Assembly: GCF_003977615.1 (NCBI RefSeq)
Contig: NZ_RYZR01000007.1
Location: 372,001-436,000 of the forward strand
DNA from: Dyella dinghuensis
GTDB lineage: Bacteria; Pseudomonadota; Gammaproteobacteria; Xanthomonadales; Rhodanobacteraceae
Length of the DNA: 64,000 bases
Reading direction: 5' to 3'
The notes under the pieces: model-generated
Seen by the model: only the letters and a program-made list of their open reading frames with translations
The model's database searches: none
What the model was told of the DNA's origin: nothing
Position numbers and translations under genes: made by a program
Part shown: one piece after another, positions 1 through 64,000 of the stretch
Numbering within the stretch: the stretch's first letter is position 1
How the letters are laid out: the number at the start of each line of letters is the position of its first letter

Positions 1-725
1 TTAGCCAATTTCATCGGCGGACTGGCTACCGCTCGCAACATGCCATCCATGCGTAGACGCACACGATATTGCGACTCGAATGGCTCGAAATGGATGTCAG
101 ATGCGCCTCGGCGAATGGCATCCACCAAAATCTTATTTACGAACTTCACTACCGGCGCGTCGGAATTTGCGTCGATGTCACTGCCAGAAGACGGCCCTTC
201 TTCATCGCTGCCCGTTTCAAGCGCAAGGTCGTCCAGCTCGCCGCCACCCATGTCGGGGACGTTATTGCTCATGTTGCTGATGGCGCCTTCGATGGCTCGC
301 GTCAGCTGCGTGCGCTCCACCAGGATGGGTTCCACCATGCAGTTGGAGTGGAACTTGATCTCATCCAGGGCATGCAACTGCATAGGGTCGGCAATACCCA
401 CAAACAGCCGCTTTCCGCGCTGAAGCAACGGAAGCACCTGATGCTTGCTGATCAACTCTTCACTAATCAGCTTGAGTGGCATGCTCGATGGTGCGACGGC
501 GGTCACATCCATCATCGGCATGCCGAACTCAGCGGACGCCACCTGGGCCAAGCGGTGGCTGTCCACAAGGTTCTGTTCGAGCAGCCACGCTGTAAGCGTT
601 TTCTTGTTCTGGCTGCAATCGGTAACTGCTTTGCGTGCATCGGCCTCCGGCAACAGACCTTCGGACACAAGCCGACGGGCCATACCCGACAGCCCCAAGG
701 CGGATGGTTGTGGTTGCGATGACAT
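1..725 (-). CDS. pilB: Type IV pilus assembly ATPase PilB (N-terminal part, cut by window edge)
   Basis: Reading the minus strand from an ATG at 725 gives about 241 residues with no stop before the window edge. The product begins MSSQPQPSALGLSGMARRLV. It shows the N-terminal T2SSE_N/MshEN fold typical of PilB/GspE (segments AEFGMPMMDV, LPLLQRGKRLFVGIADP), followed by an acidic linker and the start of the ATPase domain (VKFVNKILVDAIRRGASDIHFEP, quoted here only in part: GASDIHFEPFESQYRVRMRL). The Walker boxes lie beyond the edge. PilB is the cytoplasmic hexameric motor that drives pilus extension. Two pilin genes on the same strand at 16.3-17.5 kb support pilB over a type II secretion GspE. 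The gene follows a TMTC-like gene with a 138-nt gap that contains a strong hairpin. Confidence 0.9.
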   Translation of the reverse strand, partial: MSSQPQPSALGLSGMARRLVSEGLLPEADARKAVTDCSQNKKTLTAWLLEQNLVDSHRLAQVASAEFGMPMMDVTAVAPSSMPLKLISEELISKHQVLPLLQRGKRLFVGIADPMQLHALDEIKFHSNCMVEPILVERTQLTRAIEGAISNMSNNVPDMGGGELDDLALETGSDEEGPSSGSDIDANSDAPVVKFVNKILVDAIRRGASDIHFEPFESQYRVRLRMDGMLRAVASPPMKLA

Positions 726-774
726 GATGAACCTAGCTTAGTCCCCTGATTGGGTTTGAATTTACCGCACATTA

Positions 775-800
775 CCCCGGCAAGCTATGGCTTTCCGGGG
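775..800 (-). promoter_or_regulatory. Hairpin in the leader region of pilB
   Basis: On the minus strand the arms CCCCGGAAAGC and GCTTGCCGGGG enclose a CATA loop, an 11-bp stem with one mismatch, about 50 nt before the pilB ATG. No T-run follows, so it does not look like an intrinsic terminator. Further GC-rich dyads lie between it and the end of the upstream gene (800-860). It could be a structured leader or an mRNA-processing site. I could not match it to a known riboswitch by eye. Confidence 0.4.
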
Positions 801-863
801 TTCGGCAGACGGGAGACCGCTAACCCGCTTTTCCCGGCCCGGAAGGGGCGCCAAATCTGAGTT

Positions 864-2672
864 TCAACGCTTCGTCGAAGTCGCCTCAATGGATTTGAGA
901 ACGGCCAGAAAGACCTGATGCCGTCTGGCACGAACCTCGGGGGGCATCAATCTGAGCGACGCCTGCTCGGTCTCATTGGCTTCGGCCGTCTTTCCTAGCA
1001 ATGCCAAGCCTGCCGCGAGCTCCATGTGCGAGTCCGGGTTAGAAGGCTCTCTCGCAACCGCTTCGCGGAGTGTCTCTTCCGCGGCGGCTGGGGGACTCTG
1101 CAGTAACAGAAGCGAAGCCTTTATCTTGAAGTAAAAGACGTAATTTCCTGGTTCTACTAAACCATTTGTCCGGTCAATTCGGTCGACGTAGAACTCAGCG
1201 AGCTTCGTATCGTTGTGCCTTAGCGCCAAGATAGCAGCGTTCAACATGCAGGACGGACAAGGCACGTTTTCAGCAACGACGCTATGGATTACCTGCCACG
1301 CGTGAGCCTCATCTCCTGCACTTATGTACGCGCCGATGAGTTGTTCCTTCGCAGCAATAAAGTCTGGATTTTCCTGCACCGCCCATTGCCAAAGCTGCAC
1401 TTGGTAAGACCAAAGTGGGATGGTCTGGCGAATATTCGTTATCGATAGTGCAAGCCATACGAGAAGGCTGAAATAACCGGCCATGGAAGCTGTGCGGACG
1501 CTACCTTTTGGTATGGGCAACTCCAGCAGAACAAGAGGAAGTAGCGAGCAAGCCAGGGCAAGTGGAGTCATGGCATAGCGTTCGTGATACAGACTCGTAT
1601 CGAGATACGCAGGTACGATGTGCAGAACCGGCATGATGGCGAATGTCACCACCATAATCAGGCCGCCCACGTAGGAGCGCCGAAGCGTGAGCCAGATGCC
1701 GATTAACACGATGCCGAAAGCGGCAAAGTCCCGAAGCAGCAAGCTTGCCTTGAACGTGAAGAAGGGCGCCATAGGCAGCGGGTGCATGGGACCCATGCCC
1801 GCCATAGGCCAGAAAAATAACCGCCAGTAACGCAGATAAAGAAAGCAAACTTCCTGCATGCGAGCCCAGGGGCTGAGTTGATCAATCCCCGACATCAGCG
1901 CTAGCGTGCCCATGGCCCAGTGGCGAAAGCACAGATAAGCAATGCCAGCTCCGAGCATCAATAGATAAACCGGCCAATGGCGCTTTAAGACGTCCCAAAC
2001 CTGGGTTCTTAGAGGAGTTCCAGGTGAGGCGTTGAGCGCAAACCAGTCCAGGATCACCAATACGAACGGGAGAACCGCGGTCGATTCCTTGGCGCATGCT
2101 CCGAGAAAGAAGCAAGTTGCCACCACAACGGCGCGGTTCCATCTCTGGCGGAGTAATACATTACATAGCAGCGCCACCAACATGAAAAACGTGGCAACAA
2201 GATCGAACTGGCAACCTATCCACGTGACGGCTTCCACAAGGAGAGGGTGCAGCCCATAAAGCAATGTGGGAATGGCAACGACTTGCCAGCGTTTTGCTGA
2301 CGGATATCGATCGCGGGTCAAAGCTGCTGCTAAGGCGCCTACCAGTAGGGTATTGGCTGCATGCAGAATCAACGATACGGCGTGCATGGGGCCTGGATGT
2401 GCATCGAAAGTGCGCACTTCAAGCGTAAATAGTGCTATGACCAGTGGTCGAAAATAATTGGCCCAGTTGTTGAAGTCGTGAAAGATGAAATGTCGCCATT
2501 CGTCGCCATGGCGTATCCACGGATTTAGCTGGAAAGTCGCAACGTCATTCCAGACGAATTGCGCATGCAGAACCGGCCAGTAGGTTGTTACGACAACGGC
2601 CACGGCAGCCAAAGCAATGATGCCCAATACGCCCTTGCTTCCGCCTGCGGAGAAGCTGGAAGGTAAGTTCAA
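864..2672 (-). CDS. TMTC-like GT-C membrane protein with C-terminal TPRs (subfamily 2)
   Basis: 602 aa. About ten hydrophobic segments occupy roughly residues 15-420, followed by a soluble helical C-terminus with TPR-like repeats (AGDEAHAWQVI, LGKTAEANETEQASLRLMP). The first periplasmic loop has FVWNDV and the RPL segment found in TMTC-type proteins, then HPLLVEAVTWIGCQFD and AKEST, which align with HP(I/V)HTEAV..GR.E and KE of that family. TMTCs are GT-C, lipid-linked-sugar-dependent O-mannosyltransferases; the activity here is inferred. It is closely paralogous to the gene at 20022-21836 (both have WRH(F/Y)IF.DFN.W..YFRPLVIA). A C-x-x-C (CPSCML) lies before the TPRs. The start is TTG, with AGGGG six bases upstream; no early ATG exists. 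It lies directly before pilB on the same strand. Confidence 0.75.
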   Translation of the reverse strand: MNLPSSFSAGGSKGVLGIIALAAVAVVVTTYWPVLHAQFVWNDVATFQLNPWIRHGDEWRHFIFHDFNNWANYFRPLVIALFTLEVRTFDAHPGPMHAVSLILHAANTLLVGALAAALTRDRYPSAKRWQVVAIPTLLYGLHPLLVEAVTWIGCQFDLVATFFMLVALLCNVLLRQRWNRAVVVATCFFLGACAKESTAVLPFVLVILDWFALNASPGTPLRTQVWDVLKRHWPVYLLMLGAGIAYLCFRHWAMGTLALMSGIDQLSPWARMQEVCFLYLRYWRLFFWPMAGMGPMHPLPMAPFFTFKASLLLRDFAAFGIVLIGIWLTLRRSYVGGLIMVVTFAIMPVLHIVPAYLDTSLYHERYAMTPLALACSLLPLVLLELPIPKGSVRTASMAGYFSLLVWLALSITNIRQTIPLWSYQVQLWQWAVQENPDFIAAKEQLIGAYISAGDEAHAWQVIHSVVAENVPCPSCMLNAAILALRHNDTKLAEFYVDRIDRTNGLVEPGNYVFYFKIKASLLLLQSPPAAAEETLREAVAREPSNPDSHMELAAGLALLGKTAEANETEQASLRLMPPEVRARRHQVFLAVLKSIEATSTKR

Positions 2673-3057
2673 TGCTAACCCCTGGAGTCGTTTTCAACGG
2701 TACATCCTATCATCGGGGCTGCCCTGAGCGTTTGTGTGAACCTGCCCATTTCCGCAAGCGACGCTATGATTTCGCGCCACTACGGGGGCGATAGCGTTGC
2801 CGCACCTTGGCACTATTTGGCGGCTAGAGGGAAGCGGCAGCATGAGTGGGCGGTAAGTGTGGCCAAGCATGACCCAATTCAATTCACAGATCTAAACGGA
2901 GTGACTTTAGAATGATGAAAAGTATTTTGCGCCGTGTCCGCAATGCGGGTCGTTGGATGCGCTGCTCGTCTTTGCAAGTGATTTGCTCATGAGTCGGGCG
3001 GCGAAAGCTAGCTAATTAGTTGATTCAAGAAATAACTAAGTAAGGATGTAAATAAAC
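2673..3057. other. Divergent intergenic region, 385 nt
   Basis: This separates the minus-strand TMTC-like gene from the plus-strand GT-C gene, so it should hold promoters for both. The last ~60 nt are strongly AT-rich (AGTTGATTCAAGAAATAAC and following). A 26-codon plus-strand frame starts with ATGATGAAAAGT at 2912 and stops at 2992, with GGAGTG about 9 nt before it. I cannot say whether it is translated. No repeat, tRNA or mobile-element end was seen. Confidence 0.5.
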
Positions 3058-4785
3058 ATGCCGACTCATCCGTTCGTCACATGGAAGTCAACAATCTTTG
3101 TTTTTTTTGTCGCGTTGGCGCTTCTGTTGTTGTCGATGGATCGCACAATGAATATCTACGACGAAGGGATTGTCCTAACAGATGCACAGCTGACCTTGCA
3201 TGGTGCCGTAGTGCACCGCGACTTTCATTCTGTATACGGCCCTGGTTCTTACGCAATTCTCGCTTTTCTTTTTTGGCTATTCAGTCCGAGCTTCATCGTC
3301 GCTCGTCTTTTTGGCGTAACCGTACAAGCGCTGATAGTTACTCTTGCTTTTGCAATTCTAAGGGCTCGCGTAGACATTCGGATTGCGATTGGTTTTGTCG
3401 CGATTTGCCTGATGTGGTTGATCGCCAGCGCAAACTATCTATATCCCACCTATCCGTGTTTGCTATTGACACTGGTTGGTTCAGGGGCATTGATGAGTCG
3501 GGGGGCGGCCACGCGTCGCTCTGCATTACTTGTCGCGGGATGTTGCTGCGGTCTAAGTACCTACTTTCGTTACGATGCAGGCTTCTTCGTATTTGTGGCA
3601 TATGCACTAGCGATCACGCTATTTGTGATGAAAGAGCAAGAGTCGCGTAGTCTAGGGCTCCAACGCGTTCTTCGCAGCGTCTCATTACTGGCACTTGGGG
3701 CATTTGTTGTCTTTATGCCTGGACTCATCGTATATCTTGCGACTTCACCACTATCTGCATTCCGTGCAGATATCATTGACTACGGATTGAAAATTTACCC
3801 GTCGACTAGAGCTTTGCCATTCCCAGGTGTTCAGGCATTGCTGATTGATCCAGCTCAGTTTGGCGTTTACCTGACGCCGGTTGTTGTTGTATTGGCGATA
3901 CCCATGGCATCGCGTGAATATGCTTCCATTGGGCACGATAAGACAATGAGTGATCAACAGAGCGGTGTGCCGTTTGCACTGCTATTTGGCCTGCTGTCAA
4001 TTGTTTTGTACTACAAGGGTTTTGTGCGGGTATCGGTTTCGCAGATGATTTTTGCAATTGTCCCGGCTTTGGCGTTATTCGCTTTTTTGATCGAAAAATA
4101 TCGAAAAGATCGAGGTTGGCTTCGACTAACCACGGTAGTCGCGGCGTCAGTAATTGTTTCGACCTCGGTGATTGCAGCGGCGGACCAATTTGGTCCGTTT
4201 CAGTATGATCCGCAACGCTACGTCTTCGGGCTGTTTGAGCAGCGCATTGGTTTGCTCGATCGCGAGCCGCAACTAAGTGATCGGTGTCTTGCATGGACCG
4301 GTATGAGGTTCGCCTTGCTGAAACCACCCTACCTTCTGGTTGGGCGATACATAAACCGGCACACCGATCAAAACGAACGCATATTGGTGGGCTTAGATAG
4401 GCACGACAAGATTTTTATAAATCCAATGTCGCTCTACTACGCTTCGGATAGGCTGCCAGGTACGCGCTGGTCACAATATGACCCGGGAATTCAAAATTCT
4501 CAAGAAATACAGGGCGAAATGATTAAAGATCTGAAGCGTAACGATGTGCGTTACGTTGTGCGTGATACATCCTTCGATAGCAAAAAGGAGCCTAATGAAA
4601 GTGCTATAAGTACGGGAGTGCATCTGTTGGACTATTACTTGGCAGCTCAATATAGGCCAATAGCAAAATCGGGAAATGTGCAAGTGTGGTTGAGGAACGA
4701 TGTTGTGGCGGCGATGGACGATGACGTTCCTACGTGTCGCCTAGAGTCAATGGATGCATCCACATCTGGCTCTATCGGGCGCTAG
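3058..4785 (+). CDS. Membrane protein, probable GT-C glycosyltransferase
   Basis: 575 aa. A signal-anchor segment (FFVALALLLLSMD) is followed by a periplasmic loop with DEGIVLTDAQLTLHG and then HRDF.SVYGPGSY. An acidic pair in this first loop is the usual catalytic or metal-binding signature of GT-C enzymes (ArnT, PMT, PglB-like). About ten further hydrophobic segments run to residue ~385, followed by a soluble periplasmic C-terminus (NDVRYVVRDTSF). GT-C enzymes transfer sugars from polyprenyl-phosphate donors in the periplasm; donor and acceptor are unknown here. Base composition is distinctly AT-rich against its neighbours, suggesting horizontal acquisition. Codons 15-17 contain a run of eight T (3101-3108). 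The gene stands alone, followed by 207 nt without a gene. Confidence 0.65.
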   Translation: MPTHPFVTWKSTIFVFFVALALLLLSMDRTMNIYDEGIVLTDAQLTLHGAVVHRDFHSVYGPGSYAILAFLFWLFSPSFIVARLFGVTVQALIVTLAFAILRARVDIRIAIGFVAICLMWLIASANYLYPTYPCLLLTLVGSGALMSRGAATRRSALLVAGCCCGLSTYFRYDAGFFVFVAYALAITLFVMKEQESRSLGLQRVLRSVSLLALGAFVVFMPGLIVYLATSPLSAFRADIIDYGLKIYPSTRALPFPGVQALLIDPAQFGVYLTPVVVVLAIPMASREYASIGHDKTMSDQQSGVPFALLFGLLSIVLYYKGFVRVSVSQMIFAIVPALALFAFLIEKYRKDRGWLRLTTVVAASVIVSTSVIAAADQFGPFQYDPQRYVFGLFEQRIGLLDREPQLSDRCLAWTGMRFALLKPPYLLVGRYINRHTDQNERILVGLDRHDKIFINPMSLYYASDRLPGTRWSQYDPGIQNSQEIQGEMIKDLKRNDVRYVVRDTSFDSKKEPNESAISTGVHLLDYYLAAQYRPIAKSGNVQVWLRNDVVAAMDDDVPTCRLESMDASTSGSIGR

Positions 4786-4992
4786 GCGCCTGCTGCAATG
4801 AGTAATAAATGTTTGATGATTTGGCGAACATGCGAGCGATGTGATTGAGCTTAGGGTCCGTCTGAGTTTCTGCTATAGCCTTTGCGTGTTTTGCTGACTG
4901 GCATGAGGGCGACGTCAACTCGATCCGCTGTAGAATTGGTTCGAAGTAAGAGGCTGGCTTGGATGTCCGCGTGTACGCCATTAGGGTGAGCT

Positions 4993-5991
4993 ATGAATGG
5001 GTGGGGGCCAGATGAATTGGAAGCAGGTGTTGTATGCCCGTCATGTGGCTCACGCACGAAAGCTTTGACGCTGTATCAAGAATTGCACGATAACGTTGAG
5101 GGCATCCCTGGTAAGTGGAGTATCAGGCGCTGCTCACAATGCAGGAGTCTTTACCTGGACCCTAGGCCGAAACCCGAGGCGATTGCCAAAGCATACGCTT
5201 CGTACCACACGCACGACCGCGGTTCAGACGAATATGCCCGCGATAACGGCAATTCGTTATTTTGGAAATTGGCAAACGGTTACATGAATGCCCGATACGG
5301 CTCGGCACGAACACCGGCCTTGGAATCGGGTTGGCGGATCATGTCTTTGTTGCCTCCTTTACGCCAGCAATTGGATTATTTCTACAGGCATCTGCCTTCC
5401 CGGCCTGGGCGTCTCCTGGACGTCGGATGTGGAAACGGAGTGTTTTTGTTAAGGGCGAAGGCCGCCGGGTGGGATGTGGTGGGGTTGGAGCCAGATCCGG
5501 CCGCCGTGGCTGCTGCGCGTGAATGTGGTTCTGATGTTCGACAAGGCACATTGGAGAGCTCCGTTGTAACCGGGCCATTTAATGTAATCACAGCGGCACA
5601 TGTCATCGAACACGTCCATCAACCCCAGCTCTTTCTTAAGCGAATTTTCGACTTGTTGGCGAAAGATGGCCACGTTTGGATCGCTACCCCAAATGTGCAA
5701 GGGATGGGCCATCGCTGGTTTGGCCGTGCTTGGCGTGGTCTGGAGCCACCTCGCCACATGGTGCTGTTCTCAAGGAAGGCCTTGCGCAAGCTGTTGGAAG
5801 ACGCGGGGTTTAGGGAGATTACGTTTCTCCGCCGTGGTCGCGGGTCGTTTTACGTATTGCACGCGTCGCACGAGGCTGCACTGAAAGAGGGCCGCAAGAA
5901 ATTTAAACTCCCCGCCCCCGCTGTAGACTTGGCCGCTTCGATTTTTGCCTCGACGGGAGAGGAGTGGGTTGTACGCGCAAAAAAGCCCTAA
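4993..5991 (+). CDS. Zinc-ribbon class I SAM-dependent methyltransferase
   Basis: 332 aa. The N-terminus has a four-cysteine zinc ribbon: CPSCGSRT at about residue 15 and CSQCRSLYLDPRP at about residue 49. The Rossmann-type SAM domain follows: motif I LLDVGCGNGVFLLRAKAAGW, acidic residue in GLEPDP, then HVIEHVHQPQLFLKRI and HVWIATPN, as in the Methyltransf_23/UbiG-like group. This architecture is common in surface-polysaccharide clusters, where such enzymes methylate sugars or modify glycan ends. The substrate cannot be read from sequence. The start has a GGTGAG ribosome site six bases upstream. It sits between the GT-C gene and the glycosyltransferase operon on the same strand. Confidence 0.8.
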   Translation: MNGWGPDELEAGVVCPSCGSRTKALTLYQELHDNVEGIPGKWSIRRCSQCRSLYLDPRPKPEAIAKAYASYHTHDRGSDEYARDNGNSLFWKLANGYMNARYGSARTPALESGWRIMSLLPPLRQQLDYFYRHLPSRPGRLLDVGCGNGVFLLRAKAAGWDVVGLEPDPAAVAAARECGSDVRQGTLESSVVTGPFNVITAAHVIEHVHQPQLFLKRIFDLLAKDGHVWIATPNVQGMGHRWFGRAWRGLEPPRHMVLFSRKALRKLLEDAGFREITFLRRGRGSFYVLHASHEAALKEGRKKFKLPAPAVDLAASIFASTGEEWVVRAKKP

Positions 5992-6006
5992 GTTTGAGTC
6001 TCAAAC
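5992..6006. repeat. Short perfect palindrome after the methyltransferase stop
   Basis: GTTTGAG-T-CTCAAAC begins at the base after the TAA stop. There is no T-run, so it is not a convincing terminator. The following 135 nt (6007-6140) hold no gene. Confidence 0.4.
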
Positions 6007-6140
6007 GCGGCTTCCAGGCAGAGTGTCAAGGTGGAACGTCGTTAAGGCACGCACCGTTAGGTCTTGGGCTAAAGGTATCGGCACAGCTGACATAGGCTAA
6101 CCAGCAGTCAGGGTTGAAGGTGTAGCTGATTAGGATCGCT

Positions 6141-6156
6141 TGGCCGGCTAATTGCG
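6141..6156 (+). promoter_or_regulatory. Candidate sigma54 (-24/-12) promoter of the glycosyltransferase operon
   Basis: TGGCCGGCTAATTGCG has GG-N10-GC spacing and eight of the ten fixed bases of TGGCAC-N5-TTGC. The predicted transcription start, about 12 nt downstream, lies before the TTG codon at 6224 and after the upstream ATG at 6152. It therefore also argues for the downstream start of the next gene. The two pilin genes in this window have the same promoter type. Confidence 0.55.
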
Positions 6157-6223
6157 AAGCATTCCGATACATGCTTACGCGGGCGCAGGTTATGATTCAA
6201 CAACCTTTTCAGGAGTCTGCGCT

Positions 6224-7078
6224 TTGTTCCATCTAAGCATCATTTTGCCGGCTAAAAATGAAGCGCCTGCGCTCGCGAGCCTCATACCACGGATAGTGTC
6301 TCTTCATCCCGACGCTGAGGTCATAGTTGTCGACGACGGGTCGACCGATGACACGCCGAGCCTGTGTGGCCAGCATGGCGTGCGCTGCTTGTCGTCACCC
6401 TATTCGATGGGAAATGGAGCGGCGATCAAACGCGGTGCGAGAGCTGCGACAGGCGAGATCCTGGTCTTCATGGATGGCGATGGCCAGCATGATCCGGCTG
6501 ATATTGTGCGCATGCTGGAGAAGCTCGATCAGGGGTACGACATGGTCGTAGGCGCTCGTGATTGGAGCAGCCAGGCCGGAGTGGGAAGAGGGCTGGCAAA
6601 TACCCTATATAACTGGCTGGCTTCTCGGATGACTGGGCACGCGGTCGCCGATCTTACATCGGGCTTCAGAGTGATTCGCGCAAACAAGTTCCGCGAATTT
6701 CTACACTTGTTGCCGAATGGATTCAGTTACCCGACTACAAGCACCATGGCGTTCTTTCGTAGCGCTTATCCTGTGGCGTATGTACCCATCAAGGCATCTC
6801 AGCGCATTGGCAAGAGTCACATAAAACCGCTGCGTGATGGTCTGCGGTTTTTGCTGATCATATTTAAGATTGCGACGCTCTATTCGCCAATGAAACTGTT
6901 CGTGCCAGCCAGCGCGGTTTTCTTTGTTCTTGGTTTGGCGAATTACGCATGGACATATCTTCACGAAGGCCGTCTCACAAATATGAGCACTTTGATGTGG
7001 AGTGCTTCTGTCATTGTTTTTTTAATCGGTCTCGTGTCTGAACAAATTACTGCTCTGACGTATCGGCGCGATGACTGA
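6224..7078 (+). CDS. GT2 glycosyltransferase (dolichyl/polyprenyl-phosphate sugar synthase-like)
   Basis: 284 aa from the TTG at 6224, chosen because AGGAG lies eight bases upstream, the product then begins MFHLSIILPAKNE as GT2 enzymes do, and a sigma54-like promoter covers the alternative ATG at 6152. GT-A fold motifs: DDGSTDDT (nucleotide binding) and DGDGQHDP (DxD metal site). Two hydrophobic segments at the C-terminus (LFVPASAVFFVLGLANYAWT; SASVIVFLIGLVSEQ) are typical of polyprenyl-phosphate mannose/glucose synthases of the DPM1/GtrB type. Such enzymes make the lipid-linked monosaccharide donor that GT-C transferases use, which fits the GT-C/TMTC-like genes nearby. It is the first gene of an operon with overlapping members and overlaps the next by 8 nt. 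Confidence 0.8.
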   Translation: MFHLSIILPAKNEAPALASLIPRIVSLHPDAEVIVVDDGSTDDTPSLCGQHGVRCLSSPYSMGNGAAIKRGARAATGEILVFMDGDGQHDPADIVRMLEKLDQGYDMVVGARDWSSQAGVGRGLANTLYNWLASRMTGHAVADLTSGFRVIRANKFREFLHLLPNGFSYPTTSTMAFFRSAYPVAYVPIKASQRIGKSHIKPLRDGLRFLLIIFKIATLYSPMKLFVPASAVFFVLGLANYAWTYLHEGRLTNMSTLMWSASVIVFLIGLVSEQITALTYRRDD

Positions 7079-8249
7079 GAGACGTCGACCACGCATTCTG
7101 ATCATCACGCGAAACTTGCCGCCGCTTGTGGGCGGCATGGAAAGATTGAATTGGCACATGGCCGAAGAGTTGGCCAAGCATGCGGACGTAATCGTTATTG
7201 GTCCGCAAGGTGCGGCAGCGATGGCGCCTCAAGGTGTCCGCGTGCGTGAAGTGCCATTACGTCCATTGTGGCGTTTCATATTTTCCGCCGCGATGATGAC
7301 CTTGCGAGAGGCTAGAGAATTTCTGCCTGACGTCGTGCTGGCCGGAAGCGGGCTGACCGCGCCGATTGCATTGATCGCGGGCCGAGTGACGAAAGCACGA
7401 ACCGCTGTGTATGTTCACGGGTTGGATTTAACAACGCGGCACGTCATTTATCGCATGGCATGGATTCCTGCTATTCGTCGTATGCATCGCGTTATTGCCA
7501 ACAGTCGCGCATCTGCCACTTTGGCAACGGATATACGTGTCAAGCCCGATGAAATAGCAATCGTGCATCCAGGTGTCGAGATTCCCGATATCATTGTTGA
7601 TGTGCAGAGCATCCGGCTTTTCCGACAGCAGTTGGGACTTGCGACAAACACCATCCTGCTATCCGTAGGGCGCTTAAGCGAGCGCAAAGGTCTGCGCGAA
7701 TTCGTCCGCGAGTCTTTGCCGCGGATCGTGGAGCAAAAGCCGGACACGGTGTTGCTTGTAGTGGGTGACGAACCTCGCGATGCGTTGAACGCCAAAGCTC
7801 AAACGCGCGCCAGCATTCAGGAAGAAGCCGTTAAGGCTGGTGTTGGTGAGCATGTGAAGTTTTTAGGTGTTGTCACCGATAGGGACCAGTTATTGACAAT
7901 CTATCGAGCTAGCGTCGTACATGTATTCCCCGTGCGGCAGTTGCCGGGTGATCCGGAGGGTTTTGGGATGGTTGCCGTAGAGGCTGCTGCGAGCGGCATT
8001 CCAACGGTAGCATTTGCGACCGGCGGTATCGTTGATGCAGTTGCGGACGGTGTGTCAGGACGTTTGGTAAAGCCTGGGGACTACTCGTCCTTTTCTGAAG
8101 CCGTGATCGAAACAATCGCGTATTCGAGCAACCAGCAAGAAAAATGTCGCGACTTCGCTCTGCAGTTTGCATGGTCCCATTTCGGAGATCGCGTTTTTAA
8201 CGAAATACTTGGCGATGCGCATGCTTCCGATGAGGAAGTGTCAGGATGA
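7071..8249 (+). CDS. GT4 family glycosyltransferase
   Basis: 392 aa, GT-B fold. The N-terminal domain starts RILIITRNLPPLVGGMERL, the usual glycine-rich entry loop of GT4. The C-terminal domain has LLSVGRLSERKGL at about residue 200 and the nucleotide-sugar site PEGFGMVAVEAAASGIPTVA, containing the E-x7-E signature, then GGIVDAVADG. It is predicted to be a cytosolic or membrane-peripheral retaining transferase that adds a sugar to a lipid-linked oligosaccharide; the donor is unknown. It overlaps the preceding GT2 by 8 nt and the following methyltransferase by 4 nt (ATGA), showing one translationally coupled operon. Confidence 0.85.
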   Translation: MTERRRPRILIITRNLPPLVGGMERLNWHMAEELAKHADVIVIGPQGAAAMAPQGVRVREVPLRPLWRFIFSAAMMTLREAREFLPDVVLAGSGLTAPIALIAGRVTKARTAVYVHGLDLTTRHVIYRMAWIPAIRRMHRVIANSRASATLATDIRVKPDEIAIVHPGVEIPDIIVDVQSIRLFRQQLGLATNTILLSVGRLSERKGLREFVRESLPRIVEQKPDTVLLVVGDEPRDALNAKAQTRASIQEEAVKAGVGEHVKFLGVVTDRDQLLTIYRASVVHVFPVRQLPGDPEGFGMVAVEAAASGIPTVAFATGGIVDAVADGVSGRLVKPGDYSSFSEAVIETIAYSSNQQEKCRDFALQFAWSHFGDRVFNEILGDAHASDEEVSG

Positions 8250-8986
8250 GCAATATTGATACTGCACGCAAACCACATGCGGCTCTCGATATTCGCTCAC
8301 GGCGCGCCAAGGCGGTAAAGATCGAGAGATTGCTCAAATTGCCGGCGACGGAAGCGGAAATTCACTTGCTTGAGGTCGGCACGGGTTCGGGGGGGATCGC
8401 CCACTATTTCGCTTCGCAATCAAAGCAGCGTTACTTGGTCGATGCAGTAGATGTCTGCGACAATCGTCAGCTAACGGACGGTTTTCGTTATACACAGGTA
8501 GATGGCACTGAACTGCCATTTCCCAACGAAAGCTTCGATGTCGTGTTGTCCAATCACGTCATTGAACATGTTGGAGACCGGGAGGCGCAGCTTCGCCACC
8601 TGCTAGAACTAAAACGTGTTCTGAAACCAGGGGCAGTCGGGTATTTGGCAGTCCCTAACCGCTGGATGTTCGTTGAGCCTCACTATCGGTTGGCGTTTTT
8701 AAGCTGGCTTCCGCGCCGATTGCGTAGCCCTTATCTGCGGCTTTGGAAAAAAGGGAAGTTTTACGATTGCGAACCTCTGCAGATGAACGAGTTGGAATCA
8801 ATGCTCAGCGAAGTTGCGTTGGTTTGGAAGAATATCTGCATAGAAGCATTGCACGTTACTTTTGAAATCGAACGTCCCGACTCCCTGATGGCGCGATGGA
8901 TGCGCGTGCTACCCGACGCTGTATTGGTTCCTTTCAGGGGGCTCATTCCGACCTTGATTTACCGAATCGAGCGCCGCATCGAATGA
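8246..8986 (+). CDS. Class I SAM-dependent methyltransferase
   Basis: 246 aa. SAM-binding motif I is LLEVGTGSGGIAHYFA, followed by the acidic residue in VDAVDVCDN, then GTELPFPNESFDVVLSNHVI (Methyltransf_11 type) and a proline-rich VPNRWMF after the fourth strand. There is no zinc ribbon, unlike the other methyltransferase at 4993-5991. Its place inside a glycosyltransferase operon, with ATGA overlaps on both sides, suggests methylation of a sugar or of the glycan end during assembly. The substrate is not predictable. Confidence 0.8.
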   Translation: MSNIDTARKPHAALDIRSRRAKAVKIERLLKLPATEAEIHLLEVGTGSGGIAHYFASQSKQRYLVDAVDVCDNRQLTDGFRYTQVDGTELPFPNESFDVVLSNHVIEHVGDREAQLRHLLELKRVLKPGAVGYLAVPNRWMFVEPHYRLAFLSWLPRRLRSPYLRLWKKGKFYDCEPLQMNELESMLSEVALVWKNICIEALHVTFEIERPDSLMARWMRVLPDAVLVPFRGLIPTLIYRIERRIE

Positions 8987-9918
8987 GTTCCAAGAGCTGC
9001 TTAGATATGTCCGGGATGGCAACAGTAACTGTGACATTCAATCCCGATGTTGCCGTGTTGACGGCGCAACTGGAAAGCTTGTCTGCGGCTGCGTTAAAAG
9101 TAGTCATCGATAACGGTTCGGATCCCGCTATTTCGGCAGCGATAAGCGACCTTGCGTCAAAGGTTGCCAGCGTTGTTTTCGTCGCGAATCAAAACAACAT
9201 GGGATTGGGTGCTGCGATCAATCAAGGGGTTGCTACGGTACTCCGTATCGCGCCACAGACGGAATTCGTGCTTTTGTTGGATCAGGATAGCCAGCCTCAG
9301 CGAGAGAGTGTTGAATCTCTGTTGGAAGCATTTCATCAACTCGAATCTATGGGGCGCAACGTGGGCTGTGTAGGGCCGCTGTTGCTCGATACCGCGACGG
9401 GGTTCACGCATGGGTTCCATCAAAGCACACGCTGGCGTTGGAAGCGCGTTTATCCCCGCGTCGACTCAACCGCGTTGGTGCCTTGCGCAAATCTCAACGG
9501 TAGCGGCACATTAATGCGCGCCAGTCTGTTTCAAGGCCTCGGCGGCTTGGATGAGCGCCTTTTCATCGACCACCTGGATACGGATTGGTCTTTTAGAATT
9601 ACCGCGTCCCATCATGAACTCTGGGGAGTGCCCAAGGCGGTATTTGTGCACAAGATGGGCAACGAAAGCCGGCGTTTCTGGCTTTTTGGTTGGCGTCTCT
9701 GGCCTATGCGCACACCGCAGCGTCATTACTACCTGTTTCGTAATACGGTTCTGTTGATGAGACGTTCGTATGTGCCATTTGTGTGGAAAGTTTGGGCGGC
9801 GGTCAAATTGCTTGTTACCTGTGTCATGACTTTGATACTGAATCCACCGCGAGGCGCGCAGCTTGAGAGAATGTGGTGCGGTTTGCGGCATGGGTTTTCA
9901 CTTAAAACAGGTCGATGA
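8983..9918 (+). CDS. GT2 glycosyltransferase, rhamnosyltransferase-like
   Basis: 311 aa from the ATG at 8983, which overlaps the previous stop as ATGA; an in-frame ATG at 8896 lies within the upstream gene and is unlikely. It has the GT2 GT-A fold: VTFNPDVAVLTAQLESL, VIDNGSDP, NNMGLGAAINQG, and the DxD-like LLLDQDSQP. The segment GLDERLFIDHLDTDWSFR is the signature of bacterial rhamnosyltransferases (TIGR01556 type) of O-antigen and capsule clusters. dTDP-L-rhamnose as donor is inferred from that resemblance; no rml genes are in the window. It is the fourth gene of the overlapping operon. Confidence 0.8.
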   Translation: MSSKSCLDMSGMATVTVTFNPDVAVLTAQLESLSAAALKVVIDNGSDPAISAAISDLASKVASVVFVANQNNMGLGAAINQGVATVLRIAPQTEFVLLLDQDSQPQRESVESLLEAFHQLESMGRNVGCVGPLLLDTATGFTHGFHQSTRWRWKRVYPRVDSTALVPCANLNGSGTLMRASLFQGLGGLDERLFIDHLDTDWSFRITASHHELWGVPKAVFVHKMGNESRRFWLFGWRLWPMRTPQRHYYLFRNTVLLMRRSYVPFVWKVWAAVKLLVTCVMTLILNPPRGAQLERMWCGLRHGFSLKTGR

Positions 9919-10826
9919 AAGTGGATGCCCACATGACTCCCGGGGATGTCGTTGGACTTGTTCTGCACTTTCGAACACCCCAACGAACGCTCAGCTGCCT
10001 CGACTCTCTACGCAGAGAGGGTATAACTGAAGTCGTTATTGTGGACAATTCACAGGATGGCGGTGATTCGGTTCTCGCCATGACGCTAGGCATCAAGGCG
10101 TTGTCCGAGCGTGGCATGCGTGCAACTGTGCTGCCGCAGGAACGGAATCTCGGTTTTGCCGCAGGGGTGAATGTGGGCATTCGCCATATCATCAGCGAAT
10201 ATTCGGCGGACGTACTTTTAATAAACTCCGACGCGACTCTTGGCAGCGGTGCATTGGCAGCGATGAGGCAGCTCCTGCCCGATGCAACCTTGGTGGCACC
10301 GTATGCCAGTGCAGCAGACGGAGGGCAGCTGCAATCCCCCTTGGTCTTCTACCAGAAATACCTCGCGCTCTATCTTCGTCGACCAGTACTTGGCTCGATC
10401 AACTACCCCAGTGGCAGTTGTTTACTCGTGCGCCGCGACTACGTACGCACAGATATATTCGATGACGAATTCTTTTTTTACGGTGAAGACGTCATGCTTG
10501 GACATCGAATTACTGAAGGCGATGACGTCTTCAGAGATTGCCCGAGCGCGACCATAGTGCACGGCGGCTCTGTCAGCTCAAAAAATGGTTCAAGGTTCTA
10601 CGAATACCATATGAACCGGGCCCACTGGCTGCTTGCGCGTAAGCTCGCGGCCAATCATCTAGAACGCTTTGTATGCGTGTTCTTGCGCTGTATAACGCTG
10701 CCGCTCAGGGCATTGGTGCGCAGTTTTCGTTGGCGCTCGTTGACGCCGCTAATCGGTTTGGGTTGGGCAACGTCCGATGTATTACGAGGTCGATACAGGG
10801 ATCTCACGCCACCGGTTGCTCGTTGA
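9915..10826 (+). CDS. GT2 glycosyltransferase, rhamnosyltransferase-like
   Basis: 303 aa, starting in an ATGA overlap with the preceding gene. Motifs: VLHFRTPQRTLSCLDSLRRE, VIVDNSQDG, NLGFAAGVNVGIRH and LLINSDATLG (DxD-like), then PSGSCLLVRRDYV and FFFYGEDVMLGHRI, the acceptor-site region of WbbL/RfbF-like GT2 enzymes. It is the last gene of the operon that begins at 6224. Its final 23 nt overlap the 3' end of the convergent flippase gene, and no terminator is visible between them, so antisense read-through could link the two transcripts. Confidence 0.8.
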   Translation: MKVDAHMTPGDVVGLVLHFRTPQRTLSCLDSLRREGITEVVIVDNSQDGGDSVLAMTLGIKALSERGMRATVLPQERNLGFAAGVNVGIRHIISEYSADVLLINSDATLGSGALAAMRQLLPDATLVAPYASAADGGQLQSPLVFYQKYLALYLRRPVLGSINYPSGSCLLVRRDYVRTDIFDDEFFFYGEDVMLGHRITEGDDVFRDCPSATIVHGGSVSSKNGSRFYEYHMNRAHWLLARKLAANHLERFVCVFLRCITLPLRALVRSFRWRSLTPLIGLGWATSDVLRGRYRDLTPPVAR

Positions 10827-12120
10827 CAGGCGCGCGACGTACACCAAATGAAGCAATCATTGCGCAACCCAAAATAGCCATTGACCATTCACTGCAACCC
10901 AGCGCGAGTGCCATGCCGTGAATACCAAAGCGATGCGACAGTGCTAAAGCACTTAGCCCTAGTACGAGCAATCCAATAGCTTCGAAACCGGCACGCGCCC
11001 AAGGCTTATTCATGGACATCAACGAGCTACCGGCGACGATGCGCATGGCCATTCCCGGAAGGACAGGGCATAGCCACCTGATTATGTCTGCCAAACCGCG
11101 ATAGTGCTCGCCAAAGACGGTTTGGAGAATAGGCGCGGCTTGCCAAAGAATCAGTGCGAGAACCATGCTGTAGAGGCTTGCGCAACTCAGGGTCCAGCGA
11201 GATAAGCGGCTCGCAGTTTGCGGAGCGTGGCTATGCTCACGAAACATTCGTGGCAGCATAGTCAGCATCATGGCGATCACCGGCAGGATCAGTGCGCCGA
11301 TAACGCGTGTTCCGGCGGCATATACGCCCGCCGCAGCAAATGGCAGGAGTCGTAAAGCGAGTGTCTTGTCCAGTTCTGCGGGACTGACCGCAGTGATATT
11401 CAGCAAGGCGAAGCCAGACGCATGGCGTATTTCCGGTGTCGTTGGACCGCGCCACTGTGTTGGGTGAGGCCACGCGGGGCGCAGTGTGACGATAGCCAAG
11501 ATCAGGATTGCGCCCGATGCGACGACATATCCATACGCATAGATATCAAGTGCGTTCGCGGGCCGCGTATACCACAGGGCCAATGCGACCAGCATGCGTA
11601 AAAACAGCGGCAAGTTGAGTAGCCACTGAGAGTCAGGTGTGCGTTCACGCCCTTGATATTCGGCACTGATAATGGCGATGAGCGGCTGCACGATGGTTTC
11701 GCTAATTCCCACCGATACCAATGCCGCTAAACTCATTTCTGAGATATGCAGCCACTGATGTGCGATCAAGAAATAGGCGACGAAAAGCAACAAGCCGAAA
11801 ATGCACGTGACCGGCAGCGCATAGCGTAGGACGGTATCTCTCAACGACGATTTCTTGGCCACCTCGCTAAGTAAAACGACATTCGTACCGAAACTTGAAA
11901 GTGTTCCCAGTGTTAGCGCCAAGGAAGCCAAGCCGGCAAATTCACCAAAGGCGAGCGGGCCTAGCACGCGCGCGACCACGAGCAACGTAGCCGCCTGAAT
12001 CACTAGTCTGGCACCCAGTGAAAGACTTGTATGAATGGTGGCGCGTGTGGCTGCGATAGTCATAATAAGTGGGGCGAGCGTGTCCGTGGCAGACACAATG
12101 CGGTGACTGTTTGTCCTCAA
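10804..12120 (-). CDS. Wzx/MurJ-type flippase (polysaccharide translocase)
   Basis: 438 aa, almost wholly hydrophobic, with 12-14 predicted membrane helices and the glycine-rich N-terminal helix SLSLGARLVIQAATLLVVAR typical of the MATE/MVF polysaccharide-exporter family. It is predicted to flip a lipid-linked glycan from the cytoplasmic to the periplasmic face, which would supply substrate to the GT-C/TMTC-like enzymes encoded beside it. The frame opens with a TTG at 12120 that overlaps the upstream TGA (TTGA). An ATG at 12063 is an equally good start, since the intervening 19 residues are not conserved-looking; neither has a clear ribosome site. It is co-directional with the two TMTC-like genes upstream. 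Confidence 0.8.
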   Translation of the reverse strand: MRTNSHRIVSATDTLAPLIMTIAATRATIHTSLSLGARLVIQAATLLVVARVLGPLAFGEFAGLASLALTLGTLSSFGTNVVLLSEVAKKSSLRDTVLRYALPVTCIFGLLLFVAYFLIAHQWLHISEMSLAALVSVGISETIVQPLIAIISAEYQGRERTPDSQWLLNLPLFLRMLVALALWYTRPANALDIYAYGYVVASGAILILAIVTLRPAWPHPTQWRGPTTPEIRHASGFALLNITAVSPAELDKTLALRLLPFAAAGVYAAGTRVIGALILPVIAMMLTMLPRMFREHSHAPQTASRLSRWTLSCASLYSMVLALILWQAAPILQTVFGEHYRGLADIIRWLCPVLPGMAMRIVAGSSLMSMNKPWARAGFEAIGLLVLGLSALALSHRFGIHGMALALGCSEWSMAILGCAMIASFGVRRAPVNEQPVA

Positions 12121-14219
12121 TGCTTGGGTAGTAGCTCTTGCAAGCTGCCGATGCTCTCGTCTAGTCGACCGCCAATATTGAGTTGCCTGAGAGCCTCGAT
12201 TTGTTGACTTGCTTCGTTTGTGTCGCCTTTTGCGATGGCCATGCGCGCAAGCGTAATGTGATAAGCCGGCTCGCTTGGCTTGTCCTGCGTTGCTTGCCTG
12301 AGCATGTGCTCGCCGAGGTCGTGATTGTCAAGTACGTTCCACGCATAGTCGCCATACATCGCAAACAGGCGTGCAGTTGGATTCGGATGTGACAGAGCAG
12401 CCTGAAACGCGTCAATCATCGGCTGATGCGGCAGATTGCAAAGTCCATTCTCAGCACATTGCACCAGCGCGCTTAGCGAGCTTTCGTCCTGTACGCCCGG
12501 GGGGCGGGATCGCAGTTTTTCGATCATGCTTTGCCACCACGCGTCCTTCAACGGCAGCCCCATTCTGGAATTCATGAAGATCAAGGCTTGCTGAGGCAAA
12601 ATTGAAGACCCGGGGAGTGCGGCGGCGCGCTCAAGTGGAGCGTAAACGAGCGGCGTATAGGGAGACGCTGGGTCGTAGTTTGAATAAATGATCAGCGTAC
12701 GACCAAGCTCGTATTGGGCGCGCGGGGACTTCGGGGCACGAGCGGCCAATTCGGCAGCCAATCGCAACGGATCACCCCACGCGCGGGCCGTGAACAACGT
12801 TTGTGTAGCGCAAATGCCGATGAAAATGAGGATGGCGCCAAATCGCCAAATGGCCTGGATTCTTGGGCCGGCCAGTTCAGCTCGCCATCCCGCATTGACG
12901 GCTGTTGCAGTGGCCTGAGGGATTTGCGCGATCAGTGGGATAACGGCCAACAGAAGTCCGAAGCTTGCAAAATAATTGCGGTGCTCATAGACCAATTCCA
13001 GTGGAATGACCGTTGCGGTGAGCAGCTGACAACCTAGAAACCAAAAAATACCCAGCGCGAGTAGCGGCCTGTGGCGGCGCTGGAAGACAGCCAGAACAAT
13101 TAGCGCCAGCAAAAACAGAATCGACAAAATGGTTGTGTAGGGTTGTAAGAATCCCGAAGAAGCGACGTAATCGTCGTGGTAGAACGACAGGAATGTCGGG
13201 TGTGGTAAGAGCGTCCAGTAAATGTAGTCGACGACCACTCTTGCTTCGGTTAGAAGACGAGTGTTGAGTGTGAAGTCTCTTGTCGCCCATGCAGCGGGAT
13301 TCAGTACGCTCGGCAAAAGCCAAGCCAGTCCGATGATCGCCGGCAACGCCAGTACCACGGCAAACAGAGCGATGATGGAGGTGTCGCGTCGCTTCTGCGA
13401 GCTTTGGAAATCGAGCAGCGCCCACTCTGCGAGTACGGCATAGAGCGGCAGCATGACAGCGGTTTCTTTCGCAAGAACTCCGATTAGCACGGGCAACACG
13501 AGACTGATCGCGCTCAACAGAAGCAAGGATCGGCGTACATCATTCGATGTGACCGGCGAAAGCATCGCCGATCTGCACCTTAAAAAGCCGTAGAGGCCGA
13601 TAAGCACGAAGGCATTCGCCATGCTTTCCATGCGTTGTACGACGTACAGCACGCAAGTAAGGTTGATCGGTAGCACCATCCAGGCTACCGCAATCAGCGC
13701 TGCGATCGTGCCGCTATTTCTGTGGAACGTGTCCGGCGTAAAAGTTTGTGGCGCGGTCAGCGATTTCCGGGCCGATAACAAGAGGAGTTGGTGAGCAACG
13801 AGAAAGACGAGAAAGCCGTTTATCACATGGAAGAGCAGATTCGTCAGCTTCATCCAATATGGGTCGAGGCCGGTCGCAAGGTAGTTCAGCGCAAAGCTGA
13901 AGGAGGCGAGCGGTCGCTTGAAGTCGCTGGCAGGAGATGACAGCGCCGCGCGTACCAGCGACGGAATATTGAAGTGCTGGGGTTGTACCCCGGGGTTCTC
14001 GACGATGTTCGGGTAATCGTCAAATAGCCAACCGCCAGAGAGCCCAAGGCAATAGATCAATATCGTCAGGCAGCATCCAATGGTCAGTATTACCCACCCG
14101 CTGCGGAAGAAATGCGTGTCCTTCATGGCACGCTCTGGGTGCGGGGGTTCATCGGGATGAGTCGAGGCATTTTTAGCGGGCTTGGCTTGTGTAGCGCCCA
14201 TCATACCGGGCCAGCCCAT
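12117..14219 (-). CDS. TMTC-like GT-C membrane protein with C-terminal TPRs (subfamily 1)
   Basis: 700 aa. After a polar N-terminus the first loop carries GGWLFDDYPNIVENPGVQP, the DD motif of TMTC-type GT-C proteins, then FKRPLASFSFALNYL and KLTNLLFHVINGFLVFLVA, matching the RPL..LTF.LNY and H..N...H blocks of that family. Further conserved pieces are LYVVQRMESMANAFVL and AKETAVMLPLYAVL. About ten or more membrane helices are followed by a periplasmic TPR-like domain from about residue 480. TMTC enzymes transfer mannose from a polyprenyl-phosphate donor to Ser/Thr; activity here is inferred. A later start, MKDTHFFRSGW at 14126, would remove a proline-rich N-terminus. It is 39 nt downstream of its paralogue and overlaps the flippase by 4 nt. 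Confidence 0.75.
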   Translation of the reverse strand: MGWPGMMGATQAKPAKNASTHPDEPPHPERAMKDTHFFRSGWVILTIGCCLTILIYCLGLSGGWLFDDYPNIVENPGVQPQHFNIPSLVRAALSSPASDFKRPLASFSFALNYLATGLDPYWMKLTNLLFHVINGFLVFLVAHQLLLLSARKSLTAPQTFTPDTFHRNSGTIAALIAVAWMVLPINLTCVLYVVQRMESMANAFVLIGLYGFLRCRSAMLSPVTSNDVRRSLLLLSAISLVLPVLIGVLAKETAVMLPLYAVLAEWALLDFQSSQKRRDTSIIALFAVVLALPAIIGLAWLLPSVLNPAAWATRDFTLNTRLLTEARVVVDYIYWTLLPHPTFLSFYHDDYVASSGFLQPYTTILSILFLLALIVLAVFQRRHRPLLALGIFWFLGCQLLTATVIPLELVYEHRNYFASFGLLLAVIPLIAQIPQATATAVNAGWRAELAGPRIQAIWRFGAILIFIGICATQTLFTARAWGDPLRLAAELAARAPKSPRAQYELGRTLIIYSNYDPASPYTPLVYAPLERAAALPGSSILPQQALIFMNSRMGLPLKDAWWQSMIEKLRSRPPGVQDESSLSALVQCAENGLCNLPHQPMIDAFQAALSHPNPTARLFAMYGDYAWNVLDNHDLGEHMLRQATQDKPSEPAYHITLARMAIAKGDTNEASQQIEALRQLNIGGRLDESIGSLQELLPKH

Positions 14220-14258
14220 TTGTATTAGCGCGGCATCCCCCGGTTTGGGGGACCCCAG

Positions 14259-16232
14259 TTACCCGCCCGTCGAAGTCGTTGCTGGACTTTCCAGCGCTTT
14301 TTGAGCTTTCGCGCGCAGAGCGAGGAGCGTTGCATCGCCAACCAGGGCAGGTTGCATGGCCTGGGCCTTTTCGATCACCGCCAGCGCTTCACGATCGCGG
14401 TGGCCGTCGATCAGGTAGTTGGCCAGTTGTGCAACCTCGCCTGACGTGTGCGTCTTCAACGTCATGACGTCTTGCCACTGTTCAACGGCAAGAGCAGGAT
14501 TTCCCAGCGCAATTCCTGCAAGTTCTGCGTACTGAACATGCAGGCTCACGAGTTTGGGTTGCCTTGCAATGGCAATTTCGTATGCACGTGCAAGCTGCGT
14601 GGCGTCGATGTTGACATGGTCATAGAGCCTGTTGTGCAAAAGGCCATTGAGCGCGAGATAGGTCTCCGGGCCCATCGGGCGTGTCCGCAATTTTTCTTGC
14701 AGGCTATCCCACCACACACGGCTGTCCACCCCTGGATGGTTGGCGCCCTGAATCAGGAGTGCATCTTCTGGCAGGATGGAAGAGCCAGGGAGTCTGGCCG
14801 CCCGTTCCAATTCCTTGATACCTAGCCAGTAGGCGGGTACATCGGGATTGTCACTGGAAATCGCAACGTAGCGCCGGGCAAGATCGAGTGCTGCACGTGC
14901 CGAGCCGGGATTGTATTCGGCCAGCGTTGTAGCCAACTGCAGCGGGCTGCTCCAGGTGCCCGCGCGCAAAAACGTGAGGAAGCTTAAATTGAAAACAAGC
15001 ACCAGGGCGATGATAGCCGGCATGCTTGGAGAAACTTTTCGGCATGCGAGCCATATGAGGTCAGCCAATACCAGCAGCACACCGAACAATCCCGGGTAAT
15101 TGCGATGCTCGAACACAAGTTCCAGCGGGAGTGGGCTGCTGGTCAAGGCGTTTGCCATGAAGAACCAGCCTATGCCCAGGGCGAGCAGTGGACGTCTATG
15201 GCGTACGGCGACAGCCAACCCCAGCAGTGTTGCCAGAAACAGTCCGCCAATTAGCGTAGTCGCGGGATGTAGCAGGCTTGCCGATGCCGGGTAATTGTCG
15301 TAGTAGAAGTGCAGCAGGCTGGGAAGAGGCACGAGGCTCCAGCCCAGGTACATCGGCAGTACGCGCAATTGAGTCAGTTCGCGTTGCCAGGCTGTGAAGT
15401 CACGAGCGCTGTAGGCTTCGGCAGTGGCGTAACGCGGTAACAGGTAACCAACGAATATCGTGAGCGCTAACGCACAACCGCAGGTGTAGAAAATTTTCCA
15501 CAAGCGGCTGGTCTGCGAATTGGATGCAGCGAAGCGCAGAATCGTCAGCTCCAAAAGCAACGCATAGCCGGGCACCAGTACAGCGGTCTCTTTGGCGCAA
15601 TAACCCATGGCCACAAGGACCGTAGATAACAGTAGCCATGGCCATGCACGCTGCCCAACTTGCTGTTGCTCTCGGGCACGCCAGTAACAAAGCAGTGCAA
15701 GCAGAACAAAGGTGAAGCCCATGATTTCCATGCGCTGCACCACATACATCACTACGGAAATTTGTAGTGGATGGATAGCCCAGGCAGCAGCAACGGCCAG
15801 CGCCCAATATTGCGTGCGCTGGCGAGCGGAGTTTTTGATGCTGTCGGATGCGGTATTCCAGCTTGCGGCCAGGAGTTTGTCAGCCAGAAGCCAAACCAAC
15901 ATTACATTCAGTAGATGAAGGGCGAGATTAGTAGCCTTGAATCCCCACGTGCTGCCACCCAGTGCGTAGTTAAGCGCGTAGGTAAGCATGACGAGGGGGC
16001 GCTGAATATTGGTGAGCGACCATTCCCACAGTGCATGCCACGACTGCCAATGCCAATCGTTGATATGGACGACTGGATTTTCTACAAAAATCGGGTAGTC
16101 ATCGAAAATGAAGCCACCGGATAGGGCGGGCCAGAATGCCACGATGGTGATCGCGCACAGCGCGAACATGCCCAAGGCGTAAGTCACGTGACGATTACTG
16201 GTTAGCACTGGCATTGCGTACCCTAACGGCAT
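14259..16232 (-). CDS. TMTC-like GT-C membrane protein with C-terminal TPRs (subfamily 1)
   Basis: 657 aa, clearly paralogous to the next gene downstream. The first loop reads GGFIFDDYPIFVENPVVH, then IQRPLVMLTYALNYALGG and ATNLALHLLNVMLVWLLAD; later blocks are HPLQISVVMYVVQRMEIMG, AKETAVLVPGYALL and FEHRNYPGLFGVLLV. Membrane helices end near residue 420; the C-terminal ~220 residues are helical TPR-like repeats (NPALAVEQWQDVMTL, DREALAVIEKAQAMQP). Candidate role: periplasmic O-glycosylation, perhaps of the pilins encoded immediately upstream. Starts are possible at 16232 or at the ATG at 16214 (MPVLTSNRH). The gene begins a few bases after the pilin terminator, so it is probably expressed by read-through or from a weak promoter of its own. 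Confidence 0.75.
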   Translation of the reverse strand: MPLGYAMPVLTSNRHVTYALGMFALCAITIVAFWPALSGGFIFDDYPIFVENPVVHINDWHWQSWHALWEWSLTNIQRPLVMLTYALNYALGGSTWGFKATNLALHLLNVMLVWLLADKLLAASWNTASDSIKNSARQRTQYWALAVAAAWAIHPLQISVVMYVVQRMEIMGFTFVLLALLCYWRAREQQQVGQRAWPWLLLSTVLVAMGYCAKETAVLVPGYALLLELTILRFAASNSQTSRLWKIFYTCGCALALTIFVGYLLPRYATAEAYSARDFTAWQRELTQLRVLPMYLGWSLVPLPSLLHFYYDNYPASASLLHPATTLIGGLFLATLLGLAVAVRHRRPLLALGIGWFFMANALTSSPLPLELVFEHRNYPGLFGVLLVLADLIWLACRKVSPSMPAIIALVLVFNLSFLTFLRAGTWSSPLQLATTLAEYNPGSARAALDLARRYVAISSDNPDVPAYWLGIKELERAARLPGSSILPEDALLIQGANHPGVDSRVWWDSLQEKLRTRPMGPETYLALNGLLHNRLYDHVNIDATQLARAYEIAIARQPKLVSLHVQYAELAGIALGNPALAVEQWQDVMTLKTHTSGEVAQLANYLIDGHRDREALAVIEKAQAMQPALVGDATLLALRAKAQKALESPATTSTGG

Positions 16233-16241
16233 CGAGGGGCC

Positions 16242-16273
16242 AAAAGAGAAGGGCCGCCTTGAGAGCGGCCCTT
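16242..16273 (-). terminator. Rho-independent terminator after the first pilin gene
   Basis: On the minus strand AAGGGCCGC and GCGGCCCTT form a perfect 9-bp stem around TCTCAAG, followed by CTCTTTT. It lies 32 nt after the pilin stop and only 10 nt before the first possible start of the downstream TMTC-like gene. Confidence 0.85.
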
Positions 16274-16304
16274 CTTAAAAGCACTTTCAACAACAGCGAG
16301 CTAA

Positions 16305-16766
16305 TTAGCCGTTCGGGCAGCTCGTCGGTGCGTACTTGGCAGACACCGTGGTGCTGCAGGTCCAACCACCGCTTGCGGAGCGCGTCCAAATCAAGTTATT
16401 ACCGCTGATCACGGTATTGGCCGAGCCGCCAAACGTAGACGTGATCGAAGCCGTGCCACTGGTATTGATCACGATGGCCGGTACTTCCGTGCCCGTCATG
16501 AGGGCGGAGGACGTTGCGGTTTCCACGCAGGCCGACGTGTTGCCGCCAGCGCCACCGCCGGCGGGAGTGATCGTGCCGGTGGTGCCGTTGTTCAAGCAAT
16601 CTTCCACGACAACCTTCTGGTCGCCGGCTTCACCCATCACGCGGGTGACCTGCGAGCGAATGACATAAGCCTGGTACTGCGGAATGGCGATAGCCGCCAA
16701 GATAGCGATAATCGCAACCACGATCATCAGTTCGATCAGGGTAAAGCCCTTCTGCATGCTCTTCAT
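16305..16766 (-). CDS. pilA: Type IV major pilin PilA (copy 1)
   Basis: 153 aa. Class III leader MKSMQKG, then the prepilin-peptidase site and N-terminal helix [20 protein letters not shown] with Glu at mature position 5. It is a type IVa pilin subunit assembled by PilB. The C-terminus has a cysteine pair (WTCSTT and TSCPNG) expected to form the disulfide-bounded D-loop, with extra cysteines at DCLNNG and TSACVET. The mature part is rich in Ser, Thr and Gly, so O-glycosylation is possible. The start is set by AGAGGAA seven bases before the ATG; the longer frame upstream has no leader peptide. A sigma54 promoter lies about 125 nt upstream and a strong terminator follows, so it is probably a highly expressed monocistronic unit. 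Confidence 0.95.
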
Positions 16767-17082
16767 GATGGTTCCTCTGTTTAGGTCAAAATGACCGTTT
16801 CTCACGCCCCCTGCGCCCCGCCCGGGTCCCGTCTTTCGGGTCCGGCCCCCACACGAGGTCAGGAACAATCAGGAAGCTCCAGCCATGGGTAGCACTATAT
16901 GTGCCATTCCCTCCTAGATTCCGTGTTCGTTATCCAGGAGGCAAACGGATTGTGCATGGGGGCACAGTGTCCAACAAGCTATTGCTGAGAAATCGACCGC
17001 GAAACTGTGGACTCGGTCCAACAGGTTGTTGCAAATGGACGCAATGGGTCAAAGAGTGACGCTACTGGTCATGCACATTGGG
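16767..17082. other. Intergenic region between the two pilin genes, 316 nt
   Basis: It contains the sigma54 promoter of pilA copy 1 and a ~110-nt GC-rich leader with a short dyad (GGACCCG / CGGGACCC). The part nearer to copy 2 (16950-17082) holds two copies of GTCCAACA (near 16970 and 17018) with no clear meaning. I saw no convincing terminator for copy 2 here, and no gene. Confidence 0.5.
16891..16906 (-). promoter_or_regulatory. Sigma54 (-24/-12) promoter of pilA copy 1
   Basis: On the minus strand TGGCACATATAGTGCT matches TGGCAC-N5-TTGC in all but one fixed base, with exact GG-N10-GC spacing. Pilin genes of pseudomonads and xanthomonads are classically RpoN/PilR dependent. The predicted transcript has a leader of roughly 110 nt. 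Confidence 0.85.
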
Positions 17083-17526
17083 TCAGCCCGGCTGCGCCTT
17101 GCAGCTGCTAGGCAACACGATCACCGGCACGCCCTGAGAGAGGCAGCTCCACGATCCGTCAGACTGTCTTTGCAGACTTATGTTGCCGTTTGTGAGCATG
17201 GAGGAGGATGACTGTGAGAGAGAACAGATTATCTGGCCCGAGCCACCAACGGGTGCTACCACGGAAATGTTGCACCGGGGTGTCGTGAGTGGAAGATTGA
17301 GATTGTCCACATCGCCGTACGTATTCTGGTCGACGATACCGTTGTCGAACAGAAGTTCGTACGCAGTTTCTCCAGGCCTGATATCGGCGAGCGCAGCTAC
17401 CACTTGCGTGCGCGCTACATAGATTTGATAAAGCGGAATGGCGATCGCAGCGAGGACGGCGATAATTGCCACCACGATCATCAGCTCGATCAAGGTAAAG
17501 CCTGCGGACGAGCGCTGGCGCAGCAT
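17083..17526 (-). CDS. Type IV pilin PilA-like (copy 2)
   Basis: 147 aa from the ATG at 17526, chosen because it gives a class III leader (MLRQRSSAG) directly followed by [20 protein letters not shown], and because AGGGGGAA lies upstream. The longer frame to 17712 has no support. The C-terminal cysteine pair (WSCLSQ and SSCKAQPG) marks the D-loop; two more cysteines occur at PRCNIS and IICSLS. Beyond the N-terminal helix it differs clearly from copy 1 (for example IRPGETAYELLFDNG), so it is a second pilin or a variant subunit rather than a recent duplicate. It has its own sigma54 promoter just upstream. Confidence 0.92.
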   Translation of the reverse strand: MLRQRSSAGFTLIELMIVVAIIAVLAAIAIPLYQIYVARTQVVAALADIRPGETAYELLFDNGIVDQNTYGDVDNLNLPLTTPRCNISVVAPVGGSGQIICSLSQSSSSMLTNGNISLQRQSDGSWSCLSQGVPVIVLPSSCKAQPG

Positions 17527-17558
17527 GGTCGGTTCCCCCTGGATACATCCAAGGACTT

Positions 17559-17574
17559 CGCACGTTCTGTGCCA
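17559..17574 (-). promoter_or_regulatory. Sigma54 (-24/-12) promoter of pilA copy 2
   Basis: On the minus strand TGGCACAGAACGTGCG has TGGCAC-N5-GTGC, the same core as the promoter of copy 1, with exact GG-N10-GC spacing. The -12 element is about 34 nt before the ATG, so the leader is short. Confidence 0.8.
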
Positions 17575-17775
17575 ATGCATCGACCGGAGTGTGACCGGGT
17601 ACGCTATTTCAAATGACGCAGGCACAACGGTGATGAGCGCGCGTTCAAGAGGCAAGTTCGGAGCATGAGTCGGGGCATGCAAATCAGCCACTTGGCGTTT
17701 CATTCTTGTCAAGCTTGCGTGAATTCCAGCACACGCTTACCGTCATGCGTTTAGAGCGACAACGAGGAACCATCC

Positions 17776-19917
17776 ATGAAACCATTGCTTGCCGCGTTGC
17801 TATTGGCGTTGGCGCTCCCTGCCTCGGCCGATACGTCCAATGGTGTGCCAATCGAAAGCAGCGCACCTCATGCTTTCAACGTGCACGATCTGGTGATGAT
17901 GGATCGCGTAAGTGATCCACAATTGTCGCCCGATGGTCGCTATGTTGTCTTCAGCGTGCGCAGCACCGACTACGTGGCGAACAAAGGCGTGAATGCGCTC
18001 TATGTACTGGATTTGACCAAGTCGGGCGCAGAGCCCGTAAAGCTGGCACTCAAAGGCGCGTCTTCACCACGCTGGTCAGTAGATGGCCACAGTTTCTATT
18101 ACGTCGCTGCTGCGAGCGATGTAGCGCAACTATGGCGATTGGATTTTGCATCGAACAAAGGTGCACTCGATCTTCACGCAGGGGCGCCAACACAAGTCAG
18201 TCATGGCCCACTCGATGTGGACGACTACAAGCTCTCGCCGGATGGCAAGAGTGTGCTGCTTTCTTATGCCGTGTTCACCGATTGCAACGATCTGGCGTGC
18301 ACGAAAGAGCGGCTCGATGGACGCGCCAAAGACAAGTCGACCGGAACGCTCTATCAGAAGCTCTTCGTGCGTCATTGGGACACGTGGTCGGATGGCCGCC
18401 GCAGTCAGTTGTATATCGCCCGCTTCGGCGCAGACGGCAATCTCCCTACGGAACCCACGTTACTTAGCCATGGCATCGATGGCGACATTCCTAGCAAACC
18501 ATTCGGCGACGAGAGCGAGTTTGCTTTTTCGCCCGATGGCAGCACCGTCTATTTCGACGTTCGCATAGCAGGCAACAGCGAACCATGGTCGACGAATTTC
18601 GACGTATACAAGGTGGCTGCCGACGGGTCGTCTGCACCTCAGAACCTCACAGCGGAAAACAAGGCGTGGGATGCGTATCCGGTGCCATCGCCGGACGGCA
18701 AGACGCTTTATTACCTCGCCATGAAAACCCCAGCGTTCGAGGCGGATCGTTTCGCCATCATGGCGATGGATCTGACCACAGGCGCTAAGCGTGAAGTGGA
18801 CACCTCCTGGGATCGCTCACCGGGAAGCATGCAGATCAGCTCGGATGGCAAGACGCTGTTCGTCACGGCGGATGATGATGGACAGCATCCTCTTTTTGCT
18901 GTGGATGCTGCCAATGGGAAAGTCCAGCAGCTCGTCGGCGACGGATCGGTCGAAGCCTATTCGGTTGCGGGCAAGCGCATAGTGCTGGCGCGCAACGACC
19001 TGAAGCGTCCGTCAGATATCTACACCGCCGCGATCAATGGTCATGATCTGAAGCAGGTTACGCACTTCAACGAAGCGCGTCTCAAGAACGCGCACATGGG
19101 CGATATGCAGTTCTTCACGTTCAAAGGCTGGAACGGTGATAACGTGCAGGGGTATGTCGTAAAGCCGGTCGACTACAAAGCCGGTCACAAATATCCCGTT
19201 GCTTTCATCATCCACGGCGGCCCGCAGGGTGCGATGAATAACGACTGGAGCTACCGCTGGAATCCGCAAACGTATGCAGGTCAGGGTTTCGCGGTCGTCA
19301 CCATCAATTTCCACGGATCAACCGGCTATGGCCAAACCTTCACCGACGCCATTTCCGGCGATTGGGGCGGCAAACCGCTGGAAGATTTGAAGCTCGGCTG
19401 GCAAGCGGCGCTGGACAAATATCACTTCCTCGATGGCGATCGTGCTTGCGCTTTGGGCGCAAGCTACGGTGGCTATATGACGTACTGGATTGCCGGCGTG
19501 TGGAACAAACCGTGGAAATGTCTAGTCGATCATGACGGCGTGTTCGACGCGCGCATGATGTACTACGCGACGGATGAACTGTGGTTTGAAGAACACGAAA
19601 ACGGTGGCCGGCAGTTTGATGTGCCTGAGAATTACGAGAAATTCAATCCGATCAACCACGTCAAGGATTGGCGTGTGCCGATGCTGGTGATCCACTCCGG
19701 TGACGACTTCCGTATTCCCATTACCCAGGGGCTTGGCGCATTTACGGCGCTACAGCGGCAAGGTATTCCAAGCGAGTTCCTGACTTTCCCCGATGAGAAC
19801 CATTGGGTGCTGAAGCCCCAGAATAGTGTGATGTGGCATGAGGCGGTCAACGCGTGGCTAAAGAAGTGGACGGCGCCCGGCTCGCAAAACGACTCAGCTG
19901 ACTCCAAATCCAACTGA
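17776..19917 (+). CDS. S9 family peptidase (prolyl oligopeptidase/dipeptidyl aminopeptidase-like), exported
   Basis: 713 aa. A cleavable signal peptide (MKPLLAALLLALALPASA) sends it to the periplasm. The N-terminal two thirds is a beta-propeller made of repeats such as LSPDGRYVVFS and SPDGKTLYYLA. The C-terminal alpha/beta hydrolase domain has an oxyanion HGGPQG, the nucleophile Ser in GASYGGY (about residue 562), Asp in HSGDDFRIP (about 641) and His in DENHWV (about 675). It should cleave short peptides, often after proline or as dipeptides. It is alone on the plus strand, divergent from pilA copy 2 and convergent with a TMTC-like gene; no functional link to the pilus locus is evident. Confidence 0.92.
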   Translation: MKPLLAALLLALALPASADTSNGVPIESSAPHAFNVHDLVMMDRVSDPQLSPDGRYVVFSVRSTDYVANKGVNALYVLDLTKSGAEPVKLALKGASSPRWSVDGHSFYYVAAASDVAQLWRLDFASNKGALDLHAGAPTQVSHGPLDVDDYKLSPDGKSVLLSYAVFTDCNDLACTKERLDGRAKDKSTGTLYQKLFVRHWDTWSDGRRSQLYIARFGADGNLPTEPTLLSHGIDGDIPSKPFGDESEFAFSPDGSTVYFDVRIAGNSEPWSTNFDVYKVAADGSSAPQNLTAENKAWDAYPVPSPDGKTLYYLAMKTPAFEADRFAIMAMDLTTGAKREVDTSWDRSPGSMQISSDGKTLFVTADDDGQHPLFAVDAANGKVQQLVGDGSVEAYSVAGKRIVLARNDLKRPSDIYTAAINGHDLKQVTHFNEARLKNAHMGDMQFFTFKGWNGDNVQGYVVKPVDYKAGHKYPVAFIIHGGPQGAMNNDWSYRWNPQTYAGQGFAVVTINFHGSTGYGQTFTDAISGDWGGKPLEDLKLGWQAALDKYHFLDGDRACALGASYGGYMTYWIAGVWNKPWKCLVDHDGVFDARMMYYATDELWFEEHENGGRQFDVPENYEKFNPINHVKDWRVPMLVIHSGDDFRIPITQGLGAFTALQRQGIPSEFLTFPDENHWVLKPQNSVMWHEAVNAWLKKWTAPGSQNDSADSKSN

Positions 19918-19924
19918 TATTCGC

Positions 19925-19948
19925 ACCACGCAGCAATAGCTGCGTGGT
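19925..19948 (+). repeat. Perfect hairpin after the S9 peptidase gene
   Basis: ACCACGCAGC and GCTGCGTGGT pair perfectly around AATA, a few bases after the stop codon. No T-run follows, so it may protect the mRNA 3' end rather than terminate transcription. Confidence 0.6.
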
Positions 19949-20021
19949 GTCGTTGATCTGGACATAGACATCACCGGTGCATAAGCCGCAAAAGTCGAAT
20001 GGTCATTGCGCCCAGGATCAG

Positions 20022-21836
20022 TTACTGGTCTGCGGGTCGCTCATTTTCGGACTCCTGTGGGGCCGTATGATTTTTACGGCCCTTTTCGATGGCTTCGTTC
20101 AGCGCCTGCATCATGGCTGGCCGTTGATCTTCCGGCAGATCTTGAATGGCGGATGTGCCTAATTGGCGAGCTAAATCACTTTTACCCTCGCTTGCTAAAT
20201 CATGGGCCAACACCAGTCGTGGCCGCACATCCAAAGGACTCAGCGATTGTGCAATCTCAAGGGGTTTTTCGGCGTCTGCCCGTTGCCCCTGCAGAATTAG
20301 CACCTTGCCCATGGCGAGATAATACAAATGAAGCCCATCCCGAGATCTCGTCAGTTGCTTTGACTGCGATGCGTTGCCAAGTGCCAGAATTGCACGACGA
20401 GGATCTTTTTGATCGGCGGCGATATTGGCCAGTGTCAGCATGCAACTGACACAGGGCGTGGGATTCGCGAGCTGCTGGTCTTCCAGAATTCCAAGGTCGG
20501 TATAATCCTGGTACCTGACATACGCAGCCATGAGATTTATGTTGGCGTCGGGTGAGTCAGGATACATGGCTAACGCCCACTTCCAAAGATTGATGTCGTT
20601 CGACCAATTCGGAAGCGTGGCGCGAATATCGACGATTGCCAGCAAAAACCAAAATGCAGTAACGGTTGCAAGAACGTAGCGCGAGACCTTGCTCTTCATC
20701 GGTATCTGTATCAAGACCAATGGAAGCATTGCGCAAACTACTGAGAGGGCGGTCATCACGTAGCGTTCGTGATAGAGGCTTACGTCGAACGTCACAGGCG
20801 AAATATGCAGGACGGGAAGGAGGGCAAAACTAGCTGCGAGCACGATGGCTCCCAGTGAAGAAGCGCGTCTGACCGCGAAGTAGGAGGCAATGGCCAGGAT
20901 GCTTAAGCTCATTGCGCACCTGACTAGGGACAATACGGAAATCGTAGTAAACAAATGAGTGTCGATAAGATGAAGCGGACCCATTTCAGGCATTGGCCAG
21001 ATTAACGTTCTCCAGTAATGCAAATAGGCCGCGCATACTTCCTGGGGCCTCTGCAAGAACGTTGGGGCACGAGCGGCGGACGATTTGACTAGCACCCCTC
21101 CTAGTGCCCAATCGCGGAGCATTAAATAGAGAAGTCCTGCAACGACTATTCCGCAATAGGTTTTCCAGTGTTGGCGGATCAACGATCGGGCGGCTGACAT
21201 TGGATCGAATGGCTCTGTCTTGGGAAGTAAGGCCCAGTCGAAGACAAACACCAAGAACGGGAACGACGCGGCGGACTCTTTAGAACACGCTGCGAGGAAA
21301 AAAATAAGGCCGACTACCGGCGCGCGAGTGATGTCGTTCTGTATGCGCGCGTTCAGAAGCAATCCGAGCAGCATGAACATCGTCGCGATCAAATCGAATT
21401 GACACCCTATCCAGGCTACTGGTTCGATTAGGACAGGATGAAGCCCATATAGAAGCATGCACAGCAACATCATGCCCATTTTCTGTGGCACCCGGTCGCA
21501 GATCGCTTGACTGCAGCGCCAAGCGATGCCACCAACCAACAGCGTATTCAGTAGATGCAAGGCGAGCGACACGGCATGCATGGGCTCTGGGGTGCTATCG
21601 AACGCATGCACTTGCAAGGCAAGAAATGCAATGACCAGGGGCCTAAAATAGGTCGTCCAGTCGTTGAAATCGCGAAAAATGTAATGCCTCCAATCACCAC
21701 CCTGTCTTAGCCAGGAAGTATCGTGGAAGCTCTGCCAGTCATCCCATACGAAATCGAAATGGACGACTGGCCAATAAGTAAATGCCACGACGGCGAGTAG
21801 AAGTCCCGCGACGCTATAGATCGCCCAATTTCGCAT
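20022..21836 (-). CDS. TMTC-like GT-C membrane protein with C-terminal TPRs (subfamily 2)
   Basis: 604 aa. Paralogue of the gene next to pilB: FVWDDW in the first loop, WRHYIFRDFNDWTTYFRPL, PMHAVSLALHLLNTLLVGG, YGLHPVLIEPVAWIGCQFD and SKESAASFPF. About ten membrane helices are followed by a TPR-like region with CVSCMLTLANIA at its start; the CxxC is shared with its paralogue (CPSCML). The C-terminus is charged (KGRKNHTAPQESENERPADQ). Predicted role: periplasmic sugar transfer by a GT-C domain with a protein-binding TPR tail. The start is ATG. It stands apart from the main glycan cluster, separated by the pilins and the S9 peptidase, yet is closest in sequence to the gene at the opposite end of the locus. 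Confidence 0.75.
   Translation of the reverse strand: MRNWAIYSVAGLLLAVVAFTYWPVVHFDFVWDDWQSFHDTSWLRQGGDWRHYIFRDFNDWTTYFRPLVIAFLALQVHAFDSTPEPMHAVSLALHLLNTLLVGGIAWRCSQAICDRVPQKMGMMLLCMLLYGLHPVLIEPVAWIGCQFDLIATMFMLLGLLLNARIQNDITRAPVVGLIFFLAACSKESAASFPFLVFVFDWALLPKTEPFDPMSAARSLIRQHWKTYCGIVVAGLLYLMLRDWALGGVLVKSSAARAPTFLQRPQEVCAAYLHYWRTLIWPMPEMGPLHLIDTHLFTTISVLSLVRCAMSLSILAIASYFAVRRASSLGAIVLAASFALLPVLHISPVTFDVSLYHERYVMTALSVVCAMLPLVLIQIPMKSKVSRYVLATVTAFWFLLAIVDIRATLPNWSNDINLWKWALAMYPDSPDANINLMAAYVRYQDYTDLGILEDQQLANPTPCVSCMLTLANIAADQKDPRRAILALGNASQSKQLTRSRDGLHLYYLAMGKVLILQGQRADAEKPLEIAQSLSPLDVRPRLVLAHDLASEGKSDLARQLGTSAIQDLPEDQRPAMMQALNEAIEKGRKNHTAPQESENERPADQ
20060..20086 (+). terminator. Intrinsic terminator inside the 3' end of the opposing gene
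   Basis: GGGCCGTA and TACGGCCC enclose a seven-base loop and are followed by TTTT on the plus strand. It would stop S9 peptidase transcripts about 40 nt inside the convergent TMTC-like coding sequence. Confidence 0.65.
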
Positions 21837-21975
21837 TGTCCCCTCGCTGCATCTGTGTTCGATAACGCTGCATTTGTTCAGTAGTTATGATCTACCAGCG
21901 TTTGAATGGTCACAGTATCATGCGGTGAGGTTCATCAATTGCGTCGAAATTTGCATTTCGATCGGGGCTCTTGAT

Positions 21976-22995
21976 TCAGAGCCAGCGAGCGCGCTTGAGT
22001 GCGGTATATATACCGGCTACGAGAACCGCGACCATACAGATGATCGCCGGATAGGCCCAGGGCTTATCGAGCTCAGGCATGTGCGTGAAATTCATGCCGT
22101 ACCAGCTGGTGATCAGGGTGGGTGCTGCGAGCATCGCAGCCCAGCCGGCGAGCTTTTTCATGACCTCGTTCTGGCCGAACGTGACCAGGGAGAGGTTTAC
22201 GTTTATGGCAGCCGTTAGCATTTCACGCATGGCGCCAATCGATTCATTGACACGGAAAACGTGATCGTAGACATCGCGAAAATAAGCGCGCAGCTCATCC
22301 GGAATAAGCTCGGGGTGCAGGCGTACCAACTGGCTGATGACGTCTTGCATGGGAGCGACGGCAAGACGAAGCGTCAGTAACTCGCGTTGCATGTCGTAAA
22401 GGCGGCGCACGGTGCTGCGATTGAACGTGTCCGAAAAGATATCTTGTTCCAGTTCCTGCAGCTCTTCGCGAAAATCGCGCACGATGGGAAGCAGGTTGTC
22501 GACGATGAAGTCGAGGACTCCATACAAGCCATAGCTTGGCCCATGCGCTAAAAGCTCGGGCGTTTTTTCGCAGAGGTGCCGGGCTGGCGTATACGAAAGC
22601 GATGCGCCATGTCTGATGGTGATCAGGTAGCGCTTGCCGAGGAAGATGTGCGTTTCGCCGAACGCGATATGACCTTCGACCAGTTGCGCTGTCTGCACAA
22701 CGATGAACAGGGAGTCGCCATAGGTTTCTACCTTGGTGCGCTGATGAGCCTGTTGCGCATCTTCTACGGCAAGATCGTGTAAATCGAATTCTTCCTGTAG
22801 CTTTAGCAGCAAGGTTTCGTCTGGCTCATGCAGGCCGACCCAGACGAACGTATCGGGCTCTTCCAGCACATCACTGATGCCATCGACATCGATATCTTTC
22901 AGACGCGTGCCATCGGTCCGATAAGCCACACAGTTAATCACCATGGGGCTCGTGGTTTTTTGCGCAGCGTCTGCGGGAGTGTCGGTGGTGGGCAT
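21976..22995 (-). CDS. corA: Magnesium/cobalt transporter CorA
   Basis: 339 aa, the usual CorA length. A large acidic N-terminal cytoplasmic domain (VLEEPDTFVWVGLHEPDE; FDLHDLAVEDAQQAHQRTKV) leads into two C-terminal membrane helices. The selectivity motif YGMNF is followed by a loop with MPELDKPWAYP and the basic tail KRARWL. It forms a pentameric inner-membrane channel for Mg2+. A short dyad (GGCTCT/AGAGCC, 21966-21983) overlaps the stop codon without a T-run. It lies 62 nt after the Lnb-domain gene on the same strand, near corC, another gene linked to Mg2+/Co2+ homeostasis. Confidence 0.95.
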   Translation of the reverse strand: MPTTDTPADAAQKTTSPMVINCVAYRTDGTRLKDIDVDGISDVLEEPDTFVWVGLHEPDETLLLKLQEEFDLHDLAVEDAQQAHQRTKVETYGDSLFIVVQTAQLVEGHIAFGETHIFLGKRYLITIRHGASLSYTPARHLCEKTPELLAHGPSYGLYGVLDFIVDNLLPIVRDFREELQELEQDIFSDTFNRSTVRRLYDMQRELLTLRLAVAPMQDVISQLVRLHPELIPDELRAYFRDVYDHVFRVNESIGAMREMLTAAINVNLSLVTFGQNEVMKKLAGWAAMLAAPTLITSWYGMNFTHMPELDKPWAYPAIICMVAVLVAGIYTALKRARWL

Positions 22996-23057
22996 GCGGG
23001 GATGATGCTACGTGCCTAGGTCTTAGGCAATCGCATGCAGCGCATTGCGTACCAGAA

Positions 23058-24275
23058 TCAGCCGCTGACTTTGCTCTGCCGAAGTGACCAGGCCAAGGCA
23101 AGCCAGCATGGCAGGGCAAACAAGATCCATGGCTGATTCTGCTGGACGACGCCTGGCAGCAGATGGAGCAGCAGCGCAACGAGCAGCGCCGCGAGCTGAA
23201 TTATCAGAATGCCGTTAGCGAGGCGCGATGGCTGGCGATGTCTGCGTGCGTGCCATAGCGTCCCGATAAGAACGAACGCCATCGGATTGAACAGCAGCAG
23301 GTTTGCATTGGCCCATGCCGAGTGATGCTCGGTGAGGGTCCACAGAATTAGCATCAGCAGTCCGGATAGACCTGCGAAGATCAGGAAAAGGCTGCCGAGC
23401 AATGCATAGGCGAGCTTTGCGCTGCGCCAGGTGATGACGATCAATCCGGCGAATATCAATCCTGCAATGCCCAGTGGCATGCGCAAGTCCGGCGCCGCAG
23501 TTGGCGGAACATCGAGGCGGTTGGGCGAAAGGATATCTTCGCTTTGAACAAGTGGACGCGTGCCGCCGTGCCCGTCGTCAACCGTGACTGTTCGGAGATT
23601 CTTTTGCAGCTCTTCCGGAAGAAAGCTTTCTTTCCATGCGGATAGTGGCTGATCGGCATAAGGCCCGAGGCCGAGATCCATGATAAGCATCAGCCACGGT
23701 TGCGCGCTCATGAGGCGCACGGTTTGCTGGCGATAGGTCATGCCGCCGGGCATGGCGGTCAGGCGTGTTTTGATGCCGCCGCCCAGCACGCGATCGAATG
23801 CATCACGCACGCGTGTGGTGCAGTTGTCGGCGTAGTAGTTGTAGTTGTAGCCGACATTTTCGGGGCGCAGATTCCAGAACAGGAAATCGCGCAACGCGGC
23901 AGCTTGATCGGGCGTGAGTGCAAGACGCTGGCGCGTGATCGAGCGGCCGACTTGCTTGTAATAGTCTTCTTCGTCCGTCGTCGGTTCTGCATCCAGCAGA
24001 TAGTGCATGCGTCCACGCGCGAAGTTGATAAAGAAGTTTTTCTCGTCGAAGTTGAACGTGCCGTAGTTGAAGTCGATTTCTTCGCCGCTGACGGTGTCGC
24101 GTAGCTCGATGGCGTCATGACCGAAACGCTCCCAGTAGATCTCGCCGGGCCCGTAGGTAATCAGGGAGACTTCGAGATTCGCGCCGGGCGCGTTTTCCAC
24201 TTCCGCCAACGCAGGCATGCTCGCGCCGCACAGAATCAGGGTAAGGAACAGCAGCAGGCGGCCGGCGAGCTTCAT
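23058..24275 (-). CDS. Lnb-domain (DUF4105) membrane protein
   Basis: 405 aa. Signal peptide MKLAGRLLLFLTLILCGASMPALA, then a periplasmic domain with the DUF4105/Lnb signature: ERFGHDAIELRD (conserved His) and NYYADNCTTRVRDAFDRVLG (conserved Cys), spaced as in a Cys-His peptidase-like fold. The C-terminal ~150 residues hold four or five membrane helices. In Firmicutes Lnb is a lipoprotein intramolecular acyltransferase; in proteobacteria the role of DUF4105 proteins is unproven. It sits directly after corC, the place where Escherichia coli has lnt (apolipoprotein N-acyltransferase), which makes a lipoprotein or envelope role tempting but unproved. Confidence 0.8.
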   Translation of the reverse strand: MKLAGRLLLFLTLILCGASMPALAEVENAPGANLEVSLITYGPGEIYWERFGHDAIELRDTVSGEEIDFNYGTFNFDEKNFFINFARGRMHYLLDAEPTTDEEDYYKQVGRSITRQRLALTPDQAAALRDFLFWNLRPENVGYNYNYYADNCTTRVRDAFDRVLGGGIKTRLTAMPGGMTYRQQTVRLMSAQPWLMLIMDLGLGPYADQPLSAWKESFLPEELQKNLRTVTVDDGHGGTRPLVQSEDILSPNRLDVPPTAAPDLRMPLGIAGLIFAGLIVITWRSAKLAYALLGSLFLIFAGLSGLLMLILWTLTEHHSAWANANLLLFNPMAFVLIGTLWHARRHRQPSRLANGILIIQLAALLVALLLHLLPGVVQQNQPWILFALPCWLALAWSLRQSKVSG

Positions 24276-24352
24276 GGGCGGAATCGTTGGTGGGAAGTGC
24301 GTAGCTTATCGGGGAAGGGCGCGCCTGCCGACCATGGCGGGCGCGGTCTTGC

Positions 24353-25192
24353 TTATCGGCGAACCACGCGGAACTGTTGCACGCGGCGGTCGTCGGATTG
24401 GGTGACGTGGAATTCGAAGTTGCCGATGGCGATCTGCTCGCCGACTTCCGGCAGGTGACCGAATTCGGAAGTGGCCATGCCGCCGATGGTGTCGAACTCT
24501 TCGTCGGAGAACGAGGCACCGATTTCTTCATTGAAGTCGGCGATCGGCGTGAGGGCGTCCACGATCCACTCGCCGTCGGCTTGCGCGTGCATCAGATCGG
24601 GCTCTTCCTCGTCGTCATGCTCGTCGTCGATCTCGCCGACGATTTCTTCCAGCACGTCTTCGATGGTGACGAGGCCGGCGACGCCGCCGTATTCGTCTAC
24701 CACCAGCGCCATGTGATTGCGGCTGCGGCGGAATTCGGCCAGCAGCACGTTCAGGCGCATCGATTCGGGAATCAGCACGGCTGGACGCAAGATCGAACGG
24801 ATGTCGAAGTCGTGGCCGTTGCCGAAGTACTTCAGCAGATCCTTGGCGAGCAGAATGCCGAGGATGTCGTCCTTGTCTTCGCCGTGCACAGGAAAGCGTG
24901 AGTGCCCGGATTCCACCACGGCAGCGAGAATGTCATCGAGCGGGGCGTCGACGTCGATCATGACGATCTGGACGCGAGGCACCATCACGTCATCGACGTT
25001 GAGCTCGGTGACTCGCAGCGCGCCTTCCAGCATGGGAAGGGTATCGGCGCTAAGCAGGCCATTGGCCTGGGCGGTGCGCAACTCGTCGATCAGTTCTTCG
25101 CGGTTGCGTGGTTCGCCGGAAAACAAATGGCCCAGTCGATCCCACCATTTTCGGTGGGCCGGGCCGCTGGTACTGCCAGGGTCCTCGTTCAT
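24353..25192 (-). CDS. corC: CorC/HlyC family CBS-domain protein
   Basis: 279 aa. Two CBS motifs (VMVPRVQIVMIDVDAPLDDI and the region RRSRNHMALVVDEYGGVAGL) are followed by an acidic linker (DDEHDDEEEPD) and the C-terminal CorC_HlyC domain (IGASFSDEEFDTIGGMATSE). It is a soluble protein linked to Mg2+/Co2+ efflux and, in many proteobacteria, part of the miaB-phoH-ybeY-corC-lnt operon. Here the first three of those genes lie 6.7 kb upstream on the same strand, separated by an exopolysaccharide-type cassette. The gap to the Lnb-domain gene is 77 nt. Confidence 0.93.
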   Translation of the reverse strand: MNEDPGSTSGPAHRKWWDRLGHLFSGEPRNREELIDELRTAQANGLLSADTLPMLEGALRVTELNVDDVMVPRVQIVMIDVDAPLDDILAAVVESGHSRFPVHGEDKDDILGILLAKDLLKYFGNGHDFDIRSILRPAVLIPESMRLNVLLAEFRRSRNHMALVVDEYGGVAGLVTIEDVLEEIVGEIDDEHDDEEEPDLMHAQADGEWIVDALTPIADFNEEIGASFSDEEFDTIGGMATSEFGHLPEVGEQIAIGNFEFHVTQSDDRRVQQFRVVRR

Positions 25193-25322
25193 TACTCGTG
25201 CGGATGCAGCCCGTAGAGGGCGGAAGAGCCAGTTTAGCGGAAAAACCGTGACGGTTCCGGAACACGGTCCGCTCCGGGGCGACCGACCCGCCCCGGATAT
25301 CCACGCCGCAAGCCGAAATCCT

Positions 25323-26840
25323 TTATCGAACGGCGCTTACCGACTGCCGCTGCGACATGGCCCCGGCCGCAGTGCCACGACCGTTGGGGGCCTGGACTTC
25401 GCGCCAGCCGCCGCCCAAAGCCTTATAGAGGTTGACCTGGTTCACCGCCTGATCCAGCTGCAGGCTGACCAGTTTCTCCTGCGCGGTATAGAGCGAGCGC
25501 TGGGCGTCCTGGGTGGCCAGGTAGTCGTCCATGCCGTCTTTGAAGCGCTCCTGGGAGATGGTGTAGACGTGTTGCGACTGGTCCACAAGTTCTTGCTGGG
25601 CTTGCAGTTCCGGCACGATGTGGTCGCGCACGGCCAGGTCGTCGGCGACTTCACGGAAGGCTTCCTGGATGGTTCCTTCGTAAGCGGCCACCGCTCCACT
25701 GTCGCGGGCCTTGCTGGCGCTGAGTTCGTTTTCATTCTTGCCCCAGTCCAACAGCGGCACGCTGCCGGAGACACCGGTACTCCAGGCGGCGGAGCTGGCG
25801 CGGAAGAGGTTGGACAAACCGCCGCTCAAGGTGCCAAGCACCGCGGTCAGCGCGATATTGGGGAAAAACGCGGCGCGTGCGCGCCCAATGTCGGCGTTGG
25901 CGGCGCGCAGCCGATCCTCGGCGGCGACGATGTCGGGGCGACGGTCTAGCAGCGAGGACGGTAGGCCAGCCGGTACATCGGTCAACAAGGGCGCTTGCCA
26001 TGGGCGGGGCGTTGCGTAATCCGGCAGCACGGGCTGGCCGATCAGCACCGCCAGCGCATCCATGTCCTTGGCGATGCGTATCTGCATATCCTGCACATCC
26101 ACTTGCGCGGCATCGACCTGTGTTTGCGAACGACGCATGTCGAATTCCGACGCGCCACCATCGCGGTAGGCCTTTTGCATCACGTTGGCGTGGCCGTTCT
26201 GGTCGGTCTCGGTCTCTTGCGCCAATTGCAGCAACGCGCGGTCGGCGTTGAGCGACAGATAAGCATTGGCGACTTCGCCGATCAGCGCGATGCGTGCAGC
26301 TTCGTAATCGGCTTCACTGGCCTGGGCCAACTTGCCCGACTCGTGTGCGATGGCGCGCTCGTGGCCGAAGAAATCCAGCTCATAACTCGTCATGCCCGCC
26401 TGCACCTGGTACGTATTGAACGTCGTCGCGCTATTGCGGTTGTTTTCGATCGGACCAAGCAGACCCGCCGAAGGCTCTTGCGTCATGGCGGGCAAGCGTT
26501 GGCGTCCTGCGTAGCCTTGCAGATCGATCTCGGGGAACAGGCTGGCGCGCGTTTCGCCATAGTCGGCGCGCGCCTCGGCCATCTTGGCGGCGGCAACGCG
26601 TAGATCGCGGTTGTTGGTCAACGCGATTTCGATCAGGCGCTGCAGTACCGGATCCTTGAAGAACGCGTGCCAGTCCATCTCAGCGGCGTCGATAGGTGCT
26701 GCTGCCGATGCCGATGTGGTGCCTGCGCCCGACGGATACGTGTTGGGCACAGGCATAGCCGGGCGCTGGTACGTCGGCTCCATCGAGCAACCGGCCAGTG
26801 CACAACTGGCAACGGCGGCGGAAAAGAGCAGTGACTTCAT
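25323..26840 (-). CDS. Outer-membrane efflux lipoprotein, NodT/TolC family
   Basis: 505 aa. A lipoprotein signal with lipobox (FSAAVASCALAGCSMEPTYQ) is followed by two OEP repeats typical of RND-type outer-membrane factors (TNNRDLRVAAAKMAEARADY; LLDRRPDIVAAEDRLRAANA; GLSNLFRASSAAWSTG). The trimer would form an outer-membrane barrel and periplasmic tunnel. No RND or MFS pump is encoded nearby. Instead it is the last gene of a cassette with an HlyD-type adaptor and a cellulose-synthase-like glycosyltransferase, so it is more likely the outer-membrane exit for a polysaccharide. It starts 13 nt after the synthase gene. Confidence 0.9.
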   Translation of the reverse strand: MKSLLFSAAVASCALAGCSMEPTYQRPAMPVPNTYPSGAGTTSASAAAPIDAAEMDWHAFFKDPVLQRLIEIALTNNRDLRVAAAKMAEARADYGETRASLFPEIDLQGYAGRQRLPAMTQEPSAGLLGPIENNRNSATTFNTYQVQAGMTSYELDFFGHERAIAHESGKLAQASEADYEAARIALIGEVANAYLSLNADRALLQLAQETETDQNGHANVMQKAYRDGGASEFDMRRSQTQVDAAQVDVQDMQIRIAKDMDALAVLIGQPVLPDYATPRPWQAPLLTDVPAGLPSSLLDRRPDIVAAEDRLRAANADIGRARAAFFPNIALTAVLGTLSGGLSNLFRASSAAWSTGVSGSVPLLDWGKNENELSASKARDSGAVAAYEGTIQEAFREVADDLAVRDHIVPELQAQQELVDQSQHVYTISQERFKDGMDDYLATQDAQRSLYTAQEKLVSLQLDQAVNQVNLYKALGGGWREVQAPNGRGTAAGAMSQRQSVSAVR

Positions 26841-26853
26841 AACAGTCTCCGAA

Positions 26854-28827
26854 TCATCGCGAAGGAAAGATGGATACGCCAGCCGTGCGCATCAGCTGCA
26901 CGAATGCACGCAGCGGATGTGCTTTCACGGCAATGTTGTGTGGCGCCTGGCAGAAGATCAGTTTGATCAGGCGATGCCGTGTCGCTTCATCCGGTTCGAA
27001 CTGCACGCAAAGGCGGTGCTTGGCCAGGCGCGTGACGCGCGCGGGTACCCAGCCGACTTCCGGCACGGATACATCCAACATTTGACCTACCGCCGGCATC
27101 GCCGGCCCACCGCGCAACGCGGCGCCGCCCAGCGAGATATCGATAAATTCGCTATGGCGCACATGATGGCCCTGGCGCCAATGCGTCGCACGCGTGAACG
27201 GAAAGCGTTCTTCCTGTCGCGGCCGCGGTAAGTCCACGCAGGCCGCAATCGCGGCCAGGTCCAGCACCAGCGCCATCAGTGTCCACGCAAGATTGAAGAT
27301 AATGCCGCCACTCATCTGCGCAGTGATCACTGTATTCACCGCCCCCGCGATCAAACACAGCATCAACGCGATGAAGAAGCCGGCGAGTTTCCAGTGCACC
27401 ACCACCTTGCTGCGATCCAAGCCCTTGGCGGTGACTTTGAACGGACGTCCAAACGGGCGAATGCAGGCGGAAATCATCGTGCGGGTTACTGCATAAGCGG
27501 CGACGAGCTGGGTCACTTCGGTGAAGATCGGCAGCGTCTTGCGTTCGGTGATCCACGGACCGTAGAACCAGAATCCGATCAGCGCCGGCATGCCGTAGAA
27601 CATGAACTGCTCCGGCGTCGTGTAGAACGCGGCGATGCCGAAATACCAGTACAGCACCGGTGCGATCAACATCAGCAGCAGGAACGGTTTGCCGATCCAG
27701 TGCAGCATGCCGTGCAGATAGTGCAGGCGGTCGATCAGGTTGTAACCCTCACCACGCAGTGGGCCGTTCTTCAGCAAAGCCACTTGCATCGTGCCAAGGC
27801 ACCAGCGGCCGCGCTGATTGATGTATTCGATCAAACCCTCGGCGGACAAACCGATCGACAGACGTTCGTTGAGCCAGCGCGTGATATGGCCGTTTTTGCG
27901 CAATACGTATGTGGTGTGAATGTCTTCGCACACGCTGTCGGTGGGAAAGCCGCCAGCCGCAGTGATCGCCGCGCGCGACACCACGAACGATGTGCCGACG
28001 CAGAACGCGGAATCCCATGCATCACGCGACGGCTGGAAGACATCGAAGAACACGCGCTGCTCGTCGACCCAGCTGTCGGTCGTGCCGAGGTTGTGCTGAA
28101 TCGGATCGGCGTTGTAGTAGAACTGCGGCGTTTGAACCAGCGCCACTTTCTTTTCACTGAATAGGCCAAGCACGCGGTAGAGAATGTTTTTCTGCGGCGC
28201 AAAGTCGGCATCGAGCACCAGGATGTAGGGTGCGTTAGTCACTTGCGCGGACAATCGAAGGCCGTTGTTCATGTTGCCGGCCTTGGCGTGGCGATTGTCC
28301 GGGCGGCGAGCGTAGTGCACGCCCATCTTCGCGCAGTAGTCGCGCAACCAGTCGCGGCGCGTGTCGTCGAGCACCCAGACATTGACGTGCGGATAATCGA
28401 TCGCTTTCGCCGAAACGATGGTTTTTTCGAGAATTTGCAGGTCTTCGTTATAGGTCGCGATAAACACATCGACTGCCGGAACGTTGGTGCCAGCCTCGCG
28501 CAATCGCGCTTCGCCAGCATCGGCGTAAGGCCGCGAATCGCGCCTGCGCACCATCACCACGATAGTCGCAAGCGTGTAGACGATGGAGACCATCTCGAAA
28601 GCGTAAAACACGTAAGACCACACGCTGGCAAAGCCATGCGTGGGATCAGGCAACGTGTCGGTGCTGCGCCATAGCGCATAGCGCAACAGCAGCGCGCCGG
28701 AAAATGCACCGAATATCAAGCGACCCCACATGCGATGCGGATTCGCCAAGCGCGACATGCCGAAGCCGAAAAGCACGGTCAGCCCGATTACCTGCAACAG
28801 ATTCATCGTGTCGACAGAGGACATCAT
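26854..28827 (-). CDS. Cellulose-synthase-like processive GT2 with C-terminal PilZ domain
   Basis: 657 aa from the ATG at 28827, which overlaps the upstream stop (ATGA); the open frame extends further upstream but only as a shadow of the neighbouring gene. Two membrane helices, then the GT-A core with the processive-synthase signature: Asp in VLDDTRRDW, DxD in VLDADFAP, CEDIHTTYVL in place of TED, and QRGRWCLGT (QxxRW). Further membrane helices follow, then a PilZ domain from about residue 535 with RQEER (RxxxR) and DISLGG (DxSxxG), the complete c-di-GMP-binding pair. It should polymerise and translocate a beta-glucan or similar polymer. There is no bcsB or bcsC nearby; the partners are HlyD- and NodT-like, as in mixed-linkage-glucan BgsAB or curdlan-type systems, so bcsA is not a safe name. 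Confidence 0.88.
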   Translation of the reverse strand: MMSSVDTMNLLQVIGLTVLFGFGMSRLANPHRMWGRLIFGAFSGALLLRYALWRSTDTLPDPTHGFASVWSYVFYAFEMVSIVYTLATIVVMVRRRDSRPYADAGEARLREAGTNVPAVDVFIATYNEDLQILEKTIVSAKAIDYPHVNVWVLDDTRRDWLRDYCAKMGVHYARRPDNRHAKAGNMNNGLRLSAQVTNAPYILVLDADFAPQKNILYRVLGLFSEKKVALVQTPQFYYNADPIQHNLGTTDSWVDEQRVFFDVFQPSRDAWDSAFCVGTSFVVSRAAITAAGGFPTDSVCEDIHTTYVLRKNGHITRWLNERLSIGLSAEGLIEYINQRGRWCLGTMQVALLKNGPLRGEGYNLIDRLHYLHGMLHWIGKPFLLLMLIAPVLYWYFGIAAFYTTPEQFMFYGMPALIGFWFYGPWITERKTLPIFTEVTQLVAAYAVTRTMISACIRPFGRPFKVTAKGLDRSKVVVHWKLAGFFIALMLCLIAGAVNTVITAQMSGGIIFNLAWTLMALVLDLAAIAACVDLPRPRQEERFPFTRATHWRQGHHVRHSEFIDISLGGAALRGGPAMPAVGQMLDVSVPEVGWVPARVTRLAKHRLCVQFEPDEATRHRLIKLIFCQAPHNIAVKAHPLRAFVQLMRTAGVSIFPSR

Positions 28828-30107
28828 GGCCGGCGCCCTGCCGAAGTGTCCGCCACACTGGCAATCGGGCGGCCCGTGAAGGGATTCCAACTCTTCGCCG
28901 CGATGGCTGCCCATGCAGTCGCGCCCAGGTGAGGCTGGTGGTAGTAGAAGAAATCGGAGTACGTGGATGTGGGGCCGATGGCGAAGTCGGTGCTGATGCG
29001 CGGTTGCGGCGTGGCGTAGAGCATGCCGCCGTTGCTGCGTTGTGCGGCGATCAGTTGCCACAAGGTATCGGGCACCGGTTTGTTGCTTGCTTGCATCGCC
29101 GTGGCGACCTGCGCGCTGCCCTCCGTCCATATGCCGTCGGGCTGGCGTCGATAGCCGTAACCGTCGCCGCTGCGATGTTGCGTATCGACCCACGTCCACA
29201 CCTGATTCCATTCAGTCGGGTGCGGATTGAAGGCCAGTAGCGGCCACACTTGTGCATCCAGTCCGGATTTGTCGCGCGAGAGCGTCTTGCCGTCGTCGAG
29301 CGTGCCGACGAGGAAACGATGTTGACTGTCGTCCCACATGGCTTTGACGAAACTGGCTGCGATTTTCGCCTGTTGCGCCAGCGCGGCATCGGCGCTCTCG
29401 CGGTTGGCCCAGGTCGCCGCCGCATAGACATCGATATTGTGCTCGGTCGCTTTCCAGTGTTGTGCGCGCTGTGCATTGTCGTAACCGAAAAGGCCGCCTT
29501 CGTACGCAAACGGTGCGGTGCCATTTACGTGGGTTTGAATCCAGCGAAGTTGCGCGACGGCGGCATCCAGATAGCGGCGATCGTGCGTGGTGTCGTAAAC
29601 GGTCAACAGCAGCAGCGCGGCCCACGCAACGTTGCCCGTGGCGGTGCCGACTTGATACGGATCCTGACTCCAGTAATTGCCGTGGCTTTGCCAATAGCCC
29701 GGTAGTTCGATTTTGTTGCCCTCGATCGCGCCGCTGCGATACGCATTTCGCAGTCGCCCGTCCTTGAACGTGGGATCGTTCGCGGCGGCGAGCACGAAAG
29801 CATCGGCGATGCGCTTTGCCTGCGCGGGTTCTCCGCACGCGGTAAGTGCGATGCCGGCGAGTGCGTTGTCGTAGACGAACGCCACGTTCTCCAGTGCGCG
29901 AGTCGCGTCATCGCCCCGTTTCAGGCTCGGATAGCTAGGCAGCAACATCGGGCCGCTGCCGGGTATCGCGGTCGCTGCCGAACGCAATGCCGTGCAGGTG
30001 TCGCCGGCCAACTGCTGTTGCGCTGTTCCGGATGCGCGAAGCTGGGCCGATGCGATCGTCATCAAGATCAGCCCGATGCTGGTCGCGAGGTGCCATCGCT
30101 TGGACAT
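28824..30107 (-). CDS. Secreted six-hairpin glycosidase-like protein
   Basis: 427 aa from the ATG at 30107, which has GAGAG just upstream and starts a good signal peptide (MSKRWHLATSIGLILMTIAS). A GTG at 30134 overlapping the upstream stop is the alternative. The mature protein has repeating helical pairs with aromatic and acidic residues (VAFVYDNALAGIAL, ATGNVAWAALLLLTVYD, EHNIDVYAAATWANR, DGIWTEGSAQVATAM, STYSDFFYYHQPHLGATAW) typical of (alpha/alpha)6 barrels of six-hairpin glycosidases. It occupies the place that the GH8 endoglucanase BcsZ has in cellulose operons, so it may trim or edit the polymer in the periplasm. I could not assign a GH family or catalytic residues with certainty. Confidence 0.65.
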   Translation of the reverse strand: MSKRWHLATSIGLILMTIASAQLRASGTAQQQLAGDTCTALRSAATAIPGSGPMLLPSYPSLKRGDDATRALENVAFVYDNALAGIALTACGEPAQAKRIADAFVLAAANDPTFKDGRLRNAYRSGAIEGNKIELPGYWQSHGNYWSQDPYQVGTATGNVAWAALLLLTVYDTTHDRRYLDAAVAQLRWIQTHVNGTAPFAYEGGLFGYDNAQRAQHWKATEHNIDVYAAATWANRESADAALAQQAKIAASFVKAMWDDSQHRFLVGTLDDGKTLSRDKSGLDAQVWPLLAFNPHPTEWNQVWTWVDTQHRSGDGYGYRRQPDGIWTEGSAQVATAMQASNKPVPDTLWQLIAAQRSNGGMLYATPQPRISTDFAIGPTSTYSDFFYYHQPHLGATAWAAIAAKSWNPFTGRPIASVADTSAGRRP

Positions 30108-30130
30108 GCCGATCTCTCTTCGTCGGTTGG

Positions 30131-31399
30131 TCACATCAAGCTCGCTGTCACGCTACGGCCCGGCATACAGGTTGGCGGCGTGGCGTTGCTGCGGTCGTTA
30201 TCCCACTGTGCAAGCGCGTAGACGGAACCGTCTTCCGCATAAGGGAACGGTGCGCTGAAACCATTCTGCATGGATTCGGTGGCCTTGGGCAGCAACTGCG
30301 TGATATGCGCATCATGTGCGCGAGCGCCGTCGTTGACGCGTACGCGCAGCTCCGTGCCGACATTGAGACGGGATGCCATGCGTGCCGGAAAAACCGCGAC
30401 GACGTCGGTCTTGTTGCAGTCCGTCGCACGCACCAGCGTTGAACCGGCAGTCACCTGTGTCCCGACGGGTGCAACCACTTCCTGCGTGGTTCCGGCCGAA
30501 AAGGCTTTGACGACATAATCAGAGAGCGTTTGTACGCGACCCTGCTCATGGTCGATCAGCTGATTGAGATTGGCAAGCTGGGTGCCAAGCGCATCGGCTT
30601 GCGCTTCTTCGTCTTTGATACTGTTTTGCAGATCGGCACGTCGTTGTGACAGTTGCGGCAATTGACCGTTGCTATCCTGGCCGGCGGAGACATAGACCCC
30701 GCGCTTGGCGGCGTTGATGCCGGCGCCTACGCTGTCTGCGTTCTGATCCATCGCATCGGCTTCACTGCGTGCGGCATCCGCCTCGGCGCGTGCTTCTTCC
30801 ACGACGGATGCGCTGATCGCACCATCGCGTTCCAGCGCCATGTCTCGTGCGTACTTGGCATCGAGTTCTTCCAGCTTCGCCGATGTGGCGTCCTGTTGTG
30901 CCTGGATGGACTCATACGTGCTTTGCAACTGACTGACGCTAGCCTGCTGATATTTTTTGTATTGTCCGTCGGTGTAGTCGAGCATGCGTTGATCCGCTTG
31001 CAAACGGCTGCGCAGATCATCCAGGTGGCCTTGTAGTTCCAGCCGCTGGGTGAGCAGTGTGGTCAACGAGTCGCGTGCGACCGTAGTGTTCTTCACGACC
31101 GCAATGGATTGTCCCGGTTGGATGGGCTGTCCGTTTTGTGCGTATTGCGCGCTAACCGTGCCGCTGATCGGTGTGGTGATCAAAACGGCAGGGGCGTTGA
31201 GAGCGGCACGCGTGGCGCTGGTAGAGACCCATGGTTCAAACAACGTCTTGAGCAACAGCCATGCGATGAAAGCCATCAGTGCATAGCCGGCAAGACGCGG
31301 TACGAACGCTAGCGGAGATTTTTTTGGTGAACTTATATCGCGAGCGGGTACAGGTTGAGTTTGGGGTAACGGTTCAGTGGGGAGTAGCTGAGTTTTCAA
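30131..31399 (-). CDS. HlyD-family membrane fusion (periplasmic adaptor) protein
   Basis: 422 aa from the TTG at 31399 (MKTQLLPTEPLPQTQ), preceded by AGAGG about nine bases upstream. The frame is open to an ATG at 31477, but that has no ribosome site and yields an unlikely cysteine-rich start. One N-terminal membrane helix (LAGYALMAFIAWLLLKTLF) anchors a periplasmic adaptor: first biotinyl-lipoyl half (TTPISGTVSAQYAQNGQPIQ), a long coiled coil of about 180 residues, second half (FSAGTTQEVVAPVGTQVTAG) and a beta-barrel. It would bridge an inner-membrane synthase and an outer-membrane channel. It is first in the four-gene cassette, with a GTGA/TGA junction to the glycosidase-like gene. Confidence 0.9.
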   Translation of the reverse strand: MKTQLLPTEPLPQTQPVPARDISSPKKSPLAFVPRLAGYALMAFIAWLLLKTLFEPWVSTSATRAALNAPAVLITTPISGTVSAQYAQNGQPIQPGQSIAVVKNTTVARDSLTTLLTQRLELQGHLDDLRSRLQADQRMLDYTDGQYKKYQQASVSQLQSTYESIQAQQDATSAKLEELDAKYARDMALERDGAISASVVEEARAEADAARSEADAMDQNADSVGAGINAAKRGVYVSAGQDSNGQLPQLSQRRADLQNSIKDEEAQADALGTQLANLNQLIDHEQGRVQTLSDYVVKAFSAGTTQEVVAPVGTQVTAGSTLVRATDCNKTDVVAVFPARMASRLNVGTELRVRVNDGARAHDAHITQLLPKATESMQNGFSAPFPYAEDGSVYALAQWDNDRSNATPPTCMPGRSVTASLM

Positions 31400-31893
31400 A
31401 ACACATCGCCTCTGTTGATGGGCATCGCGCAGACACCTGCACCCGTACGCCGAAGCGGGGCGGAGGAAAGAGCACATCTCACATCGAGATAGCGCAACAG
31501 ATTTGCTTATGTCCGACTGGCAGAAGAAGGCTTACGTGCCGCGAATCGTCATGACGACGGTTCCTGATTGATGCGCTGCGTCAGTGCCGAACACGTAAAG
31601 GAATAGTTGGAACGCCATGAACCGGCGCTGTCTTCAATCGCGTAAGTGCGCCACATCAGTTAGATTTGAGTTCAAAAAATGAATGTGCTTCATTCAATGC
31701 ACACACGCTGTCGACAATTCTTCGACAGACATATGGCCTGTTACTGGCGCATTGCAGCACGTAGTCGTGCTAAGTAGTTGATAGTCATCCATGGCGGATG
31801 ACGTGCCACGTTCGCGAGTGATGGAGCTTCGAAAACACCAGCGTGTTCAGTGCGTGACACACGTTGCATGAATCGCGGCATTGTGCCGAACGT
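31400..31893. other. Upstream region of the exopolysaccharide cassette, ~490 nt
   Basis: This lies between ybeY and the HlyD-type gene, both on the minus strand. It holds an AT-rich block at about 31660-31735 with two palindromes (listed separately), the likely promoter/operator of the cassette. The 260 nt between that block and the HlyD start would be a long leader. No gene, terminator with T-run, or tRNA was seen. Confidence 0.5.
31680..31728. promoter_or_regulatory. Two tandem palindromes, candidate operator of the exopolysaccharide cassette
   Basis: TGAATG-TGCTT-CATTCA (31680-31696) and CTGTCGA-CAATTCT-TCGACAG (31708-31728), centres 30 nt apart or about three helical turns, sit in the AT-rich stretch upstream of the HlyD-type gene. 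Such spacing suits cooperative binding of a dimeric regulator. The regulator is unknown. Confidence 0.45.
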
Positions 31894-32391
31894 TTAAACG
31901 TCGCGCTCGACCGCGTAAGGATCGGCGATGCCGAGTCTGGCGAGAATGCGTGTTTCGAGCGCTTCCATCGTTTCGGCTTCCGCATCGTCGATGTGATCGT
32001 AACCGAGCAGATGCAAGACGCCATGCACGGTCATGTGCGCCCAGTGGTCGCGTGCACGCTTGCCTTGTTCAGTCGCTTCGCGCGTAACCACCGGTGCGCA
32101 GATCGCCAGGTCGCCGATGAGCGGAAGCGTTACGCCTGGCGGCAATTCCACCGGAAACGACAGCACGTTGGTGGCGTAGTCCTTCTCGCGATAATCGCGA
32201 TTGAGACGTCGGCCCTCGCGCGTGCCGACGATGCGGATCGCCAATTCCGCCGGCTTGCGTCGCTTGGCACCCGCGAGCGCAGCATCGGCCCATCGACGGA
32301 AGCTGAGCGACGAGGGTAAGCCCGTGCGTGCCACGCCGTAATTGACGTGGACGATATGCGAAGCCGAAGCGGTTTTCTTACCTGGCGCCAT
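31894..32391 (-). CDS. ybeY: Endoribonuclease YbeY (rRNA maturation factor)
   Basis: 165 aa from the ATG at 32391 ([10 protein letters not shown]). The zinc-binding signature [11 protein letters not shown] lies at about residue 123, with the [16 protein letters not shown]-like core visible as [15 protein letters not shown]. YbeY is a single-strand-specific metallo-RNase acting in 16S rRNA 3' end maturation and 70S quality control. It overlaps the end of phoH by 14 nt, the standard arrangement. Sequence upstream of 32391 in the same frame belongs to phoH in another frame. Confidence 0.95.
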
Positions 32392-33391
32392 TGCCTTGTT
32401 TCCCCGCTGCTTGGTCGGCCTCGGCTGCTTGCTCGAAGGCCTCGTAGGCACGCACGATTTTGGCGACCAGCGGGTGACGCACAACGTCGCGCGACGTGAA
32501 GAAGGTGAAGCTGATGCCGTCTACGCCGCGCAACACTTCGATGGCGTGACGCAGTCCCGAACGCACATGGCGGGGCAGGTCGATCTGACTGACGTCACCC
32601 GTGATCACCGCCACCGAGCCGAAACCGATGCGCGTGAGGAACATCTTCATCTGCTCGACGGTGGTGTTCTGCGCTTCGTCGAGAATCACGTAGGAATCAT
32701 TCAGGGTGCGGCCGCGCATGTAGGCGAGCGGTGCGATCTCGATCACGTTGCGTTCGATCAGCTTGGCGACTTTTTCGAAGCCGAGCATTTCGTACAGCGC
32801 GTCGTAGAGCGGGCGCAGGTAGGGGTCCACCTTTTGCGACAAGTCGCCGGGCAGAAAGCCGAGTTTTTCGCCCGCTTCCACGGCGGGACGAACGAGCAGC
32901 AGACGTTGCACGCGATTGGCTTCGAGTGCTTCGACCGCACTCGCTACGGCAAGATAGGTTTTGCCAGTGCCGGCTGGGCCAACACCGAAGCTGATGTCGT
33001 GCGTGTTGATCGCATGCAGATAGCGCGCCTGGTTCGGGCCGCGACCTTTGATCACGCCGCGCTTCACCTTGATGGTGACGTCCTGCGCGCTCTCGGCCGC
33101 GTCGTCGGTGATCGCTTCGATGCCCGAATCGGCAAGCTGCAGATTGATTTTCGCGCCGGTCAGCGATTCGTTTTCGGTCGCCGTGTAAAGCGCCTTAAGC
33201 ACTTTCTCGCCCGCGCGCGCAGCGCCTTCTTCGCCGATCACTTGAAACAGATTGCCGCGGTGATCGATTTCCACACCCAGGCGCAATTCGATCTGACGCA
33301 GGTGTTCGTCAAACGGGCCGCACAGATTGGCGAGCCGGGCGTTGTCTTCCGGATCGAGGGCGAAGTCGCGTTGGTTCAAGCCGTTGGTCAT
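32378..33391 (-). CDS. ybeZ: PhoH family ATPase (YbeZ)
   Basis: 337 aa. Walker [17 protein letters not shown], Walker [20 protein letters not shown], and [17 protein letters not shown] after it define the PhoH-like ATPase. The N-terminal ~100 residues form a KH-like RNA-binding region ([20 protein letters not shown]). YbeZ interacts with YbeY in ribosome maturation. It follows miaB by 182 nt and overlaps ybeY, so these genes form the conserved miaB-phoH-ybeY unit. Confidence 0.95.
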
Positions 33392-33573
33392 GATGTGATG
33401 TCGAAGTGCGAGGGTTGATTCGTCGTCCCGACTCTCGCCGGAATGACGGCGTGACCAGTTATCTATCGATGGCTAAAACGATCAAGGTTGTCGCTACGTC
33501 GAAATACTCGGGCCGGTAGGGCAGCAACCGGATGCGTGTGTCCGAGCTTGCGGCGTGTGCGCCCATGCGAGAT

Positions 33574-34917
33574 TCACGCCGCCTGGCTGTCCGCGCTGCC
33601 GATCCGTCCACGCAGCGAATTGGTCATCGCTTCGGTGATCACCACATCCACGAATTGACCGATCAGCCGGGCAGGGCCGGGGAAGTTCACGTAGCGCATG
33701 TTTTCGGTGCGGCCGGTGAGTTCGTTCGGGTTTTTCTTGCTCGGCTTTTCCACCAGCACGCGCTGCACGGTGCCAACCATCGTTTCGTTGATCTGCTTGG
33801 CGTTGGCGTTGAGCACGGCTTGCAGTCGCGCAAGACGTTCGTGCTTCACGGCGTCGGCTGTGTCGTCTTCGAGACTCGCCGCCGGGGTGCCGGGGCGCGA
33901 GGAGAAGATGAAGGAAAAGCTTTGATCGAAACCGACGTCGTCGATCAGCTTCATTGTCTTCTCGAAGTCGCTGTCCGTTTCACCTGGGAAACCGACGATG
34001 AAGTCGGAGGAGATGCAGATATCCGGACGCACGGCGCGCAGCTTGCGGATCTTCTGCTTGAATTCCAGCGCCGTGTAGCCGCGCTTCATCGCGGTGAGAA
34101 TGCGATCGGAACCTGCCTGCACCGGAAGATGCAGGAAGTTGGCGAGTTTGGGTACGTTCGCATAGGCCTCGATCAGCGAGTCCGAAAACTCCAGCGGATG
34201 CGAGGTGGTGAAGCGAATGCGGCCGATGCTGTCGATCTGCGCAATGGCGTGGATCAGCACCGCGAGATCGGCAGTGCCGCCATCGTGCGTGGGGCCACGG
34301 TAGGCGTTGACGTTCTGGCCAAGCAGGATCACTTCGCGCACGCCCTGATCGGCGAGCTGCGCGACTTCGACGATCACGTCGTCGAACGGACGGCTGATTT
34401 CCTCGCCGCGGGTGTAGGGCACCACGCAGTAGGAGCAATACTTGGAGCAGCCTTCCATGATCGAGACGAAGGCGGTCGGGCCTTCGGCGCGCGGCTCGGG
34501 CAGGCGGTCGAACTTTTCGATCTCGGGGAAGCTGATGTCGACCTGCGGCTTGCCGGTGGCGCGTTTGGCCTCGATCAGCTCGGGCAGGCGGTGCAGCGTC
34601 TGGGGGCCGAAAACCAGATCCACGTAAGGCGCGCGTTTGATAATCGCCTCGCCTTCCTGCGACGCCACGCAACCGCCCACACCGATCAGGACCTGCTTTT
34701 CGCCCTGCTTGTATTCCTTCCAGCGGCCGAGCTGGCTAAAGACCTTCTCCTGCGCCTTTTCACGGATCGAGCAGGTATTGACCAGGATCACGTCCGCTTC
34801 GGACTCGTCCTGGGTCAATTCCAGGCCGTGCGATGCCTTCAGCACGTCGGCCATTTTGGCCGAGTCGTACTCGTTCATCTGACAGCCGTGGGTCTTGATG
34901 AAAAGCTTGCCGCTCAT
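33574..34917 (-). CDS. miaB: tRNA-2-methylthio-N6-dimethylallyladenosine synthase MiaB
   Basis: 447 aa. The N-terminal UPF0004 domain has three cysteines of the auxiliary cluster ([30 protein letters not shown]). The radical SAM domain has CSKYCSYC (CxxxCxxC) at about residue 158 and the typical [15 protein letters not shown] domain ends the protein ([18 protein letters not shown]). MiaB methylthiolates i6A37 of tRNAs that read UNN codons. The length and all six cysteines are standard. The start ATG is followed by [14 protein letters not shown], exactly as in homologues. Confidence 0.97.
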
Positions 34918-35159
34918 GGCGTTCGATACCGTGGATTCGGGGGCGCGGAGCGCGGATGCGCCGAACCGCGCAGTTTACTAGCCCCGGCGCCCACCCGCCA
35001 CTAAGGCCTTCTTGCCGGATCAAGCACTTGCGGCCGCGTTCTGGCGCACGAAATGAGCATTTTGTGCTTGGCGCCGACCCGGTATCGGGGCACACTCCGC
35101 CCATGCCCGTAGCCGTACGCCAAGGGGGAGGCGCCGGCCCCCAGGCATGGAGCCTCCCC

Positions 35160-36221
35160 ATGCTCGTGATGACTTTGTTGAAGGTCACGCTGGGCTGTGC
35201 GCTGCTTCTGATCCTGTTCCGGCCGACCCCTGCGCATGCTGGCGCGGTTTATCGCTGCACGGGTAGCAACGGCGAGGCGGTGTTCTCGGGTACGAAAGTG
35301 GGTTATCACGACTGCAAGCAGTTGATGTCCTACGCGGCTGCGCCATCGCGTCCTTTGGCTTCGCATGCAGTCGCGTCGCAAGGCGCAACGTCGCTAGCAT
35401 GGGTGACGGGTTGGGCGGATACGACAGCGACGCCGATCGCGCCCATCGTGGCGTCGCTCGATCGCGTCGAAGGGGCGGTGGACACCACGGCACACGCGAA
35501 GCCTCAATCACAAAACCCGAATCCGACTGTCTTTACGGGTAAGCCAGGGCAATGGACGTACAGCCAATCGTCCGATGCGCTGCCCGCTTCGCTTGCCTCG
35601 AGCAATGCTGCCGACTCATCGGAGAATCGTGTTCTGCGTGGCGCTGTGTATCGCGTCGTGCACCGCGATGGCAGCGTGGAATACACGAACATTGCACCTG
35701 CTGGTGCGTTAGCGAAAAACGTCACGCGGCTTTTCAGTTATATCGCCACGTGTATGGCGTGCGACCTGCATTCGCCGATTCATTGGGATACCGTGCATCT
35801 CAACACCTCCGATTACGCCAGCATCATTCATCAGGCGAGTCTTGAATCGGGTGTCGATGAAGCATTCATTCGCGCGATCATTCATGCGGAAAGTGCGTTC
35901 AATCCGCATGCCATGTCGCTGAAAGGTGCGCAGGGTCTCATGCAGTTGATGCCGCTCACAGCGAATGACATGGGCGTGGCCGATGCGTTCGATCCCGAGC
36001 AGAACATTCGCGGCGGCGCACGTTATCTGAGCCTGTTGCTGAAGTACTTCAATGGCGATCGCAGGCTGACTGCCGCTGCGTACAACGCAGGACCGGCCGC
36101 CGTGCAGCACTACAACGGCGTACCGCCGTTCGCGGAAACGCAGGTGTATGTCGAACGGGTGGGTGAGCTGCTTCAGCGCTACGACAAAGCGTTGCATCCG
36201 CCGTTGCCGGCGAGCATGTAG
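35160..36221 (+). CDS. Lytic transglycosylase (SLT domain) with DUF4124-like N-terminus
   Basis: 353 aa from the ATG at 35160, chosen for the GGAG seven bases upstream and the signal peptide MLVMTLLKVTLGCALLLILF ending PAHA; the open frame begins earlier at 34956. After the signal comes a DUF4124-like domain (AVYRCTGSNGEAVFSG), a low-complexity linker, a second related piece (GAVYRVVHRDGSVEYTN), and a C-terminal SLT domain: IIHAESAFNPHAMS with the catalytic Glu, GAQGLMQLMP, NIRGGARYLS and AAYNAGPAAV. It cleaves peptidoglycan glycan strands in the periplasm. It ends 6 nt before the convergent stop of the Deg-type protease. Confidence 0.9.
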   Translation: MLVMTLLKVTLGCALLLILFRPTPAHAGAVYRCTGSNGEAVFSGTKVGYHDCKQLMSYAAAPSRPLASHAVASQGATSLAWVTGWADTTATPIAPIVASLDRVEGAVDTTAHAKPQSQNPNPTVFTGKPGQWTYSQSSDALPASLASSNAADSSENRVLRGAVYRVVHRDGSVEYTNIAPAGALAKNVTRLFSYIATCMACDLHSPIHWDTVHLNTSDYASIIHQASLESGVDEAFIRAIIHAESAFNPHAMSLKGAQGLMQLMPLTANDMGVADAFDPEQNIRGGARYLSLLLKYFNGDRRLTAAAYNAGPAAVQHYNGVPPFAETQVYVERVGELLQRYDKALHPPLPASM

Positions 36222-36227
36222 CGAGGA

Positions 36228-37457
36228 TCAGTTGCTGTCGGCGTTTGCGCTGCTCGATGCCGATGCGACCGTTGGCATCTGCGGTGGACGTTGCGTGACC
36301 TTCAGCATCAGATGGAACGGAACGCCGTTGCGCAGTCCGGATAGCGTGACCTGGCTGCCGGGTTTGAGTGCGGCCTCCTGGCGGCTGAGATCTGCTGGAT
36401 CGCGAATGTCGTTATCGCCGAGCTGCAGCAAGATGTCGCGAGGCTGTAGCCCTGCTGCTGCCGCAGGGCCGCCCGGGATCACCTCGGTAACCTGTGCGCC
36501 GCGTGTTGCAGCGGCGGGCAATCCGCTATCGGGGGACACCGGCACGAAGCCGTAATCGGCACCGAGCCATCCGCGAACTACATGCCCGTTGGCGATCAGC
36601 TGATGAAGCACGTTGGTTGCGGTATCGACCGGAATGGCAAAGCCGATGCCTTCGGCATTCGCCGCCTTGCCGATCAACAGGGTATTGATGCCGACCAGGT
36701 CGCCATTGCTGTTGACGAGCGCGCCGCCGGAGTTGCCCAGATTGATGGCGGCGTCGGTCTGCAGGAATTCCTCCGGACTGCTGTTGTTGAGCTGCCGCCC
36801 GATGGCGCTGATGATGCCCATCGTCACCGTCTGGTTGAGGTTGAGCGGATTGCCGATGGCCAGTACCACATCGCCGACGCGAAGCTTCTTCGGGTCCGCC
36901 ATGTTGATGACGGGAAGGTTCACCGCGTCAGTAACTTTGAGCACCGCCAGATCGGTCTCTTCGTCCGCGCCGACCAGCTTGGCCTTGGCCACGCGGCCGT
37001 CATAAAGAAGGATCTGGATGTCGTCGGCGTTGGCGATAACATGGTTGTTGGTCAAGATGTAACCATCGGCACTGACGATCACGCCGGAACCAAGGTTCTG
37101 CTCGTGGCGATTGACCGGTGGCCCGGCCGGTGTGCCGCCAAACAGTTGTTGCATCAGCGGGTCGGTAAACATGCGTACCGCCTGCTCGGTAACAACCTTG
37201 TTTGCGTAAATGTTGACCACCGAGGGAGCTGCCTTGGCGACCGCATCCGCGTAGGAAAATGGCGCGGCCGTGGACGAAGATGTCTCTGTTGTCGCAGGTG
37301 CGCTGATGGCCGTCTCGGCCGCGTTATGCTGCAAGCCGAAGCGCGCGCGCAAGCGGTCGCCGATTCCAGGCCAGAACAAACTGATTACGAAGGCAATAGC
37401 CAGCCCAAGCACCACAAATCGGGCAACAAAGGCGACGATGCCGGCGGCATGCTTCAT
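36228..37457 (-). CDS. Membrane-anchored trypsin-like protease with one PDZ domain (DegS/AlgW-like)
   Basis: 409 aa from the ATG at 37457 (a TTG four codons upstream is possible). An uncleaved N-terminal helix (VARFVVLGLAIAFVISLFWP) anchors it to the inner membrane. The catalytic triad lies in ILTNNHVI (His), TDLAVLKV (Asp) and NLGNSGGALV (Ser). One PDZ domain (GAQVTEVIPGGPAAAAGLQP) follows. Single PDZ plus anchor is the DegS/AlgW architecture, which starts the sigmaE envelope-stress cascade by cutting RseA/MucA; DegQ/DegP have two PDZ domains. Assignment as DegS orthologue rather than another HtrA is likely but not certain. Confidence 0.88.
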   Translation of the reverse strand: MKHAAGIVAFVARFVVLGLAIAFVISLFWPGIGDRLRARFGLQHNAAETAISAPATTETSSSTAAPFSYADAVAKAAPSVVNIYANKVVTEQAVRMFTDPLMQQLFGGTPAGPPVNRHEQNLGSGVIVSADGYILTNNHVIANADDIQILLYDGRVAKAKLVGADEETDLAVLKVTDAVNLPVINMADPKKLRVGDVVLAIGNPLNLNQTVTMGIISAIGRQLNNSSPEEFLQTDAAINLGNSGGALVNSNGDLVGINTLLIGKAANAEGIGFAIPVDTATNVLHQLIANGHVVRGWLGADYGFVPVSPDSGLPAAATRGAQVTEVIPGGPAAAAGLQPRDILLQLGDNDIRDPADLSRQEAALKPGSQVTLSGLRNGVPFHLMLKVTQRPPQMPTVASASSSANADSN

Positions 37458-37690
37458 GTCGTAATGCAATCCGTTGAACCGGTTTGTGGAGTGTGGCGGA
37501 GCGACGTGACCGCCTGTGCGGTTTTATTGTAGGGTTCAAGACCTGAGGCTACACTAACGCGATTTTTGTAGGTAACGCGATTTTTGCAGGGGCACGATCC
37601 TGGGGCGGTCGGCGAAACGCAATCTTTTTCGCCGCGACGGCAGTATCTGGTTTCTGCAGTGTCTATAGCATGCAAGTACCGGAGAGCCTG

Positions 37691-38296
37691 ATGGCGAACG
37701 AAGTCGTCGATCAAGGTCGCCGCCGTTTTCTCACTGCGACCACGGCTGTGGTTGGGGGAGTGGGCGTGGTGGCGGCAGTAGTGCCCTTCATCAAGTCGTG
37801 GGAACCAAGTGCAAGAGCGAAGGCTGCTGGTGCTCCCGTTACCCAGTCGTTGAAGAAGGTCGAACCGGGTCAGCAATTGATCGTGGCCTGGCGCAGTCTC
37901 CCGGTCTTCATCGTCAATCGCACGCCGACACAGCTCGCTGCATTGCCCGCGCAGGACCCTCGTCTGGTCGATCCGACATCGACCGGCACGTCTGCCGATC
38001 AGCAACCGAAGTACGCGCAAAACGGTACGCGTTCGATCAAGCCCGAGTGGCTGGTGATGGTCGGCATCTGCACGCACCTTGGCTGCGTACCCGATTTCGT
38101 GGGCGAGATGAAGCCGGAGCCGTTCGACCCGAACTGGCAGGGCGGCTACTACTGCCCCTGCCATCACTCGCGTTACGACATGGCCGGCCGCGTCTATCAA
38201 GGCGTGCCTGCACCGAAGAACATGGTGATTCCGCCCTATCAGTATCTCGATGACTCGACGATCCAGATCGGCGTGGATGCCCAGGGGGCTGCGTAA
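37691..38296 (+). CDS. petA: Ubiquinol-cytochrome c reductase, Rieske iron-sulfur subunit
   Basis: 201 aa from the ATG at 37691, which has GGAG six bases upstream; the ATG at 37670 is less likely. The N-terminus has a twin-arginine-like signal (GRRRFLTATTAVVGG) and a single membrane helix. The Rieske cluster ligands are in CTHLGC and CPCHHSRYD; the residue after the second His ligand is His where Gly is usual. It carries electrons from quinol to cytochrome c1 in complex III. It is the first gene of petABC, with TAATG coupling to petB. Confidence 0.96.
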   Translation: MANEVVDQGRRRFLTATTAVVGGVGVVAAVVPFIKSWEPSARAKAAGAPVTQSLKKVEPGQQLIVAWRSLPVFIVNRTPTQLAALPAQDPRLVDPTSTGTSADQQPKYAQNGTRSIKPEWLVMVGICTHLGCVPDFVGEMKPEPFDPNWQGGYYCPCHHSRYDMAGRVYQGVPAPKNMVIPPYQYLDDSTIQIGVDAQGAA

Positions 38297-39600
38297 TGGC
38301 AAACGTCTTCGCAAGCATTGCTGATTGGGTCAACGATCGCGCGCCGAATCTGGCGCCGACGTACCGCAAACACATGACCGAGTATTACGCGCCGAAGAAT
38401 TTCAATCTTTGGTATTACTTCGGTTCGCTCGCCCTGCTGGTGCTGGTCAATCAGATCGTCACCGGCATCTTCCTCACCATGAACTACGACCCGAGCGCGG
38501 CAGGCGCCTTCGACTCGGTGCAGTACATCATGCGCGACGTGGAGTGGGGCTGGCTGATTCGCTACATGCACACCACGGGCGCATCGCTGTTCTTCGTGGT
38601 GATTTATCTGCACATGTTCCGCGGCATCATGTACGGGTCGTACAAGAAACCGCGCGAGCTGGTGTGGTTGCTCGGCATGCTGATCTTCCTGGTGCTGATG
38701 GCCGAAGCCTTCATGGGCTACGTGTTGCCGTGGGGCAATATGTCGTTCTGGGGCGCGAAGGTGATCGTGTCGTTGTTCGGCACCATCCCGGTGATCGGCA
38801 AGGATCTGGTCGAGTGGATCATGGGCGACTTCCTGCCCGCCGATGCCACGCTCAACCGCTTCTTCGCCTTGCACGTAATCGCGCTGCCGCTGGTGCTGCT
38901 CCTGCTGGTGGTGCTGCATCTGGCCGCATTGCATGAAGTGGGTTCCAACAACCCCGACGGCGTAGACATCAAGCACGGGCCGAAGGGCAATCGCTGGGAT
39001 GCACTCAAGCCGGCCGATGGCATTCCGTTCCATCCGTACTACACCGTGAAAGATCTGGTGGGCGTGGGCCTGTTCCTCGCCATCGCCGCGTTCATCATCT
39101 TCTTCCAGCCGACCTTGGGTGGTTGGTTCCTGGAGCACGACAACTCGATCGCCGCGAACAATCTCGTGACGCCCGCGCAGATCAAGCCGGTGTGGTACTT
39201 CACTGCGTTCTACGCGATCGTGCGCATGATTCCGTCGGCGCTCGGCACGGCGGTGTGGGGTGTGCTCGGCATGTTCGGCTCGATTGCGCTGCTGTTTGCG
39301 TTGCCGTGGATCGACGTGGGCAAGGTGAAATCGGTGCGTTATCGCGGCACCGGCTACAAGGTGGCCTTGACGCTGTTCGTGCTGGCTTTCCTTGGCCTGG
39401 TGATGATCGGTACCGACTTCACCGACGAACTGTTCCCGAAACTGTTCGGCGCCGACATCGACATGACCGCGTGGGACAACGCGTTCGGTCGCGTGATGAC
39501 ACTGATCTACTTCGGGTTCTTCGTCTTCCTGTGGTTGTACACGCATCTTGGCTGGGAAAAGACCAAGCCGGTTCCGGAACGGGTGACAACGCATGACTAA
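38296..39600 (+). CDS. petB: Cytochrome b subunit of the bc1 complex
   Basis: 434 aa, full-length fused cytochrome b with eight membrane helices. Haem-ligand histidines are in helix B (HTTGASLFFVVIYLH) and helix D (HVIALPLVLLLLVVLH), 14 residues apart in each pair as expected. The Qo-site motif is PVWY (KPVWYFTAFYAIVR) instead of PEWY; PVWY is common in gammaproteobacterial bc1 complexes, so it is not a defect. It overlaps the petA stop by one base and the petC start by 8 nt. Confidence 0.97.
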   Translation: MANVFASIADWVNDRAPNLAPTYRKHMTEYYAPKNFNLWYYFGSLALLVLVNQIVTGIFLTMNYDPSAAGAFDSVQYIMRDVEWGWLIRYMHTTGASLFFVVIYLHMFRGIMYGSYKKPRELVWLLGMLIFLVLMAEAFMGYVLPWGNMSFWGAKVIVSLFGTIPVIGKDLVEWIMGDFLPADATLNRFFALHVIALPLVLLLLVVLHLAALHEVGSNNPDGVDIKHGPKGNRWDALKPADGIPFHPYYTVKDLVGVGLFLAIAAFIIFFQPTLGGWFLEHDNSIAANNLVTPAQIKPVWYFTAFYAIVRMIPSALGTAVWGVLGMFGSIALLFALPWIDVGKVKSVRYRGTGYKVALTLFVLAFLGLVMIGTDFTDELFPKLFGADIDMTAWDNAFGRVMTLIYFGFFVFLWLYTHLGWEKTKPVPERVTTHD

Positions 39601-40336
39601 GCGCTACATCTCCACCATTGCGCTGGCACTCGGCCTGCTGCTGGGTACGACGGCGGTCATGGCCGACGAAGGTCCGGAGCTGCCGTCGGCCGCTACGAAC
39701 ATTCGCGACACGGCCTCGTTGCAGCGCGGCGCGCATCTGTTCTTCAACTACTGCGTGGGTTGCCATTCGCTCAAGTACGAGCGCTATGAGCGCATCGCCG
39801 ACGATCTGGGTCTGACCCAGGCCGACGTGATGAACAACCTCAACTTCACCGACGCGAAATTCGGCGACCCGGTGATCTCGCACATGCCGGCGGACGACGC
39901 GCAGAAGTTCTTCGGCAAGGCACCGCCGGATCTCTCGCTGGAAGTGAGCGCGAAGGGTGCGGATTGGGTCTTCGCCTATCTCAACTCGTTCTATCTGGAC
40001 CCCAAGAGCCCGATCGGCTGGAACAACACCATCCTGCCCAACGCCGCCATGCCTTTCCCCCTGTGGGAGCTGCAAGGCGAGCAGACGGCGGTGATGAAGG
40101 CCGGCAAGCCAGGCGACGATGCCCAGATCGAGAAGCTGACCTTGTCGCACCCCGGCCGCCTTACGCCTGAGCAATACCAGCAGGCGACCCGCGACCTGAC
40201 CAACTTCCTCGAATACGTCTCCGAGCCGGCTGCCCTAGAGCGGCGCCACGTTGGCATCTGGGTCGTCCTGTTCCTGCTGGGTTTCACCTTCCTTGCCTAT
40301 TTGCTAAAGAAAGAATATTGGAAGGACGTCCACTAA
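39593..40336 (+). CDS. petC: Cytochrome c1
   Basis: 247 aa. Signal peptide (IALALGLLLGTTAVMA), then the c-type haem site CVGCH at about residue 55 and a likely Met ligand in ISHMPADDA. A C-terminal anchor helix (VVLFLLGFTFLAYLLKK) fixes it in the inner membrane. It takes electrons from the Rieske subunit and passes them to a soluble cytochrome c. It is the last gene of petABC, followed by a strong hairpin and sspA. Confidence 0.96.
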   Translation: MTKRYISTIALALGLLLGTTAVMADEGPELPSAATNIRDTASLQRGAHLFFNYCVGCHSLKYERYERIADDLGLTQADVMNNLNFTDAKFGDPVISHMPADDAQKFFGKAPPDLSLEVSAKGADWVFAYLNSFYLDPKSPIGWNNTILPNAAMPFPLWELQGEQTAVMKAGKPGDDAQIEKLTLSHPGRLTPEQYQQATRDLTNFLEYVSEPAALERRHVGIWVVLFLLGFTFLAYLLKKEYWKDVH

Positions 40337-40345
40337 AGGGACTTG

Positions 40346-40380
40346 TGGCCGCAAGGGGGTAAACGCCATCCTTGCGGCCA
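40346..40380 (+). repeat. Strong hairpin between petC and sspA
   Basis: TGGCCGCAAGG and CCTTGCGGCCA form a perfect 11-bp stem around a 13-base loop. No T-run follows, so it may protect the petABC mRNA or attenuate read-through into sspA, which starts 21 nt later. Confidence 0.6.
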
Positions 40381-40401
40381 TCCGAAAGGGGAGACTAGTG
40401 C

Positions 40402-41028
40402 ATGGTCCAGAACGCTCGTTCCCGGACAGTACTCGCCCTGTACTCCGCGGCCGATGACATCCAGTGTCATCGCGTCCGGCTGGTGCTGGCTGCGAAAGGC
40501 GTCGCCTACGACCTGGTCCAGGTCGACCCGGCCAAGCCTCCGCAGGACCTGATCGATCTGAACCCGTACAACACGCTGCCCACCCTGGTCGATCGCGACC
40601 TCACGCTCTACGACACCTCGGTCGTGTGCGAATACCTGGACGAGCGTTATCCGCATCCGCCGTTGATGCCCATCGATCCGCTATCGCGCGCCCGGCTGAG
40701 GCTGGCGGGTGTGCGGATCGAGCGCGACTGGTTGCCGGAAGTCGAGCACATCAAGGCAGGCGGCCGGCCGGCCGACACGGCGCGCAAGCATCTGCGCGAA
40801 CATCTGCTGACGGCGCTGCCGCTGTTCAAAGCGTCGAAGTTTTTCCTCAACCCCGAAATGAGTCTTGCCGACTGCCTGGTCGCCCCGGTGATATGGCGGT
40901 TGCCCGCACTCGGCGTCGACCTGGGACGCGAAGGCAAGCCGATCATGGATTACGGCGAACGCCTGTTCCACAGTCAGGGGTATGCTCGCAGTCTGACTCC
41001 GGAAGAAAAGGCGCTGAGGGCACTCTGA
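40402..41028 (+). CDS. sspA: Stringent starvation protein A (SspA), GST-fold
   Basis: 208 aa. An N-terminal thioredoxin-like domain (LALYSAADDIQCHRVRLVLA; NPYNTLPTLVDRDLTLYDTS) and a helical C-terminal domain (FFLNPEMSLADCLVAPVIWR) match SspA of the glutathione-S-transferase fold. SspA binds RNA polymerase with sigma70 and helps survival in stationary phase and acid. It lies after petABC and before sspB, the conserved order in many beta- and gammaproteobacteria. Confidence 0.95.
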   Translation: MVQNARSRTVLALYSAADDIQCHRVRLVLAAKGVAYDLVQVDPAKPPQDLIDLNPYNTLPTLVDRDLTLYDTSVVCEYLDERYPHPPLMPIDPLSRARLRLAGVRIERDWLPEVEHIKAGGRPADTARKHLREHLLTALPLFKASKFFLNPEMSLADCLVAPVIWRLPALGVDLGREGKPIMDYGERLFHSQGYARSLTPEEKALRAL

Positions 41029-41198
41029 CCCGTTATGCATAGACGCCTTCTGGACATGACCCCCACATTTCAAATCCAATACGCAGGGGCCGACGCCGTC
41101 TGTCCGCACGCCTTCGGTCTGCCAACCAGCATGACCGGCAACATCTACGCATCATTGATCAGAGCGCCCTCTCGGTGACATCGCAAGAATCCCATGGC

Positions 41199-41633
41199 AT
41201 GACCTCCAACCGTCCGTACCTGTTGCGGGCGATTTACGACTGGATCAGCGATAACAACCTGACGCCTTACATGCTGGTGGACGCCAGTCGAAGCGGTGTT
41301 CGCGTACCGGCACACGTCATCAAGAACGGGCAAGTCGTACTCAATCTGGCAATGCGTGCTGTTGCCAACCTCGACCTGGGCAACGAGTGGATCAGTTTTC
41401 AGGCCCGCTTCTCAGGCGTGAGCCATAGCATCCAGATTCCAATTCCCGCGGTACTCGCGTTGTACGCGCAGGAAAACGGGCAGGGCATGATGTTTCCTGC
41501 CGAAGAAGAAGGCGGCGAACCACCGACGGACAACCCGCCCTCGCCACCGGCTCCGGAACCGCCGAGCGATGGCGGCAACACGGGGGGTGACAAACCCAAA
41601 CGCAGCGGATCGCATCTGCGCGTCGTGAAGTGA
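41199..41633 (+). CDS. sspB: ClpXP adaptor SspB
   Basis: 144 aa from the ATG at 41199 (MTSNRPYLLRAIYDW); a GTG at 41175 would add eight residues. The core RPYLLRAIYDWISDNNLTPY and the segment ISFQARFSGVSHSIQIPI are typical of SspB, which tethers ssrA-tagged proteins to ClpXP. The tail is acidic and proline-rich (EEEGGEPPTDNPPSPP) and ends in the short basic XB motif-like RSGSHLRVVK that docks on ClpX. About 170 nt without a gene separate it from sspA. Confidence 0.94.
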   Translation: MTSNRPYLLRAIYDWISDNNLTPYMLVDASRSGVRVPAHVIKNGQVVLNLAMRAVANLDLGNEWISFQARFSGVSHSIQIPIPAVLALYAQENGQGMMFPAEEEGGEPPTDNPPSPPAPEPPSDGGNTGGDKPKRSGSHLRVVK

Positions 41634-41642
41634 TGTGCAGGG

Positions 41643-41669
41643 GCCGCTCTCTCAGGTAGAGAGGGCGGC
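41643..41669. terminator. Hairpin between convergent sspB and the DUF3301 gene
   Basis: GCCGCTCTCT pairs with AGAGAGGGCGGC around CAGGT with small bulges. There is no T-run in either direction, so terminator function is uncertain. Confidence 0.4.
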
Positions 41670-41683
41670 AACATCAACGCAAA

Positions 41684-42100
41684 TCAGTGACGAACATCCT
41701 TGTCGCTAGGGCGCGGGCGGAACGGCAAAACGTTTCCACCCGCGGCATGCGTGTCGTGCGGCGTCGCATGCGCATCGTCGTCGGGCGTATACAGCTCGAT
41801 CGTCGGCAGGATAAGCGCCGTGAGGACATTGCCGATCATCCACAGATGCCCGGCTTCGCGATCATTGCCGTCGATGCTTACGTCGAAGCTGTAGCGCCGC
41901 TCGATGACACGGCGCCCTTGCATGTGGCGGATGCGTAAGCCGCTCAGGCCTACCGTTTCGTCCAATAACTGCAGGCCGTATCGCTGGCAGCGTGCGCGTG
42001 CTTCCTGGATGGCCTTGTCGCGGGCACGGCTTAAGCGCAGCCATGTGCCGACGATGGCAAACAGGATAAGCAGCAGCAGAAAGGTCGCAATGTCGCCCAT
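41684..42100 (-). CDS. DUF3301 membrane-anchored protein
   Basis: 138 aa. One N-terminal membrane helix (IATFLLLLILFAIVGTWLRL) followed by a small soluble domain: CQRYGLQLLDETVGLSGLRI and RRYSFDVSIDGNDREAGHLW, which match the DUF3301 family of gammaproteobacteria. The C-terminus is polar and His-rich. The function is unknown. It is 36 nt downstream of nadC on the same strand only if read in the reverse order, that is, nadC is upstream; they may be cotranscribed. Confidence 0.85.
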   Translation of the reverse strand: MGDIATFLLLLILFAIVGTWLRLSRARDKAIQEARARCQRYGLQLLDETVGLSGLRIRHMQGRRVIERRYSFDVSIDGNDREAGHLWMIGNVLTALILPTIELYTPDDDAHATPHDTHAAGGNVLPFRPRPSDKDVRH

Positions 42101-42136
42101 TCCCGCAGTGTGTGGGCGACTTTGCCTACCTGCAAG

Positions 42137-42994
42137 TCACTTGATCGTGAGTCGAAGCGATAGATCGACAGCGCGCACGTTTTTGGTCAGTGCGCCGACC
42201 GAGATGAAGTCCACACCGGTGCGGGCGTAATCGCCGATGGTGGTCAGGTCGACGTTGCCGGAAATTTCCAGCGCGACGCGTCCTGCCGTGTGGGCGACCG
42301 CTTCGCGCATCAGCGGCAACGTGAAGTTATCCAGCATGATGCGGTCCACGCCAGCATCAAGCGCCTGTTGCAGTTCGTCGAGGTTTTCCACTTCGACTTC
42401 CAATAGCAGCGTGGGATGAAGTTGCCGCGCAGCGAGTACAGCTGCCGCAATGCTTCCTGCCGCGATGATGTGGTTCTCTTTGATCAAAATGGCATCGTAC
42501 AAACCGATGCGATTATTGTGACCACCACCGCAACGCACAGCGTATTTCTGCGCGAGGCGTAAACCAGGGACGGTTTTACGTGTGTCGAGCACGCGCACAT
42601 TCGTACTGGCGACAGCGGCAACGTACGCAGCGGTTGTCGTCGCGGTGCCGGACAGCATTTGCAGGAAGTTCAGTGCGGAGCGTTCGGCGCTGACCACTGC
42701 GCGTGCATTGCCGCGAATCTCGCAAATGATCGAGCCGGGCTTGGCACGGTCGCCGTCACTCAGATGCCAATCGATGCGCGCCGCCGGATCGAGTTTGTGC
42801 ATGCACGCGTCGAACCACGGAATGCCGGCAATGACGACGTCCTCGCGGCAGGTGAGTTGTGCGGAAGCGATCGCATCGGCGGGGAGAAGACTGGCCGTGG
42901 CGTCGCCTCTGCCAAGATCCTCGGCAAAGGCGCGTTCCACATCGGATGCGATTGAAGCGGTATCGGGTGGGTTGAAACGAAAGGCTGCGGTCAT
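42137..42994 (-). CDS. nadC: Nicotinate-nucleotide pyrophosphorylase (quinolinate phosphoribosyltransferase)
   Basis: 285 aa, the normal length. Signature segments: LNFLQMLSGTATTTA, DTRKTVPGLRLAQKYAVRCG with the quinolinate-binding Arg/Lys, GGHNNRIGLYDAILIKENHI, EVEVENLDELQQALDAGVD and ISVGALTKNVRAVDLSL. It makes NaMN from quinolinate and PRPP in de novo NAD synthesis. Its start overlaps the stop of the DUF1631 gene by 4 nt (ATGA). Confidence 0.96.
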   Translation of the reverse strand: MTAAFRFNPPDTASIASDVERAFAEDLGRGDATASLLPADAIASAQLTCREDVVIAGIPWFDACMHKLDPAARIDWHLSDGDRAKPGSIICEIRGNARAVVSAERSALNFLQMLSGTATTTAAYVAAVASTNVRVLDTRKTVPGLRLAQKYAVRCGGGHNNRIGLYDAILIKENHIIAAGSIAAAVLAARQLHPTLLLEVEVENLDELQQALDAGVDRIMLDNFTLPLMREAVAHTAGRVALEISGNVDLTTIGDYARTGVDFISVGALTKNVRAVDLSLRLTIK

Positions 42995-45294
42995 TCGGTG
43001 TCTGTGGTTTTGCCGTCTTCATGGCTAAGCCGGTCGACGATGGCATCCATCGCGCGGTCGAACAGAGCATTGGAGGCGAGAATGCGTGCACGGCCGTCCG
43101 CCATCACGGTGGCCAGTTCATAGGGCGAATAATCGCCGACCTTCAGGCCGCGGCGATTCACGAACAGATAGCGGCCGCTCATCGGGCTGATCCACGACAG
43201 CTTGGCGCGCTCGAAGTGTTCGTCCTGCGTATTGAATTCCAGCCAGGTGCCAGCCTTCAGCACCTTGACGTGTTCCAGCTCTTCGCGAACTTCCGGCGCA
43301 ATTTCGGCAGCTTCCGGTTCGGCGTTGGCGGTCTCGTCTTCGAGATCGGCCATCGTTTCGGCGATCGGCTGGATACTTTCCGGAATCGGCAGCGGCGCAG
43401 GTGTGGCGTCCAGTGCCTGCGGTTGTTCGGTCGCGGGAGCTGCGTCACCGAGCTGTTGGCGATAATAGGTGTGCAACTGCGCGAGCAGGCGTTCGATATC
43501 GGCGTCCTGGAACGCAACGTTCGACAGACCTTTGCGCAGCGCGCGTTCGATACCCGGCAGCAACTGGCGAAGATCGCGCTTGGCGTCCGGCGTGCGCACC
43601 GGCTTGGTGCTGGCGATAAACGCATCGACGAAACGCAAGGCTTCGCGGAAATCCTGCGATTCTTCACCTTTGCGCAGAATGGTGAGCACAAGATAGTTCG
43701 CCCACGCGCGCGACAGCACGCCATGAATGAGCGGCGGCAGCGAGTGATCGCCGATGCGGTTGAGAATTTCGCGTGCAGCGCGGCGACGCGCCTGTTCCAG
43801 CTTTTCGCGACCACGCGTGGATTCGGCAACACGCTGCTCGGCCAATTCGGCGCGACGGCGATTGGATTCCTGGAATTGCTGCAATTCGGCGGACAGGCGA
43901 TCAAAGATCGTCAGATCGTCATCGAATTCCTGCAACAGGCGATCGACGATGCTCTTGACCGTGTCGTGCAGGCGGCCGTCGCGATCCGATTCTTCCGACC
44001 AGCTCTTTGCCGCATCGGCCAGGCCATCGAGCAAACGACGCGCCGGATGCTGGCGATGCGCGAACAGCTTGCGGTCGAGAATCGCCGCCTTGAGATACGG
44101 AATCTGCAGACGCGCGAGCAATACCTGCATCTGCGCCGGCAAGTTGCGGTCTTCGAGGATGAATTCGAAGAGCATGCCGACCAGATCGATGGTGTCTTCG
44201 TCGATCGTTGCGATTTGACCAGGGCGCTGGCCGCGAAGCGAGCCAAGTTGCGAGAACAACTGCTCCTTCAGATGCAGCACCTGGTCGGTGATTTCCAAGT
44301 TGGCCGCGCCACTGGCGATCATCGATGCGACCGGCACGCTGGCAGCCTGACTCTGCAGCACGCTGAGTGCGCCGATCAGTTCGTTGGCCGTCGGTAGCGG
44401 ACCGGCGGTCATGCCCGAGAGCGGCACCGTCGGATGTGCGCGACGCGCACCGAACAGGGTGCGCAACGTTTGCAGCAGTTCGGCCGAAGCTTCGCTGTCG
44501 TCGGCGGCGAGCGTGGCTGGAACTTCGGTGCCCGTTGCACCGGCTGCCGCGGCTGTGGCACCGGCCGCTGCGCCGCCCGTACGCACCACTTCATGGCGCA
44601 ACTGCGGCAGCACGCCTGCGCGCATCAGTTCGGCATTCACTTCCTGATAAAGCTCGTCCAACGATGCCATGACATAGCGGTCGAACAGCTTGTAGATGAT
44701 CAGCTTCACGCGCATGTCGGCGCTGAGTTCGCGCATCGACTGACGGAACGCTTGAGCCAGCACGGCTGGACCAATCGGGTTGGTCGAGTCTTCGATCTTC
44801 ACGCCGCCGCAGATCACCGACAGGCGCTGATTGACGGCGAACAACTCGCGCGTGAGGCGCTGTTCGTTCTTGCCGATCAGGCTGGTGATGGCGAGCGATT
44901 CTTCCAATTCGTTATCGGCCACCAGCGACAACTCGGCGTTGCCCAGCGACGGCGGCGGGGTGTTCTGCGTGGCCGTGCGCTGGCCGCTGACGAAATCATT
45001 CAGATCGCGTGCGACCTGTGCCAGATAGCTGCGCTCCATCACCGGGCGACGCTTGCGCACTTCGCGCATGCCGTCGAAGTAATGCATCTGAGCGGCGTTG
45101 TTTTCGGCTTTCTCGGCAAGGTCGAACAGCGCGTCGTCGACGTGCTCGAACATGTTGCCGATGTACTGCTGCAGGCGACGGGTGGCAATGCTACGAACAG
45201 CGTTCAACAGATCGCCGCCGCGACCACTGGACGGATCCAGGCGCTGACTCAGATTGACGATGTTCGACTGCTCGCTGGCTTCTTTCATCGCCAC
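42991..45294 (-). CDS. DUF1631 family protein
   Basis: 767 aa, soluble, without signal peptide. It is mostly helical (GNMFEHVDDALFDLAEKAEN; LIYKLFDRYVMASLDELYQE; VKSIVDRLLQEFDDDLTIFD) with a C-terminal piece VLKAGTWLEFNTQDEHFERA...LSWISPMSGRYLFVNRRG that resembles a PilZ-like beta-barrel tail seen in this family. DUF1631 proteins are conserved in Xanthomonadales, Pseudomonas and relatives and have no firmly established role; the SWIS...YLFVN tail suggests but does not prove nucleotide binding. It is upstream of and coupled to nadC. Confidence 0.88.
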   Translation of the reverse strand: MAMKEASEQSNIVNLSQRLDPSSGRGGDLLNAVRSIATRRLQQYIGNMFEHVDDALFDLAEKAENNAAQMHYFDGMREVRKRRPVMERSYLAQVARDLNDFVSGQRTATQNTPPPSLGNAELSLVADNELEESLAITSLIGKNEQRLTRELFAVNQRLSVICGGVKIEDSTNPIGPAVLAQAFRQSMRELSADMRVKLIIYKLFDRYVMASLDELYQEVNAELMRAGVLPQLRHEVVRTGGAAAGATAAAAGATGTEVPATLAADDSEASAELLQTLRTLFGARRAHPTVPLSGMTAGPLPTANELIGALSVLQSQAASVPVASMIASGAANLEITDQVLHLKEQLFSQLGSLRGQRPGQIATIDEDTIDLVGMLFEFILEDRNLPAQMQVLLARLQIPYLKAAILDRKLFAHRQHPARRLLDGLADAAKSWSEESDRDGRLHDTVKSIVDRLLQEFDDDLTIFDRLSAELQQFQESNRRRAELAEQRVAESTRGREKLEQARRRAAREILNRIGDHSLPPLIHGVLSRAWANYLVLTILRKGEESQDFREALRFVDAFIASTKPVRTPDAKRDLRQLLPGIERALRKGLSNVAFQDADIERLLAQLHTYYRQQLGDAAPATEQPQALDATPAPLPIPESIQPIAETMADLEDETANAEPEAAEIAPEVREELEHVKVLKAGTWLEFNTQDEHFERAKLSWISPMSGRYLFVNRRGLKVGDYSPYELATVMADGRARILASNALFDRAMDAIVDRLSHEDGKTTDTE

Positions 45295-45434
45295 ACCCCT
45301 GTGGTTACCTTATTTACTAATGACGACGGCCGTTTGCTCTGTCTGCCCACAATAGGGGAAAACGGGTTCCCCTGCCATGGCAAGCGTCATAGATTTGTGT
45401 TTCAGGGTCGAGTAACTACCTGAACGGCAGGTTT

Positions 45435-45707
45435 TTACGCGGCAGACGGGAAGTCCGTCAGCTGGGTCGTGCCGATCCCCTCCTCGGGGAGCATGACCGG
45501 GATGCCATCCTCGACCCGGTAGACCACTTTTCGGTCCGTCGTGATCAGACCTTCGTCCAGCCGGTTTTGGACCGCGGCTCCGCTGACTGTCTGCACCTGA
45601 CCACCGTCGATCGCCTTGTTCAGCGCATTGAGCTCGCTTCCGTTGAGTGGGCGGATCGGAGTCTTGCTGACCGGGTCGCACAGGATATCGAGCAGGCGCT
45701 TGTCCAT
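45435..45707 (-). CDS. Trm112-like/YcaR family small protein
   Basis: 90 aa from the ATG at 45707 ([20 protein letters not shown]). [13 protein letters not shown] and the later [20 protein letters not shown] match the Trm112/UPF0434 family. Only one cysteine of the usual zinc site remains (LCDPVSKTP instead of LACPxCKG), which is also common in the xanthomonad branch. The function is unknown; relatives are methyltransferase activators. The frame is open further upstream but without support. It is divergent from purE, with 67 nt between starts. Confidence 0.8.
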
Positions 45708-45774
45708 AGGAGTCGTTAGGTATCGTTGCAGTGCAGGGAAGCACGTACAATATCCCCTTTTGGACGACCGGGCC

Positions 45775-46278
45775 ATGACGGGAACAGCTGCAGCACCGCG
45801 GGTTGGTGTGGTGATGGGATCGCGTTCGGATTGGGAAACCATGACGCATGCGGCTGAAGTGCTTGAGGAATTGGGCGTGCCGCACGAGGTGCGCGTGGTC
45901 TCCGCGCATCGCACTCCCGACCTGCTGTTCCGTTATGCCGAAGAGGCCGTTGGCCGTGGCATCCAGGTGATCATTGCCGGCGCCGGTGGTGCGGCGCATC
46001 TTCCAGGCATGCTCGCTGCCAAGACCCGGTTGCCGGTATTGGGTGTGCCGGTTCAGTCCAAAGCGCTCAATGGTATGGACTCGCTGCTGTCGATCGCACA
46101 GATGCCTGCCGGTATTCCGGTCGGCACCCTGGCCATCGGCCGGGCGGGTGCGGTGAACGCCGGGCTGCTGGCCGCTTCCGTGCTGGCACTGGCCGACCCA
46201 GCGCTCGCCAAAGCCGTCGAGGCCTATCGCGCTCGCCAGACCCAGACCGTTCTGGATAACCCGGACCCCCGCCAGTGA
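45775..46278 (+). CDS. purE: N5-carboxyaminoimidazole ribonucleotide mutase PurE
   Basis: 167 aa from the ATG at 45775. The start of the fold reads [20 protein letters not shown]; then [57 protein letters not shown] and [13 protein letters not shown]. These are the class I PurE motifs, including the SDW and AHRTP substrate-binding loops. It converts N5-CAIR to CAIR in purine synthesis. It is coupled to purK by a 4-nt GTGA overlap. Confidence 0.97.
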
Positions 46279-47429
46279 CTGCACGCCGTCAGCCCGTCCT
46301 GGGCATTTTGGGTGGCGGACAGCTGGCCAGAATGCTCGCTCTCGCCGCCGCTCCCCTTGGCGTGAATACGCTGGTGGTGGATAGCGCACCGGATGCGTGT
46401 GCCGGTCAGGTGGCGCCATTGCGCGTGGCCGACTGGACCGATTACGCCGCGCTGGAAAAATTTGCGGCCGAGGTCGACGTGGTGACGTTCGACTTCGAAA
46501 ACGTTCCTGCCGAAACGGCGCATTGGCTTGCCGAACGCGTTGCGGTATTTCCCGATCCGCGTGCGCTCGCTGTTGCGCAGGATCGTCTTGCCGAGAAAAC
46601 CTTGTTCCGCGAATGCGGTTTGAATACGCCTGCCTTCGAAGCGGTGGATACGCGTGCCGATCTTGATCGCGCACTGGCCAACATCGGTGCGCCGGCGATT
46701 CTCAAAACGCGCAGGCTTGGCTACGACGGCAAGGGACAGTTCCGCATCAAGCAGTTGTCGGATGCCGATGCGGCATGGGCCGCGCTGGGTGCGCAAGCGA
46801 ACGCGCACGGTTTGATTCTCGAAGCGTTCGTGCCGTTCGAGCGCGAGTTGTCGGTACTTGCAGTGCGCACGCGCGATGGCGATTTCCACATCTGGCCGCT
46901 GACGCAGAACTGGCACACCGATGGTGTGTTGAGTCTCAGTCTTGCGCCTGCACAGAATATCGACACGTTGCAAAAACGTGCAGAAGAACTGGCGCACGTT
47001 TTGGCGGAGCGCTTGGGTTACGTCGGCGTTTTTGCGCTGGAGCTTTTCGTCAAGGACGGCGAACTGCTCGGCAATGAAATGGCGCCGCGCGTGCACAACT
47101 CAGGTCATTGGACGATTGAAGGCGCCATCGCCAGCCAGTTCGAAAATCACGTGCGCGCTGTGCTTGGGTTGCCGCTCGGCGATACATCGGCGCGTGGTTT
47201 TTCTGCGATGTTCAACTGGATCGGCGAGCTGCCGGATCCGGCGCCCGTTTTTCGCACCGTCGATGCGCATTGGCATGACTACGGCAAGCAGCCGCGCCCA
47301 GGTCGCAAGGTTGGACATGCGACGGTGTGTGCAGACAGTGCTTCGGCGTTGGCAGCGCGCGTCGGTGATATTGCTCGTGCTTTACAGCGGGAAGAGCAGG
47401 CTGCACCGGCGTTGCACGTGCTGAGCTGA
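46275..47429 (+). CDS. purK: N5-carboxyaminoimidazole ribonucleotide synthase PurK
   Basis: 384 aa, GTG start overlapping the purE stop. ATP-grasp architecture: [20 protein letters not shown] at the N-terminus, [18 protein letters not shown] in the central domain, and the metal site [20 protein letters not shown] with [10 protein letters not shown] after it. It uses ATP and bicarbonate to carboxylate AIR, feeding PurE. The pair is a usual bacterial operon. A REP-like element follows. Confidence 0.97.
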
Positions 47430-47432
47430 TTA

Positions 47433-47571
47433 CCCTTCTCCCTCTGGGAGAAGGTGCCCGGAGGGCGGATGAGGGTGCGACCGGAGCGACATCTACAAAT
47501 CTCGCGCAAGACATGAATTCCTGCGCACCGACCGTACCCTCACCCCAACCCCTCTCCCGACGGGAGAGGGG
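47433..47571. repeat. REP/MITE-like inverted-repeat element
   Basis: Left end: CCTTCTCCC-TCT-GGGAGAAGG hairpin followed by GGGCGGATGAGGGT. Right end: ACCCTCACCCCAACC followed by a CCCCTCTCCC-GAC-GGGAGAGGGG hairpin. The two ends are roughly inverted copies, about 139 nt overall. Elements of this CCCTCTCC...GGAGAGGG type are scattered through many proteobacterial genomes. It lies between convergent purK and sodB and may act as a bidirectional transcription end. Confidence 0.75.
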
Positions 47572-47582
47572 CTAAAAGTGCA

Positions 47583-48164
47583 TCAGGCGAGATTCTTCGC
47601 CGCGAAGTCCCAGTTCACCAGATTCCAGAACGACTCCACGTACTTCGGGCGTGCGTTGCGGTAATCGATGTAATAGGCGTGTTCCCACACGTCGATGGTG
47701 AACAGCGGCTTGTCGCTGCCGGTAATCGGCGTGGCGGCGTTCGATGTATTGACGATGCCGAGCGAGCCATCCGGACGCTGCACCAGCCAGGTCCAGCCCG
47801 AACCGAAGTTACCGGTGGCCGACTTGGTGAATTCTTCCTTGAACTTGTCGAAGGAACCGAAGGCCTTGGTAATGGCATCGGCCAGCTTGCCGCTGGGGGC
47901 ATTGCCGTCCTTCGGCGAGCGCATGGAGTGCCAATAGAAGGTGTGGTTCCAGACCTGCGCGGAGTTGTTGAACACGCCGCCGGAGGACTTCTTGATGATG
48001 TCTTCCAGCGCGGCGTTTTCGAACTCGGTGCCCTTGATCAGGTTGTTGAGATTGGTCACATAGGCCTGATGGTGCTTGCCGTAATGGAACTCCAGCGTCT
48101 CGGCCGAGATGTTCGGCTCAAGCGCGTTCTTTTCGTAGGGCAGCGGGGGAAGTTCGATCGCCAT
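47583..48164 (-). CDS. sodB: Superoxide dismutase [Fe]
   Basis: 193 aa, typical FeSOD length. Metal ligands are in [11 protein letters not shown] (His), [11 protein letters not shown] (His) and [10 protein letters not shown] (Asp and His). The [15 protein letters not shown] and [18 protein letters not shown] segments, and the AYVTNLN loop, are of the iron-type group, although Fe and Mn forms cannot be separated safely by eye. It dismutates superoxide in the cytoplasm. It is monocistronic and divergent from grxD, with 119 nt between. Confidence 0.95.
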
Positions 48165-48283
48165 AAATAACTCCTGGGCGTTGGCTAAGGAAGGTCAGGG
48201 GGATGGGTCATACGGCCACATGGGCCGCCATAACGGCTGGTACACTACCTATCTGGCTGCATTGTAGTGATGAATCAGAAGTT

Positions 48284-48610
48284 ATGGACGTCAACGAACG
48301 AATCAAGGCGGTCCTCGCCGAACATCCCATCGTGCTCTTCATGAAGGGCACGCCACAGTTCCCGATGTGCGGCTTTTCGGCCCGCGCAGCGCAGGCACTG
48401 CGGGAATCGCAGGCGACGTTCGAAACGGTGAATGTGCTGGCCGATCCGGAGATCCGCGCGGCACTTCCGCATTACGCCAATTGGCCGACGTTTCCACAAT
48501 TATTTATCCAGGGCGAATTGATCGGCGGCTGCGACATCGTGGAGGACTTAAAAGCCTCCGGCGAACTGACGCGCATGGCGAGCGACGTTGCTGGTGAGAG
48601 TCACGCATGA
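48284..48610 (+). CDS. grxD: Monothiol glutaredoxin Grx4 (GrxD)
   Basis: 108 aa from the ATG at 48284 (MDVNERIKAVLAEHP). The active site is CGFS in GTPQFPMCGFSARAAQAL, the hallmark of monothiol glutaredoxins that carry [2Fe-2S] clusters; WPTFPQLFIQGELIGGCDIV is the glutathione-binding part. It acts in iron-sulfur cluster trafficking in the cytoplasm. Its stop overlaps the start of the SDR gene (ATGA). Confidence 0.96.
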   Translation: MDVNERIKAVLAEHPIVLFMKGTPQFPMCGFSARAAQALRESQATFETVNVLADPEIRAALPHYANWPTFPQLFIQGELIGGCDIVEDLKASGELTRMASDVAGESHA

Positions 48611-49374
48611 ATTTGGCGTCGAGCCGTTTGCCCGAGTCGTGGAACGCTTCCGGTCACACCCTTGAAGGTCGCGTCATTCTGGTCACCGGCGCATACGGTG
48701 GGCTAGGCAGTGCCGTTGCACGCGCAGCATCGCGCGCAGGTGCCACGGTCGTGTTGACGGGCAAGCGCAAGCGCCAGCTCGAACAACTCTATGACGCGAT
48801 GGTGAGCGAAGGTTTGTCCGAACCTGTGTTGCATCCGCTAGATATGGAATCGGCGACGCCGCGCGATTACGAATCCCTGGCAGAAGGTCTGCAGCGTGAT
48901 GTGGGCCGGCTCGATGGCATCGTGCACACCGCGACCAGTTTCGTGGGCCTCACGCCCATCGCCATGCACAAGCCGGATGCATGGTTGCGTGCGTTGCACG
49001 TCAACGTATCGGCGCCGTTTGCATTGACGCAGGCATGCCTGCCGCTTCTGACGCAGTCACCTGATAGTGCCGCCGTGTTCGTGCTCGATGATCCGGAACT
49101 TCTGCAGCGTGCGCACTGGGGTGCCTACGGTGTATCGAAGGCGGCTTTGGAGCGTTTTGTGTCGATCCTTCACGAGGAACACGACGCCGGCGCATTCCGC
49201 GTGCACGCCTTGTTGCCCGCGCCGATGCGTACCACGTTGCGCCGTTTGGCTTATTTCGGCGAAGACACCATGCAGCAGCCGCTGCCCGATGCTACCGCCG
49301 CCGCTGCCGTCTATCTGTTGAGCAACGAAGCCGCTACGGCACGCGGCACCGTGCTCGACTTGCGCGTGGCATGA
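48607..49374 (+). CDS. SDR family NAD(P)-dependent oxidoreductase, YciK-like
   Basis: 255 aa. Cofactor site TGAYGGLG (TGxxxGxG) in VILVTGAYGGLGSAVARAA, a central GIVHTATSFVGLTP block in place of the usual NNAG, and the active-site YGVSK. The N-terminal 25 residues and the block SFVGLTPIAMHKPDAWLRAL resemble YciK of enterobacteria and pseudomonads. The substrate is unknown. It is coupled to grxD by a 4-nt overlap and followed 43 nt later by the MarC-family gene. Confidence 0.87.
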   Translation: MNLASSRLPESWNASGHTLEGRVILVTGAYGGLGSAVARAASRAGATVVLTGKRKRQLEQLYDAMVSEGLSEPVLHPLDMESATPRDYESLAEGLQRDVGRLDGIVHTATSFVGLTPIAMHKPDAWLRALHVNVSAPFALTQACLPLLTQSPDSAAVFVLDDPELLQRAHWGAYGVSKAALERFVSILHEEHDAGAFRVHALLPAPMRTTLRRLAYFGEDTMQQPLPDATAAAAVYLLSNEAATARGTVLDLRVA

Positions 49375-49417
49375 TCGCACCCGGCGGCAGCGTGCCGCCG
49401 TACGCATAGGGGATGGA

Positions 49418-50029
49418 ATGGAAACGCAGATGACGACCCTGTCGGCGGCGATCCTGCTGTTTCTGATCATGGACCCGCTCGGCAATATCCCGATTTTCCT
49501 GACGCTGCTAAAGAATGTGGCGCCCAAGCGCCGTCGTGCGGTGATGGTGCGCGAATTGCTCATTGCACTCGCCGTGCTGCTGGTCTTCCTGATGGGCGGT
49601 CAGCTGATCCTCAAGCTGCTGCAGTTGAAAGAGGAGTCGATCGGCATTGCCGGCGGCATCGTGCTCTTTTTGATCGGCATTCGTATGGTGTTTCCACCTG
49701 CCGACGGCGGCGGTATTTTCGGGAAGGCCGGCGAGGGCGAACCGTTCATCGTGCCGATGGCCATTCCGGGTGTCGCAGGCCCCTCTGCGATGGCAGCGTT
49801 GTTGCTGTTGACCAACAGCGAACCCGGCCGCACCGCGGACTGGGCGATCGCATTGGTGTGCGCGTGGCTGGCCACCGCAGTGATACTGCTGAGCTCCACA
49901 TACCTGTTCCGCTGGCTTGGCGAAAGTGTGCTCACCGCGCTTGAGCGTGTGATGGGCATGCTGCTTATCGCCCTGTCTGTGCAGATGTTTTTGGGCGGTG
50001 TAGCCGCTTACCTGCATCTCGCCATCTGA
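49418..50029 (+). CDS. MarC family (YhgN-like) membrane protein
   Basis: 203 aa with six membrane helices. Conserved blocks are LFLIMDPLGNIPIFLTLL near the start, LKEESIGIAGGIVLFLIGI, and VPMAIPGVAGPSAMAALLL. These define the MarC/UPF0056 family, sometimes called NAAT transporters; despite its name MarC is not a multidrug-resistance determinant and the substrate is uncertain. A YhgN-like subgroup is likely from the length and from DPLGNIP. Confidence 0.9.
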   Translation: METQMTTLSAAILLFLIMDPLGNIPIFLTLLKNVAPKRRRAVMVRELLIALAVLLVFLMGGQLILKLLQLKEESIGIAGGIVLFLIGIRMVFPPADGGGIFGKAGEGEPFIVPMAIPGVAGPSAMAALLLLTNSEPGRTADWAIALVCAWLATAVILLSSTYLFRWLGESVLTALERVMGMLLIALSVQMFLGGVAAYLHLAI

Positions 50030-50227
50030 GCTTTGCTCAAAACGTGACCACGTTGAACGCTTGGCAGTGATACGCCGTTGCGTTTGAATCGCTCGCGTTG
50101 AACACGCTCTTAAGAAACCTTCCCGCGTCCCTCGTGTATTCTTGCGAATAAGACAGGTTTGACAGCATAAATTCGCGCAGTTGTCACACTCGACCGGCAA
50201 CATGAGCGAAAACCAAGGGAGGCGGTC

Positions 50228-51940
50228 ATGCTTCGCGTTGAACAGGCCCTTACCGAACGTCTGCCATGGCTTGCGCAGCACCCGATGATCCGCCGTCCGG
50301 TGGCCGGGATGCTTGGACGCCTTGCGGACGAGACCGGTTTCAATCGCACGCTTGATCGCATCGGCAATGTCGAAGGCCTGGCCTTCGCCGAGAAGGCGCT
50401 GGAAGTCCTGGGTTGCAGCTATCACGTGGTCCAGCGCGAGCGGGAACATATTCCCGTTGAAGGCGCCGTGCTGATCGTCGCCAATCATCCGTTGGGTATG
50501 CTCGATGCCATGGCGCTGGTCAACCTGGTGGGTTCCGTGCGCCAGGATGTACGCATTCTGGGTAACGACTTCCTCGCCGCGCTTCCGCAGATGAATCCGC
50601 TGCTGCTGCAGGTGGATGTGTTTGGTAGCGGCGCCGCATCACGTTTGCGCAATGTGTATCGCGCACTGGATCGCGGCGAAGCGCTCATCGTTTTCCCGGC
50701 CGGCGAAGTTTCGCGCATGGGACCTGCCGGTGTGCGCGACGGTCGCTGGTCGGAAGGTTTCGCCCGGCTGGCGATGCGCAGCAAGGCACCGGTGTTGCCA
50801 ATTCATGTCGCCGCACGTAACTCCGCAGTGTTCTACGGTTTGTCGATGCTCGCCAAACCACTGAGCACGGCGATGCTGCCGCGCGAAGCCGTCGCCACGC
50901 ATGTCAGCCGTATCGGCTTCAGCGTAGGTGCCTTGGTCGGCGTCGACGAATTGGAAAAACGCAGCGATGGATCGCCGCAGCGTGCTGCCGATCTGATGCG
51001 GCGCCATGTGTATCGCCTTGGCCGCCGCCGTGGTCTGATCTTCGGCGGTCAGATTGCGCTGGCGCATCCGGAGCCGGTCGATCGCGTGGCGATGGAGCTG
51101 GCGCAAAGCGAAAAGTTGGCCGATCTTTCCGATGGCAAGCAACTGATCGTGCTGCAAGGATCGTCAGATAGCGCGGCTCTGCGCGAGATTGGTCGTCTGC
51201 GCGAACTGACGTTCCGCAAAGTGGGCGAGGGTACCAATACACGCCGCGATGTGGATGCCTTCGACGCGCATTACGAACACCTCGTGTTGTGGGATCCGAA
51301 ATCACTCCGCATCGTCGGCTCGTATCGTCTTGGGCATTGTGGTCATGTGATCGCCCGGCACGGTATGTCGGGGCTGTATACCTCCAGCCTGTTCCAGTAT
51401 TCGCCCGCGCTTGAATCGCGCCTCGCTCAGGGTCTTGAGCTGGGACGCAGCTTTATTGCCCCGGCTTACTGGCGCTCGCGTGCATTGGATCAGTTGTGGC
51501 AGGGCATTGGTCTGTATCTGCAGCGTCACCCCGATATGCGTTACCTCTTCGGTCCAGTCAGCATGTCGGTGAACCTGCCGCTGCAGGCACGTGAGTGGAT
51601 TGCTGCCGCACATCAGCACTATTTCGGGGCCCCCGGCCTGGCGGCTGCTCGTCAGCCGTTCCGCGTTTCGCAGGACGTTCTCGAAGGCGTGCGGCGCGAA
51701 CTCGAAGGCCTGGATGCCGCAAGCGGCCTGGGCAAACTCCGCAACCATCTGGATGCCCTGGGCGTGAGCCTGCCCGTGCTTTACCGCCAGTACGTCGATC
51801 TGGTCGAACCGGACGGCGTGCAATTCCTCGATTTCGGTGAGGACCCTGGCTTTTCCGGTTGCGTCGATGGGCTGGTCATGCTCGATCTGACCCGGCTGAA
51901 GCCTGCAAAACGCGCCCGTTATCTGGGCAAAAGCGACTAG
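50228..51940 (+). CDS. Bifunctional acyltransferase, OlsF-like (PlsC-type plus GNAT/OlsB-type)
   Basis: 570 aa. The N-terminal ~280 residues are a lysophospholipid acyltransferase domain: ANHPLGMLDAM (the HX5D form seen in this branch), FPAGEVSRMG and the LPIHVAARNSAVFYGLS block. The C-terminal ~270 residues match hemolysin-like GNAT/OlsB: LRELTFRKVGEGTNTRRDVD, YEHLVLWDPKSLRIVGSYRL, LELGRSFIAPAYWRS and LFGPVSMSVNLP. This order is that of OlsF, which makes ornithine lipid (N-acylation by the C-terminal half, O-acylation by the N-terminal half). The amino-acid substrate here is inferred. The start is supported by a strong GGGAGG eight bases upstream. The gene is monocistronic. Confidence 0.85.
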   Translation: MLRVEQALTERLPWLAQHPMIRRPVAGMLGRLADETGFNRTLDRIGNVEGLAFAEKALEVLGCSYHVVQREREHIPVEGAVLIVANHPLGMLDAMALVNLVGSVRQDVRILGNDFLAALPQMNPLLLQVDVFGSGAASRLRNVYRALDRGEALIVFPAGEVSRMGPAGVRDGRWSEGFARLAMRSKAPVLPIHVAARNSAVFYGLSMLAKPLSTAMLPREAVATHVSRIGFSVGALVGVDELEKRSDGSPQRAADLMRRHVYRLGRRRGLIFGGQIALAHPEPVDRVAMELAQSEKLADLSDGKQLIVLQGSSDSAALREIGRLRELTFRKVGEGTNTRRDVDAFDAHYEHLVLWDPKSLRIVGSYRLGHCGHVIARHGMSGLYTSSLFQYSPALESRLAQGLELGRSFIAPAYWRSRALDQLWQGIGLYLQRHPDMRYLFGPVSMSVNLPLQAREWIAAAHQHYFGAPGLAAARQPFRVSQDVLEGVRRELEGLDAASGLGKLRNHLDALGVSLPVLYRQYVDLVEPDGVQFLDFGEDPGFSGCVDGLVMLDLTRLKPAKRARYLGKSD

Positions 51941-52392
51941 GTCGCCGAAACCATCGCGTCAATCGGATTTGCTTGCCTAGACAGCCTGGGCAGGTAACCC
52001 TGCGATTGAGATACCACTGTAAAAATAATGTAAAGCTTATGTGGGATTGTGCTAAGGTATCGCTAAGGATACGTGGCTGCTTTCTCCCTATCCGCGCCAA
52101 AAATTGCGCGGGTAATGCGTACGAATCAACTGCTGACAAAAGTTATCCATTCAAGAGCTTATGAAGCGGGGTCAGATGCGGTCTTGCGTCGACCCTGAGT
52201 AAGTCAAAAACCTAGGGTTCCAAAAAAGTTTGTGTGGCTCATCTGTCATGAGCCCGAGGCTTTTTTGTGTTGAAGGATTGCAAGTAGCGGAAGGCCGGGC
52301 GGTCCGGCCATGTTGTGTGTCGCAAGAGAAGTTCAAGCAGTCACAAGCGGTGGTACAGAAATCTCAAAATCAACAATCGTACGGGGCTCTCA
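51941..52392. other. Intergenic region before the TonB-dependent receptor gene, 452 nt
   Basis: It holds an AT-rich stretch near 52015-52065 (likely promoter region), an imperfect dyad GTATC-GCTAAG-GATAC at about 52055-52072, and a hairpin plus T-run (listed separately). An in-frame ATG at 52315 would extend the receptor by 26 basic residues without a signal peptide and is rejected as start. No gene was recognised. Confidence 0.5.
52236..52266 (+). promoter_or_regulatory. Candidate attenuator in the receptor leader
   Basis: GGCTCAT-CTGTC-ATGAGCC forms a 7-bp hairpin. The last four bases of that stem (AGCC) can instead pair with GGCT just downstream, around CGA, directly before TTTTT. The two structures exclude each other, as in terminator/antiterminator switches. 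It is 127 nt before the receptor ATG. The second stem is short, so this is tentative. Confidence 0.35.
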
Positions 52393-54870
52393 ATGAAACG
52401 AACACATCTATCCGCAGCGATTGCGGTTGCCTGTTATATGTCGATGGGCATTGCGGTGGCGCAGACCGCCAACGACCAGCCGCAGAACACTCAGAGCAGC
52501 ACCCCTGCCTCCCAGCAGCGCGTTAATCCTTCCAGCACGTCCAACACCACCACGTCGAACGACACGCGTCGCGACGTGCAGCAGATGTCCACCGTGACCG
52601 TGCAAGGTCAATCGCTGTCGCTCGGCGGCGGTTTGATGTCGGTGCAGACGGCGCCTAAAGCCGTGTCGACCATCACGCGCGAAGCCATCGAAAAGGCCAG
52701 CCCGGGTGCCAACTTCACGCAAATGATCGGCTCGATTCCGGGTGTGAACGCCGCGACCGACGACGTCACCGGTCTGGCGAACGGTCACTACAGCATGCGC
52801 GGTTATGACTCGTCCGACATCGGCATGACCGTCAACGGTGCGCCGATTACCGATACCGGCAGCTACTCCGTGTACGCCACCGAATACGGCGACTCGGAAA
52901 ACATGGGCGATATCACGGTGCTGCAGGGCATTCCGGATATCGACATGCCCGACTCGGGCGCCAGCGGTGGTCACATCGGCTGGGCGACGATCGATCCGCC
53001 GCATCAGGGTGGCGTGGATTTCACGCAGAGCATCGGTAACGACGACTATCGCCGTACCTTCGTTCGTTTGAACACGGGCGATCTGGGTCCGGTGCGTTCG
53101 TGGGTATCGTTCTCCAACAACACCGCCGACATGTGGCGCGGCGCAGGCGACCTGCGCGTAGCCAAGGTCGACGGCAAGTCGGTGTGGACCATCGACGACA
53201 ACAACTCGATCAGCGCATCGCTGCAGTACAGCCGCCAGAGCAACCTGGAATATGACTCGCTCTCCAAGGCGCAGGCGCTGCAGTACGGCTACTTCTACAA
53301 CTACAACACCGAATGGATTCCGCTGAACAATCTGAAGGGTGCGGCGCTCAAGAGCGCAGCAACCACGGATGAGAACTTCTACGCGCTGCACACCAACCCG
53401 TACTCCAGCTACATGTACAGCATGGACGGCGAGTTCAAGGTCAGCGATACCATCCACTTGTCGGTGATCCCGTACTACTGGTGGGGCGACGGCGGTGGCG
53501 GCGGTGGCGGTCTCGCGCAGGAAAGCGATTCGCCGATCAACAAGTACCTGTACGCCAACATCGACCTCAACGGTAACGGTTCGGTCACCAACAGCACGAA
53601 GGCCAACTTCTCCGGCGGCACGGTGTATTCGTACTCGTCGGCGCTGACGTACCGTCCGGGTGTGCTTGCGAAGTTCAACGAAGACTTCGGCATGGACAAC
53701 AGCCTTGAATACGGCTTCTGGTACGAGCGTTCGCGCAAGAGCCAGGCTGAAAGCTATGGCCTCGTCGATCCAGAAACGGGCATCCCGGGTGACGTGTGGG
53801 GCAACAACTCGTTGCTGACCTACCCGACCGGTGGCGCCGTGCAGAAGTTCTACGACGAATACACCACGACCGAGCTGAAGAAAGGCTTCGTCACGGACAA
53901 CTGGACACCGAACGACTACTGGACCTTCGTCGGCGGCGTGAGCTACCTCTACGCCACGCGTACGGGTTTCAGCTACGACTATCCGGGTTCCACCACGCAG
54001 ACCTTTGCCAACTTCAACAACAACTGGCACAAGTTCCTGCCGATGGCCGGCATCAAGTTCCAGCTGGACGAGCACAACCAGTTCTACATTGGCAGCGGCA
54101 AGACCTTCCGCGTGCCGTCGAACACCGCTGCGATCCTCGACGCGCTGGCTGGCGTGAACAACGGCGCACCGGAAATGTCGTGGAACACGGACCTGGGCTG
54201 GCGCTACTACGGTGATGCCATCTCGGCCAGCGCCGACCTGTATCACAGCAACTACTTCAACAAGCAGGAAGTGGGCTACAACCCGGTCAACAACGCTGAG
54301 ATCTACACCACGATCCCGCACATGGACATGCAGGGTTTCAACGGTGAAATCAGCTGGAAGTTCGCGCAGAACTTCACGGTGTACAGCTCCTACACGTACA
54401 CCCAGGCGAAGATCCGCGGCGATCTCGACGGCGGCCCGTACGACAGCAACAACGGCAATGGCCCGGGCATCTATCCGACCGATGGCAAGACCATGCCGGA
54501 TACGCCGCGCAACATCGGCAACCTGAGCCTGAGTTACGACAACTCGCGTTACTGGGCCAGCTTGAACGCACGCGCTACCAGCTCGCTGTACGGTGACTAC
54601 ATGAACACCGAAACGGTTGGCGGTTTCACCACGTTCAACTTCAGTGCCGGCTATCGCTTCGACGATTGGAGCAGCTTCCTCACCAAGCCGTACCTGAAGC
54701 TCAATGTCGGCAACCTGCTGGACCATCATGCGTTCAGCTACGTCAGCTCGGCGCCGGTTCTGTCCAGCTCAGCAGTTGGCAAAGAACTGAACCTGTACAA
54801 CAGCACGGCGTATTACGGTCTGCTGCAGCCGCGTTCGTACATGCTGACGTTTGGTGTGTCGTTCCGCTAA
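52393..54870 (+). CDS. TonB-dependent outer-membrane receptor
   Basis: 825 aa from the ATG at 52393 (MKRTHLSAAIAVACYMSMGI), which gives a signal peptide ending at AVAQ. A Ser/Thr/Asn-rich stretch leads to a TonB-box-like MSTVTVQGQ, then the plug domain (SPGANFTQMIGSIPGVNAAT; HYSMRGYDSSDIGMTVNGAP) and a 22-strand barrel with many aromatic YxY strands. It ends YMLTFGVSFR, close to the usual terminal aromatic. One surface loop has seven consecutive glycines (GGGGGGG). No FecIR pair, siderophore or glycan genes adjoin it, so the ligand is unknown. It has its own terminator. Confidence 0.93.
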   Translation: MKRTHLSAAIAVACYMSMGIAVAQTANDQPQNTQSSTPASQQRVNPSSTSNTTTSNDTRRDVQQMSTVTVQGQSLSLGGGLMSVQTAPKAVSTITREAIEKASPGANFTQMIGSIPGVNAATDDVTGLANGHYSMRGYDSSDIGMTVNGAPITDTGSYSVYATEYGDSENMGDITVLQGIPDIDMPDSGASGGHIGWATIDPPHQGGVDFTQSIGNDDYRRTFVRLNTGDLGPVRSWVSFSNNTADMWRGAGDLRVAKVDGKSVWTIDDNNSISASLQYSRQSNLEYDSLSKAQALQYGYFYNYNTEWIPLNNLKGAALKSAATTDENFYALHTNPYSSYMYSMDGEFKVSDTIHLSVIPYYWWGDGGGGGGGLAQESDSPINKYLYANIDLNGNGSVTNSTKANFSGGTVYSYSSALTYRPGVLAKFNEDFGMDNSLEYGFWYERSRKSQAESYGLVDPETGIPGDVWGNNSLLTYPTGGAVQKFYDEYTTTELKKGFVTDNWTPNDYWTFVGGVSYLYATRTGFSYDYPGSTTQTFANFNNNWHKFLPMAGIKFQLDEHNQFYIGSGKTFRVPSNTAAILDALAGVNNGAPEMSWNTDLGWRYYGDAISASADLYHSNYFNKQEVGYNPVNNAEIYTTIPHMDMQGFNGEISWKFAQNFTVYSSYTYTQAKIRGDLDGGPYDSNNGNGPGIYPTDGKTMPDTPRNIGNLSLSYDNSRYWASLNARATSSLYGDYMNTETVGGFTTFNFSAGYRFDDWSSFLTKPYLKLNVGNLLDHHAFSYVSSAPVLSSSAVGKELNLYNSTAYYGLLQPRSYMLTFGVSFR

Positions 54871-54940
54871 TCAGGCTACGCCTCTACGCGCACTGTTAAC
54901 GCAGTGCGTGTCGGAGCCTCGTATCACCTGATGCTGTCTA

Positions 54941-54975
54941 AAAACTCCCTGCAGCGTGCTGTGGGGAGTTTTTTT
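54941..54975 (+). terminator. Rho-independent terminator after the TonB-dependent receptor
   Basis: AAAACTCCC and GGGAGTTTT form the stem, with a T7 run at its 3' end (54969-54975). It lies 71 nt after the stop codon. Confidence 0.9.
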
Positions 54976-55099
54976 ATGGCCCCAAGGCACGGATAACGCC
55001 ATGCATTGACCGCATTGCCCTCAAAGCGGGATGCTAGGCGGCCGCACGCAGGTCGCGCTGGTTTGCGCGACATGACGAAGTGGTCAGGAGAAAGAAGGC

Positions 55100-56500
55100 A
55101 TGAACGATACACAGATCGATAAGTCCGGTAAGCCCGCCACGGTCAATGCGCGTATTTCGCCGGCCGGCGGACTCGACATCCTGTCGCGCAACGAAGTGGC
55201 GCGACTGCGTGACGTCAGCGGTTCCGGGCTGCATGGATTGTTGCGGCGTTGTGCGCTGGCGGTGTTGACGTCGGGCGATATCAGCGACGATCCGCGCGGC
55301 ATGTTCGAGCAGTATCCGAATTTCGATATCCAGGTGCTGCAGCAGGATCGCGGCATCAAGATCGAATTGCAGCATGCACCGGCACGCGCCTTCGTCGATG
55401 GCCAGATTATTCGCGGTATCAACGAGCTGCTCGTCGCCGTGGTGCGCGACATCGTTTATGTATCCACGCAACTCGAACAAGGCAATTTCGATCTCGACGA
55501 CAGCGTCGGCCTCACGCATGCCGTCTTCGAGATTCTTCGTAACGCACGCATTCTCAAGCCGCAGATCGATCCCAATCTTGCGGTGTGCTGGGGCGGTCAC
55601 TCCATCTCGCGCGATGAATACGAATACACCAAGTCGGTGGGCTATCAGCTCGGCTTGCGTAGTCTCGACATTTGTACGGGTTGTGGTCCCGGTGCCATGA
55701 AGGGGCCGATGAAAGGCGCAACCATCGCGCACGCCAAACAGCGTCGCAGAAACAATCGCTACATCGGCATTACCGAGCCGGGCATCATCGCGGCCGAGTC
55801 GCCGAATCCGATCGTCAATCAGCTGGTGATCATGCCGGATATCGAAAAGCGCCTCGAAGCATTCGTGCGCATGGGACACGGCATCATCGTCTTTCCTGGC
55901 GGCGTTGGTACGGCGGAAGAAATTCTGTACCTGCTCGGCATTCTTCTGCATCCGGACAACGCGGGCATTCCGTTTCCGCTGATTTTTACGGGCCCCAAGA
56001 ATTCGGCGTCGTATTTCGAGCAGATCGATAAATTCCTCAAGCTTTCATTGGGTGACGAGGTTTCGCAGCACTACAAGATCATCATCGATGATCCGATTGC
56101 TGTGGCCCACGCGATGGTTCGCGGCATCGACAAGGTGCGCAATCATCGTCTGGACAACAAGGATGCATTTTTCTTCAACTGGTCGCTGAACATTCCGCTC
56201 GCGTTTCAGCAGCCGTTTGCACCCACACATGAGGCGATGCGTTCGTTGGCAATCCGCCGCGATCGTCCGCGTCACGAACTCGCCGCCGATTTGCGTCGCG
56301 CGTTTTCCGGCATCGTCGCGGGCAATGTGAAAGAAGAGGGTGTTCGTGCCATCGAAAAGGAGGGTCCGTTCGAGATCGACGGCGATCCGGAAATCATGAA
56401 GGCGCTCGATCATCTGCTGCAGGCCTTCGTGCATCAGCACCGCATGAAACTTCCCGGCGGAAGCGCTTACGTACCTTGCTACCGCGTGCTGACAGCCTGA
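55100..56500 (+). CDS. ppnN: Nucleotide 5'-monophosphate nucleosidase PpnN (YgdH/LOG family)
   Basis: 466 aa, the length of YgdH/PpnN. The central LOG-type Rossmann domain has CTGCGPGAMKGPMKGATIAH and FPGGVGTAEEILYLLGIL (PGGxGTxxE), the lysine-decarboxylase-like motif that actually marks nucleotide ribohydrolases. N- and C-terminal domains unique to PpnN flank it (SPAGGLDILSRNEVARLRDV at the start). PpnN splits purine monophosphates to base and ribose 5-phosphate and is stimulated by (p)ppGpp in E. coli. It is monocistronic, followed by tRNA-Asn. Confidence 0.94.
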   Translation: MNDTQIDKSGKPATVNARISPAGGLDILSRNEVARLRDVSGSGLHGLLRRCALAVLTSGDISDDPRGMFEQYPNFDIQVLQQDRGIKIELQHAPARAFVDGQIIRGINELLVAVVRDIVYVSTQLEQGNFDLDDSVGLTHAVFEILRNARILKPQIDPNLAVCWGGHSISRDEYEYTKSVGYQLGLRSLDICTGCGPGAMKGPMKGATIAHAKQRRRNNRYIGITEPGIIAAESPNPIVNQLVIMPDIEKRLEAFVRMGHGIIVFPGGVGTAEEILYLLGILLHPDNAGIPFPLIFTGPKNSASYFEQIDKFLKLSLGDEVSQHYKIIIDDPIAVAHAMVRGIDKVRNHRLDNKDAFFFNWSLNIPLAFQQPFAPTHEAMRSLAIRRDRPRHELAADLRRAFSGIVAGNVKEEGVRAIEKEGPFEIDGDPEIMKALDHLLQAFVHQHRMKLPGGSAYVPCYRVLTA

Positions 56501-56570
56501 ATCGCCGCAAGAAAAGAGGGTCCGCGTCTTGACAGTCTCGGGCCCTATTCCTCAAACTATGCAGCTCCCC

Positions 56571-56647
56571 GCCCGAATAGCTCAGCTGGTTAGAGCACTT
56601 GACTGTTAATCAGGGGGTCGTTGGTTCGAGTCCAACTTCGGGCGCCA
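56571..56647 (+). tRNA. tRNA-Asn (GTT)
   Basis: 77 nt with encoded CCA. The acceptor stem GCCCGAA pairs with TTCGGGC; the D arm is GCTCAGCTGGTTAGAGC; the anticodon loop CTGTTAA carries GTT; the T arm has GGTTCGAGTCC. All four stems can be drawn. A terminator follows 45 nt later. Confidence 0.97.
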
Positions 56648-56691
56648 TATTCAGGTTCTTCTGGGCAACCAAAGCCTTGGAAAACCGCAAT

Positions 56692-56714
56692 AACCCGCGA
56701 GAGCGGGTTTTTTT
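56692..56714 (+). terminator. Rho-independent terminator after tRNA-Asn
   Basis: AACCCGC-GAGA-GCGGGTT followed by a run of seven T (56708-56714). Confidence 0.9.
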
Positions 56715-56906
56715 GTGCCCAAAGATCGTCGGACGATGCCGAAAAGCGTGGCTCGACGGCCCGATTTGTGCTTGTCTATCCCGCTCTGCTTGATCGACGC
56801 CGAATGGATGACGACCTGTGCTGTGCCAGCCATTGCTACCTGCCAGTTATTTGACACCGGATTTCCTGCTTGCGCGGGCGACGCCGGCTGACGGGCGGCG
56901 GGTGTC

Positions 56907-58046
56907 ATGACGCGGCGACAGGTGACGCAGCGGGTCGTGCTTTGCGCCCCGGCTACTTTCCACGGCCGCCGCACCGGCGCGTTGCCGCCGCAGGGCGGCG
57001 TAAAGATTTTGCTGACTGATCCACAAAACTGGGCATCCAGAAGGCGGATCACCGAAAGAAATAATGCCTATTACGCGGGCTCGTTCTCGCTGGCGGGTGC
57101 GGGTGCGCTGGGTGGTTCGATCGCGTGGCCGCAACTGTCGATCGACGTCGACGCGTCGCCCATGTTGCTGGCGATCAAACAGCAGGCGCAGATCTACCGC
57201 AAGCCGCTCGCCGGCACCGCCGGTTTTGCAGCGGGCGCAGCGATAGCCGTGTTTGCCTCGCACGTTGTGCATTCGATGCAACACAACGAGATCGCTCCGG
57301 TGATGGCCACGGTGGCACCACAGCCGTTGCACAGTGTTGCTTTGCCTGCACCGGCGAAGTCGCCGGACGTTGTTACCGGCCCGGCGTTGTTGGAAGTCGT
57401 CGAAGTTCATCCGCCCAAAACGAAACCGGCAGTGAGTTTTGCCGACGAACGACCCGTTTTGGTTGTCACGGCGCCGCGCGAGAGCAACGTCGAGGGTTTC
57501 AATCTCGACATCACTTCATCGAACAGTTTGTGGGCGAAAGCGGGTGCGCGTTATCACATCGATCCGGCATTGATCTATGCCGTGGCGCTGGTTGAAACGA
57601 AAGGTGTGCAACCGGACGGCGCAGTAGCGCCCAGCCCGTGGGTGGTGCGCATCAATGGGCATCTTCATAACGGTTCGCGTTCGGAGTCCGAACACGCCAT
57701 CGAACTTGCTTACCAGATGGCGGTGCCTGTGCAAGACGTGGGCATCATGCAGGTGTATTACCCGATGCATCGCGACATCGAACCCAATCCGATTGCGTTG
57801 CTCAATCCCGCACGCAATATCGAGATCGGTACCAGCCTGCTGCACAAGGCGATGACACAGACATCCGATCCGGTCCTTCGCATCGGTTATTACCACAGCC
57901 ACGATGTGCAGCTTGCGCGTGGTTACGGTCAAACCGTGCTCAGTGTCTATCATGAGTTGAAGACGGTACTGGGCCGGTCGCCCACGAGTGCCGTGGCGCT
58001 GGCCCGCGTCCAGGCCTCGTCATTCGGCATGCATCCTGGCGGCTGA
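56907..58046 (+). CDS. SLT-domain (lytic transglycosylase-like) protein
   Basis: 379 aa in the open frame. Its first ~55 residues look unlike protein (MTRRQVTQRVVLCAPATFHG), and a later start, for example near 57127 or 57160, is possible. A hydrophobic anchor (GTAGFAAGAAIAVFASHVVH) is followed by a proline-rich spacer, then a domain with LWAKAGARYHIDPALIYAVALVETKG, where Glu would be catalytic, VQDVGIMQVYYPMH in the place of the usual GLMQ block, and NPARNIEIGTSLLHK. This is the lysozyme-like SLT fold found in conjugation and pilus-associated transglycosylases. The exact role is unknown. A promoter must lie in the ~190 nt after the tRNA terminator. Confidence 0.7.
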   Translation: MTRRQVTQRVVLCAPATFHGRRTGALPPQGGVKILLTDPQNWASRRRITERNNAYYAGSFSLAGAGALGGSIAWPQLSIDVDASPMLLAIKQQAQIYRKPLAGTAGFAAGAAIAVFASHVVHSMQHNEIAPVMATVAPQPLHSVALPAPAKSPDVVTGPALLEVVEVHPPKTKPAVSFADERPVLVVTAPRESNVEGFNLDITSSNSLWAKAGARYHIDPALIYAVALVETKGVQPDGAVAPSPWVVRINGHLHNGSRSESEHAIELAYQMAVPVQDVGIMQVYYPMHRDIEPNPIALLNPARNIEIGTSLLHKAMTQTSDPVLRIGYYHSHDVQLARGYGQTVLSVYHELKTVLGRSPTSAVALARVQASSFGMHPGG

Positions 58047-58165
58047 TCGCCGACCATCCCTTACGACGGCCTGAATCCGCACGATATGCACTGACGTGGA
58101 AGATAACCCTGCCGTCGTTTCCGTCGGCCCGCTAAACTGCGTCTTTGACCGCCAACGGCTAGACC

Positions 58166-59068
58166 ATGCCCCAACCCTACGTTGTGCAATTCAACCCCGT
58201 CGCGTTGCATCTAGGGCCAGTCCAGATCCACTGGTACGGCTTGATGTACCTGCTGAGTTTTCTCGGCGCCTGGGGATTGGCCGAATACCGCCGCAAGCAA
58301 GGTCGCCTTCCCGTTAGCCGCGACGCGCTGGGCGATCTGGCGTTCTACGCGATGATGGGTGTGATCCTCGGCGGCCGCATCTGGTACATGCTGTTCTATT
58401 ACGCGGGCGGCATCCGCTGGATCTGGATCGAGCCGGCCGCACTGTTCCGCGTGTGGGACGGCGGCATGAGTTTTCATGGCGGCTTGCTTGGCGTGTTGGC
58501 CGCTGGCTTATGGTGGTCGCGCCGCCACAAGCTGAATTTCTTCGACACCGTCGATTTCGTTGCGCCCATCGTGCCGGTTGGCCTGTGCCTCGGGCGACTG
58601 GGCAACTTCATCAATGGCGAATTGTGGGGAAAACCCGGTTCCGTGCCGTGGGCGATGATTTTCCCCAGCGCGCGCGATGAAGACGCAGCGCTTGCCGCGA
58701 CCGATCCGCATCTTGCGTCGTTGATGCAGCAGTACGGCGGCTTGCCGCGTCATCCGTCGCAGGTTTACGAAATGCTGCTGGAAGGCGTGGTGATGTTCAC
58801 CGTGCTGTGGCTGGTCTCGCTGAAGCCGCGCCCGCGTTATCTCATCTCGGGATTGTTCGCGTTGCTGTACGGCTGCTTCCGCTTTGCCGTGGAGTTCGTG
58901 CGCGTGCCCGACGCGCAGCTGGGTTACCTCGCCTGGGGATGGCTGACGATGGGGCAGATCCAGTCGTTGCCGCTGATCCTGATCGGCCTGTGGCTGATCT
59001 GGCTATCTCGGCGCGCGCCGACGCTGCCGCTGGCCGTACCGGCACCCACCGAACCGAAGAAAGCGTAG
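58166..59068 (+). CDS. lgt: Prolipoprotein diacylglyceryl transferase Lgt
   Basis: 300 aa with seven membrane helices. Signature blocks: [42 protein letters not shown] with the essential His, and [15 protein letters not shown], the Lgt signature. Near the end [20 protein letters not shown] and [20 protein letters not shown] match too. Lgt adds diacylglycerol to the lipobox cysteine of prolipoproteins, the first step of lipoprotein maturation. It is 10 nt upstream of thyA, a common pairing (lgt-thyA) in proteobacteria. Confidence 0.97.
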
Positions 59069-59078
59069 ACTCTTTCGC

Positions 59079-59873
59079 ATGCGCGCCTATCTCGACCTGC
59101 TTCGCCACGTGCTGGAACACGGCACGGAAAAAACCGATCGCACCGGCACCGGCACGCGCAGCGTGTTCGGCTGGCAATTGCGCTTCGATCTCAACGACGG
59201 TTTTCCGCTCGTCACGACGAAGAAGTTGCATCTGAAATCCATCGTGCACGAACTCATCTGGTTTCTGCGCGGCGACACCAACATCGCCTATCTGAAAGAA
59301 AACGGTGTTTCCATTTGGGACGAGTGGGCCGACGAACACGGCGATCTTGGTCCCGTCTACGGTAAACAGTGGCGCGCGTGGCCCACGGCCGACGGACATA
59401 TCGTGGATCAGATCCGCTGGGTGGTCGAAGAGATCAAGCGCAATCCCAATTCGCGCCGCTTGATTGTCAGCGCATGGAACGTCGGCGAATTACCGAAGAT
59501 GGCATTGATGCCATGCCATGCACTGTTTCAGTTTTACGTGGCCGATGGAAAGTTGAGCTGCCAGCTGTATCAGCGTTCCGGCGATATTTTTCTTGGCGTA
59601 CCGTTCAACATCGCCAGCTATGCGTTGCTCACGCACATGATTGCGCAGGTCTGCGGTTTGGGCGTGGGCGATTTCGTGCACACGCTGGGCGATGCGCATC
59701 TTTACAACAACCATCTGGAACAGGCGCACTTGCAGCTGACGCGCGAGCCGCGGCCCTTGCCGCGGTTACGACTCAATCCCGATGTGTCGTCAATCTTCGA
59801 TTTCCGCTTCGAAGATATCGCGATCGAGGATTACCACCCGCACCCCGCGATCAAGGCGCCGGTGGCGGTTTAA
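59079..59873 (+). CDS. thyA: Thymidylate synthase
   Basis: 264 aa, identical in length to the E. coli enzyme. It has [39 protein letters not shown], the nucleophile Cys in [12 protein letters not shown], and [19 protein letters not shown]. It makes dTMP from dUMP with methylene-tetrahydrofolate, giving dihydrofolate that FolA (next gene) reduces. It is 10 nt after lgt. Confidence 0.98.
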
Positions 59874-59984
59874 AGAAGCGTCGAACTTGTTGATGCCTCC
59901 GCGGAGCCGGGGCAAGGCCTGTCACATTGACGGCCGCCCGGAATTGCTCCCTGAGGGGCTACCCTGTTTGTCCCATCAAAACGC

Positions 59985-60023
59985 TATAATGGCCGGTCAG
60001 CGTTGCCGGGAGTAAGACCGGCC
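59985..60023 (+). promoter_or_regulatory. Promoter -10 box and leader hairpin of folA
   Basis: A perfect TATAAT lies at 59985-59990, with no good -35 hexamer at 17 nt. Immediately after it, GGCCGGTC (59991-59998) and GACCGGCC (60016-60023) form a perfect 8-bp dyad around 17 bases, so the folA transcript would start within or next to a stem. The rest of the 59874-60064 gap shows nothing else. Confidence 0.5.
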
Positions 60024-60064
60024 GCACGTGCCGTTCGGCTTACCCGTTATCGCTCGGAGCTTCC

Positions 60065-60553
60065 ATGGCTATTTCACTGATTGCCGCCCTTGATGAGAAC
60101 TTCGCCATCGGTCGCAAGGGTCAACTGCCCTGGCATCTTCCGGACGATCTGCGCTGGTTCAAGCAGCTGACGCTCGGCAAGCATGTGCTGATGGGTTACA
60201 ACACGGCCGTGTCGATTGGCCGCTCGTTGCCTGAGCGCGAAAACCTCGTGCTGTCCCGCCGCCACGATGCTCCGTTCCCGGGCCAGGTGACGGTGCGCTC
60301 GATTGAAGAAGCCCAGGCGCGTTCCAACGGTACGGGCCTGATGGTGATCGGCGGCGGCAAGGTATTTCACGATGCGTTGCCCATGGCAACCCGCCTGTAT
60401 CTCACCTGGGTCTCCGCAGCGGTCGATGGTGCCGATACCTTCTTCCCCGGTATCCATTTCAGCGACTGGACCGAAGTGAAGCGCACGCACCATAAGAAGG
60501 ATAGCGATCACAGCTACGACTTCGACATGGTCGAGTACGTTCGCAATTGCTGA
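60065..60553 (+). CDS. folA: Dihydrofolate reductase
   Basis: 162 aa. ISLIAALDENFAIGRKGQLP and WHLPDDLRWFKQLTLGK match the N-terminus of type I DHFR with the substrate-binding Asp; LMGYNTAVSIGRSLPERENL replaces the common MGRKTFESIGRPLPGR; MVIGGGKVFHDALP and LTWVSAAVDGADTFFP follow. It reduces dihydrofolate to tetrahydrofolate, closing the cycle with thyA. CGGAG precedes the ATG. An 11-nt gap separates it from the Nudix-fusion gene. Confidence 0.96.
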   Translation: MAISLIAALDENFAIGRKGQLPWHLPDDLRWFKQLTLGKHVLMGYNTAVSIGRSLPERENLVLSRRHDAPFPGQVTVRSIEEAQARSNGTGLMVIGGGKVFHDALPMATRLYLTWVSAAVDGADTFFPGIHFSDWTEVKRTHHKKDSDHSYDFDMVEYVRNC

Positions 60554-60563
60554 TTCTTCTTTC

Positions 60564-61529
60564 GTGAACGACCGCGCCGGTGCATCGCTGCATGTCATGG
60601 CTGGCGTGCTGCGCGATACGCAGGGCAGGGTGCTGCTTGCGCAACGTCCCGAAGGCAAGCATCTGGCCGGATTCTGGGAGTTTCCCGGTGGCAAGCTGGA
60701 ACCGGGCGAATCGCCGCAGCACGCATTAGTGCGTGAATTGCACGAAGAGCTGGGTATTCGTATTGATCCTGCCGATGGCACGGCGTTGATTCGTGTGCCG
60801 TGGCGTTATGGCGACCGCGATCTGTTGCTTGATGCGTGGGAATTCACACGTTGGCAGGGCACACCGGTTTCGCTGGAAGGGCAGGCCATCCAATGGGAAT
60901 GGCCATCGCGTGTCGACATCGCGACGCTGGCGCCAGCCGATCGCCCGATTTTGCAGGCTTTGCGTTTGCCGGCGATGTACGCGATCACACCCGCGGATGT
61001 CTTGCCCGAATACATTGACGAGTGGTTCGTGCGTGTGAAAGCGGCCGTCGAAAACGGTGCGCGTTTGATCCAGCTGCGATTGCCCGCGTGCTCGGCGATG
61101 CAGGTCCGCGCCCTTGCTGCACGCCTGCAACCGCATGTCGTTGAACACGGTGCCTGTCTGTTACTCAATGGCGATATCGATGGCGCGCTCGATCTCGGAT
61201 CGGGCATCGGTGTGCATCTCACCTCTGCACAGTTGATGGAGCTGGATGCCCGTCCGTTGCCGTGGGGGCAGGTGGTCGGCACGAGCTGTCACAATGCTTC
61301 GCAACTGAGTCACGCGGTCAGCATTGGTGCCGACTTCGCGACGCTGTCGCCCGTGGAGGCCACGGCCAGTCACCCCGGCGCACCGGCACTCGGCTGGCCT
61401 CAATTCCAGCAGCTGGCCGATAGCGCTGCGCTGCCGGTCTATGCACTGGGTGGCGTGACGCCGGCCATGCTCGGTAAGGCACGTGAAAACAGCGCCCAGG
61501 GCGTGGCGGGCATCCGCGCGTTCTGGTGA
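60564..61529 (+). CDS. Nudix hydrolase (MutT-like) fused to a thiamine-phosphate-synthase-like domain
   Basis: 321 aa, GTG start. The N-terminal ~130 residues are a MutT-type Nudix domain: VLLAQRPEGKHLAGFWEFPG and the Nudix box GGKLEPGESPQHALVRELHE-EELGI. The C-terminal ~180 residues resemble ThiE/TenI barrels (RLIQLRLPACSAMQVRALAA, GACLLLNGDIDGAL, GIGVHLTSAQL, VVGTSCHNASQLSHAVSIGA, TLSPVEATASHPGAPALGW). The lysine of QLRxK and the IND motif are changed (QLRLP, LLNGD), so it may not make thiamine phosphate. This fusion is known from many gammaproteobacteria; MutT activity on 8-oxo-dGTP is the likely core role. Confidence 0.88.
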   Translation: MNDRAGASLHVMAGVLRDTQGRVLLAQRPEGKHLAGFWEFPGGKLEPGESPQHALVRELHEELGIRIDPADGTALIRVPWRYGDRDLLLDAWEFTRWQGTPVSLEGQAIQWEWPSRVDIATLAPADRPILQALRLPAMYAITPADVLPEYIDEWFVRVKAAVENGARLIQLRLPACSAMQVRALAARLQPHVVEHGACLLLNGDIDGALDLGSGIGVHLTSAQLMELDARPLPWGQVVGTSCHNASQLSHAVSIGADFATLSPVEATASHPGAPALGWPQFQQLADSAALPVYALGGVTPAMLGKARENSAQGVAGIRAFW

Positions 61530-61567
61530 CGCTTGCTCAATCCCATCGGCAGCAGTAGCGTGCAGAC

Positions 61568-61846
61568 ATGCGCATCGTCTATCGAGCCCAGAACCTCATC
61601 GACGCCCATCTGGTGAAGGATGCGCTTGAGAACGCCGACGTGCCCGCATTCATTGCCGGCGAATATCTCACTGGCGGCGTGGGACAGCTGCCAGCCATGG
61701 ATTACGTAGCGGTATTGGTGCCTGATTCGAGCATCGATGTGGCCGAGCCCATCGTGCGCGACATCGACCGTGCGCTGACAGAAGCGCGATCGGCGATCCG
61801 GGAGCTGGACGACGATACCGGCGACTTGCTGCCCGCAATCGGTTGA
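61568..61846 (+). CDS. DUF2007 domain protein
   Basis: 92 aa. RIVYRAQNLIDAHLVKDALE, then NADVPAFIAGEYLTGGVGQLP and YVAVLVPDSSIDVAEPIV match the small ferredoxin-like DUF2007 family, sometimes labelled putative signal-transducing proteins. The function is unknown. It is 38 nt after the Nudix fusion on the same strand, and about 230 nt without a gene follow before apt. Confidence 0.85.
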   Translation: MRIVYRAQNLIDAHLVKDALENADVPAFIAGEYLTGGVGQLPAMDYVAVLVPDSSIDVAEPIVRDIDRALTEARSAIRELDDDTGDLLPAIG

Positions 61847-62079
61847 GGCGGCCATGTTCAATACGTCTATCGCGACGCCAGCGGGCGTCGGCAGCGAAAT
61901 GTCCATGCGCGGCCATCATCAAGATGGTGATCGGCGCACCGCGGTTTTTCAGTACCAGCCTGTTTGTAGTCTATGCGCACGTGGGCCGGATGGCTGCTCG
62001 CGCTAGCGGGTATCCTCTCGGGTGCGATGCGCCCTCGTCGGCGCGCCTGACCGTATTTACGACATAACGGAGTGCATGC

Positions 62080-62598
62080 ATGACATCGTTTGAAGATCTG
62101 ATTCGCGCGGTGCCGGATTTTCCGAAGCCTGGCATTGTGTTTCGCGATATCACACCGTTGCTTGCCGATGGCGCTGCGTTTGCGCGTTGCATTGATGCCA
62201 TGGCCGAACCGTGGTTGCAAAGCAACGTGCAAGCCGTGTGCGGCGTCGAATCGCGCGGATTTATTTTTGCCGCGGCACTCGCACAAAAATTGAAAGCCGG
62301 TTTTATACCGCTGCGCAAACCCGGCAAGTTACCACCGCCTGTCATGCATGCTGATTACAAGCTCGAATACGGTACCGATCGTCTCGAAGCACGTGAAGGG
62401 ACGATTCGCAAAGGTGAACGCATTCTTCTTGTCGATGATGTTCTGGCGACAGGCGGCACTTTAGGTGCTGCACGTAACTTATTGGAACAACTGGGTGCCG
62501 ATTTGGTAGGCGCATCCGTTGTTATCGAATTATTAGCGTTACAAGGACGTGCCCTTTGGCCGGAACGCGTACCGTTGCGTACTGTGCTGCACTATTGA
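62080..62598 (+). CDS. apt: Adenine phosphoribosyltransferase
   Basis: 172 aa. It has RAVPDFPKPGIVFRDITPLL at the start, VCGVESRGFIFAAALAQKLK, the hood-region FIPLRKPGKLPPPVM, and the PRPP-binding motif ERILLVDDVLATGGTL. It converts adenine and PRPP to AMP in purine salvage. Length and motifs are standard. AACGGAG precedes the start. Confidence 0.97.
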   Translation: MTSFEDLIRAVPDFPKPGIVFRDITPLLADGAAFARCIDAMAEPWLQSNVQAVCGVESRGFIFAAALAQKLKAGFIPLRKPGKLPPPVMHADYKLEYGTDRLEAREGTIRKGERILLVDDVLATGGTLGAARNLLEQLGADLVGASVVIELLALQGRALWPERVPLRTVLHY

Positions 62599-62631
62599 TT
62601 CACTGTAGTTCCTGAAAGTGGAGGTTCGACC

Positions 62632-63288
62632 ATGCTTGGCATCGGTGCTTGGAAACAGCGCTTGCCTCATCGGGACGACGCCTTGCCTGGACGCGAGCAA
62701 CCGATCATTCCCGCTGACGAACATCATGTTCACGGCCGTGCGTTGCATCCCGAAGCTTTTCCAAACAGCGAAAGCGTGTTGTTGGGCATGGGCTGCTTTT
62801 GGGGTGCCGAAAAGAAGTTTTGGAACATTCCTGGCGTGCTGACGACGGCGGTGGGTTACGCCGGAGGCTACACGCCCAATCCCAGCTATCGCGAAGTATG
62901 TTCGGGTATGACCGGACACGCGGAAGTGGTGCACGTGGTTTATGACCCGGTACGCGTGTCGTTCGATACGCTGCTGAAAACGTTCTGGGAAAACCATGAC
63001 CCCACGCAAGGCATGCGTCAGGGCAACGATACGGGCACGCAATACCGTTCGGCCGTCTATACGTCCAGCGTAGCGCAACTGTCCATTGCGCAAGCTTCAG
63101 CGAGGCGTTTTCAGGCCGAGCTGGCGCGCAAGGGCTACGGCAACATCACGACGGAAATTGCAATGGCTGGACCGTTCTATTTTGCCGAAGACGACCATCA
63201 GCAATACCTGTCTAAGAATCCGGAAGGTTATTGCGGTCTCGGCGGAACCGGTGTGACGTGTCCTATTGGACTTGCGGCAAACGCTTGA
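62632..63288 (+). CDS. msrA: Peptide methionine (S)-sulfoxide reductase MsrA
   Basis: 218 aa. The catalytic site is [17 protein letters not shown] with the essential Cys, followed by [52 protein letters not shown] and YRSAVYTSS. The ~50-residue N-terminal extension ([20 protein letters not shown]) and length fit the long E. coli-type MsrA. It repairs methionine-S-sulfoxide in proteins. GGAGG lies nine bases before the ATG. It is convergent with oxyR, 27 nt apart. Confidence 0.97.
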
Positions 63289-63315
63289 GAGGGCACCTGT
63301 TCGACGTCGACGCGC

Positions 63316-64000
63316 TTAGGCGAGTTTGCGGCGTCTTGGTGTTGAAGCAGTTGCCGCGCTGTGCGGATCGAGCAAGTCGCGCGGCAGATCCTTGAACACG
63401 CCAGCAAGCTGTTTCAGAAAGCCGCTCATGGCCGAACTCTTTCGCCACACCATCGCGATACGGCGGCTGGGTGCGTGCCCGCTGAATTCCACCAGCTGCA
63501 GATTGGGCGCTTGTGCAACGGGCGGCTTCACAGCCAGCGTCGGTAGCAACGTAATGCCCACGTTTGACGCCACCATCTGGCGCAAGGTTTCCAGACTGGT
63601 CGCGCGAAAACCGCTCTTCTCGCCCGCGCCGGCCATATGGCAAACCTCCAACGCTTGATCGCGCAGGCAGTGGCCATCTTCCAGCAGCAGCAAACTCTGA
63701 TCGGAAAGATCGGCGAGCTTCAGGGCAGGGTGCTTGGCTAGCGGGTGCGATTGCGGCACGGCAAGCAGGAACGGCTCCTCGAACAGGAATTCGGTGTGCA
63801 GGCTGTCGTCGTGAATCGGTAGCGCAAGAATGCCGACATCGAGTTTGCCTTCGCGCAGGCGATGCAGCACCGTCTCCGTTTTTTCCTCGACCAGCAAAAG
63901 TTCGAGCCGCGGGAAACGTTCGCGCACCATCGGTATGACGTGCGGCAATAAATAGGGCCCAAGCGTGGGAAAGATGCCCAGACGCACCGTGCCCGATTCC
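63316..64000 (-). CDS. oxyR: OxyR, LysR-type peroxide sensor (C-terminal part, cut by window edge)
   Basis: 228 residues of the effector domain are visible, without a start inside the window; the frame runs off the right edge as ESGTVRLGIFPTLGPYLLPH. The N-terminal HTH lies outside. The redox site is GHCLRDQALEVC, with the two cysteines nine residues apart as in E. coli OxyR (C199 and C208), so this is OxyR rather than another LysR regulator. It activates antioxidant genes on disulfide formation by H2O2. The C-terminus (STPRRRKLA) is basic. Confidence 0.95.
   Translation of the reverse strand, partial: ESGTVRLGIFPTLGPYLLPHVIPMVRERFPRLELLLVEEKTETVLHRLREGKLDVGILALPIHDDSLHTEFLFEEPFLLAVPQSHPLAKHPALKLADLSDQSLLLLEDGHCLRDQALEVCHMAGAGEKSGFRATSLETLRQMVASNVGITLLPTLAVKPPVAQAPNLQLVEFSGHAPSRRIAMVWRKSSAMSGFLKQLAGVFKDLPRDLLDPHSAATASTPRRRKLA

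Follow-up and report, generated by a model that had tools for sequence, protein, structure and literature searches.

A likely pump-less tripartite machine for beta-glucan export encoded in one operon of Dyella dinghuensis

A tight four-gene operon of Dyella dinghuensis likely encodes a dedicated tripartite machine that secretes a linear beta-glucan without a pump, although there is as yet no biochemical or genetic evidence for it. The operon lies in the window that we analysed, a 64,000-nucleotide stretch of contig NZ_RYZR01000007.1, and its genes and flanks are listed in Table 1. Support for reading these genes as a tunnel comes from gene order in 80 loci, from co-occurrence of the parts, from a fusion of synthase and channel in Variovorax, from the fold and tip motif of the HlyD protein, and from a distant genome with an OEP-HlyD-GT2 layout.

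Table 1. Genes of the proposed export operon and of its flanks (positions within the window).
Feature	Position	Strand	Basis
nodT, TolC/OprM-class outer-membrane factor lipoprotein	25323-26840	-	TIGR01845 383 bits, cut-off 210
GT2 processive glucan synthase with C-terminal PilZ	26854-28827	-	657 aa; GT2 and PilZ Pfam models above cut-off
GH-like secreted (alpha/alpha)6-barrel protein	28824-30134	-	no Pfam/NCBIfam match; fold from AlphaFold
hlyD, inner-membrane-anchored periplasmic adaptor	30131-31399	-	Pfam HlyD_3 above cut-off
ybeY	31894-32484	-	upstream flank, outside system; PF02130
corC-like gene	24353-25192	-	downstream flank, outside system; PF03471 + CBS

The four genes read hlyD, GH-like, GT2-PilZ and nodT on the minus strand (span 25323-31399), with intergenic gaps of -4, -4 and +13 bases in that order, and the operon sits between ybeY and corC. 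Pfam revealed no RND, MFS or ABC pump gene in the operon or directly adjoining it. Neither BcsB nor BcsC was found beside the synthase, whose neighbours were HlyD, the GH-like protein, NodT, ybeY and corC. No sigma-70-like promoter was found within the operon stretch (2.1 expected), and terminator-like sites showed no excess (7 versus 7.0 expected). Because the gene order is conserved across homologous loci, a chance arrangement can be excluded.

The synthase sequence contains the motifs DD, DAD, CED, QRGRW, FKVTAKG, RQEER and DISLGG. The last two meet both PilZ motifs, RxxxR and (D/N)x(S/A)xxG, as defined in PMC5567048. Family-wide, with motifs scored at the canonical alignment columns, the first PilZ arginine was lost in 18/18 Variovorax loci and replaced by K in Frateuria/Rhodanobacter, and both motifs were missing in the 21 alpha loci. 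The D. dinghuensis genome gave 26 GGDEF matches. Control by c-di-GMP through PilZ is probable in this lineage, an inference from sequence alone that lacks binding data.

Among the characterised synthases compared, the nearest was BgsA of Sinorhizobium meliloti (40% identity, versus 27-31% for three BcsA proteins). BgsA branched outside the clade of the Dyella synthase in a GT2 tree of 47 rows, which was thinned by hand and left out A. caldus (L161). The best NCBIfam model was TIGR03030 (CelA), at 379.5 bits against a cut-off of 699.1. With that cut-off unmet and no BcsB/BcsC adjoining, membership of the Bcs cellulose synthase complex was rejected. The Dyella protein has QTPQFYYN and FCVGTS where BcsA rows have QTPH and FFCGS; other differences from BcsA (e.g. 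DDT for DDG) vary within the synthase family and were given little weight.

The HlyD protein has a transmembrane helix at about residues 32-58, a long alpha-hairpin and a barrel-sandwich domain. No NCBIfam adaptor model reached its cut-off (best TIGR01730, 39.7 versus 94.9). Its start codon is uncertain, being either TTG at 31399, the start used by most orthologues, or ATG at 31477 upstream. The AlphaFold model (mean pLDDT 82, pTM only 0.47) places the hairpin turn at residues 191-197, and Foldseek returned EmrA (4tko) as the top match (E 1e-16). At the hairpin tip, R185-L189-S196 forms an RLS/RLT-type motif, RxxxLxxxxxxS/T. This motif was strict in only 26/78 HlyD proteins, the one in the window included, and not in the other 52. 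Of these, 34 passed only when L was loosened to L/M/I/V and 18 failed even so; 17 of the 18 failures were from Variovorax, the lineage that carries the synthase-NodT fusion. The predicted EmrA-like fold and the TolC-docking motif support a tripartite tunnel, in which contact between HlyD and NodT is inferred. NodT itself contains two PF02321 stretches and a lipobox, LAGC, read from its sequence. The D. dinghuensis genome encodes roughly 19 further outer-membrane factors (counted from 40 half-matches), so NodT could be shared.

The GH-like protein begins at either GTG 30134 or a conserved ATG at 30107. It had no matches in Pfam or NCBIfam at E <= 0.01; a profile search of PDB sequences gave none either, and a single-sequence search produced no match below E 0.35. 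Its AlphaFold model (pLDDT 92) is an (alpha/alpha)6 barrel, and VIA-align scored it as high as Z 31.5 in comparison with enzymes of that fold; the top Z values were close, and the nearest family could not be separated. For comparison within the family, sequences of the window and of the 80 loci were hand-picked into alignments A4 (41 sequences) and A5 (33 sequences), with usable length and spread as the criteria. Residues D89, E231, D235, D293 and E338 were invariant in alignments A3 and A4. GH127 was matched weakly (E <= 0.01) by 2/41 aligned members. Assignment to GH8 or another Pfam family was rejected, since there was no Pfam match and no GH8 among the 41 aligned members.

Paralogues of the GH-like gene adjoin LacI and TonB receptor genes in 12/31 loci, and 9 of those 12 also contain GH64, GH16 or GH3; GH64 or GH16 lies near the paralogues in 6/31 loci. 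Pfam named GH64 in one protein, GH3 in three and GH16 in one, and the other loci were assigned by tblastn similarity to these proteins. We interpret the GH-like protein as representing an (alpha/alpha)6 enzyme family that is new in sequence and probably acts on beta-glucan, both activity and substrate being inferred. In five relatives a lone GH-like gene is kept at the same genomic site without the other three genes (the GH tree took in four of these loci, leaving out L048). It therefore has some use outside the export machine and does not belong to the unit in a strict sense.

An earlier note, made without database searches, had described four overlapping or tightly spaced genes with no pump, a NodT-type outer-membrane factor, and a GT2 with D, DxD, QxxRW and full PilZ motifs. 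The first claim held as given above, the second on the TIGR01845 match, and the third for this sequence. Its view of the synthase as PilZ-controlled held in part, the motifs being intact here and not kept family-wide. Its secreted six-hairpin-glycosidase-like protein was likewise half right: because only fold and not sequence was matched, the description is correct as a fold and not as a family. The overall claim, a complete inner-to-outer-membrane exopolysaccharide machine with an efflux-like tunnel, is supported comparatively, and its function is unproven.

We compared 80 of 97 confirmed GT2 relatives; these loci were selected by GT2 similarity and are mutually related, so that the counts are not independent. 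The glycosidase-synthase pair was kept in 80/80 loci, and HlyD stood in front in 77/80, the three misses falling at contig ends. NodT lay directly behind the synthase in 59/59 beta/gamma loci and in 0/21 alpha loci. Since NodT is missing there and beside BgsA, the wider family can do without a dedicated channel. Among 148 relatives, the synthase, HlyD and NodT had full-length close orthologues in the same 9 genomes, and in one relative (G009) the synthase was gone and HlyD and NodT had decayed. Twelve plasmid loci were read; excluding A. caldus (L161), which has galU-GT2 without an annotated HlyD, and the BcsA loci L159, L162 and L163 left eight that were not BcsA-like. All eight, BgsB-BgsA included, had HlyD directly before GT2 or with the GH between. 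HlyD also adjoined GT2 in 3/3 distant class members. One of these three has a different layout, with an OEP gene in front (OEP-HlyD-GT2), and in Pacificitalea an annotated GH8 gene precedes HlyD-GT2.

In 18/18 Variovorax loci, a single open reading frame encoded both synthase and NodT, with a hydrophobic segment and a lipobox as the junction. Pfam placed GT2 and OEP within one frame in both fusions tested. When compared across 12 loci, the 22 codons of the linker that precede the hydrophobic stretch showed 235, 89 and 582 differences at codon positions 1, 2 and 3, which indicated that the linker changes as translated DNA does. Synthase and channel would then be translated as one product, which signal peptidase II could cut at an internal lipoprotein signal. 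On a bolder reading, which could as easily prove wrong as right, the synthase replaces the pump in a family of tripartite-efflux-like polysaccharide machines, and Variovorax makes a polyprotein of ~1,130 residues that is either cut by signal peptidase II, giving equal amounts of the parts, or left uncut as an envelope-spanning chain.

In the machine that we propose, the GT2 would polymerise UDP-glucose and pass the chain across the membrane by a channel of its own, as inferred from BcsA homology. Binding of c-di-GMP to PilZ would probably open the gating loop in this lineage; the motifs are seen, and binding data are lacking. HlyD is inferred to dock on the synthase in the place of BcsB, and its EmrA-like hairpin would reach up to NodT, which would replace BcsC; here motif and fold are seen and the contact is inferred. 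Export may be driven by chain growth, without a proton or ATP pump. By analogy with BcsZ, the GH-like enzyme may trim or release the polymer in the periplasm. On weak evidence, the polymer is likely a beta-glucan that contains 1,3-linkages and may be of the mixed-linkage 1,3;1,4 type, because the GT2 is nearer BgsA than BcsA and the GH paralogues lie near GH64, GH16 or GH3.

Of the alternatives, the one that survives best leaves the machine as proposed and makes the polymer plain cellulose, or one containing a sugar other than glucose. In its favour, CelA is the best NCBIfam model, and both the gating loop and QRGRW resemble those of BcsA. We lean against it, since the CelA score falls far under the cut-off, the QTPQFYYN and FCVGTS motifs depart from BcsA, the GT2 is nearer BgsA, and GH64 or GH16 occurs near the GH paralogues. 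An unlikely alternative is a BgsBA-like two-part exporter of synthase and HlyD, with NodT mainly serving other pumps and replaceable by any outer-membrane factor of the cell. This reading is favoured by the fact that neither the 21 alpha loci nor two BgsBA loci have a linked factor, and by the many other factors in the Dyella genome; it is opposed by the invariable NodT adjacency in beta/gamma loci, the in-frame Variovorax fusion, and the restriction of full-length close NodT orthologues to the 9/148 relatives that have the synthase. That HlyD and NodT are parts of an unlinked drug pump lying beside the synthase by accident, the case named in the earlier note as refuting, is very unlikely: both belong to efflux families, but no pump is in or directly adjoining the operon, and gene order, co-occurrence, the Variovorax fusion and the HlyD-GT2 pairing in all three distant class members contradict it.

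Our preferred reading, the pump-less tripartite machine, resembles several known systems in part. Like BcsA-BcsB-BcsC(-BcsZ), it has a GT2-PilZ with a gating loop and a periplasmic (alpha/alpha)6-type protein, putatively a hydrolase; BcsZ (GH8) has an (alpha/alpha)6-type fold. It differs in lacking BcsB/BcsC at the locus, in the low identity of its GT2 to BcsA, and in a GH that belongs to no Pfam family. In alginate Alg8-Alg44, too, the GT2 synthase has a partner with an HlyD domain (no sequences were compared), but Alg44 combines PilZ and HlyD_3 (PMC4594306), whereas in Dyella PilZ is on the synthase. BgsB-BgsA, which makes mixed-linkage beta-glucan, is closer in that BgsB fits the HlyD profile (E 9e-39) and contains the stretch RxxxLxxxxxxT. 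However, it comprises two genes only, with no linked GH or outer-membrane factor, and the C-terminal domain with which BgsA binds c-di-GMP is not a PilZ domain (PMC5567048). In Methylobacterium extorquens, deletion of celABC reportedly stops clumping; the literature searched gives no domain names for celABC. The Variovorax fusion recalls fbcH of Bradyrhizobium, a cytochrome b/c1 polyprotein in which a membrane protein leads in frame into an internal export signal and then another subunit that is exported; the term was absent from the few papers searched, and Variovorax would differ in using a lipoprotein signal, with cleavage inferred. EmrAB-TolC and HlyBD-TolC share with Dyella the EmrA-like adaptor fold, the docking motif and a TolC-class factor, but have an energised pump where Dyella has a polymerising synthase.

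The tunnel idea is already in print for cyanobacteria: a 2025 review (PMC12430437) describes an XcsAB-TolC tunnel proposed for Thermosynechococcus vulcanus (Maeda 2018). XcsA/XcsB/XcsC-TolC resembles our system in its parts (GT2 with PilZ, HlyD-like adaptor, endoglucanase and a TolC-linked tunnel model), though sequences were not compared. Of that list, GT2-PilZ, HlyD and the outer-membrane factor are present in Dyella; for the fourth, the evidence is an (alpha/alpha)6 fold, without data on endoglucanase activity. The Xcs parts are scattered in the genome, whereas the channel is encoded in the operon in Dyella and fused to the synthase in Variovorax. The review notes that the model is unvalidated and that no single operon holds its parts, and raises the question of whether clusters encoded in an operon function in this way; export of glucan by synthases without BcsB/BcsC through an HlyD-TolC tunnel is thus an open question. 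With all parts side by side in one operon and a one-gene fusion in Variovorax, it becomes directly testable in cultured soil bacteria. We concluded that the XcsAB-TolC proposal, HlyD-like BgsB and Alg44 were known, and that the operon-encoded channel, the natural synthase-channel fusion and the sequence-novel (alpha/alpha)6 enzyme are new. If the proposal is true, the system would be an example of an efflux-type conduit in which a polymerase replaces the pump.

We read the four-gene set as likely to be a pump-less tripartite glucan exporter; the earlier note had proposed an exopolysaccharide machine with a tripartite-efflux-like tunnel. The operon is flanked by ybeY on one side and corC on the other, with gaps of −4, −4 and +13 bases between hlyD, the GH-like gene, the GT2 gene and nodT. 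The assembly of the window's own genome comprises 4.2 Mb in 12 contigs, and the closest named synthase locus to the window GT2 was that of Dyella flava (87%). NodT scored 383 bits against its model (cut-off 210). The window HlyD reached no cut-off among the NCBIfam adaptor models, though its Pfam model was passed. The GT2 scored 379.5 bits against the cellulose synthase model TIGR03030, well under the cut-off of 699.1, and showed the motifs DD, DAD, CED and QRGRW, an FKVTAKG gating loop, and a PilZ domain with RQEER and DISLGG. The claim of four tightly spaced genes (HlyD, glycosidase-like, GT2-PilZ, NodT) held by coordinates, gaps, domain models and motifs.

Genes of the operon in the window
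Gene	Position	Strand	Evidence
hlyD	30131-31399	minus	passes Pfam HlyD_3
GH-like gene	28824-30134	minus	no Pfam match
GT2-PilZ gene	26854-28827	minus	GT2 + PilZ motifs
nodT	25323-26840	minus	passes TIGR01845

The AlphaFold model of HlyD (pLDDT 82, pTM 0.47) had one membrane helix, a hairpin and a barrel-sandwich domain, and its top Foldseek matches were EmrA and EmrA in EmrAB-TolC. The outgoing hairpin helix spans 82 residues (110-191) and the return is split (197-232 and 246-293). The TolC-docking motif RxxxLxxxxxxS/T (PMC3391258) was found at the hairpin turn as R185-L189-S196. The strict motif, whose chance is 0.017 per single 26-residue stretch of shuffled hairpin, was present in 26 of 78 HlyDs, the window counted. 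Loosening L to L/M/I/V, a choice made post hoc with the data already seen, added 34, and the motif failed in 18, 17 of them from Variovorax.

We ran the survey of gene order around homologous synthases that the earlier note had proposed, using one genome-contig scan with GT2 alignment in which 80 of 97 confirmed relatives were kept (Dyella, Frateuria, Rhodanobacter, Variovorax, Burkholderiaceae, Bordetella, and the alphaproteobacteria Methylobacterium, Bradyrhizobium and Rhizobium). The GH gene lay immediately 5' of GT2 in all 80 loci, with hlyD 5' of GH in 77; HlyD was not visible in L103, L120 and L127 because the available stretch is a contig end starting at or inside GH. NodT lay immediately 3' of GT2 in 59/59 beta and gamma loci and in 0/21 alpha loci. 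Because the loci were chosen by GT2 similarity, they do not measure the family's frequency. An evenly drawn class sample of 369 genomes held a close homologue in the window's own genome only, GT2 at 36-39% in three further genomes, and in one genome (G308) a NodT match at 37% and nothing else. HlyD adjoined GT2 in all three distant genomes; one locus, L173 (4807-10127), had the order OEP-HlyD-GT2, with the OEP-family gene just 5' and no GH of the window type. The L173 GT2 is followed by a 327-aa protein without Pfam match, whose positional counterpart in locus L172 is a weak GH26 match.

Close GT2 orthologues (79-100%) were found in 9 of 148 relatives, and full-length HlyD and full-length NodT occurred in the same nine genomes. 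Lower GT2 matches (29-35%) fell at 13 places in 12 genomes, four of them among the nine; other matches were a weak HlyD in G097 and a 44% NodT in G079. One relative, G009, carries a decaying operon (L034, about 4433-7431) in which GT2 is missing, GH is intact, HlyD retains just 83 residues, at its C-terminus, and NodT is N-terminally shortened. This co-occurrence in the 148 relatives suggested that the GT2, HlyD and NodT genes are gained and lost jointly, with the caveat that kinship makes the genomes non-independent.

The spread of GH exceeds that of the machine, with matches in 42 of the 148 relatives (four over short stretches only). GH stands alone at the ybeY-corC site, without hlyD, GT2 or nodT, in five relatives (L038, L043, L044, L048, L049), and the four placed in a quick tree fell within the gamma operon clade or at its base; this placement and the G009 remnant argue that hlyD, GT2 and nodT have been lost repeatedly. 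The GH model was an (alpha/alpha)6 barrel (pLDDT 92), with fold comparison at Z 25.5-31.5 over the 50 entries shown, including glycosidases, epimerases and phosphorylases, and with no match of any worth to Pfam or PDB sequences. Residues D89, E231, D235, D293 and E338 were invariant in alignments of 28 and 41 members. Distant paralogues were examined at 31 loci. At 12 of these (L059-L061, L063, L065-L072) the neighbours include a LacI regulator, a TonB receptor and an MFS transporter, a set not shown by the other 19. Nine of the 12 had glycosidases nearby: GH64 in three and GH3 in six, with GH16 additionally in three of the GH3 loci. From gene neighbourhood we infer that these are probably beta-glucan utilisation loci, which gives a hint, and no more, that the GH substrate might be beta-1,3- or mixed-linkage glucan; the activity itself is inferred. 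As a separate observation, the GH64 match of the window's own genome (G000:C5:430112-431242) lies within a very large ORF of 2831 aa, and 13 of 16 same-genus genomes searched had a GH64 match in an ORF over 2,700 aa.

The window GT2 was 40% identical to Sinorhizobium meliloti BgsA, 41% to Ensifer BgsA and 27-31% to BcsA from three species. A GT2 tree (47 rows, midpoint root, long-branch warning from the program) set BcsA apart from the HlyD-linked synthases, with BgsA as the next branch. The NodT-bearing clade comprised 24 rows (support 93/96), within which the window group was sister to Variovorax (100/99); the mixing of beta and gamma groups suggests that transfer between them took place. 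Twelve plasmid loci were read: three were BcsA, A. caldus had no visible HlyD, and eight were HlyD-linked (L153-L158, L160, L164), with HlyD directly 5' of GT2, or with GH between in Nitrobacter. The Pacificitalea plasmid (L160:4608-8977) carries an annotated GH8, then HlyD and GT2, so another hydrolase takes the place of GH there. On plasmid At of Agrobacterium fabrum C58 (L154:6708-9878), an HlyD-GT2 two-gene pair annotated as cellulose synthase lies outside the window clade.

PilZ motifs were counted at canonical alignment columns. Both were complete in the window, in 8/8 Dyella and in 30/30 Burkholderiaceae and Bordetella rows; K replaced the first R in Frateuria (1) and Rhodanobacter (2). 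The first R was present in 0/18 Variovorax, both motifs together in 0/21 alpha loci, and Pfam PilZ in neither of the two Variovorax proteins tested. The full PilZ motifs reported by the earlier note thus held for the window and are not kept in Variovorax and alpha loci. The window's own genome had 26 GGDEF matches, so c-di-GMP synthesis there is probable.

In all 18 Variovorax loci (L082-L085, L087-L100), the GT2 frame ran without a stop into NodT (e.g. L083:10004-13405), although the L096 contig stops within NodT. Pfam placed GT2 domains and two OEP stretches within a single ORF in both loci tested, L083 and L097. The L083 junction is the protein's most hydrophobic segment (667-685, mean Kyte-Doolittle 2.73), and Variovorax junctions have arginines ahead of this segment and a lipobox ending SGC, GGC or TGC. 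The 22 linker codons 5' of the segment showed 235/89/582 pairwise differences at positions 1/2/3 (12 loci with equal linkers), which fits expectation for translated DNA. Given a cytosolic PilZ domain, the segment would be oriented inside-to-outside and NodT would be delivered to the periplasm; signal peptidase II may cut ahead of the lipobox cysteine.

We found neither an operon-encoded NodT with such a synthase nor a synthase-NodT fusion in the open-access literature searched (subscription papers and preprints were mostly uncovered), and PMC8929069 held no such system in the sections bearing on the subject. The cyanobacterial XcsAB-TolC is an unvalidated proposal (PMC12430437), and no cyanobacterial protein combines PilZ and HlyD domains (PMC4594306, PMC4971617). 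In Alg44 PilZ and HlyD are combined (PMC4594306, PMC4971617), whereas in the window PilZ is on GT2 and HlyD is separate. BgsB has been described as HlyD-like or as a membrane fusion protein (PMC9495663, PMC7902896); S. meliloti BgsA lacks PilZ (PMC5567048), unlike the window GT2. The set is a variant of HlyD-linked synthases, and the Variovorax fusion is its most surprising form.
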